Of a DNA stretch of 45,299 bases, positions 1 to 45,299 are shown piece after piece. Where the stretch lies: the NCBI RefSeq assembly GCF_013282575.1, contig NZ_JAAAYE010000047.1, forward strand, positions 1 through 45,299. Direction: 5' to 3'. Source of the DNA: Paraburkholderia sp. NMBU_R16 (lineage in GTDB: Bacteria; Pseudomonadota; Gammaproteobacteria; Burkholderiales; Burkholderiaceae). Below the pieces are notes generated by a model. The model searched no databases and was not told the origin of the DNA. It worked only from the letters and a program-made list of their open reading frames with translations. Numbering within the stretch: the first letter of the stretch is position 1; each line of letters starts with the position of its first letter. The position numbers and the translations under genes were made by a program.

Positions 1-293
1 GTCCCTTGCGGCTACCCGGCCTGGCTTCTGGCTCTGTCACAGTGATGTCCATCAAATCGAAAATGATGGGCACCACTTTGATGTCGGTTCTCGCCGTCGT
101 CTACGACGGTCGTCGTGAGGCGCTTACTCTTATCCGATTGTTCGCGTCGCATAAGTGAGGTCGCATTTGGAAACGTCTTTACCTCTATCTGGCGCAACGA
201 GCGGCAACAGCGTCAATACGCATCTCGAACGATCCGTCGCGAAAGCCTGTCCGCTTTTGCCACATACCGATCGCCTTATCCGGAAGAATCAAC
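1..293. other. No recognised gene at left edge
   Basis: No open frame here resembles a known protein. A frame is open from the window edge to about position 158, but its translation matches nothing I recognise. A perfect 7-bp inverted repeat with a 2-base centre lies at 94-109. The ribosome-binding site of the next gene is a GGAAG just before position 290. Confidence 0.4.
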
Positions 294-1133
294 TTGAGCA
301 ATGTACCTGTCGGTTGGAAGTGCTTGGGCTCTCTTGTCACGCTCGCCGCAACCTTGTGTCCGTGCACGCCCTCGGTCAATGCCGAACCTACTCCATACCC
401 TAAGCCGCTCCAAAGCATCATCGACCGAGGCGTTTCAGTCATGCGGAGCTTCCCGGCGGCCGGTGGGCTGACGGGCTGGGTGATCAAGCGCGACAACCGG
501 CAAGCGATCGTTTACACGACTTCTGACAAGCACAATCTCGTAGTCGGTGATTTGCTCGATGAGTCGGGACATGACCTGACGGCGCGCTACGCCTCAATGT
601 ATGTGTCGAAGCCAGACATTGACTCGCTCTACAAACAATTGGATGGGACCCGTTACATTTCCGACGGAGCGGCGTCAGCGAAGTCGTTGATCTATGTCTT
701 CATGGACCCGAACTGCGTGTTTTGCCACTTCGCCTGGCTTGCTCTTCGACCCTATGTAAAGGCCGGCGTGCAGGTGAGATGGATACCCGTCAGCCTCGTG
801 AAGTCATCGTCCGCGCCACGCGCCGCGGCAATCCTGACCGCGCAGTCGCCAGTCAAGGCCCTCGAGTACAACGAAAGCCATTTCGTGCTGTCGAGCGAAG
901 ACGGCGGCGTCAGCCCCGCACTTAAAGTCGATCCAACGATCATCGATTCCCTCAAAGCGAACCGGGCGCTGATGGACGCGTTCGGCGTCAACGGAACGCC
1001 CGCGTTCGTGTGGAAGAGCGCGGACGGAAAAGTGCAGGCGAAGGCAGGCATGCCTCCTCTTTCCGAGCTACCGGCTATCACCTCGCTACCCGAGCAGCCT
1101 GAGCCCGATCATGAATTGGATCGTTTCCGCTAG
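294..1133 (+). CDS. dsbG: Thiol:disulfide interchange protein, DsbG/DsbC-like
   Basis: This 279-residue protein is probably a periplasmic thiol-disulfide isomerase or reductase that keeps cysteines of exported proteins in the right redox state. The first 30 residues look like a signal peptide ending near SVNA/EP. Residues 31-120 match the N-terminal dimerisation part of DsbC/DsbG. The thioredoxin-fold part carries the redox pair CVFC at 141-144, after a DPN turn, and a cis-proline loop (GTPAFV) near residue 237. The motif differs from the CPYC of E. coli DsbG. The start is a TTG preceded by GGAAGA at good distance; no ATG start is available. It is the first complete gene of the window and stands about 80 bp before the tannase gene. 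DsbG versus a more general DsbC-like protein cannot be settled by eye. Confidence 0.75.
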   Translation: MSNVPVGWKCLGSLVTLAATLCPCTPSVNAEPTPYPKPLQSIIDRGVSVMRSFPAAGGLTGWVIKRDNRQAIVYTTSDKHNLVVGDLLDESGHDLTARYASMYVSKPDIDSLYKQLDGTRYISDGAASAKSLIYVFMDPNCVFCHFAWLALRPYVKAGVQVRWIPVSLVKSSSAPRAAAILTAQSPVKALEYNESHFVLSSEDGGVSPALKVDPTIIDSLKANRALMDAFGVNGTPAFVWKSADGKVQAKAGMPPLSELPAITSLPEQPEPDHELDRFR

Positions 1134-1214
1134 CTCGCTGCTGGCATGCAAAACCGTCGTTTGCTTTACCCCTGCAGTGCTCACAAACCAGGTGTCCATC
1201 TAAGGTATCCCGCC

Positions 1215-3101
1215 ATGAAATATGTTTCTTTTCTGTCGCTGAAAGGCGCTCGCGTGCGCGCAGTCGCTTGCGCGGTCGGCGTGACAGGAGTCGGCATCGC
1301 GGTGCTCGCCGGTTGCGGTTCGGGCTCGAGCGGTGCGTCGCCCCAGGCGTCCAGTAATCAACTACTCCAGTGTGACGACTCCCTGAAGACCGCGTTCAAA
1401 CCCGACGCAAACACTACCGTGACGCTCGTCAAATCGTTCAAGAAAGGCGACGATCTGAACCTGAGCGGAACGGCGTCCGGGCAAGTCGCGCAAAACGACA
1501 TGTGCGTCGTCAAGCTGAACGTAGGGCCCGGTAACGCAGGGCCGGCAAGCGCGCCGTCGACTTCATCCGGCATCGGCATTGAAATTTGGTTGCCGTCAAA
1601 GACCAACTGGAATGGGCGCATCCACGTCTTGGGCGGGGGCGGGTACGCGGGTGCCCCGTCTGTCAGCTCCCTGACCGCCCTGGCGGGCGCTACCAGCACC
1701 TTGACGAGCGGCGAGGGGCCCGCCGCGGATATCGCGGGCGTCGAAGGAGCGGTAAGTGCGCTCACCGATACAGGCCACGTATCGCAGCAAGGCGACTTGG
1801 GCGGCGTCTTCGATGGGAGCTGGGCGATGAATCCCGACGGCACGATTAACAGAACGTTGTGGACAGACTTCGCAAGCCGGGCTATCCACGAGATGGCTGT
1901 TGAAACAAAAGCGCTGACCGCCGCGTACTACGGCCAACAACCCAAACATGCGTACTGGGACGGGTGTTCGACCGGCGGCCGACAGGGGCTAATGGAGGCG
2001 CAGGCGAATCCGAACGATTTCGACGGTATCCTCGCCGGAGCAGCTGCGATCAACTGGACACGAATGCAAACCGGCGGACTGTATCCGCAAATTGTCATGC
2101 AACGCGATCTCGGCGGTATACCGCTAACGTCCGCTCAACTCAACCTCGTATCCGCGGCCGCAGTCACCGCATGTGACTCGTCTCTGACGGGCCAGCACGA
2201 TGGTTTCGTGAGCGATCCCACGTCATGCAGGTATGATCCGACCCAGGACGCGACAGCCCTATGCACCGCCAGTGGCGGCAGCAATGGCACACCTGCTTGT
2301 CTCACCACGGCGCAAGCTCAGGCCGTGAACAAAATGTGGTATGGCGAAACAACCGACGGCACCGTCGCTTCGCCTGCGGTCGCGAACGGCTATTCGGACT
2401 CGTTGCAGGCGAACCAACTGTGGTTTGGATTCCCGCGCGGCAGCAATCTGGGAATCTTCGCAGCAGCGTCAGCGAATGGTGTGGGCGTGGCAACCGGTTT
2501 GACCGCTACACCGGTTGCACTTGAACTGCAAAATCCGAGCATCGCGGTGCCGTCGTTCACGAATGCGACCGGCAATGGACAGAACGGATGGATGAACCTT
2601 TCCTACTCCGACCTGGCGAACGCGTTCGCTCAAGGTCTCGCGCTGCAGCCTTCCTTTGCCAACATCAATACCGACGATCCTGACCTCTCCGCCTTCCGAG
2701 CCAGGAACGGAAAGATCATCACGTACCACGGCATGGCAGATCCGATCATCATGCCTCAAGGTTCGATCCACTATTACACAAGCGTGGCGAACACAATGGG
2801 TGGATTCTCCTCCGTGCAACAGTTCTATCGCTTCTTCGAAATTCCGGCGATGGGACACTGCGGCGGCATCGGTTCGGTGAACGGGACCGCAGGCGTCAGC
2901 CCGACCGCAAACCCGCCGTTGCCCGCCCCTAACCAGTTGTATAACGCACTCGTGAATTGGGTGGAGGGCGGCGTGGCGCCCGATAAGATCCCGCTCCAGA
3001 ACCAAGGCGCCACGATGGCTCGGCCTATCTGCATGTATCCGTCGAAGCTGACTTACCAGGGCGGGAACACGAACGCCGCTTCCAGCTATACCTGCAGTTG
3101 A
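1215..3101 (+). CDS. Tannase/feruloyl esterase family lipoprotein
   Basis: This 628-residue secreted serine esterase of the tannase/feruloyl esterase family probably splits ester bonds of plant phenolics such as gallate or ferulate esters. The chosen ATG gives a lipoprotein signal: a basic N-terminus, a hydrophobic stretch and the lipobox LAGC followed by a Gly/Ser-rich linker, so the protein is probably anchored to the outer membrane. The nucleophile motif GCSTGGRQ has its serine near residue 252. The acid residue lies in GMADPII and the histidine in GHCGG near the C-terminus. The length fits the family. A longer frame begins at 1146, but those extra 23 residues would spoil the signal peptide. 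The gene stands alone, so the true substrate is not shown. Confidence 0.88.
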   Translation: MKYVSFLSLKGARVRAVACAVGVTGVGIAVLAGCGSGSSGASPQASSNQLLQCDDSLKTAFKPDANTTVTLVKSFKKGDDLNLSGTASGQVAQNDMCVVKLNVGPGNAGPASAPSTSSGIGIEIWLPSKTNWNGRIHVLGGGGYAGAPSVSSLTALAGATSTLTSGEGPAADIAGVEGAVSALTDTGHVSQQGDLGGVFDGSWAMNPDGTINRTLWTDFASRAIHEMAVETKALTAAYYGQQPKHAYWDGCSTGGRQGLMEAQANPNDFDGILAGAAAINWTRMQTGGLYPQIVMQRDLGGIPLTSAQLNLVSAAAVTACDSSLTGQHDGFVSDPTSCRYDPTQDATALCTASGGSNGTPACLTTAQAQAVNKMWYGETTDGTVASPAVANGYSDSLQANQLWFGFPRGSNLGIFAAASANGVGVATGLTATPVALELQNPSIAVPSFTNATGNGQNGWMNLSYSDLANAFAQGLALQPSFANINTDDPDLSAFRARNGKIITYHGMADPIIMPQGSIHYYTSVANTMGGFSSVQQFYRFFEIPAMGHCGGIGSVNGTAGVSPTANPPLPAPNQLYNALVNWVEGGVAPDKIPLQNQGATMARPICMYPSKLTYQGGNTNAASSYTCS

Positions 3102-3121
3102 GCAAGACCTTGGCGTCGTAA

Positions 3122-3164
3122 GAATGGGCGTTTTCGGTGCGCGCAAGTAAAAGCACGCCCATTC
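3122..3164. other. Hairpin after the tannase gene
   Basis: A 9-bp perfect inverted repeat (GAATGGGCG and its complement) encloses 25 bases, and partial TTTT/AAAA pairing extends the stem inward. It lies 20 bases past the tannase stop. No T-run follows, so it may be an mRNA-end stem-loop rather than a strong intrinsic terminator. Confidence 0.4.
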
Positions 3165-3207
3165 GACGGCGCCACGGAGCACCCAAGACGTAGAACACGG
3201 GGCGATC

Positions 3208-3548
3208 CGCAGTGCTCAGCGCGACATCGAAAGCGCCGGGCAATCGCCACGCTGATTGCCGACTCCGCGGAAAAAGTGGATGCGGGCAGCAAGATTGTAG
3301 AATCGGCAAGAGATAAGATGCAGCATGCTGTACAGGCAGTTCGAGAAGTGAGCGCCCTGATCGCTGAAATCGACACAGCAGCATCGGAGCCGAGCATCGG
3401 CATATCGCAAATCAGACAAGCGCTCGATGACATCGAGGAGTTGACGCAACAAAACACCTCGCTCGTCAGCCACCTTGCACGCTCGGCTAGCACGCTGGCG
3501 AGCAATGCCGATACCGTCGCGGGGACCATGGCGATGTTCCGCACCTGA
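3208..3548 (+). pseudogene. Remnant of a methyl-accepting chemotaxis protein C-terminus
   Basis: From about 3243 the frame reads as the distal half of a chemotaxis-receptor signalling domain. It has an ADSAEKVDAGSKIVE-type stretch, then QALDDIEELTQQNTSLV, which matches the methylation and C-terminal helix of MCPs. The N-terminal sensor, membrane segments, HAMP domain and the signalling hairpin tip are absent. Just upstream (from 3208) a short SAQR match appears in a different frame, suggesting at least one frameshift. A GTG at 3276 could start a 90-residue peptide, but nothing supports its expression. I read this as a decayed gene left by a deletion. Confidence 0.6.
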
Positions 3549-3597
3549 AGGGTACTCGCTGCTCGCGCTTGTTCGTATCCAGAAGAAGGCCCGCGCG

Positions 3598-4521
3598 ATG
3601 TCCGAACTCGATCTAAACCTCATTCCCTATCTGGTCGCGCTAGAAGAGACACGCAACGTGAGTCGTGCCGGCGCGCGCCTGGGCGTCAGTCAGCCGCGCG
3701 TGAGCGCTGCCCTGGCCAAACTGCGCGATTATTTCGGCGACCCACTGTTCGTGCGCACCTCGCGTGGTATGGAACCGACCCCACGTGCGCTCGCGGTCAT
3801 TCCCGCCGCCCGGGACGCGCTCGCACAGATTGAGCGGGGGCTCGCCGCGGCGCTCGACTTCGATCCAGTGACGAGCACCCACACTTTTTCGATCGCACTG
3901 TCGGACGTCGGTGAAATCGTATTTCTTCCCCGCCTGTTACAGGAATTCGCCGTTCGAGCGCCGAACGCCAATCTGCGCTCTGTCTCATTGCCGCATGCGG
4001 ACGTAGAGCGTGGACTGGAAGGAGGCAGCGTCGACTTGGCGTTGGGATATTTCCCCGACTTGAGGGGTACGAATTTTTTTCAGCAGCGGCTCTTCACGCA
4101 TCGATTCGTCTGCCTGATGCGACGCAGCCATCCACTCGCCGCGCAACCGCTCACGCTCGATCAGTTTCTATCGTGCGGTCACGCCGTCGTGCGCGCGGAG
4201 GGGCGCAGCCAAGAAGTGCTGGAAAAGTATCTGGCGGAAGCACGACTTTGCCGGCGGGCAGTGCTCGAGACACCACATTTCATGAGCTTGCCCTTCATCT
4301 TGAGCCGCACGGATCTGATAGCGACAGTGCCGCACGCCATCGGTTATGCGTACGCCGCGGAACATGCGTTTATCGTGCTGGCCGAGCCACCACTGCCACT
4401 GCCTCGGTTCACGCTGCGGCAGCACTGGCACCGTAAATTCCACAACGACGCCCGAACTGTCTGGCTCCGCTCGCTCGTCGCCGAGTTGTTCAATGATGCA
4501 CTCGACGAGTGGCCCAAATAA
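3598..4521 (+). CDS. LysR-family transcriptional regulator
   Basis: This 307-residue protein is a LysR-type DNA-binding regulator. Residues 1-65 form the winged helix-turn-helix (NLIPYLVALEETRNVSRAG, then VSQPRVSAALAKLRDYFGDPLF). The rest is the periplasmic-binding-like effector domain, with the typical PHA..RGL and LALGYFPDLRG stretch. The sequence resembles the NodD/SyrM-like or PcpR-like branch more than CbbR. The ATG chosen aligns with the usual LysR N-terminus; an upstream frame from 3475 overlaps the chemotaxis remnant and is not credible. No divergent target gene is present, since the upstream neighbour is the chemotaxis remnant on the same strand, so its regulon cannot be read from context. 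Confidence 0.85.
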   Translation: MSELDLNLIPYLVALEETRNVSRAGARLGVSQPRVSAALAKLRDYFGDPLFVRTSRGMEPTPRALAVIPAARDALAQIERGLAAALDFDPVTSTHTFSIALSDVGEIVFLPRLLQEFAVRAPNANLRSVSLPHADVERGLEGGSVDLALGYFPDLRGTNFFQQRLFTHRFVCLMRRSHPLAAQPLTLDQFLSCGHAVVRAEGRSQEVLEKYLAEARLCRRAVLETPHFMSLPFILSRTDLIATVPHAIGYAYAAEHAFIVLAEPPLPLPRFTLRQHWHRKFHNDARTVWLRSLVAELFNDALDEWPK

Positions 4522-4631
4522 AGCCAATTGCGAACGCACCACTGTCACGGTTATCGCGCCAACCCTTCAACGATACAAGCCCGGATCCTGGCAGCAGCTA
4601 GCGGACTTGCGAAAGGCGCTCGAAGGACAAC

Positions 4632-4665
4632 AAAAAACCCGCGGAGCCAATAGCCACGCGGGTTT
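4632..4665 (-). terminator. Intrinsic terminator of the tRNA-Val unit
   Basis: A 9-bp stem (AAACCCGCG at 4635-4643 with CGCGGGTTT at 4657-4665) is followed on the minus strand by a run of T residues. It lies about 60 bases downstream of tRNA-Val on the minus strand. Confidence 0.75.
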
Positions 4666-4723
4666 CTGGGTGCTACAGCAAGTCACTATGGAACTGCCTT
4701 AAAGCGAGTCGCGAAACGGAAAA

Positions 4724-4799
4724 TGGTGGGTGCTGAGAGGCTCGAACTCCCGACCTACGCCTTGTAAGGGCGCCGCTCTACCAACTGAGCTAAGCACCC
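4724..4799 (-). tRNA. tRNA-Val (anticodon UAC)
   Basis: The 76-base minus-strand sequence folds as a standard cloverleaf: acceptor GGGTGCT paired with AGCACCC, a D-arm with AGTTGGTA, an anticodon stem-loop with loop CTTACAA giving anticodon TAC, and a T-arm containing GTTCGAG. The 3' CCA is encoded. It lies just downstream of hupB on the same strand, and the pair may be co-transcribed. UAC reads valine GUN codons. Confidence 0.97.
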
Positions 4800-4861
4800 G
4801 TTCGCGCTACCTCCGTCGACTGGCAGCCGTACAATTCAACGTTTGCCAGCCAACGAGCCCG

Positions 4862-5134
4862 CTAGTTTAGCGCATCTTTCAACGCTTTGCCAGGCTTGAA
4901 TTTCGGAACCTTCGCTGCCTTGATTTTGATGGCTGCGCCCGTGCGCGGGTTGCGGCCCGTGCGCGCCGTGCGCTTGCCGACGGCGAACGTGCCAAAACCG
5001 ACCAACGTCACCGAGCCGCCCTTTTTCAACACGCTTTTGACACCGCCGATCACGGCCTCGAGCGCCCGTCCGGCCGCCGCCTTCGACAGGTCTGCTTGTT
5101 CTGCAATGTGGTCGATCAATTCCGTCTTGTTCAT
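4862..5134 (-). CDS. hupB: DNA-binding protein HU-beta
   Basis: This 90-residue histone-like protein binds and bends DNA as a dimer and compacts the nucleoid. The N-terminus [20 protein letters not shown] is typical of HU. The conserved core [18 protein letters not shown] holds the beta-arm whose proline intercalates into DNA, and the lysine-rich end ([13 protein letters not shown]) is typical of HU-beta. The start is the ATG at 5132-5134; a longer frame to 5251 runs into the promoter and is rejected. The gene lies downstream of lon on the same strand, as in E. coli, but has its own strong promoter (5223-5251) after the lon terminator. Confidence 0.97.
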
Positions 5135-5222
5135 CCGAATCCCCGATGATGATTGTTGGGCTGCAGTTGTGAGAGCACCGTAAAGCGCTCGAAAGAAAGC
5201 ACAGGCGATGCTGCGCTGGCCC

Positions 5223-5251
5223 ATTAAAGATGGCCGAAACTGGAGTGTCAA
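5223..5251 (-). promoter_or_regulatory. Sigma-70 promoter of hupB
   Basis: On the minus strand there is a perfect -35 box TTGACA (5246-5251), a 17-base spacer, and a -10 box TTTAAT (5223-5228). Transcription would start near 5216, leaving a leader of about 80 bases before hupB. Confidence 0.75.
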
Positions 5252-5634
5252 CCAGGGTTGCGCCGGATGCGGAAGGCCTTCCTAGCCGCACGACAGCGGT
5301 GTTTGCGTGTCAATTTCAGGGTTGTCCACAAAGGAAAGCGGCTTGCCTCGCGGCATCACGCATTGATCGCCCTGAAAAATGTGCCAGGCGAAAAATGGAA
5401 TAACTTGCGTCTGAGAAGCGAAAGGCGCGGTGTCATATCCCTCGTAGGCAGCGGTATAGGAATCTCCATTTTGAAATTCAAATTGAAGCGCGCCAATGTG
5501 TCTTTCCGGGCCATTCGGTGCTCTCTGAAAACGCAGCGATTTGATGCCCTAGCAGGAATGAGAAGATAACAAGACGAGAAACGCTCAAAGGTTCTCACCT
5601 CCAGATTGATGCGCTCTACCGGGCGCAAAAAAAA
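5252..5634. other. Intergenic stretch between hupB promoter and lon terminator
   Basis: About 380 bases without a gene I can support. Open frames on both strands here have no family resemblance and shadow each other. The stretch looks richer in A and T than the genes on either side. Confidence 0.5.
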
Positions 5635-5670
5635 CCGCGAGAAGCGCATTGCACGCCTCTCGCGGCTTTT
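5627..5670 (-). terminator. Terminator of lon
   Basis: A strong hairpin (CCGCGAGA...TCTCGCGG, 5635-5665) is flanked by eight A residues on one side and five T residues on the other. It therefore has a U-tract in both directions, but its place 35 bases after the lon stop points to lon. Confidence 0.85.
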
Positions 5671-5699
5671 TGACAGCCGCTCATTTGCGGCCGTCGTCT

Positions 5700-8117
<2,418 letters not shown>

Positions 8118-8247
8118 TTCATTTCCCCATTAGTGGATTCAGAACATTCGGTAGTTGAGGCCCGCTACATCGATTGCAAGCCTTCGCGCGTGGGAAAAAG
8201 TTCAGTGAAAGTGTCGAAGTCGTCAGTGCTAACCCACAAGATAAACG

Positions 8248-8277
8248 AAAAAAGCCGTTCACGTCGCCATGAACGGC
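8248..8277 (-). terminator. Terminator of clpX
   Basis: An 8-bp perfect stem (GCCGTTCA at 8254-8261 with TGAACGGC at 8270-8277) is followed on the minus strand by six T residues. It lies about 40 bases after the clpX stop and separates clpX from lon. Confidence 0.85.
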
Positions 8278-8316
8278 CTATGTCAAAGAAAACCCTAGGC
8301 CCAGCAGGTCCATCGC

Positions 8317-9588
8317 TCAGTTCGAACCCGCTACCTTCGGGGCTTCTTCGTAAATCAGCAGGGGCTTTCCGTCGCCCTCGATTACGTTGTCGTCGATGAT
8401 CACCTTGCTGACCCCTTTCATTGCCGGCAATTCGTACATCACGTCGAGCAACGCCTGTTCCAAAATCGAGCGAAGGCCACGCGCGCCGGTTTTGCGGCGA
8501 ATCGCCTTGCGCGCCACGGCCTGCAACGCGGCGGGACGAATCTCGAGTTCGACACGTTCCATCGCGAAAAGCTTGTTGTACTGCTTGACGAGCGCATTCT
8601 TCGGTTCGACGAGAATCTTCATCAGTGCGGTTTCGTCGAGTTTGCCGAGCGTCGCCACGACGGGCAGACGGCCGATCAACTCCGGAATCAGGCCGAATTT
8701 GATCAGATCCTCGGGTTCGACTTCGCGCAGCACCTCGCCGGCATCGCGCTCCTGCTTGCTCTTGACCGTCGCGCCAAAACCGATACCGGTCTTTTCGGTC
8801 CGATCCGTGATGACTTTCTCGAGTCCGTCGAAAGCGCCGCCGCAGACGAACAGGATGTTGGTCGTATCGACCTGGATGAAATCCTGGTTCGGGTGCTTGC
8901 GGCCGCCCTGCGGCGGCACCGACGCCATCGTGCCCTCGACGAGCTTGAGCAATGCCTGCTGCACGCCCTCGCCAGACACGTCGCGCGTGATCGACGGGTT
9001 GTCGGACTTGCGGCTGATCTTGTCGATTTCGTCGATATAAACGATGCCGCGCTGAGCCTTCTCGACTTCGTAGTTGCAGTTTTGCAGCAACTTTTGAATG
9101 ATGTTCTCGACATCCTCGCCGACGTAGCCCGCTTCGGTCAGTGTCGTGGCGTCCGCAATGACGAACGGTACGTTCAGCAGCCGCGCGAGCGTCTGGGCCA
9201 GCAACGTCTTGCCCGAGCCCGTGGGCCCGATCAGCAGGATATTGCTCTTCGAGAGCTCGATGTCGTCTTTCTTGTCGAGATGCTTGAGCCGCTTGTAGTG
9301 GTTGTACACCGCCACGGCCAGGATCTTTTTCGCCCGTTCCTGACCAATCACGTATTGATCCAGAATGTCGCGAATTTCTTGCGGACTCGGCAGGTCGGAT
9401 TTGGACAAGCCTGCGTCCGTGCCTGCGCCCGCGGCTTCGTCGCGAATGATCTCGTTGCACAGGTCGATGCACTCATCGCAGATGAACACCGACGGGCCCG
9501 CGATGAGCTTTTTCACCTCATGCTGGCTTTTGCCGCAAAACGAGCAATACAACAGCTTTTCGCTGTTCGAACCTTTTTTGTCCGCCAT
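8317..9588 (-). CDS. clpX: ATP-dependent Clp protease ATP-binding subunit ClpX
   Basis: This 423-residue AAA+ unfoldase recognises tagged proteins and feeds them into ClpP. The N-terminal zinc-binding domain has the CSFC and CDEC pairs within the first 45 residues. Walker A is GPTGSGKT, Walker B is IVYIDEIDK, and the IGFG loop that docks on ClpP lies in [10 protein letters not shown]. The C-terminal sensor-2 GARGLR is present. The ATG is preceded by GGAGG at a slightly long distance. The gene lies 209 bases after clpP on the same strand, with hairpins in the gap, so independent and read-through transcripts are both possible. Confidence 0.99.
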
Positions 9589-9737
9589 GGATATACGAGC
9601 CTCCGGACACTCGAAAAACTAGGTACGCTGTTCGTCGGCTTTCGACTTTAGGGTCGGATTCGACTGACGAAACATAGGGCGGCGTCTCCGCCGTCGACGC
9701 CCTGAACTTTATTATCGACCATTTATAGCATCGCTTG

Positions 9738-9775
9738 AGCCGGCATCCGCACCTACGAGCGAAAGAATGCCGGCT
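9738..9775 (-). other. Hairpin between clpP and clpX
   Basis: A perfect 9-bp inverted repeat (AGCCGGCAT and ATGCCGGCT) with a 20-base loop lies 22 bases after the clpP stop. No T-run follows on the minus strand, so it looks more like a stabilising or processing stem-loop than a terminator. It could set the clpP:clpX mRNA ratio. Confidence 0.4.
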
Positions 9776-9797
9776 GCCGCGAGATGGTCCGTCACGA

Positions 9798-10451
9798 TTA
9801 AGGGCGCTTTTGCAGCACCTGGTCGACGAGGCCGTAAGCCTGGGCGTCCTCCCCCGACATGAAATTGTCGCGGTCGGTATCGCGCGCGATACGTTCCACG
9901 GGCTGGCCGGTGTGGTGCGCGAGCAAGTGGTTCAACCGGTCTTTCAGGTAAAGAATTTCGCGTGCCTGGATTTCGATATCGGACGCCTGGCCGCGCGCGC
10001 CGCCGAGCGGCTGATGGATCATCACCCGAGCGTTCGGCAGCGCGAAGCGCTTGCCCTTGGCACCGGAGGCCAGCAGGAATGCGCCCATGCTCGCTGCAAG
10101 ACCCATGCACAGCGTCGAAACGTCCGGCTTGATGAACTGCATCGTATCGTAGATCGCCATGCCGGCCGACACCGACCCACCCGGACTGTTGATGTAGAGG
10201 CTGATGTCCTTATCGGGGTTTTCGCTTTCGAGGAACAGCAGCTGTGCGACCACCAGATTCGCCGTCTGATCGTTGACTTCGCCGACCATGAAGACGACAC
10301 GCTCCTTCAGCAACCGCGAATAGATGTCGTACGAACGCTCGCCCCGGCCGCTCGTTTCCACGACGATCGGGACGAGGCCGAGCGCCTGCGTCTCGAGATC
10401 CCGCGGCGCGTTCGAGGCCAAGGTGTCCAGCAATTGAGCGCGAAAGGTCAT
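9798..10451 (-). CDS. clpP: ATP-dependent Clp protease proteolytic subunit ClpP
   Basis: This 217-residue serine protease subunit assembles as a 14-mer barrel and works with ClpX or ClpA. The catalytic triad is visible as Ser121 in GLAASMGAF, His146 in ARVMIHQP, and an aspartate near residue 195 in RDTDRDNFM. The first residues probably form a short propeptide before [12 protein letters not shown]. The start is the ATG after AAGGAACC. The long frame extending upstream to 11162 crosses tig in another frame and is not used. The gene lies between tig and clpX, all on the minus strand, in the conserved order. Confidence 0.98.
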
Positions 10452-10515
10452 GCAATGGTTCCTTTTCGGAATGGGTCTTGGATGGCAACGGCACAGGGAA
10501 CGCGCACCCGTCAGC

Positions 10516-10558
10516 AAAAACGGCGTGCGGCCGTCGCTCCGACAGCCCGCACGCCGTT
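10516..10558 (-). terminator. Terminator of tig
   Basis: A 12-bp perfect stem (10519-10530 with 10547-10558) enclosing 16 bases is followed on the minus strand by a T-run. It lies 13 bases downstream of the tig stop, so clpP must use its own promoter or partial read-through. Confidence 0.85.
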
Positions 10559-10570
10559 CGCGGCGAGACC

Positions 10571-11917
10571 TTACGCTTGCGCCGAGGCGCTTGCCAGTGC
10601 TTCGAAGCTGACTTCCTTGTCTGTCACCTGCGCCTTGCCGAGTACGAATTCGACGACGTTGCTTTCCACGACGTACGCTTCCATTTCGGCCAGACGCTGC
10701 TGGTTCGAATAATACCAGCGGATGACTTCTTTCGGGTCCTCGTAGCTCTTGGCGAATTCCTCGACCTCGGCGCGGATCTGCTCGGGCTTCGCCTCGAGGC
10801 CGTTGGCCTTCACGAGTTCCGCCAGCACGAGGCCCAGCTTGACGCGGCGCTCGGCCTGCTCCTTGAACATTTCCGCCGGGATCGGGGCATTCGCCGCATT
10901 CGGCACGCCGCGCTGCGTCAAGTCCTGGCGCGCCATCTCGACAAGCCGCTCCTGATCCTGTTCGATCAGCGCCTTCGGAACCTCGAGCTCTGAAATGGCG
11001 AGCAGCGCGTCCATCACCTGGTTCTTGACGATGGCCTGCGTCCGGCGCTTGGCCTCGCGCTCGAGGTTCTCCTTGATCTCGGCGCGCATCTTCGTCAAAT
11101 CGCCGTCGGCAATGCCGAGCGATTTGGCGAATTCCCCGTCGACTTCCGGCAGATGCGGCCATTCGACCTTCTTCATCGTGATCGTGAACTGCGCCGTCTT
11201 GCCGGCCACTTCCTTGCCGTGATAGTCGTCCGGGAATTTCAAGTCGAATTCGCGCGTATCGCCGACTTTCAAGCCCGTTGCGGCCTGCTCGAATTCGGGC
11301 AGCATGCGGCCCTCGCCCAGCACGAACGCGAAGTCTTCGGCGCTGCCGCCCTGGAACGGCTCGCCATCGAGCTTGCCGACGAAATCGACGGTCACCCGAT
11401 CGCCGCTCTGGGCAGCTTGATCGCCTCCGCCGTCACCATGCTCGCCCGCCTCGCCGCGCGCATGGTAGTGCACGCGCTGCTTGCGCAGAATATCGAGCGT
11501 GCGGTCGACTTCCGCGTCCGCGATCGTCGTGACCGAGCGTTCGACCTTCGCGGTCGACAAATCGCCGAGCTTCACTTCCGGGTAGACCTCGAACGTCGCA
11601 TCGAACGCGTAGGCGTCCTCGCCCGTGCCCTCTTTCGGGCTGAAGCTCGGCTGGCCCGCCACGCGCAGATTCTCGGAACGGCTGATGTCGAAGAACTGCT
11701 TGCCGACCTTGTCGCTCAACACTTCCGCCTCGACCTGCCCCGCATACTGCTGCGTCACCATCTTGAGCGGCACCTTGCCGGGGCGAAAGCCCGGCATGCG
11801 CACGTTCTTCGCAATCTGACGGATACGCGACTCGATTTCCTTTTGCACCGCTTCCTTCGGCAGGGAAATGGTCACGCGGCGTTCCAGCTTGCCGAGGTTT
11901 TCAACAACGTTAGCCAT
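10571..11917 (-). CDS. tig: Trigger factor (ribosome-associated chaperone, peptidyl-prolyl isomerase)
   Basis: This 448-residue chaperone binds nascent chains at the ribosome exit tunnel. The N-terminal domain carries the ribosome-docking signature [10 protein letters not shown] near residue 45. The middle FKBP-type isomerase domain runs from about [14 protein letters not shown] to FTITMKK. The long helical C-terminal domain contains the chaperone arms. An unusual Gly/Glu/Asp-rich insert ([13 protein letters not shown]) precedes the FKBP domain. It is the first gene of the tig-clpP-clpX-lon-hupB block, read on the minus strand, with a leader of roughly 170 bases. Confidence 0.98.
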
Positions 11918-12031
11918 GGCTTCAATCGTCCTAAATTGATCTAGCGAATCGGGTTACCTTCTCCGTGCCAGGGGCGGCGCGTCTCTCGCAAAAAGGCGCC
12001 GCATCACCTTTTTTCGGCCCGACGCGCGCGT

Positions 12032-12064
12032 CGCCCTGCTCCGTGCCCGCATGCCTGCAGGGCG
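12032..12064 (-). other. Hairpin in the tig leader
   Basis: A perfect 8-bp inverted repeat (CGCCCTGC and GCAGGGCG) with a 17-base loop lies within the predicted tig 5' leader. It may be a leader stem-loop; no function can be assigned. Confidence 0.3.
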
Positions 12065-12097
12065 GCGGCGGCACGGGTTGGATCGGAAGAATCGAGC

Positions 12098-12108
12098 ATT
12101 CTAGCAAA
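12098..12108 (-). promoter_or_regulatory. Extended -10 promoter of tig
   Basis: The minus strand reads TGCTAGAAT: a -10 box TAGAAT (12098-12103) with an upstream TG, the extended -10 form. The sequence at the -35 position (near 12121-12126) is poor, which fits extended -10 use. Transcription would start near 12091. Confidence 0.4.
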
Positions 12109-12207
12109 TTATTGGTCCGGCAAGCCCCGAATCGCGGTTTTTCAAGGCATATTTCAGGACATATCGCGTCTGTCTCGCGCGCGCCGCTTCGAATGCCCCG
12201 CATCCGC

Positions 12208-12247
12208 CGTCGGCTATCCGTCGGCTATCCGTCGGCTATCCGTCGGC
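12208..12247. repeat. 11-bp tandem repeat, about 3.6 copies
   Basis: The unit CGTCGGCTATC is repeated exactly three times (12208-12218, 12219-12229, 12230-12240) and followed by seven bases of a fourth. It lies between the tig promoter and the glycerate kinase gene. Confidence 0.9.
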
Positions 12248-12323
12248 GCCGGCGCGCTGATATGCTGTCGACCGACGCCGGCGGGCCACCCGCGGCACAT
12301 CACAAAAATTGACAGGAGACGTC

Positions 12324-13466
12324 ATGCCCAACCTCTCGCCCGCCCCGGTCGTCGTCATCGCGCCCGATTCGTTCAAAGGATCCCTGAGCGCGCAGGCCGT
12401 GGCCGCCGCTATCGCCGCCGGCATCAAGCGCGCACGGCCCGACGCCGTCGTTCGTCTCGCGCCGATGGCCGATGGCGGTGAAGGCACGCTCGACGCCATG
12501 CTCGCTCACGGCGGCGAGCGCCGCGTCGTGCAAGTGAGGGGCGCCGCCGGCGCAGCGCGCGAGGCAGCGCTCGGGCTCTTGCCCGACGGCAGCGCGATCG
12601 TCGAGACCGCGGAGATCGTCGGCATCACCGATGCCGTCGCGATGCGCACGCCCGTCGAGGCGCGCAGCACGCGTGGCATGGGCGAGGCGATTCGTTCGCT
12701 GCTCGATCTGGGCGTGCGCCGCTTTTTCGTCGCGCTCGGCGGCAGCAGCACCAACGACGCCGGCGCAGGCCTGCTCGTGGGCCTTGGGCTCCTACTGCTC
12801 GACGCCGAGGGGCGCGAGCTCGAGCCGACGCCCGAATCGCTCGCTCGCCTCGCGCGCATCGATGTTGCCGGGCTCGATGCGCGGCTTCGCGAGGTCTCGT
12901 TCGTCGCCATGTCCGACGTCGACAATCCGCTCACGGGCGAGCAAGGCGCCACGGCCGTCTTCGGTCCGCAAAAAGGCGTCGCGCCGGATCAGGTGGCACC
13001 GCTCGATGCCGTGCTCGAACGCTTCGCGACGATGCTCGAGACGGCTCTGGGCCGGACCGCGCGCGCGCTGCCCGGCGCCGGTGCGGCAGGCGGCCTCGGC
13101 TTCGCGCTGCATATGCTCGGCGCACAATTCCAACCCGGTGCGGAAGTCGTGGCGGCTCAACAGGGACTCGATGCCGCGCTCAACGGGGCGAACTGGCTCA
13201 TTACCGGCGAAGGCCGCTCCGATACGCAAACGCTGCGGGGCAAAGCGCCGTTCATCGCCTGCCAGCACGCGCGCGCCGCGGGGGTGCCTGCCTCGCTGCT
13301 GTCGGGCGCCGTCGATCCGTCGGCGCTCGCGCATTTGTCCGCGCATTTCGATGGCTGCTTCTCGCCGGCGCCCGGCCCGATCACGCTGCAAGCTGCGATC
13401 CGCGATGCCGCAATGTTGCTCGCCAACGCGGCCGAGCAGCTGACGCGCATAAAATACGGCGCATGA
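12324..13466 (+). CDS. glxK: Glycerate 2-kinase (GarK/GlxK family)
   Basis: This 380-residue kinase phosphorylates D-glycerate to 2-phosphoglycerate, linking glycerate from glyoxylate, tartronate or glucarate breakdown to lower glycolysis. The N-terminus has the family signature APDSFKGSLSA, and MADGGEGT follows near residue 50. Further family marks are GGSSTNDAGAG and, near the C-terminus, TGEGRSDTQT with a GK. The ATG is preceded by AGGAGA; an upstream TTG at 12309 is less likely. It overlaps no neighbour; the MarR gene begins about 60 bases downstream on the same strand. The exact subfamily name (GarK, GlxK or TtuD) is uncertain. Confidence 0.93.
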   Translation: MPNLSPAPVVVIAPDSFKGSLSAQAVAAAIAAGIKRARPDAVVRLAPMADGGEGTLDAMLAHGGERRVVQVRGAAGAAREAALGLLPDGSAIVETAEIVGITDAVAMRTPVEARSTRGMGEAIRSLLDLGVRRFFVALGGSSTNDAGAGLLVGLGLLLLDAEGRELEPTPESLARLARIDVAGLDARLREVSFVAMSDVDNPLTGEQGATAVFGPQKGVAPDQVAPLDAVLERFATMLETALGRTARALPGAGAAGGLGFALHMLGAQFQPGAEVVAAQQGLDAALNGANWLITGEGRSDTQTLRGKAPFIACQHARAAGVPASLLSGAVDPSALAHLSAHFDGCFSPAPGPITLQAAIRDAAMLLANAAEQLTRIKYGA

Positions 13467-13525
13467 GCCTTGCGCGCGGTGCCCGTGCGGGCTTCGCCAC
13501 TGTGCCAATAACCATAAGGACCGCT

Positions 13526-13978
13526 ATGAAGGCCGCCGCCAAACTCGGGCTCGAGCAGTTTTTGACCTACCGCATGCACGTGCTCAACAAACTGTCCGAT
13601 CGCGGCATCAGCGAACGCTACCATGCCAAGCTCGATATCACGCTGCCCGAGGCGCGCGTCATCGCGGCGGTCGGCTCCTTCGGTCCGTTTTCGATCATGG
13701 ACCTCGGGCGGCGCGCCAATCTCGACAAAAGCCAGGCAAGCCGCGCCGCGGAAGCGCTGATCCAGCGCGGACTCGTTCGGCGGGAGGCCAGCAGCGAAGA
13801 CGGGCGCGTCGTGCTCGTTTCGCTGACGAGCGAAGGCCGGGCGTTGTATCGCAAGGTCATGCCGATTGCGCGCAAATGGAACGCGGACCTCTTCGCATGT
13901 CTCGACGAAGCGGAAAAAGCCAGCCTCGGCCGTATGCTCGACAAGGTGATCGCGAATGCGCTCGCCGGGCGTGAATGA
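13526..13978 (+). CDS. MarR-family transcriptional regulator
   Basis: This 150-residue winged helix-turn-helix regulator of the MarR family probably works as a dimer and responds to a small aromatic or oxidative signal. The DNA-binding part has ITLPEARVIAAVGSFGPFS, MDLGRRANLDKSQASRAAEAL (recognition helix) and the wing RREASSEDGRVVLVSLT. The start chosen is the ATG after AAGGA; the longer frame from 13463 overlaps the glycerate kinase end. It sits between glycerate kinase and a convergent reductase, so the target genes are not obvious. Confidence 0.88.
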   Translation: MKAAAKLGLEQFLTYRMHVLNKLSDRGISERYHAKLDITLPEARVIAAVGSFGPFSIMDLGRRANLDKSQASRAAEALIQRGLVRREASSEDGRVVLVSLTSEGRALYRKVMPIARKWNADLFACLDEAEKASLGRMLDKVIANALAGRE

Positions 13979-14005
13979 CCGCGGCGAACGTCGGGGACGG
14001 AAACG

Positions 14006-15031
14006 TCAGAGGCCGCTCGATGCGGCGCGCTGACGCAGCAAGCCGAGCACGGCATCGCAAAACGGCGTGGGCACGCCGAGCTTGCGGCCCAGCTCGGGAA
14101 ACACCCCTAGAATCGGGCCGATCTCGAGCGGCCTGCCCGCCTCCATATCCTGCAACATCGAAGTCTTGAATGCGCCGAGCTCGCGTGTGACGGCGAGACG
14201 CGCGTCGATCGTCATGCCGGTCGGCAAGCCCAATCTACCGCCGATCGCCGCGGCTTCCTCCATCATGCGCACGATGAGCGCGTGCGTATAGGGATCGTCG
14301 AGCAGACGATCGGCCGTCGAGCCGGTCAACGCGCTCAACGGGTTCATATTCATGTTGCCCCAGAGTTTCGCCCAGATGTCGCCGCGGATTGCATCGGTGC
14401 ATTCGACGTCGAACCCGCCTTCGCGCAGCGCTTGCGCGAAGGCAGCCGCCCTCGGGCCGAGCGCCGCATGAGCGGCACCGACGACGAGACGGTTGCCTTT
14501 GCCGCGCCGGACGATGCCGGGCGCGTCGGTCGAAGCCGAGAGGTGGACGACGCAGCCGATCGAGCGTGCCGCGGGCAAGGTGCGACCGATGCAACCATCG
14601 GGATCGACGGCTTCCAGGCGGCTGTCGGCAAGCGGCGTGTCCATGCCGTCGAGAAACCACCACGGCAATCCGTTGGTCGCACTCACGACGGCCGTGCGCG
14701 CGCCAACGAGCGGCGCAAGCGCCTCCGCCACGGCAGGCAATGCCTGAGCTTTGAGCGCGATGACGACGAAATCCTGCTCGCCGAGCTCGCTCGGGTCGTC
14801 GCTCGCGTGAACTGTTGCGGCCCGGCCGGTGTCGCTCGCTGTGGCGGCCTCCACCATGCGAATGCCATGTTGGCGAATAGCCGCCAGCGTCGCACCGCGC
14901 GCAAGCACGCTGACCGCGTGCCCCGCCTGGGCCAGTGCGATCGCAAGGGCTGCGCCGATCGCGCCGGCACCGACGATAGCCGTGCGTACGGGCCGATCCG
15001 TGCCGTTCGTCGTGTCGTGGATGGTGTTCAT
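14006..15031 (-). CDS. panE: 2-dehydropantoate 2-reductase (ketopantoate reductase family)
   Basis: This 341-residue NADPH-dependent reductase belongs to the ApbA/PanE family, which makes pantoate for coenzyme A from ketopantoate. The Rossmann glycine motif AIVGAGAIGAALA lies near residue 18. The central LWGNMNMNPLSALTG matches the catalytic Lys/Asn region of the family, although the usual lysine-containing KLWxNxxxN motif is partly altered. The C-terminal domain ends with GRPLEIGPILG and a final Leu-Gly-Leu-Leu helix. Burkholderiales often carry several paralogues used in other 2-oxo acid steps, so a true pantothenate role is not certain. It faces the MarR gene convergently. Confidence 0.82.
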   Translation of the reverse strand: MNTIHDTTNGTDRPVRTAIVGAGAIGAALAIALAQAGHAVSVLARGATLAAIRQHGIRMVEAATASDTGRAATVHASDDPSELGEQDFVVIALKAQALPAVAEALAPLVGARTAVVSATNGLPWWFLDGMDTPLADSRLEAVDPDGCIGRTLPAARSIGCVVHLSASTDAPGIVRRGKGNRLVVGAAHAALGPRAAAFAQALREGGFDVECTDAIRGDIWAKLWGNMNMNPLSALTGSTADRLLDDPYTHALIVRMMEEAAAIGGRLGLPTGMTIDARLAVTRELGAFKTSMLQDMEAGRPLEIGPILGVFPELGRKLGVPTPFCDAVLGLLRQRAASSGL

Positions 15032-15105
15032 GTCTCGCCGAGTGAAGCCGTCGAGCCGAGGCCGGGTGCCTGTGGCGAAAGCCTGGCCGGGGAACGAAAA
15101 AGAAG

Positions 15106-15192
15106 TGGTGCGAGGAAGGGGACTCGAACCCCTACACCCTTGCGGGCGTCAGGACCTAAACCTGGTGCGTCTACCAATTTCGCCATCCTCGC
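15106..15192 (-). tRNA. tRNA-Leu (anticodon UAG)
   Basis: The 87-base minus-strand sequence starts GCGAGGAT and ends with an encoded CCA. It has the long variable arm of a class II tRNA and the D-loop AAATTGGTAGACGC typical of leucine tRNAs. The anticodon loop TTTAGGT gives anticodon TAG, which reads CUN leucine codons. Confidence 0.97.
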
Positions 15193-15254
15193 AGCCGGAC
15201 GCGCGCGCGATGCGCGTTCCGATATCCGGCACGCCGCGGCATCGCACCTGTGAT

Positions 15255-15271
15255 GTGTGCACGATGCACAC
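15255..15271. repeat. Perfect 17-bp palindrome upstream of tRNA-Leu
   Basis: GTGTGCA and TGCACAC flank a 3-base centre. It lies between the predicted promoter and the tRNA, so it would form a hairpin in the pre-tRNA leader or act as an operator. Confidence 0.6.
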
Positions 15272-15301
15272 TGTGCGAACGCCCCGAAGCGTAAGCGCGG
15301 G

Positions 15302-15330
15302 ATTTTAACCGATTCGCCCGCGGATGTCTT
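15302..15330 (-). promoter_or_regulatory. Possible promoter of tRNA-Leu
   Basis: The minus strand shows a -10 box TAAAAT (15302-15307), a 17-base spacer and AAGACA as -35 (four of six consensus bases). A start near 15295 gives a leader of about 100 bases before the tRNA. Confidence 0.45.
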
Positions 15331-15435
15331 TCCCTGCATGACGATCCATGATTCGGACGGCGACTGTTGCGCACCGTCGCGACATGCGCTGGCCACCGCG
15401 CAAGTCACACTGGGACGGCGCGCCCGCGGCGCTCG

Positions 15436-16590
15436 TCAACTGTCGGCAAGATTGGCCGGCGCGCTGTGCCGCGGGTTGCGCGCGGCTTCGGTCCGCTCGT
15501 TCCGCGCATCGGGGGGTGGCACCGGCGAGCCCACGGGCAGCGGCTCTGCGTCGATACGCGCGATCAGTTCGCGCGCCTGTTCCACTTGCGTCGACGAGCA
15601 AGGATCGAAAGAAAACACGAGCGCATGATCGATATTGCCGAACGAACGCAGGCTGCTGCGTGCATAGGCCGGATCGTAGTGCGCCTCGACCAGTTCGGTG
15701 AAAAGCCGCTCGCGTTCGTTCGCGTCGACGAGCGCATGCCAATGCTCGACCGTCTGACGGCTGTGGAGTCCGACGAGACGCGCGAGTTGGTCCTTGAAGT
15801 ATTGCGGCGTCTCGAAGAGATGCCCGTAATCCTCCAGCAGGAATTTCACTCTGATCGGCAACGGCGTACAAACCCGCACACATCGCCCGGCATGAAACGC
15901 ATCGAGTAGCGAAGTCGGCAACGTGATCTGACCGATGCGGCGGCTTTCCGCCTCGATGAACACAGGCTGCTCCGGACTCAAGCGCGAGAACGCCGCCACG
16001 AGCGCCGTATCGAACGCCTTCTGGGTTGGCTGCGCCTCGCCGGGCAGCGCACCGAGCAAAGAGCCGCGATGCCGGGCCAGGCCTTCGAGATCGAGCACCT
16101 GCGCGCCCGCCTCGGCAAGCGCATGCAGCAGCCGCGTCTTGCCCGTACCCGTGTGCCCCGTCAACGCAACATAGCGATAGCGCGACGGCCATCGTTCCAG
16201 ATCGTCGAGCACACGCTGACGGTAAGCCTTGTAGCCGCCGTCGAGCTGCCGCGCCTGCCAGCCGATCAGGTTGAACCATGTCGTCATCGAGCCCGAGCGT
16301 TTGCCTCCGCGCCAGCAATAGACGAGCGGACGCCAGTTGCGCGAACGATCGGCGAACGTGGTTTCCAGATGACGGGCGATGTTGCGCGCGACCATGGCGG
16401 CGCCGAGCCGCGTCGCTTCGAATGGAGATTGTTTATACAGCGTCCCGACGATGACGCGCTCTTCATTGCTCAACACGGGCGCGCTCACTGCGCCCGGGAT
16501 GTGGTCTTCGGCGAATTCGAGCGGCGTTCGCACGTCGACGATCTCGTCGAACGAAGCGAGCGCATCGATTGGGACAACGAAATTTTTCAC
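15436..16590 (-). CDS. mnmH: tRNA 2-selenouridine synthase
   Basis: This 384-residue enzyme (also called SelU or YbbB) replaces the sulfur of 2-thiouridine at the wobble base of Lys, Glu and Gln tRNAs with selenium, using selenophosphate and a geranylated intermediate. The N-terminal rhodanese domain has IVDVRTPLEFAEDHIPGA and the catalytic Cys92 in VYCWRGGKRSGS. The C-terminal half has the P-loop GHTGTGKT at 145-152. The start is probably the GTG at 16588-16590, since the protein from there aligns with the rhodanese N-terminus. An ATG at 16686 would add 32 unlikely residues. It stands 160 bases after the LysR gene on the same strand. The selenophosphate synthetase gene is not in the window. 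Confidence 0.92.
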   Translation of the reverse strand: MKNFVVPIDALASFDEIVDVRTPLEFAEDHIPGAVSAPVLSNEERVIVGTLYKQSPFEATRLGAAMVARNIARHLETTFADRSRNWRPLVYCWRGGKRSGSMTTWFNLIGWQARQLDGGYKAYRQRVLDDLERWPSRYRYVALTGHTGTGKTRLLHALAEAGAQVLDLEGLARHRGSLLGALPGEAQPTQKAFDTALVAAFSRLSPEQPVFIEAESRRIGQITLPTSLLDAFHAGRCVRVCTPLPIRVKFLLEDYGHLFETPQYFKDQLARLVGLHSRQTVEHWHALVDANERERLFTELVEAHYDPAYARSSLRSFGNIDHALVFSFDPCSSTQVEQARELIARIDAEPLPVGSPVPPPDARNERTEAARNPRHSAPANLADS

Positions 16591-16750
16591 GAGAACTGTC
16601 AGGCCGGATGAGCACGAGGAGACAGCGACGCAAAGCGTTGCGGTTGGCTCGATTGCGCGGCCCGGCTGGAAAGAGATGTGCGGCATTATCGCATGGGCGG
16701 CTCCCGAGCGCGTTTGCCGCTTGCTGACAGATCGCACGCGCTGCACGGGC

Positions 16751-17659
16751 TTATTGCTGCCCCAACCCGCGCGCGAAACGCTGACGCAGGAACTGCGTGA
16801 ACGAGCGCACCGTGATCGAGTGCTCGCGATGCTGCGGGTAGACCGCATAGAGCGCGAGCGAAGGCGCGGCGAATTCGGAAAGCACTTCCACGAGCGCCCC
16901 GCTCGCCAGCGCCGGGGATACGATGAACTCCGGCAACAGTGCGATCCCGAGGCCTGCAATGGCCGCATCGCGAACGACTTCGCCATTGTCGGCACGCAAC
17001 GGGCCGCTGACCTCGACAACGCGCTTTTCGCCGTCGACGGTCAGCGTCCACCCGGTCACCCCTTCCCGCCCATAGAGCAGACAGGCATGACGGGCGAGAT
17101 CGGCGGGAGTCGCCGGCAAACGCTCGGCCGGGCGATAGCGTGGCGAGCAGCAGGCGATCATCCGTATGTCGGCAAGCTGCTGAGCGATCAGCGTCGAATC
17201 CGACAACGTGCCGATGCGCAGAGCCATATCGAAGCCGTCGCCGATCACGTCGACGGTGCGGTCGCTCAGCTCGATATCGACGCGCACATCGGGGTTCGCG
17301 CGCATGAAGTCCGCGACGAGCGGCGATAGGTGGGCCGTGCTGAACGACAGCGGCGCGCTCACGCGCAGGAGACCGCGCGGCCGCGTGCGCCCGAGCGACA
17401 GCGCCGCCTGCGCATCCGCCACTTCGGCAAGAATCCGTTTCGCGCGTTCGTACAAGTCCTGGCCGAGGTCGGTCACCGCCAGTTTGCGCGTGTTGCGCAC
17501 GAGCAGCCGCACGCCGAGCGACGACTCCAGCGCCATCACCCGGCGGCTCACGAACTGCTTCGAAAGCTGCAGGCGATTCGCCGCCGAAGTGAAGTTCCGC
17601 GCATCCACGGTGGCGACAAAAATGCGGAGGTCTTCGAGTTGCATGCGAGTGTCCACCAT
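16751..17659 (-). CDS. LysR-family transcriptional regulator, divergent from pirin
   Basis: This 302-residue LysR protein has the DNA-binding domain at residues 6-65 (LEDLRIFVATVDARNFTSAA and LSKQFVSRRVMALESSLGVRLL). The effector domain follows, and the late motif AIAGLGIALLPEFIV is typical of the CrgA/AaeR-like branch. Start choice: the ATG at 17657-17659 is used, but an ATG five codons later (17642-17644) has a better GGTGG upstream and may be the true start. It is divergent from the pirin gene with a 119-base gap holding a pair of direct repeats, so pirin is the probable target. Confidence 0.9.
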   Translation of the reverse strand: MVDTRMQLEDLRIFVATVDARNFTSAANRLQLSKQFVSRRVMALESSLGVRLLVRNTRKLAVTDLGQDLYERAKRILAEVADAQAALSLGRTRPRGLLRVSAPLSFSTAHLSPLVADFMRANPDVRVDIELSDRTVDVIGDGFDMALRIGTLSDSTLIAQQLADIRMIACCSPRYRPAERLPATPADLARHACLLYGREGVTGWTLTVDGEKRVVEVSGPLRADNGEVVRDAAIAGLGIALLPEFIVSPALASGALVEVLSEFAAPSLALYAVYPQHREHSITVRSFTQFLRQRFARGLGQQ

Positions 17660-17698
17660 GAAGTGACAGTGAGTCTCATTTTCACATGATTTTGCCCA

Positions 17699-17727
17699 TT
17701 ACGGTTGACCTAAACTGTCGTTACGGT
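17699..17727. promoter_or_regulatory. Paired direct repeats between LysR and pirin genes
   Basis: TTACGGT occurs at 17699-17705 and again at 17721-17727, 22 bases apart, which is about two helical turns. Both are followed by a GA-containing extension. This is a candidate site for a LysR dimer pair, although the repeats are not the classic T-N11-A palindrome. Confidence 0.35.
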
Positions 17728-17778
17728 GAACGGCGGCGGACTGTCCGCTGCCGGACTCACGATTTGACGGAGGTCGAC

Positions 17779-18504
17779 ATGGTTGAAATCAGAAATGCCA
17801 ACGAGCGCGGACGCGCCGAACACGGATGGCTCAGCTCGCGCCACTCGTTCTCGTTCGCCGGCTATTACGATCCCGAGCAGATGGGCTTCTCGGATCTCCT
17901 CGTCATCAACGACGATCGCGTGATGCCCGGCCGGGGCTTCGGCAAGCATCCGCACCGCGATGTCGAGATCTTCTCGTATGTTCTGGAGGGCGCGCTCGAG
18001 CATCAGGATTCGCTCGGCACGGGCTCGGTCATTCGTCCCGGCGATGTGCAATTGATGAGCGCAGGTACCGGCGTGGTTCACAGCGAGTTCAATCCCTCGC
18101 CCTCGGAGCGGGTGCATTTTCTGCAGATATGGATCGCCACTGCGCGCAACGGCGCCGAGCCGCGCTATCAACAGCGCACGTTCGACCCGGCGGAAAAACG
18201 CGGCAAGCTGCGGTTGATTCTCTCGCCCGACGGCGCTCAGGAATCGCTCGAGCTACGCCAGGATACGCGTGTATACGCCGGGCTCTTCGACGGCGACGAA
18301 GCGGCGCAACTGACGTTGGACGAGCACCGCTTCGCTTACGTTCATGTCGCGCGCGGCAGCGTAACGGTCAACGGACAAGTGCTCGGCGAAGGCGACGGGA
18401 TGCGTTTGCGCGATGAGCGCAATCTGAGCTTCAGCAACGGGCGCGATGCCGAAGTGCTCGTCTTCGATTTGCGCAATATCGAAATGTCGGAGTTCTGGCA
18501 GTAA
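17779..18504 (+). CDS. Pirin family protein (YhhW/quercetinase-like)
   Basis: This 241-residue bicupin belongs to the pirin family. Bacterial members bind one metal ion in the N-terminal cupin, and several have quercetin 2,3-dioxygenase activity. The metal ligands are all present: His57 and His59 in GKHPHRD, and His101 and Glu103 in GVVHSEFN, at nearly the same positions as in human pirin. The C-terminal cupin (SVTVNGQVLGEGDGMRL) lacks such ligands, as usual. The ATG is preceded by ACGGAGG; the longer frame from 17686 runs through the promoter region. Control by the divergent LysR is likely. The natural substrate is unknown. Confidence 0.92.
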   Translation: MVEIRNANERGRAEHGWLSSRHSFSFAGYYDPEQMGFSDLLVINDDRVMPGRGFGKHPHRDVEIFSYVLEGALEHQDSLGTGSVIRPGDVQLMSAGTGVVHSEFNPSPSERVHFLQIWIATARNGAEPRYQQRTFDPAEKRGKLRLILSPDGAQESLELRQDTRVYAGLFDGDEAAQLTLDEHRFAYVHVARGSVTVNGQVLGEGDGMRLRDERNLSFSNGRDAEVLVFDLRNIEMSEFWQ

Positions 18505-18524
18505 GCGGTCGCGGGCAGGCGGTT

Positions 18525-19232
18525 TTACCCCTGCTTGCGCTGCGCCATCACGCGCTCGAGCGATGCTTTGATATGCCGTTGCATCGCTGCTTGCGCCTGT
18601 ACCGGGTCGCGCGCCTCGAGCGCGTCGAGAATCTCCTTGTGTTCGCCCAGCGCCGCGCGCCATGTGCCGTCGTTTTCGAAGTGATCGCGCAATTTCGTCG
18701 AAAGCGGACTGTGCCGCTCGTCGAAGAGCGATGCAATCAGGCGAATCAGTACCTCGTTGCCGGACATTTGCGCGATTGCCGCATGAAACGCGCGATCGGG
18801 GCCGATCGGTATTTGCCCCGCCGCGACTTCGCGCGCCATGTCGTCGTAAATCGCCCGTAGCGCCTTGAGTGCTTTCGGCTTCGCGAACGGCGCCACGCTC
18901 GCGACGATCGCCCCCTCGATGAGCGAGCGAGCCGCCATGTTGTCGACGAGGCTGTCGCCGAGTTCGTCCTCGTTCGGCACGGCGCTCGTTGCTTCGCCGT
19001 GCGTTGCACATACATAGACGCCCGAGCCCATGCGAATCTCGACGCGTCCCTCGAGCTCCAGTGCGACGAGCGCCTCGCGTACCGTGGGGCGCGATACACC
19101 GAGCCGCTCGGCCAGTTCCCGCTCGGGCGGCAATCGCCCATTGCGCGCGAAATCAGGCTGCTCCATCAATGCGCGCAGCTTGTCGGCAATCTGAAGATAA
19201 AGACGACGCGTCTCGGCGGGTTTGGCTGCCAC
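18525..19232 (-). CDS. GntR-family (FadR/UxuR-type) regulator of the sugar-acid operon
   Basis: This 235-residue repressor has an N-terminal winged helix (YLQIADKLRALM, then RLPPERELAERLGVSRPTVREALVALELEG, then the wing EIRMGSGVYV). An all-helical FCD effector domain follows, with the metal/effector residues in DRAFHAAIAQMSGN and EHKEILDALEARD. This architecture matches UxuR, ExuR and LgoR, which respond to hexuronate or aldonate intermediates. The start is probably the GTG at 19230-19232, six bases after AGGA; the upstream GTG at 19236 is too close to the same site. The frame open to 19469 crosses the promoter and is rejected. It is divergent from the five-gene operon, so it is very likely that operon's repressor. 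Confidence 0.9.
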   Translation of the reverse strand: MAAKPAETRRLYLQIADKLRALMEQPDFARNGRLPPERELAERLGVSRPTVREALVALELEGRVEIRMGSGVYVCATHGEATSAVPNEDELGDSLVDNMAARSLIEGAIVASVAPFAKPKALKALRAIYDDMAREVAAGQIPIGPDRAFHAAIAQMSGNEVLIRLIASLFDERHSPLSTKLRDHFENDGTWRAALGEHKEILDALEARDPVQAQAAMQRHIKASLERVMAQRKQG

Positions 19233-19368
19233 GTGCACATCCTGTCGATGAGACTCCGGCGGATCCCAGCACCCGCCAACGAGCCGCGATTGTAAATCGA
19301 AGCCGTACCTCGGCATATGCCCTCGACGGGCGCCCCAGCGCATTCGACAGACGAATCGCGTCCCGCAG

Positions 19369-19404
19369 AATTGGCTTGACCAATTACTCCAATTTTTATA
19401 TTTT
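19369..19404 (+). promoter_or_regulatory. Promoter and GntR-type operator of the sugar-acid operon
   Basis: A -35 box TTGACC (19376-19381), a 17-base spacer and a -10 box TATTTT (19399-19404) form a plausible promoter. The -35 box lies inside a palindrome, AATTGG-N5-CCAATT (19369-19385), of the shape bound by FCD-type GntR repressors. Repressor binding would block RNA polymerase. The leader before the first ATG is about 85 bases. Confidence 0.65.
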
Positions 19405-19495
19405 GCACGCTGGTAAGGCCAAATGTCTTTTAGCAGGTCGCCGCACAGCCCCGCCGAGTTCGGTGGCAATCCGTCCCCTAACCCTTCAGCCTTCG

Positions 19496-20518
19496 ATGAA
19501 AACCGTCATTTGCGAACAACCGGGCAAGCTTACCGTTTCCGAGCGCCCGCGGCCCGAGGCCGGACCGGACGACGTTCTGATCCGTATCAAGCGAGTGGGC
19601 GTGTGCGGTACCGACCTGCACATCTTCACCGGCAATCAGCCTTACCTAGCCTATCCACGCGTGATGGGCCACGAATTGGCCGGCATCGTCGAGTCGGCAC
19701 CCGCGAGCGCGTCGGTCAAGGCCGGCGACCAGGTCTATGTAATGCCCTATCTGTCGTGCGGCCACTGCGTCGCGTGCCGTGCAGGCAGGACCAACTGCTG
19801 CGTGAATATCCGCGTCCTCGGCGTTCATGCGGACGGCGGGATGGCCGAATACCTTGTCGTGCCCCAGGGCTTCGTCTTCAAGGCCGACGGCGTGACGCTC
19901 GATCAGGCCGCGATGCTCGAATTTCTCGCGATCGGCGCCCACGCCGCCGCGCGTGCCGAGGTGAAGCACGGACAGCGCGTGCTCGTCGTCGGTGCGGGGC
20001 CGATCGGCATGGCCGCATCGATTTTCGCCAAGCTTCGCGGCGCGCAGGTCACGGTGCTCGATGGCCGCGCGGACCGGCTCGAGGTCTGTTCGAAGGCGCT
20101 ACAAGCGGACCACACGGTGCTGCTCGACACGAGCGAGGCGGCCACGGACGCAAAGGCGCTCGCCCAGATCACCGGCGATGAGTTCTTCGACGTCGTCTTC
20201 GACGCGACGGGCAATATCAAGGCAATGGAGCGCGGGCTCGAATTCGTCGCGCACGGCGGCAAGTACGTGTTGATCTCGATCGTGCGGGATCGGATTTCTT
20301 TCTCGGATCCCGAATTCCACAAGCGGGAGACGACGCTGTTGGCAAGCCGTAACGCGACGCCGGCCGATTTCGAGACCGTGCTCGACGCCATGCGCGCAGG
20401 CAAGATTCCGACGGAAGCCCTCAATACGCACCGGCTGACGCTTGCCGAACTGCCGGAGACGTTTCCGAAGCTGCTCGATCCGAACGCCGGCGTCATCAAA
20501 GCCCTCGTTGCCTGCTGA
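19496..20518 (+). CDS. Zinc-dependent alcohol dehydrogenase, L-galactonate/L-gulonate 5-dehydrogenase type
   Basis: This 340-residue medium-chain dehydrogenase resembles LgoD (YjjN) and RspB, which oxidise L-galactonate or L-gulonate at C5 to tagaturonate or fructuronate. Catalytic zinc ligands are visible at CGTDLH (Cys and nearby) and GHELAG (His-Glu). The structural zinc site has the cysteines of SCGHCVACRAGRTNCC. The NAD(P)-binding motif VLVVGAGPIGMAA lies near residue 165. The ATG chosen starts the usual MKTVICEQPG; the much longer frame from 18989 is antisense to the repressor gene. It is the first gene of the operon, with the GntR gene divergent. Exact substrate stereochemistry cannot be read from sequence. 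Confidence 0.85.
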   Translation: MKTVICEQPGKLTVSERPRPEAGPDDVLIRIKRVGVCGTDLHIFTGNQPYLAYPRVMGHELAGIVESAPASASVKAGDQVYVMPYLSCGHCVACRAGRTNCCVNIRVLGVHADGGMAEYLVVPQGFVFKADGVTLDQAAMLEFLAIGAHAAARAEVKHGQRVLVVGAGPIGMAASIFAKLRGAQVTVLDGRADRLEVCSKALQADHTVLLDTSEAATDAKALAQITGDEFFDVVFDATGNIKAMERGLEFVAHGGKYVLISIVRDRISFSDPEFHKRETTLLASRNATPADFETVLDAMRAGKIPTEALNTHRLTLAELPETFPKLLDPNAGVIKALVAC

Positions 20519-20537
20519 AACTCCACCGTCATCGATA

Positions 20538-21668
20538 ATGGGTAATCCGATTCTTCAATTCGGCACGAGCCGCTTTTTGCAGGCGCATGCCGATCTGTTC
20601 ATCTCCGAGGCGTTGAAAACGGGTCGTGCACTGGGTCATGTCACCGTGGTCCAGACCACGAGCAATCCCGAAAGCCGTGCACGAATCGACGCCTTGCGCG
20701 CCGCGAAGCGCTATCCCGTTCGCGTGCGCGGGCTGCAACGCGAGACCATCGTCGACACGACGATCGAATGCGATGCCGTCGACGAAGCGCTCGATGCCAA
20801 TAGCGACTGGGCGACGGTTCGCGAGCGCTTCGTCCGCGATGCGCGCGTCGTGATCTCGAACACCGGCGACAGTGGCTATCGAGGCAACGACGAGGACACG
20901 GCGGCACTTCTGCACGACGAGACTCGCGTGCCGCGCGGTTTCGCAGCCAAACTCGCTGTGCTGCTTCACGCGCGCTTCGCGGCCGGAGGTGCGCCGCTCA
21001 CCTTGCTGCCTTGCGAGCTCGTCAGCCAGAACGGCGATACGCTGCGCGCGCTCGTCGCCGGCCTCGCGCGTCAATGGCATGCCGATGCGGCATTCGTGCG
21101 CTATATCGAAGAGACTTGCGTCTGGGTGAATTCGCTCGTCGACCGCATCGTCTCCGAGCCGATCCGGCCCATCGGCGCCATCGCCGAGCCCTATGCCCTA
21201 TGGGCGATCGAGCGGCGCGCGGGCATGGTGCTGCCGTGCGAGCACGACGCCATGATCGTCACTGACGACTTGCATCGCTATGAGAGCTTGAAGTTGTTCC
21301 TGCTGAACCTCGGGCATACCTATCTCGCCGAGCGTTGGCAAACCGATGGGCGCGCCGCCGACGAAAACACGCTGCATGCGATGCGCGACACCGCCTTGCG
21401 CGCCGATCTCGAATCCGTCTGGCGTGACGAAGTGCTGCCGGTGTTCGATGCGCAGGGCCAGGGCGAAGCGGCTCGCCGGTATCTGGAGGACGTGCGCGAG
21501 CGGTTCCTGAATCCGTTTCTGGACCACCGGCTCGCCGACATCGCCCGCAATCACGGCGAAAAGAAGGAACGGCGCTTGCGCCCCGTCGTCGTGCTGGCCG
21601 CCGAACTCGGCCTCGGGTTGGCACAGCCGCGGCTTCACGAAGCACTGCGTACGGCCACCGCAGTTTGA
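20538..21668 (+). CDS. Mannitol dehydrogenase family oxidoreductase (tagaturonate/fructuronate reductase type)
   Basis: This 376-residue NAD(P)-dependent long-chain polyol dehydrogenase belongs to the family of UxaB (tagaturonate reductase) and UxuB (fructuronate reductase). The N-terminal nucleotide-binding domain starts ILQFGTSRFLQAHADLF, and the conserved VNSLVDRI and KLFLLNLGHTYLAE segments of the catalytic domain follow. It is about 100 residues shorter than E. coli UxaB/UxuB, as in a compact proteobacterial subgroup. It lies 20 bases after the dehydrogenase gene. As the only such reductase in the operon, it may reduce tagaturonate to altronate, fructuronate to mannonate, or both. Confidence 0.82.
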   Translation: MGNPILQFGTSRFLQAHADLFISEALKTGRALGHVTVVQTTSNPESRARIDALRAAKRYPVRVRGLQRETIVDTTIECDAVDEALDANSDWATVRERFVRDARVVISNTGDSGYRGNDEDTAALLHDETRVPRGFAAKLAVLLHARFAAGGAPLTLLPCELVSQNGDTLRALVAGLARQWHADAAFVRYIEETCVWVNSLVDRIVSEPIRPIGAIAEPYALWAIERRAGMVLPCEHDAMIVTDDLHRYESLKLFLLNLGHTYLAERWQTDGRAADENTLHAMRDTALRADLESVWRDEVLPVFDAQGQGEAARRYLEDVRERFLNPFLDHRLADIARNHGEKKERRLRPVVVLAAELGLGLAQPRLHEALRTATAV

Positions 21669-21759
21669 GTAGCCGCCGCCGTCTCGTTTCAAAGCCAGTA
21701 TTCATATCACTGGGGCGGGCACAAAGCACTCGCTCCGGCAGGCAACCAGGAGACAAGTA

Positions 21760-23040
21760 ATGAGAAAAATGCGTTGGGTCGTGATTTTGTTGTGCTTTCT
21801 AGCGATCGCCGTGAATTACATCGATCGCGCCAATCTCGCGGTCGCCGCGCCTGAAATCGAAAAGGCGCTCGGCATCGGACCGGCGCAGATGGGCCTCATT
21901 TTGAGCGGATTTTTCTGGACCTACGCATTGATGCAGATTCCGTTCGGGTGGTTCGTCGATCGCGTCGGCGCGCGCATCGCCTTGCCGCTCGCGGTCGGCT
22001 GGTGGTCGCTTTTCACCGCCGCGACGGCGGGCGTCACGAGCGTGGCCGGCATGTTCGGCTGCCGCCTGCTGCTAGGCGTCGGCGAAGCCGGCGCCTACCC
22101 TTCGTGCGCCAAACTCGTGAGCCAGTGGTTCCGACCCAGCGAGCGGGCGCTCGCCACGAGCATCTTCGATAGCGGCTCGCGCGTGGGATCGGCGCTGTCG
22201 ATCCCCGTCGTCGCGCTCATCATCGGCACGCTCGGCTGGAAAGCCGCGTTCGTCATCACGGGCGCGCTCGGCGCACTCTGGATCGTGGGCTGGTTCGTCA
22301 TCTACCGCAGCCCCGCGCATGCGGACATGACCGGCGAACATGACGCCGTCTACGAAGCGCCGGCTCAGACGGGCAACGAAATCACCTGGGCGTCGCTGTT
22401 CAAGCACCGCACGCTCTGGGGCATGATGCTCGGCTTTTTCTGCCTGAACTTCGTCATCTATTTCTTCATCACCTGGTTTCCGAGCTACCTCGTGCAAACG
22501 CGGGGCTTCTCGCTCAAATCGCTCGGCACGCTGGGGATGATCCCGGCGCTGATGGCGATTCCAGGCGGCTGGATCGGCGGCCTCGTGTCCGACGCGCTCT
22601 ATCGCCGCGGCTGGAGCCTCACGGCGGCGCGCAAGACCTGCATGGTCGGCGGTATGCTGATGTCGTCGGTCATCACGCTTTCGACGCTGACATCGAACGT
22701 CTATCTGATGCTTGCCTTCTTCGGCATCGCATACGGCAGCCTGGCCTTCGCCGCGGCCAGTATCTGGTCCCTGCCGGCCGACGTCGCGCCGACCCCGCGA
22801 CACGTCGCTTCGATCGGCGGAATCCAGAACTTCGCATCGAATCTGGCCGGCATCGTCATCACGACGTTCACAGGCGTCATGGTCGCGCTGACCAAGGGCT
22901 CGTTCACGATCCCGCTCATCGTGGCCGGCGGATTCTGCTTTCTCGGCGCATTCAGCTATCTGGTGATCGTCGGCAAGATCGAGCCGCTGCCCGTCGAACC
23001 CGACGCACGCAGCGTCGACGCCGCGCGCTCCGCGGTGTGA
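21760..23040 (+). CDS. MFS transporter, anion:cation symporter (sugar acid) family
   Basis: This 426-residue membrane protein should have twelve transmembrane helices and belongs to the ACS branch of the major facilitator superfamily (relatives ExuT, GudP, DgoT, LgoT). The N-terminal motif NYIDRANLAVAAP in helix 1 is a hallmark of the ACS family. The FGWFVDRVGAR loop after helix 2 is the MFS A-motif, and GVGEAGAYPSCAKLVSQWF is typical of helix 4. The ATG has AGGAG upstream. Its place in the operon says it imports the sugar acid that the neighbours degrade, probably L-galactonate, L-gulonate or a hexuronate by proton symport. Confidence 0.9.
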   Translation: MRKMRWVVILLCFLAIAVNYIDRANLAVAAPEIEKALGIGPAQMGLILSGFFWTYALMQIPFGWFVDRVGARIALPLAVGWWSLFTAATAGVTSVAGMFGCRLLLGVGEAGAYPSCAKLVSQWFRPSERALATSIFDSGSRVGSALSIPVVALIIGTLGWKAAFVITGALGALWIVGWFVIYRSPAHADMTGEHDAVYEAPAQTGNEITWASLFKHRTLWGMMLGFFCLNFVIYFFITWFPSYLVQTRGFSLKSLGTLGMIPALMAIPGGWIGGLVSDALYRRGWSLTAARKTCMVGGMLMSSVITLSTLTSNVYLMLAFFGIAYGSLAFAAASIWSLPADVAPTPRHVASIGGIQNFASNLAGIVITTFTGVMVALTKGSFTIPLIVAGGFCFLGAFSYLVIVGKIEPLPVEPDARSVDAARSAV

Positions 23041-23051
23041 GCTCGCGCGCC

Positions 23052-23073
23052 CGTCATTCGTCATTCGTCATTC
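23052..23073. repeat. 7-bp tandem repeat before uxaA
   Basis: CGTCATT is repeated three times in a row (23052-23072) in the gap between the transporter stop and uxaA. Slippage here would change only the intergenic spacing. Confidence 0.85.
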
Positions 23074-23083
23074 GAGGCATGCC

Positions 23084-24631
23084 ATGTCTTCACCCGCTTC
23101 TCAGGATCACCTCGTGATCCGCCTTCATCCGAACGACGATGTCGTCATCGCCACGCGTCAGCTGATGTCTGGCACGCGCATCGCGAGCGAAGACCTCGTG
23201 GTGTCGGGGCTGATCCCGCCCGGCCACAAGATCGCGACGCGTGCCATCGCCGCGGGCGCGCCGGTCAAACGCTACAACCAGGTCATCGGCGTGGCGCGCG
23301 CGGACATCGCGCGCGGGCAGCATGTGCACGTCCATAACCTCGGCATGGCCGAATTCGCGCGCGAGCACGCATTCGGCGCCGATGTCCACCCGACCGCCTA
23401 TGTGCCCGAACCCGCCAGCTTCATGGGCATTCGCCGGGACGACGGCCGCGTTGCCACGCGCAACTACATCGGCATCCTGACTAGCGTCAACTGCTCGGCC
23501 ACGGTGGCCCGCGCCATCGCCGATCATTTCCGGCGCGACGTCCATCCCGAGGCATTGGCCGACTATCCCAACGTCGACGGGGTGGTCGCGCTCACGCACG
23601 GGCTCGGTTGCGGCATCGATATGCATGGCGAAGGCATCGGCATCTTGCGGCGCACCTTGGCAGGCTACGCACTGCATGCGAACTTCGCATCGGTGCTCTT
23701 CGTCGGACTCGGCTGCGAGACGAATCAGATCGAGGGCGTGCTCGAAGCCGGCGGGCTGCGCGGCGATGCGCCCAAGCTGCGCAGCTTCACGATCCAGGAC
23801 AGCGGGGGCACCCGCAAGACGGTCGAACGCGGCATTGCCATGGTGCGGGAGATGCTCGCTGACGCGAATCGCGCGACGCGGGTGAGCGTGCCGGCGGCGC
23901 ATCTCGTCGTCGGGCTTCAATGCGGCGGCTCGGACGGCTACTCCGGCATTTCCGCGAACCCCGCGCTGGGTGCGGCCGTCGATCGTCTCGTGCGGCATGG
24001 CGGGACAGCGATACTCTCCGAAACACCGGAGATCTACGGCGCCGAACATTTGCTGACGCGCCGCGCGGTCAGCCGCGAAGTCGGAGAAAAGCTCCTGGCC
24101 CGTATTGCGTGGTGGCAGGAGTACTGCGCGCGCAACCACGCCGCGCTCGACAACAATCCCTCGGCCGGCAACAAGGCGGGCGGATTGACGACGATTCTCG
24201 AAAAATCATTGGGCGCGGTCGCGAAAGGCGGCACAACGAACCTCGTCGAAGTCTATGAGTACGGCGAGCCGATTACGGCTAAGGGTTTCGTCTTCATGGA
24301 TTCGCCCGGCTACGACCCCGTCTCGGCGACCGGGCAGGTGGCCTCGGGTGCGAACCTGATCTGCTTCACGACGGGGCGCGGCTCGGCCTACGGTTGTTCG
24401 CCCGCACCGTCGCTGAAGCTCGCGACCAACACGGCCTTGTGGGAGCGGCAGGAAGACGATATGGATATCAACTGCGGAGGCGTCGTGGATGGCACCGATG
24501 CGATCGACGCACTCGGCGAGAAGATCTTTCGCACGATGCTCGACTGCGCGTCGGGTACGCGTTCGAAGAGCGAGCTTTTGGGTTATGGGCAAAACGAATT
24601 CGTGCCCTGGCAAGTCGGCGTCATCACCTGA
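23084..24631 (+). CDS. uxaA: Altronate dehydratase
   Basis: This 515-residue enzyme dehydrates D-altronate to 2-keto-3-deoxy-D-gluconate. The N-terminal SAF domain (to about residue 95: VIRLHPNDDVVIATRQLM through HVHVHNLGM) is joined to the large UxaA C-terminal domain. That domain contains the family motifs YIGILTSVNCSATVARAI, GCGIDMHGEG, GLQCGGSDGYSGISANPALG and DNNPSAGNKAGGLTTILEKSLG. The full length equals that of E. coli UxaA, and iron/manganese binding is expected. It follows the transporter by 43 bases. Confidence 0.95.
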   Translation: MSSPASQDHLVIRLHPNDDVVIATRQLMSGTRIASEDLVVSGLIPPGHKIATRAIAAGAPVKRYNQVIGVARADIARGQHVHVHNLGMAEFAREHAFGADVHPTAYVPEPASFMGIRRDDGRVATRNYIGILTSVNCSATVARAIADHFRRDVHPEALADYPNVDGVVALTHGLGCGIDMHGEGIGILRRTLAGYALHANFASVLFVGLGCETNQIEGVLEAGGLRGDAPKLRSFTIQDSGGTRKTVERGIAMVREMLADANRATRVSVPAAHLVVGLQCGGSDGYSGISANPALGAAVDRLVRHGGTAILSETPEIYGAEHLLTRRAVSREVGEKLLARIAWWQEYCARNHAALDNNPSAGNKAGGLTTILEKSLGAVAKGGTTNLVEVYEYGEPITAKGFVFMDSPGYDPVSATGQVASGANLICFTTGRGSAYGCSPAPSLKLATNTALWERQEDDMDINCGGVVDGTDAIDALGEKIFRTMLDCASGTRSKSELLGYGQNEFVPWQVGVIT

Positions 24632-24707
24632 GCCGCATTCGCCGTTGCCACTGTGACGAGCGGAGGAACTGCCGCTCGTTTCGAAATAGCTAGGATTCCT
24701 AACCAAC

Positions 24708-25757
24708 ATGAAGATGACGTTTCGCTGGTACGGCGAGAGCGATCCCGTGCCCCTCGCCTATATTCGCCAGATTCCCGGGATGTATGGGATCGTCTCGGCG
24801 ATCTACGACGTTCCGGTCGGCGATGTCTGGCCCGTCGAAAAGATTCGCGCGCTGAAAGACAGGATCGAGGCGCACGGCCTGAAGCTCGAAGTCATCGAGA
24901 GCGTGCCGGTTCACGAGGACATCAAGCTCGGCAAGCCGTCGCGCGACCGGCTCATCGATAACTACGCGCAGACGCTGCGCAACCTTGCCGCTTGCGACAT
25001 CGAGGTTGTCTGTTACAACTTCATGCCCGTTTTCGACTGGACACGCACGTCGCTCGACATGCGGTTGCCCGACGGCTCCACGACGCTCGCTTTCGACACG
25101 CGGCAGATCGACGCGCTCGACATCGGGCGGGGTATCGCACTGCCGGGCTGGGATACGAGCTACCGGCCCGACGAATTGAAGGCGCTGCTGGCCGAATATG
25201 CCGCACTCGACGAGTCGGGCTTGTGGGCCAATCTCGCCTATTTCCTGCGCGTGGTCGTGCCCGTCGCGAAGGAGGCCGGCATCAAGATGGCCATCCATCC
25301 CGACGATCCTCCACGCCCGATCTTCGGTCTGCCACGCATCGTCAAGAACCGCGACGATCTCGCACGCCTGCTCGCAATCGTCGATGATCCCGCCAACGGC
25401 TTGACACTGTGTTCGGGCTCGCTCGGAGCCGACGCACGCAACGATATCCCTTCTCTGGTACGCGAGTTCGGCGCCCGGGGACGCATTCATTTCGCCCACC
25501 TGCGCAACGTCCATACGAACGCGGCCGGCGATTTTCACGAAACGTCTCACCGATCGGCCGACGGCTCGCTCGACATGGCCGAGATCGTCAAGGCGTATTT
25601 CGAAGTCGGTTTCGACGGGTATGCACGGCCCGACCATGGACGCATGATCTGGGGCGAAAGCGGGCGCGCGGGCTACGGACTTTACGATCGTGCGCTCGGA
25701 GCGGTGTATCTCAACGGCCTCTGGGAAGGCGTGCAGAAAACCAAGGAAACGACGTAG
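24708..25757 (+). CDS. uxuA: Mannonate dehydratase
   Basis: This 349-residue TIM-barrel enzyme converts D-mannonate to 2-keto-3-deoxy-D-gluconate using Fe2+ or Mn2+. The N-terminus [22 protein letters not shown], written here in part, is the family signature, followed by [16 protein letters not shown] and [14 protein letters not shown]. Metal-binding positions include the His of [10 protein letters not shown] and the His of HLRNVH, and the end has [11 protein letters not shown]. It is somewhat shorter than E. coli UxuA (about 394), as in many non-enteric homologues. A second ATG two codons on is equally possible. It is the last gene of the operon. Confidence 0.94.
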
Positions 25758-25808
25758 GAAACGCGGCGCGCGCCGACGAAATGAGGCTGGGGCGACTCTG
25801 CTATCATC

Positions 25809-25824
25809 CTGTATGGATATACAG
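25809..25824 (+). promoter_or_regulatory. LexA (SOS) box over the FAN1 start codon
   Basis: The 16 bases read CTGT-N8-ACAG, a complete match to both conserved arms of the proteobacterial LexA operator, with an AT-rich centre. The box lies two bases after a -10-like TATCAT (25802-25807) and includes the ATG of the next gene. This position would let LexA block the promoter, so the nuclease-helicase operon should be induced by DNA damage. Confidence 0.75.
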
Positions 25825-27591
25825 GTCGATAGCAATACCGTGGAGTCCTCCCCCTCTTCCCCGTCGCCCCTCTACTACCTGCTGAACTTCGAGCGCGCGC
25901 TCGCGTGGGTATCGGAGCGCTACGACGATCTGCTCGATGCGACCGAGCGCGAATTCGCATCCGCATTCGCTCGCTTGCCCCTCGCCTCGCGTGCCTTGCT
26001 CGTTCGCATGCTAATGCGCAACGGCCCGCGCTTTCGCACGAGCAAGCTGAATTACCCGGAGATCGGCTGCCCCCTCGTCGCGGCCGCGCCGCTGATCGCG
26101 CTGGGCTGGATCGATCACGAGCCGCAACTTTCGATCGACGATCTCTTCTCGCTCGCGACACGCCCCGAACTGGAGCGGATATTTTCCGAAGCCGCCGCGT
26201 TACGCCGATGCAGCAAGTCGGAATTGCGCGAGCTGCTGCGCGCAGAGTACGGCGCCCAGACGCAGCCCTATCGAGCATGGGACGCCACGAGCGACGAACA
26301 AGTGTTCGAACTCGAAATCTCGCCCGTTTGCGATCGGGTGAGGCTGATGTTTTTTGGCAATCTGCATCAGAGCTGGTCGGAGTTCGTGTTGGCGGACCTT
26401 GGCGTCTATCGATACGAGGCCGTGTCGTTCGAACCTTCCGCCCGTGCATTCCAACGTCGCTCGGATGTCGACGCCTACCTCGCGCTGCAGGCATGCCGCG
26501 AAGCGCTCGACGGCATCGACGGGATCGCAGCACTGCGCGAGCTGTTCGGCGCGGTGCTTGCCATGCCGATCGACAACGCCTGGCTTGAACTGCGGCGCGC
26601 CAAACTGTTCTATCGAATCGGCTATCGCGCCGAGCAAATGCGGGATTGGGAATTCGCACTCGAAGTCTACGAGCGCAGCCAATGGCCCGAAGCCCGTCAC
26701 CGGCGCATGCGTGTACTCGAACGTTGCGCACGCTTTGGCGATGCGTTCGCGCTCGTCACGCGCGCGCTCGAGGCCCCCGAGAACGAGGAGGAGTACCAGC
26801 GCGCTGCACGCATGATGCCCCGCCTTGCGCGCCGGCTTGGGCAGCCTGCCCCGCGCCCACCAGCCCCGGCCGGTTTCGCACGCTCGACGCTTACACTGAC
26901 GCGCCCGGCCGTTCCCCTCGCTGTGGAGTACGTCGTCCAAGATCATCTGCATGCGCCGCAGGCGCCCGTGTTCTATGTCGAGAACACATTGATCAATTCA
27001 CTGTTCGGGCTGCTGTGCTGGGAAGCCGTGTTCGAACCCGTGCCCGGCTCGTTCTTTCACCCGTTCCAGCGCGGGCCCGCCGATCTTCACGCACCCGATT
27101 TCCTGGCTCGCCGCGCCGAAACGTTCGCGCGCTGCTTCGCGCAACTCGATAGCGGCGCCTATTACGACACGATTTGGCGCCACTACGAGCGCAAAGCCGG
27201 TATGCAATCGCCGTTCGTCTTTTGGGGCGCACTGACGAGCCCACTGATGACGCTGGCACTCGACTGTCTGCCTGCCAGGCATTTGAAACTCTGGTTTGCG
27301 CGGCTTGTCAGCGATATACGAGCGAATCGGTCGGGCCTGCCCGATCTCGTTCGGTTCTGGCCCACCGAACGGCGCTACGAGTTGATAGAAGTCAAGGGCC
27401 CCGGCGACCGCCTGCAGGACAACCAGATCCGGTGGCTCGCCTATTGCGCGCAACATGGCATGCCGGCACGCGTGCTCGACGTGCGCTGGGAAGGCGAAGT
27501 CGAGATCGAGGGCGAAGTCGAGGGCGGCATCGATGGCTTGGACCGCGCCGTGGCCGACGTCACAACGCCGGGCGCCGGAGTCGCCCCGTGA
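25813..27591 (+). CDS. FAN1-like VRR-NUC structure-specific nuclease
   Basis: This 592-residue protein resembles bacterial FAN1 nucleases, which cut 5' flaps and help repair interstrand crosslinks. The N-terminal region (YYLLNFERALAWVSERYDDLL) matches the FAN1 helical domain, and a tetratricopeptide-like helical middle runs to about residue 350. The C-terminal VRR-NUC domain holds the catalytic PD...ExK pattern: PDLV near residue 510, EVKGPGDRLQDNQ near 525-538. The ATG lies inside a LexA box, 5 bases after a -10-like element, and no ribosome-binding site is visible, so the mRNA may be leaderless. It overlaps the helicase gene by four bases (GTGA), which points to coupled translation. Confidence 0.88.
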   Translation: MDIQVDSNTVESSPSSPSPLYYLLNFERALAWVSERYDDLLDATEREFASAFARLPLASRALLVRMLMRNGPRFRTSKLNYPEIGCPLVAAAPLIALGWIDHEPQLSIDDLFSLATRPELERIFSEAAALRRCSKSELRELLRAEYGAQTQPYRAWDATSDEQVFELEISPVCDRVRLMFFGNLHQSWSEFVLADLGVYRYEAVSFEPSARAFQRRSDVDAYLALQACREALDGIDGIAALRELFGAVLAMPIDNAWLELRRAKLFYRIGYRAEQMRDWEFALEVYERSQWPEARHRRMRVLERCARFGDAFALVTRALEAPENEEEYQRAARMMPRLARRLGQPAPRPPAPAGFARSTLTLTRPAVPLAVEYVVQDHLHAPQAPVFYVENTLINSLFGLLCWEAVFEPVPGSFFHPFQRGPADLHAPDFLARRAETFARCFAQLDSGAYYDTIWRHYERKAGMQSPFVFWGALTSPLMTLALDCLPARHLKLWFARLVSDIRANRSGLPDLVRFWPTERRYELIEVKGPGDRLQDNQIRWLAYCAQHGMPARVLDVRWEGEVEIEGEVEGGIDGLDRAVADVTTPGAGVAP

Positions 27592-29873
27592 GCTTCGTAG
27601 TGGCCGTTCGAGCGCTGTGCGAATTCACCGCCAAATGCGGCGACCTCGATTTGCGCTTCACGCCGGCACCGAGCGCGCTCGAAGGCATCGAAGGGCATGC
27701 CGTCGTTGCCAAACGGCGCGGCGCCGGCTACGAAGCCGAAATCGCGCTCGTCGGCACCCATCGCGAGCTGACCGTGCGCGGGCGAGCCGACGGATACGAT
27801 GCCTCGCTCAATCGGCTCGAGGAAGTAAAGACCTACCGGGGCGAGCTCGATGCCATGCCTGGCAATCATCGCGCACTCCACTGGGCTCAGGCGCGCCTAT
27901 ACGCGCATCTGCTATGTCAGGCCCGCGGGCTCGAGCGGATCGAGGTCGCCCTCGTCTATTTCGAAATCGGCAGCCAGAAGGAGACGGTGCTGAGCGAGAC
28001 GCATGACGCCTCGTCGCTCGAGGCATTTTTCAACGAGCAGTGTGAACGCTTCATGCAGTGGGCGGCACAGGAGCACGCGCATCGCACGGCCCGCGACGCG
28101 GCGCTGCGCGCGCTTGAATTTCCCCACGGCACATTTCGGAACGGGCAGCGCGAGCTGGCCGTCGCCGTCTATCGCGCAGCGCGCGATGGCGCGGTTCTGA
28201 TGGCTCAGGCACCGACCGGCATCGGCAAGACACTGGCGACGATTTTTCCTGTGCTGAAGGCCTGCGCCGAGCAGCATGTCGATCGCCTGTTCTTTTTGAC
28301 GGCGAAAACGCCGGGCCGCGCACTGGCATTGGACGCGATCGATGTGTTGCGCTCGAATACCGGCGTCGAAACATTACCGCTGCGCACGCTCGAGCTCGTC
28401 GCGCGCGACAAAGCGTGCGAGCATCCCGACAAAGCCTGCCACGGCGAGTCCTGTCCGCTTGCGCGCGGATTCTACGATCGCCTGCCGGCGGCACGCGGGG
28501 CCGCGCTGACCGAGCGCAGGCTGGACCGCCAGACCGTGCGCGACGTCGCGCTGGCTCACGACGTGTGCCCGTATTACCTCGCGCAGGAGCTTGCGCGATG
28601 GGTCGATATCGTCGTGGGCGACTACAACTACTACTACGACGCCAGCGCACTGCTTTATGCGCTCACACGCGCCCACGAATGGCGTGTAGCCGTACTCGTC
28701 GACGAAGCGCACAACCTGCTCGAGCGCGGCCGCAAGATGTACACGGCCTCGCTCGAGCGGCCGGCGCTGCTAGGCGCACTGAAGGTGGCACCGGACAGCC
28801 TGAAAAAACCGCTTCGGCGACTCCAACGCGAATGGAGCGCGCTCGATCGGACGCAAGAGCAGCGCTATACGGTTCATGCCGAGATCCCGCCCAAGCTGGT
28901 GTTTGCAGCGCAAAACCTCATTGGCGCAGTGACCGATCAGCTTGCCGAGGATGCCTCTGCGATCGACGACGCAATGCGTCGATTTTTCTTCGACGTGCTG
29001 CATTTCGTGACGCTGGCCGAACAGTTCGACGACCATTCGATCTTCGACAGCACGGTCTCGAACGAGGCGCACACCTCAGGGCGCTCAGGGCCCCGCGCAA
29101 GAACGACGTCGACGCTGTGCGTGCGCAACGTCGTGCCTGCCGCGTTCTTAGCGGAACGCCACGCAGCCGCGCACGCGACGGTGATGTTTTCCGGCACACT
29201 GAGCCCGACGCATTTCTATCGCGACACGTTGGGGCTGCCCGACGCAACGCGCGTGCTCGATGTCGAGGGCCCATTCCGGCCCGAGCAATTGACCGTGCGC
29301 GTATGCGCGCAAGTCTCGACCCGGTGGCGCGACCGGGAAAGATCGCTCGCACCGATCGTCGAACTCATCGCCAAACAATACGAAACATTGCCAGGCAACT
29401 ATCTGGGATTCGTGAGCAGCTTCGATTATCTCGAGCGTGTCGGGGCATTGTTGCGCGCGCAACATCCTGGTCTGCCGGTCTGGATGCAATCCCCTGGAAT
29501 GAACGAATCGCAACGGGACGCGTTTTTGGCCCGGTTCCGAAGCGGCGAACGCGGCGTGGGCCTCGCGGTACTGGGCGGGGCGTTTTCCGAAGGTGTGGAC
29601 CTCGCGGGCGATCGCCTCATTGGCGTATTCATTGCCACGCTCGGGCTGCCCCAGGTCAACGACGTCAATGAGCAAATGCGCCTGGCGATGCAAGCCAAGT
29701 TCGGCAACGGGTACGACTATGCATACCTCTATCCGGGCCTGCAAAAAGTCGTCCAGGCCGCTGGCCGTGTCGTGCGCACCGAACAGGATATCGGCGTGCT
29801 TCATTTGATCGACGATCGGTATCGCCGGCCGGAGGTGCGGCGACTCTTGCCACGCTGGTGGCGGGTGCAATGA
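27588..29873 (+). CDS. DinG/XPD-like Fe-S helicase with N-terminal Cas4-like nuclease domain
   Basis: This 761-residue protein joins two activities. Residues 1-120 look like a PD-(D/E)XK nuclease of the Cas4/RecB type: RGRADGYD near 63-70, LEEVKTYRG near 77-85, and WAQARLYAHLL near 100. From about 185 an XPD/Rad3/DinG helicase follows: QRELA, Walker A APTGIGKT near 208, and DEAH near 371. A set of cysteines (KACEHP, ACHGESC, DVCPYY, residues about 275-325) fits a 4Fe-4S cluster. Motif VI is QAAGRVVRTEQD near the end. The start GTG overlaps the stop of the FAN1 gene. Nuclease plus 5'-3' helicase next to FAN1 suggests a joint role in crosslink or replication-fork repair. Confidence 0.87.
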   Translation: MSFVVAVRALCEFTAKCGDLDLRFTPAPSALEGIEGHAVVAKRRGAGYEAEIALVGTHRELTVRGRADGYDASLNRLEEVKTYRGELDAMPGNHRALHWAQARLYAHLLCQARGLERIEVALVYFEIGSQKETVLSETHDASSLEAFFNEQCERFMQWAAQEHAHRTARDAALRALEFPHGTFRNGQRELAVAVYRAARDGAVLMAQAPTGIGKTLATIFPVLKACAEQHVDRLFFLTAKTPGRALALDAIDVLRSNTGVETLPLRTLELVARDKACEHPDKACHGESCPLARGFYDRLPAARGAALTERRLDRQTVRDVALAHDVCPYYLAQELARWVDIVVGDYNYYYDASALLYALTRAHEWRVAVLVDEAHNLLERGRKMYTASLERPALLGALKVAPDSLKKPLRRLQREWSALDRTQEQRYTVHAEIPPKLVFAAQNLIGAVTDQLAEDASAIDDAMRRFFFDVLHFVTLAEQFDDHSIFDSTVSNEAHTSGRSGPRARTTSTLCVRNVVPAAFLAERHAAAHATVMFSGTLSPTHFYRDTLGLPDATRVLDVEGPFRPEQLTVRVCAQVSTRWRDRERSLAPIVELIAKQYETLPGNYLGFVSSFDYLERVGALLRAQHPGLPVWMQSPGMNESQRDAFLARFRSGERGVGLAVLGGAFSEGVDLAGDRLIGVFIATLGLPQVNDVNEQMRLAMQAKFGNGYDYAYLYPGLQKVVQAAGRVVRTEQDIGVLHLIDDRYRRPEVRRLLPRWWRVQ

Positions 29874-29972
29874 TCGACGTCGCGGACGGGTTCTGTACCG
29901 TCGCGACGCGAGACGCGCGAGCCACGCTGGCACGGCTCGCCCTTGACCCCACGTCCGCCGATCGCACTCGAG

Positions 29973-31430
29973 TCAAGCGGCGAGGCCGTGTGTATCGATG
30001 CCCCAGGGGAACGATTCGACCGGCATCAGCAGCGGTTCGCGCTCGAGCGAATGATTCGCCGCCGCGGTCCGGCTGTCACGCAACTTCCACAACACGCTCG
30101 CCCAGTCGATCGGTTCTGACTCCTCATCAGGGTGCAACAAGTGAACACGTTCATCGATGCCCAGCGCCTGCGCCATTGCATTCATGGCCCGCACGATGCT
30201 TAGCGTGAAGGTCAGCATCCATGCCTCGCTGCCCAAAGCGATTTCCTCGGGCTGCTTGAGCCGGCGCAGCGTGTTTGCCGAAAACCTGAGCGCACCTTCG
30301 AAGTTGGGCGAAACCAGCGCATCCGGGAGGTAGTACCTTCCTGTGTTGAAGATGACGTTGCCGTCGCCTGCAATGTCCACCACCTCCCCCGTGTAGTTCA
30401 TGAAGTCGATAGCGTGCCGCAAAAAATCGCGAATGCTGTCACGCAATGCTTTATCGGTCTCGCTGGCGTCGTAAAGCTCGCTCAACTTCGTTCCCGTGAA
30501 GCAATAATCGAAATGGTCTTTGTTGAATTTGCCCGGACGATTCAGCACCAAACTGTTGTTGATATCGGCGTAGGATTCGTCAGGGGGCGGCTCGGCGAAA
30601 CGCTCGACGTAATGCAAGCTCAGGCTGAAGTGCATCGTTGCCGGATCCGATAGCTGCGGCAGAAAATTCTGATGCCTCACGAGTGCGGGCAGCCGATAGA
30701 TCGCATGCGAGTTCAGCGCCGGAACCGACCGGTGCGGTTCGAGGAGCAAGCCGCCTTGCAACAGGAACTGCGCCACTACGGCACGCACGGAGATTTCGTC
30801 GATCCCGATCGATTGGCGCGGCACGACTTCCGCGGGAAATTTGAGGCGAAGCCGCCCGTCGCGCTCGATCTCCTTGCGAGCCAGTACCTGCCCGGCGGCA
30901 CGAATGGATTGCGGCGTTCTCAGCTCCTCGCCACGACCGAACAGCATGAGCCACCTGATCAGACGTCCGAGCGTCTCGACACTGATTTTCGTCACTTGTC
31001 CCGGCCGGCTCGGATCGACGTAGACGGCATGATCGGTGCCGTGACCGATCAGCTTCAACGGTCCGCCGGCCAGCGGGTCCACATGCATCAACGTCCACTG
31101 ATCCGCTTCATGCAGGCGATTCTCGATCCCGCCCGATAGATCGAGCCTCCCTGTCCTCCCGCCGCGCAGGTGCGCTGCGAATGCGGTTTCGTCGAATGCG
31201 TCGGGACCGATGACCTCGCGCGCCCGATCGCGCAGCGCGCCGTACGTCCCCTCGATATCGACGTGCATGCGCCTCGTCGGCAAACGCGGGGGGAGTCCGC
31301 GCAGTGCAGCGCTGCCGGCAGGCGCAGCCGTCGGCCGTGGCAAGTTCGGCTGATAGCCGAACTGACGCTCGACGGCGCACGGTGAATGCCTCGCTTCATC
31401 AGGATCGTGCCGTGAAATACGATTGCTCAT
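29973..31430 (-). CDS. Protein of unknown function, possibly kinase-like
   Basis: I do not recognise this 485-residue protein. The first 55 residues are polar and proline-rich, probably disordered. At 129-148, GHGTDHAV followed by VTKI resembles a glycine-rich loop with the invariant lysine of a protein-kinase fold. At 352-362, DIAGDGNVIFN resembles a shortened catalytic/metal-binding loop. These are weak look-alikes, not a family assignment. The rest is soluble and mixed alpha/beta, with no signal peptide or membrane segment. The start chosen is the ATG at 31430 (the frame is open to 31667, but that part overlaps the hydrolase gene). It is convergent with the helicase gene and divergent from a hydrolase. 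The polar N-terminus would also suit a secreted effector. Confidence 0.7.
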   Translation of the reverse strand: MSNRISRHDPDEARHSPCAVERQFGYQPNLPRPTAAPAGSAALRGLPPRLPTRRMHVDIEGTYGALRDRAREVIGPDAFDETAFAAHLRGGRTGRLDLSGGIENRLHEADQWTLMHVDPLAGGPLKLIGHGTDHAVYVDPSRPGQVTKISVETLGRLIRWLMLFGRGEELRTPQSIRAAGQVLARKEIERDGRLRLKFPAEVVPRQSIGIDEISVRAVVAQFLLQGGLLLEPHRSVPALNSHAIYRLPALVRHQNFLPQLSDPATMHFSLSLHYVERFAEPPPDESYADINNSLVLNRPGKFNKDHFDYCFTGTKLSELYDASETDKALRDSIRDFLRHAIDFMNYTGEVVDIAGDGNVIFNTGRYYLPDALVSPNFEGALRFSANTLRRLKQPEEIALGSEAWMLTFTLSIVRAMNAMAQALGIDERVHLLHPDEESEPIDWASVLWKLRDSRTAAANHSLEREPLLMPVESFPWGIDTHGLAA

Positions 31431-31523
31431 CGCCTCGCCCGCCTGTCCTCTCGGCACAACAGTAAGCCGATATGCGTCATGATTGACCACTACTACGAAA
31501 ATTCGACCATCGAGACGAATGCG

Positions 31524-31552
31524 CAACTTCAAAGTTGTCCCATAATGGGGAC
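31524..31552. promoter_or_regulatory. Two adjacent inverted repeats in a divergent intergenic region
   Basis: CAACTT-CA-AAGTTG (31524-31537) is a near-perfect palindrome, directly followed by GTCCC-N6-GGGAC (31537-31552). They lie 36-64 bases before the hydrolase ATG and in the promoter region of the unknown gene. They could be operators or leader hairpins. Confidence 0.35.
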
Positions 31553-31587
31553 TGCTTTTCCGTCCCCCCGCGAGAACGGACCATCGC

Positions 31588-32271
31588 ATGTCAATCAATG
31601 CTCTGTTCGATCCGTCGCCCGATCCGGCAGCCGGGCGCGTCTTGCTCGTCATGCTCCCGGGCGTCAACGACCGCGCCTCTTCTTTTTTTTCGAACGGGAT
31701 CGTGCAGGCGCTCCGTGAGCGCCGCCTGCCCGTCGATGCACTCGGTATCGACGTCGATTTCCCCGCCTATGCCGATGGTTCGCTACTGCCTCGATTGCAC
31801 GGCGAGATAGATCGGATCGCCCATCGGCGCGGCATCGAACGGCTCTGGTTCGTCGGCACGTCGCTCGGCGCGATGGGCGCCCTGATGTATTGCCGTGCGC
31901 ACCCGGGCAGCACGGACGGCGTCGTCCTGCTCGCCCCCTATCTCGCCAGTCGGCGGGTGCTCGTGCAGATCGCCAAAGCGGGCGGGCTCGATGCCTGGCG
32001 GCCCGACGCCAACGAGCCGGGCGATATGGAATGGCGCGTGCTCGACTGGCTGCGCCGTGAGGTCCGGGACGCGTCCAGTGGCTTGCACGTGCATCTCGGT
32101 TATGGACGCAGCGATCCGTTCGCGCTGGGCAGCACGCTGCTGCAAGCGCTGTTGCCGGCGCAACGCAGCGTCGACACTGCCGGCAGCCACGATTGGCCCA
32201 CCTGGTCCGCGCTATGGGCAAGCGTTCTCGACCGGGACCCTTTCGAGGCAAAAACCGCGCGGGCTACCTGA
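31588..32271 (+). CDS. Alpha/beta hydrolase
   Basis: This 227-residue cytoplasmic hydrolase has the alpha/beta fold. Its oxyanion region is LVMLPGVNDRASSFF near the start. The nucleophile elbow is GTSLG with Ser92, a likely acid is in YGRSDPFA, and the histidine is in GSHDWPTW near the C-terminus. It has no signal peptide or lid-like insertion. The sequence does not show whether it is an esterase, thioesterase or lipase. Its last eight bases overlap convergently with the end of the oxygenase operon. A part in that pathway, for example release of an acyl chain, is possible but not shown, because it is on the opposite strand. Confidence 0.82.
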   Translation: MSINALFDPSPDPAAGRVLLVMLPGVNDRASSFFSNGIVQALRERRLPVDALGIDVDFPAYADGSLLPRLHGEIDRIAHRRGIERLWFVGTSLGAMGALMYCRAHPGSTDGVVLLAPYLASRRVLVQIAKAGGLDAWRPDANEPGDMEWRVLDWLRREVRDASSGLHVHLGYGRSDPFALGSTLLQALLPAQRSVDTAGSHDWPTWSALWASVLDRDPFEAKTARAT

Positions 32272-32683
32272 TGCGAAGCTCGCGCCAAAACCTGCGGCGC
32301 GGCAACGCAAACGCGGGTGGCAACCCCGCCTCGGGCGGCGGAAAATGACGCCCCTCGTCGCTCAAGCGCCGATGGGCCTCGTCCCACGCCGGCAACCGCG
32401 CCACGCTGTCGTGCCAATGAACGACCGAGCTTTCGTCGCACCATCTCAGCAGATGACGCATGATCCGGCGATGAATCCCCGCATGCACGTAGGCCACCAT
32501 GGCGGGCTCGTCCTGCCATACGGTTCGCGTCCAATAGGTATCGCAGCTCGCGCTGAGCACCGATACAGCGAGGTTGCCCGGTGCCGCGCGCGCCTGCCAG
32601 GCGGCCGCCATCGTCGCGGCCAGCACGAATGGGATGTGCCGCCAGGCGCGCACATGCAAGCGCGTCACCGAGATCACCGGCAT
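32264..32683 (-). CDS. DUF3291/CrtA-like dimeric alpha-beta barrel protein
   Basis: This 139-residue protein resembles the DUF3291 and spheroidene-monooxygenase (CrtA) group. The pattern is a first strand with VTRLHVRAWRHIPF, then TRTVWQDEPAMVAYVHAGIHRRIM and SVVHWH. Such ferredoxin-like barrels often bind heme or oxidise hydrophobic substrates, but many have no known activity. It is the last gene of the polyene-type operon and its ATG overlaps the end of the oxygenase gene by ten bases; an upstream ATG at 32722 would give a longer overlap. Its position suggests a late oxidative or binding step on the same product. The assignment rests on pattern similarity only. Confidence 0.6.
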   Translation of the reverse strand: MPVISVTRLHVRAWRHIPFVLAATMAAAWQARAAPGNLAVSVLSASCDTYWTRTVWQDEPAMVAYVHAGIHRRIMRHLLRWCDESSVVHWHDSVARLPAWDEAHRRLSDEGRHFPPPEAGLPPAFALPRRRFWRELRIR

Positions 32684-34077
32684 GGCGACGTTGCGCGCTC
32701 GAGCGCCTGCCGTTCGACCCATGTTCCATGCGCGCCATACGGCACGCGCTGCGGCAGCTCGATCGATGCCACCTCCTCGCCGCAGAACCGCTGAGCATCG
32801 AGCACGACCAGCCGGCTGCGATCGACGCGTGCGTCATAGAGGAAACACAACACCCAGCCTTCGTCTTCGGCGCTGTCCTCCCTTGCCGGCACGAACTGCG
32901 CCTCCGACGCCGCTTCATATTCGCTGAAGCGATGATGCTCGACGGCGCCGCTCGCAAAGTCGTATTTGAAAAGGCCGCTACAGGCGAGCCAACCGTGACG
33001 AAGCACAATCTCCGTCGAATAGCCGTATCGATGCGCGCGGCCCGTCAAGCGGTCGTCGAGCCGCGGGAACTCGCCCGGCGAATCGGCGATGCAGGTGCCC
33101 GAGACGCGCCCTGCCAGTGTGTCGATCCGCCACTCATGCATCGCTAACGAAGCCGCGTGCGGCCGTGGCATACCGGTCAGGTAGTAAGGATGACTGACCA
33201 CCGCGCGCAGCACGACTTGGTCACCGTCGTCGAATGCATTGAGCACATGCGAGACAAAGCAGGTATCGATCGCGAACCATTTCACCGGCACACCTTCACG
33301 GTGCAAATCGAGCAAGCCGAGACGCGAACCGTACTCGGGTGCCCAGCGAAACGGCAAGCCGCCTCCCGGGCGCGGCGGCCTCTCGAACAATAGGGGCTGG
33401 TCGACGAAAACGGCGAAGCGCTCGGAAATGGCGAAATCGTGCATGACCGTGGCGCCCGCGACGTCGACCGGTTCGGCGCGCGCCATTCGTCCATCGGGGT
33501 CCACGCGAAAGTAGGTTACGTAGGGACGCCGCGGCCAATAGCCGAAGCCATGCAGGGCGTTGGTGGCGGGATCGCGCTTGGGATGCGCGGTCATGCTACG
33601 AGCCAGGCCGCCGCCAAAATCGCAGCGCCCCACTGTGTCCAATCGTCCGTTCAGCTCATAAGGCAGCCCCGTTTCGCCCAGTGCCAACAATCGCCCCGCG
33701 TGCGCGACGACGCTGACATTGGCCGCGTTCCCGAAGCTCCAGCGACGATCGGCAGGACCGCCCGGTGGCGCGCGGTTCGCTACCTGCGCAAGGCCATCGG
33801 TCGATACCCAGCGATTGCGATACCAGAGTGCACGGCCTTGCGCGATCCTCACACCGTGCACCATGCCATCTTCGAGAAACACGTGCGGCTGCGGTGTACG
33901 ACGCGACGGATGCGAATTGAAGCTGTTGCGCAGATACAAGCCGTCCAGCTCAGGCGGAATGGCGCCGCGCACGCATAGATCGGTGGCCTCGCGCTCGTCG
34001 TCGAGCGGGACGAACACGCCGTTCGCGCCGTAGCCCGCGATATCGGCGAGCGCGCGGCTCGTCGCCTCACGCAACAT
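32674..34077 (-). CDS. Carotenoid oxygenase (RPE65/carotenoid cleavage dioxygenase family)
   Basis: This 467-residue non-heme iron enzyme belongs to the family that cleaves double bonds of carotenoids, retinoids, stilbenes or lignin-derived alkenes. The four iron-binding histidines of the seven-blade propeller are visible: His165 (TAHPKRD), His213 (MHDFAIS), His277 (VSHVLN) and His450 (GAHGTW). LRNSFNSHP near residue 50 and FLEDGMVHG are also typical. No carotenoid biosynthesis genes are in the window. Instead it sits in an operon with type II fatty acid synthase genes, overlapping the diiron protein gene by eleven bases, so its substrate may be the polyene made by that operon. Confidence 0.9.
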   Translation of the reverse strand: MLREATSRALADIAGYGANGVFVPLDDEREATDLCVRGAIPPELDGLYLRNSFNSHPSRRTPQPHVFLEDGMVHGVRIAQGRALWYRNRWVSTDGLAQVANRAPPGGPADRRWSFGNAANVSVVAHAGRLLALGETGLPYELNGRLDTVGRCDFGGGLARSMTAHPKRDPATNALHGFGYWPRRPYVTYFRVDPDGRMARAEPVDVAGATVMHDFAISERFAVFVDQPLLFERPPRPGGGLPFRWAPEYGSRLGLLDLHREGVPVKWFAIDTCFVSHVLNAFDDGDQVVLRAVVSHPYYLTGMPRPHAASLAMHEWRIDTLAGRVSGTCIADSPGEFPRLDDRLTGRAHRYGYSTEIVLRHGWLACSGLFKYDFASGAVEHHRFSEYEAASEAQFVPAREDSAEDEGWVLCFLYDARVDRSRLVVLDAQRFCGEEVASIELPQRVPYGAHGTWVERQALERATSPCR

Positions 34078-34891
34078 GCGCGGAGCGCCGTGCGGCGCGG
34101 TAGCGCTTTTTCATGCCGGCGTAGACCTCATAGAACGCGTCGACGCTCGGGATTTCGAGATCGAGCATTTTCGCGATCCGGCTCACGATATGTTCGCGGT
34201 AGCGCCGCTCGACTTCCTTCATGTCGAGGCATTTCATTTTAAGCAATGTCAAGAACACGGGATGTTGCGTGACGCCGTCGCTTGCCGGCTGCAAGAGGAA
34301 CCATGCCGTGCGCAGTGCGATGAGGCGGTCCCGCTCGGGATCGTCGGATCGCTCGATCGCTTGCCGGCAGTAGTATTCGAAGCCAACCGAATGCCGCATT
34401 TCGTCGCGCGCGAGATGCTTCACGATTTCGACGAGCACCGGCTCTTCCACGGTCTTCGCGAACTGGTTGTACGCGGTGTTGGCCGCGATCTCGGAGCAGA
34501 TATTGGATGTCAGCATTTCCACGCGCGAGGGGGTCATCGGCTCGATCTTCCTGCCGCGATGGATGAAATCCTGCGCGGTTGGCACGCCGAGTTTGCCGAG
34601 CCAGCGTATCAGCGCGAGCGGATGCTTGGTCTCTTCGAAGAACCACACGGAAAGCCATTGAGTGAAGTCGACATCGTCGTGCAGCAGCTTCATGAACGCT
34701 TCCGTCGCGGAGAACGTCGTCAGTTCGGCATAGGCCGCGATCTTCACATCCTCGATCAGTTCGGCGCTCACCTTGCTCTCGTCGATCTCGTCCCACGGCT
34801 GGTCGCGGAAGATCCAGCGCGCTTTTTCCGATGTCTCGAGCAGGCGGAAATAGCCGAGCTGGTTACTGAGGTCGTCGATCTGAAATGCCAT
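34067..34891 (-). CDS. Ferritin-like diiron protein (acyl-ACP desaturase-like oxygenase)
   Basis: This 274-residue helical protein has the ligand set of a non-heme diiron enzyme: Glu56 (AELTTFS), Glu87 and His90 (EETKH), Glu134 (CSEIAANTAYNQ), and Glu164 and His167 (DEMRH). The two ExxH pairs and their spacing match soluble acyl-ACP desaturases and related ferritin-like oxygenases. It is shorter than plant or actinobacterial desaturases. The start is the ATG of MAFQIDDLS; a longer frame to 34969 overlaps the dehydratase gene and is rejected. It lies 23 bases after the dehydratase gene in the same operon, so an ACP-bound intermediate is a reasonable substrate (inference). Confidence 0.8.
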   Translation of the reverse strand: MAFQIDDLSNQLGYFRLLETSEKARWIFRDQPWDEIDESKVSAELIEDVKIAAYAELTTFSATEAFMKLLHDDVDFTQWLSVWFFEETKHPLALIRWLGKLGVPTAQDFIHRGRKIEPMTPSRVEMLTSNICSEIAANTAYNQFAKTVEEPVLVEIVKHLARDEMRHSVGFEYYCRQAIERSDDPERDRLIALRTAWFLLQPASDGVTQHPVFLTLLKMKCLDMKEVERRYREHIVSRIAKMLDLEIPSVDAFYEVYAGMKKRYRAARRSAHVA

Positions 34892-34914
34892 CGTTTGCGC
34901 TCCATCGAAAAAAT

Positions 34915-35373
34915 TCACTCTGGCATCGCAACGGTCATCGTGCCGCGAGCGATACGAACTGCGCCGCACACCACGGAAAACTCATAGCGTGCGGCTGTCA
35001 CGCCCGTCGCAGTCAATCGCGCTCGAATGTCCAGAGGACTCCGAATCATTTCAACTTCGTCGAGCGAGCATGGGCAGAGCTCGACCGCATGCAGCGCAGC
35101 GATATACGCACGCCGCAGGGCGCGAGCCTCGCCGGTCTTGACGGTCGCGCCGGTGAGGCTCGCGTGAAGTGCCGCGGCCTGCGCCGCGTACTCGATCGCG
35201 TGCACGCTGCTCAATCGGCCGTCTTGGCGCAGCGGGTGGTCCGCCCGCGCATGCGAATGCGCAGTGCAGACAATGCCGTTCGCATCCCACTCCCGAACGG
35301 CCGCCAGCAGGCACATGGCTCCCGCATGGGGAATCCGGCGATAGATGTCTCGACCGTCAAGCCGGTTCGACAT
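34915..35373 (-). CDS. 3-hydroxyacyl-ACP dehydratase, ApeP-like hot-dog protein
   Basis: This 152-residue protein looks like the FabA/FabZ-type dehydratase of aryl polyene clusters (ApeP). The catalytic histidine is His16 in RRIPHAGAMCLL, and the acid is Glu61 in VHAIEYAAQAAALHA, the hot-dog helix. The C-terminal half (IRARLTATG, YEFSVVCG) forms the sheet. It would remove water from 3-hydroxyacyl-ACP to leave a trans double bond. The start is the ATG of MSNRLDGRD, overlapping the end of the chain-length-factor gene by 17 bases. It is the second of two dehydratases in the operon. Confidence 0.82.
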   Translation of the reverse strand: MSNRLDGRDIYRRIPHAGAMCLLAAVREWDANGIVCTAHSHARADHPLRQDGRLSSVHAIEYAAQAAALHASLTGATVKTGEARALRRAYIAALHAVELCPCSLDEVEMIRSPLDIRARLTATGVTAARYEFSVVCGAVRIARGTMTVAMPE

Positions 35374-36160
35374 GGATGGCCACGCTCGTTCGCGCGCCTT
35401 CCGGCGCCGTTGCGAGAAAGACTCGCTCGTCGCTGTGGCATGCGAGCCGGGCGAGCAGCGGCAATGCGCGAGCGGCGGCATTACCGCTGCGCAAGCGTTC
35501 GAGCGCGTGGTCCGCCATAGCCGTATCGTCCCGCCTCCCGACATGCTCGATATGCATCGCGAAACAATCCCGGCCGACGCGCTCGCGATGAATCGTCATC
35601 GCTGCCGCGAACGGTGCGACGATGGGCAGATGCGCATCGATCGGCGCAGGCGCCGGCTGCTCGTAGCAGACGAAGAGCACGGGTGCACGCTCGGCCAGTA
35701 CCAGGCAGCCGGCCTCGAGCAGACCCGCGACAAACGTTGTCTCGCCCGCACTGAGGCTCGTCGAGCCGCCGCACGCGTGCGCGCCGATAGACCAATAGCC
35801 GGCGCTCGCGTTGTGCACGATGTTGTGAAAGTGGAAGGGAGAAACAGGCACCCCCGGTCGACCCAGCGCGACGCAAACGCGATCGGTCACGTGAAGATCG
35901 CCCGCGGAAGAGGCGAACACAGAAGGCAGCGCGGCCAGATCGAGCGACGAGCGCTTCGCGAGTTGTTCGGTGACACGCAACGCAAGACGAATCGCGGCTG
36001 TCGCGCGCCGCCTTTCGTTCGGCGCCAGCATTTCCGGTTCGCCGGCCTCGAATTCGCACGGGACATAGCGCTTCTCGCCTCGCAGCGTGGCGGCAGCCTC
36101 ATCCCAGCCGGACAGCCCGGGGCCCAGTACCTCGAGCGCTTCGACGAAGAGCGTCTTCAT
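35357..36160 (-). CDS. Beta-ketoacyl synthase chain-length-factor-like protein (ApeC type)
   Basis: This 267-residue protein matches the short, N-terminal-type ketosynthase partner found in aryl polyene systems. It contains thiolase-fold elements (ALPSVFASSAGDLHVTDRV, FHFHNIVHNASAGYWSIG, GLLEAGCLVLAE) but not the TACSSS active-site cysteine motif of the full synthase. It is expected to pair with the next upstream-encoded ketosynthase as a heterodimer that sets chain length. Its ATG overlaps the ketosynthase stop by four bases (ATGA), the usual sign of 1:1 coupled translation of such pairs. Confidence 0.82.
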   Translation of the reverse strand: MKTLFVEALEVLGPGLSGWDEAAATLRGEKRYVPCEFEAGEPEMLAPNERRRATAAIRLALRVTEQLAKRSSLDLAALPSVFASSAGDLHVTDRVCVALGRPGVPVSPFHFHNIVHNASAGYWSIGAHACGGSTSLSAGETTFVAGLLEAGCLVLAERAPVLFVCYEQPAPAPIDAHLPIVAPFAAAMTIHRERVGRDCFAMHIEHVGRRDDTAMADHALERLRSGNAAARALPLLARLACHSDERVFLATAPEGARTSVAIHVEPA

Positions 36161-37365
36161 TGCACAGCCTCGAAAATGAGCGCGCAGTTGTTGCCGCCGA
36201 AGCCGAATGAATTGCTGAGCACGCGGCGCAGCGGCCTCTCCTCGTTCTCGAGCGCGACGTCTGTTCGCAGTTCCGGATCGGGATCAATCGTGTTCAGCGT
36301 CGACGGAACGAGGTTCGCGCGCATGCACAGAAACGACAGCACCGCTTCGGTGATACCGGCAGCGCCCTGGGTGTGGCCCGTCCAGCCCTTGGTCGAACTG
36401 CAGGCGCATGCGCCGCCGAACACCGAAGCGATGGCGGCATCTTCGGATCGATCGTTCGAGGGCGTTCCGCTGCCGTGAAGATTGACGTAGTCGATGTCAG
36501 CCGGAGCGAGGCCGGCGCGGCGCAACGCCTGGTCGATTGCGCCGCGCGCACCTTCGCCTTCGGGGTGCGGCGCTGTCATGTGATAGGCGTCGCTACTCTC
36601 GCCGAAGCCCGTCAACGCCACCGCGCCATGGCCGCGCGGCGCACGTTCGAGCAAAGCGAAGCCGGCTGCTTCGCCGATGCTGATACCGTCGCGGTTGCGG
36701 TCCCACGGCCGGCACGGTTGCGTCGAGAGCAAGCCCAAGGAGTGAAAACCGTAAATGAATCCTTCGTTCGCGCAATCGATGCCTGCCACGACCGCCGCAT
36801 CGCACAGACCCGCCGCGATATGACGGTATGCGGTAGCGAACACTTTGGCGCTCGACGAGCACGCCGTCGAGATCGTGGCCGACGGTCCGTCGATACCGAG
36901 CACGCGCATGACGTATTCCGTTGCCGAGAATAGGTGCGCGGTATGACGCACGCGGACATCTGAGCCAAGATCGTCCGTGCTTGGGGTACGACGGACATAG
37001 CACGCTTCGAGATGTGCCAGTCCAGACGCGATCGTACCGACGAAACATCCGACACGCTCGGCGCCATACCGCTCGCGGGCACCGGCCACGGCGAGCGCGA
37101 AGCCGTCGCGCTCGACGCCCCGGCCAAGCATGCGATGCGCGCGGCAATCGAATCGCGCAAACTCGCCGCCGAGCGAATCGCCGATGGCCTCGTCATCCAC
37201 GAGACCGAGCCATGTCTTGCGGCCGGTGCGCAACTCGAGTTCGCGCAAGCCGCCCTGCCCCGACCGCAACGCGGCCAACGCAGCGTCGTTGCCCGCACCG
37301 AGCGCACTGGTGAGGGTATAAGCGTTCACGTAAAGCGGCGCGATCGGCGCCGATGCGTTCGTCAT
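36157..37365 (-). CDS. Beta-ketoacyl-ACP synthase (FabF/ApeO-like)
   Basis: This 402-residue condensing enzyme has the full Cys-His-His set of a FabF-type synthase: Cys169 in STACSSS, His297 in LHGSGTPSND, Lys326 in KGWTGHTQGAAG, and His331. It elongates an ACP-bound chain with malonyl units. The start used is the ATG of MTNASAPIAP, overlapping the dehydratase stop by four bases; the frame open to 37428 is in the dehydratase gene. It is closer to ketosynthases of aryl polyene and flexirubin-type pathways than to housekeeping FabF, judging by its operon partners. Confidence 0.88.
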   Translation of the reverse strand: MTNASAPIAPLYVNAYTLTSALGAGNDAALAALRSGQGGLRELELRTGRKTWLGLVDDEAIGDSLGGEFARFDCRAHRMLGRGVERDGFALAVAGARERYGAERVGCFVGTIASGLAHLEACYVRRTPSTDDLGSDVRVRHTAHLFSATEYVMRVLGIDGPSATISTACSSSAKVFATAYRHIAAGLCDAAVVAGIDCANEGFIYGFHSLGLLSTQPCRPWDRNRDGISIGEAAGFALLERAPRGHGAVALTGFGESSDAYHMTAPHPEGEGARGAIDQALRRAGLAPADIDYVNLHGSGTPSNDRSEDAAIASVFGGACACSSTKGWTGHTQGAAGITEAVLSFLCMRANLVPSTLNTIDPDPELRTDVALENEERPLRRVLSNSFGFGGNNCALIFEAVQ

Positions 37366-37688
37366 GCTGCATTGACCTCCGCGCGAAGCCTGCCGGACGC
37401 GAAAAGCGAACCGGCATCCTTCGCGCATTGAAAAGAGACGATGTCGTCATCGATCGAAAGCACGATCTCGAACGGCTCGCCCGGGCGCAGCACCTCCACG
37501 AATTTCACGTGCTCGATGCGCGTAATCGCAGCGCCGGCATACGATTGCGCGACGGCACGGCTGACGCGCTCGAGCAAGACGACGGCCGGCACGACCGGAT
37601 GGCCGGGAAAATGGCCCGGTATCGCCGCATGGCTGGCATCCACGGTATCGCGAATCACGCATCTCGCCCCTCCCGTCACCGTCATCAT
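37362..37688 (-). CDS. 3-hydroxyacyl-ACP dehydratase, ApeI/FabZ-like hot-dog protein
   Basis: This 108-residue single-domain hot-dog protein has the FabZ-like core GHFPGHPVVPAVVLLE, with His30 and Glu40 as probable catalytic residues. It would act on short 3-hydroxyacyl-ACP intermediates, dividing labour with the ApeP-like dehydratase. Two starts are possible. A pair of ATG codons at 37683-37688 follows a good GAAGG site and is used here. A TTG at 37719-37721 overlaps the ACP stop by four bases and would add eleven residues. Confidence 0.78.
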   Translation of the reverse strand: MMTVTGGARCVIRDTVDASHAAIPGHFPGHPVVPAVVLLERVSRAVAQSYAGAAITRIEHVKFVEVLRPGEPFEIVLSIDDDIVSFQCAKDAGSLFASGRLRAEVNAA

Positions 37689-37717
37689 GGCGCCTTCTGC
37701 CCTCGTGACGGCTGGTA

Positions 37718-37984
37718 TCAATGAGTCTGTGCGGCCCGATGCTGCTCGACATGATGGCCGAGCGCCCTCAGCGAGCGGAATATCTCGTGATTCTTCTGGT
37801 CGCCCGGCGTGATGGTGATCTGATAGGTCGACGACAACAGCAGACCAAGCTCGAGCGCATCGATCGAATCGAGACCGAGACCCTCGCCGAAAATGGGCGC
37901 CTCGGGGTCGATGCTCTGCGGGTCGATATCCAGATCGAGCCCCTCGGTGATCAGCTTGGCCAGCTCGCGTTCGATTTCATCCAT
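37718..37984 (-). CDS. Acyl carrier protein
   Basis: This 88-residue acidic helical protein carries the phosphopantetheine attachment site Ser40 in GLGLDSIDALEL. The flanking helices (ELAKLITEGLDLD and LGLLLSSTYQI) are typical of ACPs in aryl polyene and related type II systems. It ends with a short His-rich tail. It is the first gene of the eight-gene minus-strand operon and has a GGGAGG ribosome-binding site ten bases before its ATG. The growing polyene or fatty chain should be tethered to it. Confidence 0.9.
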   Translation of the reverse strand: MDEIERELAKLITEGLDLDIDPQSIDPEAPIFGEGLGLDSIDALELGLLLSSTYQITITPGDQKNHEIFRSLRALGHHVEQHRAAQTH

Positions 37985-38392
37985 GACGTCAATGCCTCCC
38001 TCGAAGATCGGTCACCGAAACTGCATGACTTCAGGTTAGCGCGGGAACCGAGGCAGATCGACGCTACGTTTCGTAAATCCCACTTTCGCCGGAACGCATG
38101 GGCGAAACCGCCATGAGCCTTGTCGGCAAAGGCCTGCATGCGTACGCCAGCAGATGGATCGCCGCAAGAGCGACTACGGGATCTTGCAGTTCGCCGCATC
38201 GGCTGCGAATGCGTCGAGCGCCGCCAGCGAAAGATGTCTCGTAGACTTCGCGTCTTGAGCGCGGTCGAGTGCATCGCATCGTTTACGATGACTTGTCCGA
38301 CTAGCGCTGGAGGACTACGCCATTGCGCGTTTGCGCTTATCGATGGTTCGCCTACACTCGGGCCTATCCATGTCACATGATTCGGTTTCAGC
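37985..38392. promoter_or_regulatory. Divergent control region between the polyene-type operon and araC
   Basis: This 408-base gap holds no gene I can support. It contains a perfect 7-bp inverted repeat, TTTCGCC-N10-GGCGAAA (38084-38107), about 100 bases before the ACP start. On the plus strand a promoter-like TTGCGC (38331-38336), 16-base spacer and TACACT (38353-38358) precede the AraC gene. The operon promoter itself could not be singled out. Confidence 0.45.
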
Positions 38393-39421
38393 ATGCCGAC
38401 ACAGACTTATTCGACGGGGAGCGTGGCGCCGCGCGAACGCTTCGAGTTCTGGCGTGAAGCGCTGTGCCTCAACTTCTACGGCATGACCGCAGAGTGGGAC
38501 CCCGCGAGCCGTACCGAAGATTTCGATGCGACTCTGTCCGCGACACCGGTCATGGATCTCTCGCTCGTCGAATTCAAGGCGAGCGCGCACATGTGCCTGC
38601 GCCGCGAGCGCGAAATCGCCGAGCGGCCAGGCAACTCCATGTATCTTTATCTGCAGACGCGCGGCGCAGCCTGGTTCGACACGCCTGATGACCGCCAACC
38701 TTTCGTCACGCCGACACGCGCGATGGCCATCGGTTTTTCCGAACGCCCGATGAAAACCGGGCCCACGAATGGCGAGCGGTTCGATTTTCAGCTCGTGCGA
38801 ATCCCGCTCTATCGAATCGCGCCCTTGATGGGACAGCGGATGGTCATTCGCGCGCGCGCGCTCGATGACCGCACAAGCATGGCGAGCCTCCTGCGCGGCT
38901 ATTTCGACCTGCTTTTTCGCGAGGGCCCGTCGATGGATGCGGTGGCGGCGGAGGCCGCGGCGCAGACCTTCGCGCGGCTCGCCGCGGTGGCGTACGGGCT
39001 CGCCCCGGCAGAAAACGAATGGGTACGCGACGCGGTGCGCGACGCTAAACGGCAACGCGTGCTCGCTTTCGTGGAACACCATCTCGATGAGCCGGACTTG
39101 TCGCCCGCGCGGGTCTCAGAGACGCTCGGCATGTCGGTTCGCCAACTGCATGCGCTGTTCGAGCCGACAGGGACGAGCTTTACGCAGCAAGTGCGCGCCA
39201 GGCGTCTCGAGCGGGCACGAATGCTCGCGCTCTCATGCCCGGGCATGAAGATCGCGGATATCGCCTATTCCTGCGGCTTCGAAAGTGTCGGCACGTTTCA
39301 CCGTAGTTTTCGGCAAGCCTACGGCGTGACGCCCGGCGAGTGGAGGGAATCGCTCAGTGCAAGCGCGCCAGCTGCGGTCCAGCCCCTTCAAAACACACTT
39401 GCGCCGCGCCCGAGCAGGTAA
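38393..39421 (+). CDS. AraC-family transcriptional regulator
   Basis: This 342-residue regulator has an N-terminal AraC-binding-like domain (about residues 1-190, beginning FEFWREALC, similar to the FeaR/NdpR group). The C-terminal double helix-turn-helix contains LSPARVSETLGMSVRQLHALF and MKIADIAYSCGFESVGTFHRSFRQAYGVTPGEWR. It is divergent from the polyene-type operon and is the most likely local regulator of it, or of the convergent FAD oxidase. The last 34 bases overlap the end of that oxidase gene on the other strand. The ribosome-binding site is weak. Confidence 0.9.
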   Translation: MPTQTYSTGSVAPRERFEFWREALCLNFYGMTAEWDPASRTEDFDATLSATPVMDLSLVEFKASAHMCLRREREIAERPGNSMYLYLQTRGAAWFDTPDDRQPFVTPTRAMAIGFSERPMKTGPTNGERFDFQLVRIPLYRIAPLMGQRMVIRARALDDRTSMASLLRGYFDLLFREGPSMDAVAAEAAAQTFARLAAVAYGLAPAENEWVRDAVRDAKRQRVLAFVEHHLDEPDLSPARVSETLGMSVRQLHALFEPTGTSFTQQVRARRLERARMLALSCPGMKIADIAYSCGFESVGTFHRSFRQAYGVTPGEWRESLSASAPAAVQPLQNTLAPRPSR

Positions 39422-40872
39422 TGCGGGTCGAATTGCCGCTTCCAGGCGGCGAATTGCTCATAGACCGCTCCATAGTGCATCTGCCAGTCCGCTTTGGAAA
39501 ACGGCACGGCATCTTCGAGATAACGCGTACCGCCGATCGCGACAGCGCTCTGCCACAGCCGATAGTTGCGTGCAAGCATGCTGGCCGAATAGCTCGGATC
39601 CGGTCCTGGCAGCGTCGAATTAGTGAGGAGTCCGAATACCCAGTGCCACCCGGTGCTCGGCGGCACGCGCAATAGTGGGGCAATGGTGCCGGACTTCACC
39701 GGCACGATGACGAGAAATGTCGTCGCGCTGAGGTCTTGCGGGCCAAGCGCCGGCACGACGGATTCGACAAACGCCTGCGCGCCGGAATCCGGCAGCACTA
39801 CATTGATCCACGGTTTGATGAGGCGGTCCCAGTTCGCGCTCGTTCTCAGCGCATTGACAGCCGTGTCGACGAGAAAGACGTAATCGAGGTACGGCATATC
39901 GACGAACTGACCGCCCTGCGCGAGCGCGCTGCAGCCCTGCATCAGCGTAGCCGTGGGCGGCGGCGGAGCCGACGGATCGAAGAGCGCGGCAGCCCACAGC
40001 GCGATCGGCGCAACGGGACCCGTCGAATTCACGCTCGCAACCCAGTCGAATCCGCCTTGGCGGCCCCCGCGCGCCGCGAGCGTCCGTACATCGCTAAAAA
40101 AGGTAGCGATATCGGCATAGGGGACGCGATAAAGTCGCGCCATTGTCTTCGCGGGCACCATCTCGACGGTGGCGCGCGTGATCACACCGCATTGCCCGAG
40201 GCCCGCGCGCAATGCATTGAAGAGATCGGTATTCTCGCCGGCCGAACACCGGACGATGTCGCCGTTGCCGGTGACGGCCTGCAACGCAGCGACATGGTTG
40301 ACCTGCCAGACATCGCGGTTACTCGTCATTGCGTTGAGCCCGCCGATCGATAGAGTCCCTGCCACGCCGAGCTGCGTATAGCCCGTAATGGAGGCGGGCG
40401 TAACGCCTTGCGCGAACGCCGCTTTGATGAGATCCATCCAGAGGACACCGCCATCGACATCGGCATGCGTCGATGTGATCGAATGAATCGTGGCCAGCGA
40501 TCGCATATTGATCATCAACCCGCCATCGACAAGCGTCTGACCAAACACACTATTCTTGCCCGTGTTCGGCGAGACGCCTATACCGAACCGGCCGCAATAC
40601 CGGATCATCTTCGAGATATCGTCGACGGAGGCCGGATAAAGCACCGCGCACGGCGTGCGCCAAAGCATGTTTCCCTCGTCGTGCGCGTTGCCGGCCAACG
40701 TCGTACTGTCCATGACGAGCTTGCCGTCGAGCGGCGGTACGCGCGTGAACGACGGGCACGCCGCAGCCTGAGCCTCGTCGATCCAACTGCGTCGCGTCGG
40801 GTCGAAGCCCACGATGGTTGAGGCAACGGCGAGCGCTGCCCCGGTCATGAAACGCCTTCGGTCGATTGGCAC
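39388..40872 (-). CDS. Tat-exported FAD-binding oxidase (berberine bridge/cytokinin dehydrogenase-like)
   Basis: This 494-residue flavoprotein begins with a twin-arginine signal (DRRRFMTGAALAVAST), so it is folded in the cytoplasm and exported. The FAD_binding_4 domain shows LYPASVDDISKMIRYCGRFG, TGKNSVFGQTL and GGTL-like LGVAGTLSIGGLN. The C-terminal half, ending FDPHYLLGRGASVF, resembles cytokinin dehydrogenase. It lacks an obvious HxxH-type bicovalent FAD site of berberine bridge enzymes; attachment is uncertain. The start is a GTG after GGAGACGAAC, four codons before the arginine triplet. The substrate is unknown. It converges on the AraC gene with a 34-base overlap. Confidence 0.85.
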   Translation of the reverse strand: MPIDRRRFMTGAALAVASTIVGFDPTRRSWIDEAQAAACPSFTRVPPLDGKLVMDSTTLAGNAHDEGNMLWRTPCAVLYPASVDDISKMIRYCGRFGIGVSPNTGKNSVFGQTLVDGGLMINMRSLATIHSITSTHADVDGGVLWMDLIKAAFAQGVTPASITGYTQLGVAGTLSIGGLNAMTSNRDVWQVNHVAALQAVTGNGDIVRCSAGENTDLFNALRAGLGQCGVITRATVEMVPAKTMARLYRVPYADIATFFSDVRTLAARGGRQGGFDWVASVNSTGPVAPIALWAAALFDPSAPPPPTATLMQGCSALAQGGQFVDMPYLDYVFLVDTAVNALRTSANWDRLIKPWINVVLPDSGAQAFVESVVPALGPQDLSATTFLVIVPVKSGTIAPLLRVPPSTGWHWVFGLLTNSTLPGPDPSYSASMLARNYRLWQSAVAIGGTRYLEDAVPFSKADWQMHYGAVYEQFAAWKRQFDPHYLLGRGASVF

Positions 40873-41193
40873 GTTCGTCTCCGGTCGTAAAGTCCGCGAT
40901 ATTGCGTGGGGAGATGGGGCCTTGGACAGACAGACACGCCCGGGCGTATCGCCATGCTGCTCGATGGCGATGTAAGCGAATGTGCGAAATCCGGGCAGCT
41001 CGCCGTCGTTCACCCCTGGAAAGCGCGGCTCGCTCACGATCGACGCGGACCGCATACGCCACCAATGGTGCCGATGCACATTGCGGCTGTCGTGCCAATC
41101 CGCGCAGACTTGAGTATCAACGCGTGCAACGCGCGGTGTTCGTTCAGCCGGGGCGTAAAGGTGAACTACGGAAAATTGCGAAAACTACGAGAA
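40873..41193. other. Intergenic region upstream of the FAD oxidase gene
   Basis: About 320 bases separate the oxidase start from the LysE stop. It must hold the oxidase promoter, unless transcription continues from lysE. I see no convincing -35/-10 pair, repeat or small gene. Confidence 0.4.
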
Positions 41194-41805
41194 TCAGCGT
41201 GTCGCAATCACGACGGCAGCGCCGGCCATCATGGTCGCGCTCGCGCGATTCGAGATCTTCACGGCGCGCCGGCTCGTCAGCAGCTTGCGCGCACGGGCCG
41301 CGACGAGGACCCAGAAGGAATCGGTGCTCGCCAGCACGACGAGCATCGTCGCCACGAGTTCGAGCCATGCATGCAGGCCGACGCGAGATAGATCGACGAT
41401 CGTCGGCAACAGCGCCAGATAGAAAATCATGATCTTCGGATTGCCGAGGGTGATCGTCAGGCCGGCAGCGAACATGCGAACGGGCGACCTGGCGCTCGGC
41501 AATGCATCTTCGCGAACCTGTGCCGGCGCGAACCACATCTTCCAGGCGAGAAACAGCAGATAGGCGACGCCGGCAAACTTGATGACGACGAAGACCGCCT
41601 CGAACGTGCGCGCGAGTACCGCGAGTCCCGTCACGGCGCACGTCAGCCACAACGCTTCACCGAACCACATCGCCACGAGAAACGGCAGCACGTCGCGCAC
41701 GCCGTTGGTCAGCACACGCGCGACGAGTGCCGCGACGCTTGGGCCGGGCGAGCCGGCCGTCACGACCAGCGCCAGCGCGAATACGGACAAACCCGACACA
41801 GTCAT
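41194..41805 (-). CDS. LysE/RhtB family amino acid exporter
   Basis: This 203-residue inner-membrane protein has the six-helix pattern of the LysE/RhtB family, which exports amino acids such as threonine, homoserine or lysine. The family signature near residue 18 (GSPGPSVAALVARVLTNG) and KFAGVAYLLFLAWKMW in helix 3 are clear, as is the NPKIMIFYLALLP segment. The C-terminal helix ends MMAGAAVVIATR. It is alone on the minus strand, 79 bases after the OsmC stop. The substrate cannot be told. Confidence 0.9.
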   Translation of the reverse strand: MTVSGLSVFALALVVTAGSPGPSVAALVARVLTNGVRDVLPFLVAMWFGEALWLTCAVTGLAVLARTFEAVFVVIKFAGVAYLLFLAWKMWFAPAQVREDALPSARSPVRMFAAGLTITLGNPKIMIFYLALLPTIVDLSRVGLHAWLELVATMLVVLASTDSFWVLVAARARKLLTSRRAVKISNRASATMMAGAAVVIATR

Positions 41806-41884
41806 CGCATCCTCCTGTTCTCCCGGTTGCCAGCCATTCTAGCGAGGCCGCGTCTGTCGCGCCGCCATGGCCGCGAAGGACCGT

Positions 41885-42385
41885 TCAGCGATCCGTATCC
41901 GCCGCTTCGTCTTCGAAACGGACCGCGGGTTCGACGATGATCCCGAACGTAACCGAATTCGCCAGGAAGCACATGTGGTGTGCCGCTTCGTGCAGTTCGA
42001 TCGCGCGTTGCCGCGTGTGCTCGTCGATGCCGGCGGCGAGCACCACCTCCGGTGCCAATGTCACGTTCGAGAATGCCCCGGAACCGTCGGCCTTCAACGA
42101 GAGTGTGCCGGACGCAGTATCGCGATAACGGTTGACGACAAGCCCGTTGGCCGAGCACAGATGCAAATACCAGAGCATGTGGCACGCGCTCAAGCTGGCG
42201 ACGAAAAGGTCCTCCGGATTATGCCGCGAGGCGTCGCCGCGAAATGCCGGATCGCTCGATCCGTCGATCGACGGCTTACCCGAAACATGGACCACGTGAT
42301 CCCGGCTGTAAGACTGGTAGCTGCGCGTACCCGCACCGAGGTTTCCTGTCCATTCCACCGTCAACGCGTATCGGTGCTGACTCAT
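41885..42385 (-). CDS. OsmC family peroxiredoxin
   Basis: This 166-residue protein belongs to the OsmC/Ohr family, which reduces organic hydroperoxides with a pair of cysteines. Cys68 lies in LSACHMLWYL and Cys139 in HHMCFLANSV, the two redox-active positions. The N-terminal strand motif VEWTGNLG and the central NPEDLFVASL are also typical. It is closer to the YhfA-like or general OsmC group than to Ohr. Its ATG overlaps the stop of the ACT-domain gene by four bases, so the two are translated together. Confidence 0.88.
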   Translation of the reverse strand: MSQHRYALTVEWTGNLGAGTRSYQSYSRDHVVHVSGKPSIDGSSDPAFRGDASRHNPEDLFVASLSACHMLWYLHLCSANGLVVNRYRDTASGTLSLKADGSGAFSNVTLAPEVVLAAGIDEHTRQRAIELHEAAHHMCFLANSVTFGIIVEPAVRFEDEAADTDR

Positions 42386-42825
42386 CGCTGCGCCCCTCCC
42401 TCGTTGTTCTCATGCTCGGCACGTTCCCGCTCCCACGCCTCGGAAACCTCTCGTCCCGCCGCGTAGTTGTCGACCACGAGGATGAGTCGATGGTCGTGAT
42501 CGCTATACATCGCTTCGATATTGACGCCGGCATCCGCCATGCGCCGGGCGATCTTGCCGAGTTGGCCCGGCACGTCCTGCTTCAGCCGCTGGACGAGCAC
42601 GTCGTTGACGGCGTGCACGACGATGCCCGCCTCCCGCAGCGCATGCGCCGCGGCTGCACCATTTTCAAAGAGGAAATGTGCGGTCGCACGTCCATCGACG
42701 CTCCATACGCCTCCGCCCTCCACGCTCAGGCCTTTTGCGCCGAGCACTTCTCCCATGCGCGCCAAGGCGCCGGGCCGATGATCGAGTTCGATACACAGGT
42801 CGTTCACTGCCGTTCTCCATATCAT
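42382..42825 (-). CDS. ACT domain-containing protein
   Basis: This 147-residue protein seems to consist of two ACT folds. The first is NDLCIELDHRPGALARMGEVLGAKG; the second is VQRLKQDVPGQLGKIARRMADAGVNIEAMYSDHDHRLI, shortened here to its recognisable parts. ACT domains bind amino acids and regulate enzymes, but this one has no catalytic partner domain. The start could also be the GTG seven codons in. It overlaps the OsmC gene by four bases, suggesting a joint stress-linked role that the sequence does not define. Confidence 0.8.
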   Translation of the reverse strand: MIWRTAVNDLCIELDHRPGALARMGEVLGAKGLSVEGGGVWSVDGRATAHFLFENGAAAAHALREAGIVVHAVNDVLVQRLKQDVPGQLGKIARRMADAGVNIEAMYSDHDHRLILVVDNYAAGREVSEAWERERAEHENNEGGAQR

Positions 42826-42900
42826 GCTGGTTGGTCTTGACGCGACTATATCCGCGACGCTGCATTCAATGGTTCAGCAAAAGCGAAAACGTGCTCGACA

Positions 42901-44100
42901 TCATCCGGCCTTGCCGTCCGCCCGCGGCGCGGTGAGAAACGGTGCGTACTTGATCAGATAGACGAACAGCGACAGGCACCAGCATGCGCCGGCCGCATCG
43001 ATCCAGACGCCCGTCGCGCCAGGCGCGGCCAGCGGTCCAAAGACGCGCAATGCCGCTGCGGCCATCATCAGCCAATAGCTCAGCACTTCGTTACGCTGGG
43101 CCACGAGCATCCGTCCGGTATGACCGAGCGCCGTGCGCGTCACCATCGCGATGATCGCCCCGCCCATCGCGCCCACCGTCAACGCGTGGATCGCGAGCGA
43201 ATGCGGCGCGCGACCGAGCGCGGAGCATGCCAGCAGCGCGAAGCCGATCGGTATCCAGAGACAAGCTGCGTGCAGGATCCAGAGTATCGGGCGCGCTCCG
43301 ACGCGCCAGGAGCGCCAACCGATCATGCGGATCGCGTGGATCACTGCGGCAGCGAGTGCGACGACGAAAACCGCGACGGCCGGCGCATTCACGGCATCGA
43401 GCACGAGCGCCACGAGCGGCACCGGGTAGGCGAGCGCGTCGATCCATTTCCAACGGCGCACCGTGAACCCCGGAATGGCGTTCATCGTAAACATCGGCAC
43501 GACGCGGCCCGTAATGACCGCGACGAACAGGATGATGAGCCCCGTCGCTGCATACGCCGAACGGAGTGCGAGGTCGAATCGTCCCTGCCAGGCCCACATA
43601 TGAAACAGCACGTTCAAAAGCCCGAGCAGTCCCAACGCGACGGGAAGAAAAACGTTGTGCCGGTTGCCCGCACGCAGCAAGACACGCGCGAGCACGAACG
43701 CCACCAGCGGCAAAAAGACGCAGTCCACGACGGCGGCGACGAGCGGTGGTCCGGTCCAGACGAGGAGACGTCCCGCAGCCCAGAGTAGCCAAATGAGCGC
43801 GAGCGGTATGCCGCGCGGCGTTTCGCGCGAAGTCCACGCACGCACCGCGGTCAGCAAAAAGCCGACGACGATGGCCGCCACGAACCCGAAAATCATTTCG
43901 TGAACATGCCAGATCACGCCCGTCATCGTCGGCTCTCGCCCCGCGACCGGATAGCCATGCAAGCCGGCGAGCCAGAGCCCGACGGCAAGGAGACCGAAAG
44001 CGGTGCCTCCCAGGTAGAAAGGCCTGAATCCGAGCCTCAGCACCGGCCAGCCGGCCGCTCGTTGGTCAGTGATACGTTGCTCCGGTTCGCCGATCTTCAT
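42901..44100 (-). CDS. nnrS: NnrS family membrane protein (nitrosative stress)
   Basis: This 399-residue integral membrane protein with about twelve hydrophobic segments matches NnrS, a heme- and copper-containing protein that protects against nitric oxide. Family marks are LRLGFRPFYLGG near the N-terminus, WHVHEMIFGFVAAIVVGFLLTA, GRVVPMFTMNAIPG, and HALTVGAMGGAIIAMVTRTALGHTGR with likely metal-binding histidines. NnrS genes are commonly activated by FNR/NnrR-type regulators in response to NO or low oxygen. A fitting site is found at 44241-44254 upstream. Confidence 0.94.
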   Translation of the reverse strand: MKIGEPEQRITDQRAAGWPVLRLGFRPFYLGGTAFGLLAVGLWLAGLHGYPVAGREPTMTGVIWHVHEMIFGFVAAIVVGFLLTAVRAWTSRETPRGIPLALIWLLWAAGRLLVWTGPPLVAAVVDCVFLPLVAFVLARVLLRAGNRHNVFLPVALGLLGLLNVLFHMWAWQGRFDLALRSAYAATGLIILFVAVITGRVVPMFTMNAIPGFTVRRWKWIDALAYPVPLVALVLDAVNAPAVAVFVVALAAAVIHAIRMIGWRSWRVGARPILWILHAACLWIPIGFALLACSALGRAPHSLAIHALTVGAMGGAIIAMVTRTALGHTGRMLVAQRNEVLSYWLMMAAAALRVFGPLAAPGATGVWIDAAGACWCLSLFVYLIKYAPFLTAPRADGKAG

Positions 44101-44212
44101 CTTGGGTTCCGTATGCCGCTTCTCGCGTGGGGTCGATCATGGTGCAACCGCAGATCACAACGGCGATATCCGCCGGGGAAACGGTGACATGCGTCCGCTT
44201 ACCTCATGACGT

Positions 44213-44254
44213 GATATAAGCACAGTCCCGGATCGATTGTCTGAGCAGGATCAA
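44213..44254 (-). promoter_or_regulatory. FNR/NnrR-type class II promoter of nnrS
   Basis: On the minus strand, TTGATCCTGCTCAG (44241-44254) matches eight of ten conserved bases of the FNR-family box TTGAT-N4-ATCAA. Exactly 29 bases separate its centre from a -10-like TATATC (44213-44218), which places the box at -41.5, the standard class II activator position. Start near 44206; leader about 105 bases. Confidence 0.55.
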
Positions 44255-44425
44255 GGTTTATACCGATTCGTCGGCAATGCGCGCCTATGGGCGAGTCGAC
44301 CCCAGCCTTCCTGCACTCCCCTGCGCCGGGCCCGAACATTGCGCAGCGTTCGATATGCCGATACGACCGTTCGGCGTGCAACCCGTGCTCGACGAACGCC
44401 AATCGGCTTTTCAGCGAGGCTGCAC

Positions 44426-45199
44426 ATGTTGAATCGAGCGCTTTGCGCGGCAGCGGCCGTGGCTGCGTGCGCCAGCGCGGCGTACTGCGCTTTTCGCTGG
44501 CGGCAACTCGCGCGCGCACCCGCGATCGATGAGGTGAGCAGGCGCAGCGGCATCCGCGGTTTTTCGGTGCAGGCCGGTCCCTTCGCGATGTTCTCGCGCT
44601 TGCATCCTGGCCCCGAGGGTACCGCTGACCCGGTGCCGGTCGTGCTCGCGCACGGGCTCGTCGTTTCGAGCCGTTACATGGAGCCGCTCATGCTCGTGCT
44701 TGCCCGGTGGTACCGCGTCTATGCGCCCGACTTGCCGGGCTTCGGTGAAAGCCGCCCTCGGTGCGGCAGGCGCTCCGCGACACTGTCGGTCGAGGCGCTC
44801 GCCTACGCTTTGAAACGATGGATGGACGCTTGTGGGCTCACGCGCGCGATCTTCATCGGCAATTCGTTCGGTTGTCAGATCCTCGCCGAGTTCGCCACGC
44901 GCTTTCCCGAAGCCACCCTCTGCCTGGTCATGCAAGGTCCGACCGTGGACGCCCACGCGCGCTCGCTGCGGCAGCAGTTATGGCGAGCATGGGTCAATGG
45001 CCGGCGTGAGCAAGCACGCTCGCCCGCAGCGCTTGCGCGTATCGACTACGCGAAGGCGGGACTGCGGCGTGCCGTCGCCGCGATCCGGCTCGCCATCGCC
45101 GACCGCATCGAAGATCGTCTGCCGCATGTGGCCGTCCCTACGCTCATCGTCTACGGTTCGCACGATCCGCTCGTGCCTGTGGCGCGACAATCTGGATGA
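44426..45199 (+). pseudogene. Alpha/beta hydrolase, C-terminus lost
   Basis: This 257-residue frame begins with a membrane anchor or signal (ALCAAAAVAACASAAYCAF). An alpha/beta hydrolase follows: oxyanion loop VVLAHGLVVSSRYM, PDLPGFGESR, nucleophile Ser147 in IGNSFGCQ, and acid Asp in YGSHDPLVP near residue 249. It then ends after only a few more residues (VARQSG), before the catalytic histidine that should come 25-30 residues later. Just at that point the sequence changes to short imperfect repeats. The gene is therefore probably interrupted by an insertion whose edge lies near 45190, and is likely inactive. An upstream frame from 44237 is not needed. Confidence 0.7.
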
Positions 45200-45299
45200 G
45201 AGACGCGCGACAAACAAGATGAGAATGTCGCGGCGAGGTTGATGATGCCGATGTTGATTGACGCTGACAAGCGTTTGTTGATTGACGCTCGGCGCATGT
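45182..45299 (+). mobile_element. Possible insertion-element end with short terminal repeats
   Basis: After the broken hydrolase come two imperfect 23-bp units starting GCGCGACAA and containing GATGAGA (45182-45204 and 45205-45227). A 14-bp direct repeat TGTTGATTGACGCT follows at 45252-45265 and 45276-45289. Multiple short repeats of this type occur at ends of IS21-family and similar elements. No transposase is inside the window, so this is an inference. Confidence 0.4.

Follow-up and report, generated by a model that had tools for sequence, protein, structure and literature searches.

What does an operon make when machinery of the kind that builds aryl polyenes (APEs) sits beside a carotenoid-type oxygenase? 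APE machinery makes yellow aryl-polyene pigments, which are regarded as cell-envelope pigments, and its ketosynthase-chain length factor pair (KS-CLF), two dehydratases and ACP elsewhere turn an acyl starter into an ACP-bound conjugated polyene by adding malonyl units. In the window (the whole stretch of 45,299 nucleotides that was analysed), an ORF check confirmed the eight genes on a single strand of the original prediction, as eight intact frames spanning 32264-37984 of the minus strand, with a polyene core followed by oxidative genes. Our preferred answer, to which we give about an even chance (roughly 0.5), is that assembly of an APE-derived polyene on the ACP is followed by its cutting or end-oxidation by the carotenoid-type oxygenase (CCO), with the help of a diiron and a DUF3291 protein. 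The features are as follows:

37718..37984, minus strand: ACP, 88 aa (PF00550, 35.4 bits; PRK09184, 97.1 over a cut-off of 70)
37362..37721, minus strand: DH1, hot-dog dehydratase of the ApeI/FabZ type (weak FabA/FabZ profile matches, below cut-off)
36157..37365, minus strand: KS of the APE type, 402 aa, ATG at 37365 (PF00109/PF02801; PRK09185, 439.6 for a cut-off of 407)
35357..36160, minus strand: CLF-like partner, 267 aa (PF13723, 94.6 bits)
34915..35373, minus strand: DH2, ApeP-like hot-dog dehydratase (named by position and similarity; no Pfam match)
34892..34914, minus strand: gap of 23 bases between the DH2 and diiron genes, where a ketoreductase gene sits in four relatives
34067..34891, minus strand: ferritin-like diiron protein, 274 aa (FA_desaturase_2, 21.7/22.7; Rubrerythrin, 22.7/22.8; both just below cut-off)
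32674..34077, minus strand: CCO-family protein, 467 aa (PF03055, 352 bits, profile positions 2-468 of 469)
32264..32683, minus strand: DUF3291 protein, monooxygenase-like (PF11695, 30.6 over 23.5; a longer ORF reaches 32722)
31588..32271, plus strand: alpha/beta hydrolase, convergent with the operon (Esterase, 24.3 over 22; weak Hydrolase_4)

With starts chosen by the support of relatives (KS at 37365, DH2 at 35373, diiron protein at 34891, DUF3291 protein at 32683), six of the seven junctions overlap, by 4, 4, 4, 17, 11 and 10 bases, in agreement with the 4-17 bases announced for most of them. An AraC-type regulator gene (38393-39421) was rejected as a part of the operon, having no match at E<=0.01 in eight other loci, half of them CCO loci and half operon loci (including a 4 kb fragment).

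The APE-type character of the core was borne out by the PRK09185 and PF13723 matches, by structures and by phylogeny. Among solved structures, the KS and the CLF best matched 6qsp_A and 6qsp_B respectively, 6qsp being ApeO-ApeC of X. doucetiae according to an excerpt of PMC8358021. The concern that the KS might cluster with FabF was contradicted both by its score against the FabF model TIGR03150 (222.3, far under the cut-off of 493.75) and by the KS tree, where the operon KSs were split from the four FabFs of their genomes at 100/100 support and formed a long-stemmed clade of their own, on the APE side (sister group versus nested among the APE-type KSs: AU p 0.387, bootstrap not converged). 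DH1 scored 20.3 bits against FabA, under the 23 of Pfam, and aligned with the C-terminal part of an AMP-binding ORF in the APE-like cluster L082, while DH2 matched, at 33-42%, the gene directly following the CLF in 17/17 other KS-CLF loci. Both aligned with their counterparts in L082 and in a second locus, L083, so that two dehydratases are recognised in the core. The HFP motif of DH1, the RIPH.GAM..L motif of DH2 and the GLDSID site of the ACP were conserved in four operons. Polyene synthesis by this core is thus well supported as a prediction from sequence. Forty-five residues common to all four operon KSs did not occur in any of the 17 APE-type KSs used for comparison, and the product may therefore not be a typical APE; in addition, a His invariant in those 17 APE-type KSs was replaced by Ala in 4/4 operon KSs.

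The operon genes recur in four other genomes (G005, G080, G102 and G256, the last as a 4 kb fragment). The core was found together with the diiron, CCO, DUF3291 and hydrolase genes in the window, G005, G080 and G102, and the stretch from KS to CCO in the G256 fragment. The linkage of core, diiron, CCO and DUF3291 genes is kept in a sister species as well as in another genus, upholding the predicted conservation of the oxidative genes next to the core. Plasmid searches pointed to Burkholderiaceae kin, one M. rhizoxinica plasmid gene matching the five operon genomes at 75-80%; Mycetohabitans was considered as the other genus and dropped, identities of 78-80% being no proof for or against it. The convergent alpha/beta hydrolase adjoins all four operons with a visible end, its GTSLG.MG and HDW motifs being conserved, and blastn against a 20 kb region of G005 matched window DNA within the operon and hydrolase only, so both behave as a unit. 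The diiron protein has orthologues in 5 of the 299 genomes of the family sample, located beside the core in all five carriers. Across nine genes and three genome pairs, dN/dS was 0.04-0.37 (also 0.04-0.37 against G005), averages over the whole divergence in which recent decay would not show; by this measure all nine compared genes are under purifying selection, the diiron gene having the lowest values (0.04-0.07). Recurrence in four genomes and these ratios argue that the operon is more than chance, and because a few related bacteria share the gene set, it probably makes, then cuts, a non-carotenoid polyene. Of the predicted eight-gene order the linkage held and the exact order did not: in the sister species G005, the CCO gene between the diiron and DUF3291 genes was deleted, leaving traces of both its ends, and a second CCO, 66% to that of the window, lies at the operon end. 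That another CCO is found in this operon despite the loss of the in-place copy suggests that the CCO is needed.

The list of missing genes proposed originally was correct for the window operon and failed for those of its relatives, which carry a ketoreductase and an acid ligase. The ketoreductase gene was present in the operons of G005, G080, G102 and G256 and absent from that of the window, where the 23-base gap between DH2 and diiron genes is the probable scar of a clean deletion. The relatives' operons also encode a PaaK-like ligase, matching phenylacetate-CoA ligase and PaaK-like structures, with a frame that is broken in the G102 assembly; this ligase family mostly activates aryl acids. 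No ApeH-type AMP-ligase was detected in the window operon, and the relatives' ligase lacked an orthologue in the window genome. An apparent ligase remnant at 31987-32400 was dismissed, as the over-long N-terminus of the ligase overlaps the DUF3291 gene there in another frame; once most of this N-terminus was removed, a search of the window with the ligase gave nothing at E<=0.01. Since relatives' operons carry both the ketoreductase and the ligase gene, the window lineage probably lost the two, which runs against an absence by design. Their functions may be supplied by a separate APE-like cluster (C7) of the window genome, which holds a ketoreductase (61% to that of the G005 operon), an AMP-binding protein/AMP-ligase, an acyltransferase and an MMPL protein. 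Given this cluster and the relatives' ketoreductase and PaaK-like ligase, the non-aryl starter of the original prediction is unsupported.

These losses bear on two other readings. The window operon could be a decaying remnant that yields no product without ketoreductase and ligase, as the clean loss of the former and the absence of the latter would suggest; this appears quite unlikely, in view of eight intact frames with conserved motifs, of the dN/dS values against G005, whole-divergence averages though they are, and of seven SDR matches to the operon ketoreductase (E<=1e-30) in the window genome. Alternatively, and as a special case of our main reading, the operon would make a true aryl polyene that the CCO cleaves beside the ring or close to it, so that an aryl aldehyde is released along with a polyene dialdehyde or acid. 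The structural matches of the relatives' ligase, the APE-type core and the APE-like cluster of the window genome are in its favour, but the ligase is absent from the window and broken in G102, and the His-to-Ala replacement in the operon KSs speaks against it, so that we hold this version to be possible and rather doubtful.

What the oxidative genes would add to the core was approached through their families. The candidate ligands of the diiron protein (E56, E87xxH90, E134 and E164xxH167) were invariant in 22 aligned sequences and form two E...ExxH sets with a spacing of ~30 residues, which it shares with DesA2 and rubrerythrin, although it stays under the family cut-offs. Among solved structures it matched DesA2 (1za0, E=3.6e-4), and an AlphaFold model from the single sequence reached a mean pLDDT of 43. 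Its other aligned kin are an uncharacterised ~290-aa protein of related genomes (26-29% identical), and its plasmid kin are weak (four records, 32-37%). The FA_desaturase_2 and DesA2 matches, weak as they are, and the repeated ~30-residue spacing would fit a core making a partly unsaturated acyl chain that the diiron protein desaturates as soluble acyl-ACP desaturases do, towards a lipid or polyyne-like product. We give this little credence, because a CLF and two APE-type dehydratases are signs of iterative polyene synthesis and no operon gene had a Pfam match to a membrane desaturase.

The CCO matches PF03055 over its full length and shares with the carotenoid and lignostilbene oxygenases of this family four His, conserved in four operons, which we take to be the iron-binding ligands; it differs from them in lying in an APE-like operon. 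It matched solved carotenoid 9,10-dioxygenase, 9-cis-epoxycarotenoid dioxygenase and lignostilbene dioxygenase, and remained under the curated cut-offs of all three NCBIfam equivalogs matched. A CCO locus of B. stagnalis carries no annotation. A match above cut-off to the CrtI family of carotenoid desaturases was found in none of the five carrier genomes, for a cut-off passed by 4 of 14 controls. A home-made carotenoid therefore seems an unlikely substrate, and an imported one may serve. A link to the control of fungal mating via trisporoids was considered and dropped, with no evidence for it. The DUF3291 protein is likewise conserved in four operons; one plasmid homologue is annotated as an antibiotic biosynthesis monooxygenase, and no annotated CCO or KS was found near a Methylobacterium DUF3291 locus.

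The oxidative genes might instead have an imported aromatic or apocarotenoid compound (a stilbene type or a plant apocarotenoid) as their substrate, the core being merely co-operonic. The CCO has sub-cut-off scores with lignostilbene dioxygenase models besides its match to lignostilbene dioxygenase structures, and two plasmid CCOs, H17 and H20, have aldehyde dehydrogenase and SDR genes as neighbours, joined in the case of H20 by genes for an enoyl-CoA hydratase, an AMP-binding protein and a CoA-transferase. This reading is nevertheless improbable, as the diiron orthologues found all adjoin the core (5/5 carriers) and the G005 operon keeps a CCO after losing its in-place copy. That CCOs also cleave stilbenes, and that these two near plasmid relatives stand in catabolic-looking gene sets, are points against our main reading, as are the sub-cut-off scores and low model confidence of the diiron protein, the loss of ketoreductase and ligase from the window and the distinctive residues of the operon KSs.

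Returning to a polyene that is made and then oxidised, the window operon would be a pared-down version of a ten-gene branch of aryl-polyene synthesis. In relatives, loading of the starter would fall to the PaaK-like ligase. The window operon may rely in trans on the ligase and ketoreductase of the separate APE-like cluster, or other ketoreductases may step in. The polyene would be oxidised on the ACP or after release by the alpha/beta hydrolase. We infer that the CCO splits one double bond to give an aldehyde, isomerisation being less likely, and the diiron and DUF3291 proteins would add or oxidise functions on the chain or at the end so created. We would expect a short polyene aldehyde, acid or diacid as the product and not an outer-membrane APE lipid, because acyltransferase and APE-type transport genes are absent from these operons: neither acyltransferase, RND/MMPL or Lol export genes nor a second ACP were found among the operon genes and the neighbours scanned. 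Compared with the APE clusters of X. doucetiae, E. coli CFT073 and A. baumannii, the operon has the same KS, CLF, two hot-dog dehydratases and ACP, to which relatives' operons add a shared ketoreductase and acyl-activating ligase. It has however one ACP and is devoid of ApeH-type AMP-ligase, acyltransferase, RND/MMPL, Lol-type transport and second KS, carrying a diiron protein, a CCO, a DUF3291 protein and a hydrolase instead.

Oxidative cutting of polyketide polyenes is in itself already proposed elsewhere: an excerpt of PMC11727611 describes it as shown for Fma-ABM (fumagillin) and proposed for Lim18 (limocrocin) and SimC4/SmcC4 (simocyclinone), and groups SmcC4 with CrtP (CruO) as carotenoid oxygenases. 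The Lim18, SmcC4 and Fma-ABM systems belong to other PKS types and organisms and are likened here by description. SmcC4 and CrtP (CruO) are FAD enzymes and not of the RPE65 type.

As a more tentative extension, bacteria without a recognisable carotenoid pathway could obtain apocarotenoid-like molecules by a fatty-acid/polyketide-type route, APE-type enzymes assembling from malonyl units a polyene that carotenoid-style enzymes cut and tailor into an aldehyde or diacid, possibly a diffusible signal or defence compound, with the window operon, deprived of ketoreductase and ligase, living off the resident APE-like cluster. If true, envelope attachment and export would have been exchanged for oxidative cleavage, turning APE machinery into a source of small diffusible products, and a carotenoid-type oxygenase would have a non-carotenoid polyketide substrate within a compact operon. 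The partial window operon and the APE-like cluster would then lend themselves to asking whether two pathways of the same cell share enzymes.

In G005 alone, an MFS transporter gene is located divergently upstream of the operon.

In the 6.28 Mb genome of Paraburkholderia sp. NMBU_R16 (562 contigs, the window being contig C47), the interval 32264-37984 is occupied on the minus strand by eight genes, assigned as follows.

Genes of the operon (32264-37984, minus strand), with the basis of assignment
ACP: acyl carrier protein (Pfam and NCBIfam)
DH1: weak FabA/FabZ hot-dog protein (Pfam and NCBIfam)
KS: ketosynthase of PRK09185 type (439.6 bits against a cut-off of 407)
CLF: chain-length-factor-like protein (Ketoacyl-synt_2)
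DH2: second small protein, without Pfam match
Diiron: diiron protein, slightly below the family cut-offs of Pfam
CCO: full RPE65-family oxygenase (Pfam and NCBIfam)
DUF3291: DUF3291 protein (Pfam and NCBIfam)

Upstream lie a 563-aa ORF (39388-41079, minus strand) and, convergent with it, an AraC-type regulator (38393-39421, plus strand) that found no match adjoining the operons of relatives.

The operon is real and conserved. Orthologues of the diiron protein were detected in 2 of 11 genomes of the genus (E<=1e-35) and 5 of 299 sampled from the family (E<=1e-32); the class (1/369) and phylum (1/398) samples returned the window's own genome alone (E<=1e-30). The oxidative genes stay beside the fatty-acid-synthase-type core in a sister species (G005), in two genomes of a second genus (G080 and G102) and, from KS to CCO, on a 4 kb contig of G256. 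The gene order is not strictly fixed: it is ACP-DH1-KS-CLF-DH2-KR-diiron-DUF3291-ligase-CCO in G005 and ligase-ACP-DH1-KS-CLF-DH2-KR-diiron-CCO-DUF3291 in G080 and G102 (followed by G256 over its KS-CCO span), relatives adding a ketoreductase (KR) and a PaaK-like ligase. In the window, as in G005, G080 and G102, a convergent alpha/beta hydrolase gene stands at the operon's end, and nucleotide matches (blastn) between the window and a 20 kb G005 region were confined to operon and hydrolase. Protein identity to the window was lowest for DH2 (47-61%) and highest for the diiron protein (84-92%).

The absence of a ketoreductase applies to the window operon and not to those of G005, G080, G102 and G256. 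Only 23 bases separate DH2 from the diiron gene in the window, where G005 has a 732-base KR gene, and the bases immediately before the diiron start still match; because the second genus also has KR, its loss in the window lineage is the simpler reading. The window genome holds no ligase orthologue, and contig C68, with a stretch at 29%, gave the sole match beyond an overlap artefact. The PaaK-like ligase of G102 (L048:3475-4966) is interrupted in its reading frame, either genuinely or through an assembly error. Between its diiron and DUF3291 genes, G005 retains recognisable remnants of the two termini of a CCO gene that has been lost, yet it has a further CCO at the operon end. The G005 diiron frame (L036:8264-9181) reads into these leftovers, gaining ~30 C-terminal residues.

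Between the window and G005, dN/dS (simple counting, nine genes) ranged from 0.04 to 0.37, with the diiron gene at the bottom of the range and DH1 (0.37) and DH2 (0.30) at the top; these values are rough because dS is near or above 1. The KS catalytic Cys, ACP Ser, four CCO His, candidate diiron ligands and hydrolase Ser/His are conserved. The Glu of the CCO GETG motif, which we take to have a second-shell role, is Asp in G080 and G102.

The KS is not a housekeeping FabF, in line with the original prediction: it scored 222.3 bits against the NCBIfam fabF model (cut-off 493.75), and in a tree with 4 FabFs and 17 aryl polyene (APE)-type KSs (so called for their position next to both a CLF gene and an ApeP-like one; 15 came from the best-scoring CLF loci in the family survey, the other two from contigs C7 and C60), the four operon KSs formed a single long-stemmed clade (100/100) on the APE side. 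APE monophyly was not rejected (AU p 0.387). The best solved-structure matches for KS and CLF were the two chains of 6qsp, identified in PMC8358021 as ApeO-ApeC of Xenorhabdus doucetiae. At 45 positions, the four operon KSs share a residue found in 0/17 APE-type KSs, at least 16 of which share another; one is Ala in place of a His present in 17/17. PMC8358021 places a His at the end of the ApeO cavity, which may or may not be the residue replaced here.

A separate APE-like cluster lies on contig C7 of the window genome (L082, G000:C7:12001-32000), comprising an AMP-binding protein with a dehydratase-like C-terminus, a lipid-A-type acyltransferase, an MMPL protein, KS, CLF, an ApeP-like gene, KR and ACP, the last two on the opposite strand to KS and CLF. 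Matches to KS, CLF, DH, KR and ACP are also grouped on G005 contig C60, while G080, G102 and G256 each gave one CLF match among the best 8 candidates per genome, a second being possible. CLF matches in 137/299 family genomes (E<=1e-8; among the places listed, some 25 score weakly, at E above 1e-16, and could represent ketosynthases of another kind) indicate that APE-type cores are common in the family and the oxidative version rare. Three further FabF-like ketosynthase matches under cut-off and a KR-like match at 51% occur at G005:C3:70374-75242.

Regarding the CCO substrate, no CrtI-family protein exceeded the cut-off in any of the five carrier genomes (best matches were short N-terminal pieces, <=61.6 bits against 238.1); 4 of 14 control genomes had one. 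At 14 named loci of CCO relatives (26-47% identity), the flanks examined gave no match at E<=1e-3 to any of the seven remaining operon proteins, so CCOs do not generally occur in this company. A CCO match was present in 36 plasmid records, of which three places were inspected, two looking catabolic and one unannotated; the operon CCO may accordingly act on a substrate of stilbene type.

According to PMC8253772, ApeH loads 4-hydroxybenzoate in APE synthesis, and the predicted last steps are attachment to the envelope and transport; the operon has the elongation core alone in common with this route. PMC11727611 proposes that oxygenases cleave the polyketide polyenes formed on the way to limocrocin and simocyclinone, cites fumagillin Fma-ABM for such a cut and groups SmcC4 with CrtP (CruO) under the carotenoid-oxygenase label, so that cutting of a polyketide polyene is already a known idea. 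The literature searched yielded no description of an APE-type core combined with a diiron protein, an RPE65-type CCO and a DUF3291 protein. SmcC4 and CrtP (CruO) are presumably not of RPE65 type. The original prediction had proposed a polyene or unsaturated acyl-ACP built from a non-aryl starter, then oxidised and cleaved to a short apo-polyene aldehyde or signal; the best reading of the operon's chemistry is a rare side branch of APE synthesis in which the product is oxidatively tailored and probably cleaved.

A ~290-aa ferritin-like protein (L037:7935-8807, loci L004-L021) is distant kin of the operon diiron protein, and some match (E<=0.001) occurred in 37 of 61 sampled genomes, two of these 37 showing only weak matches.
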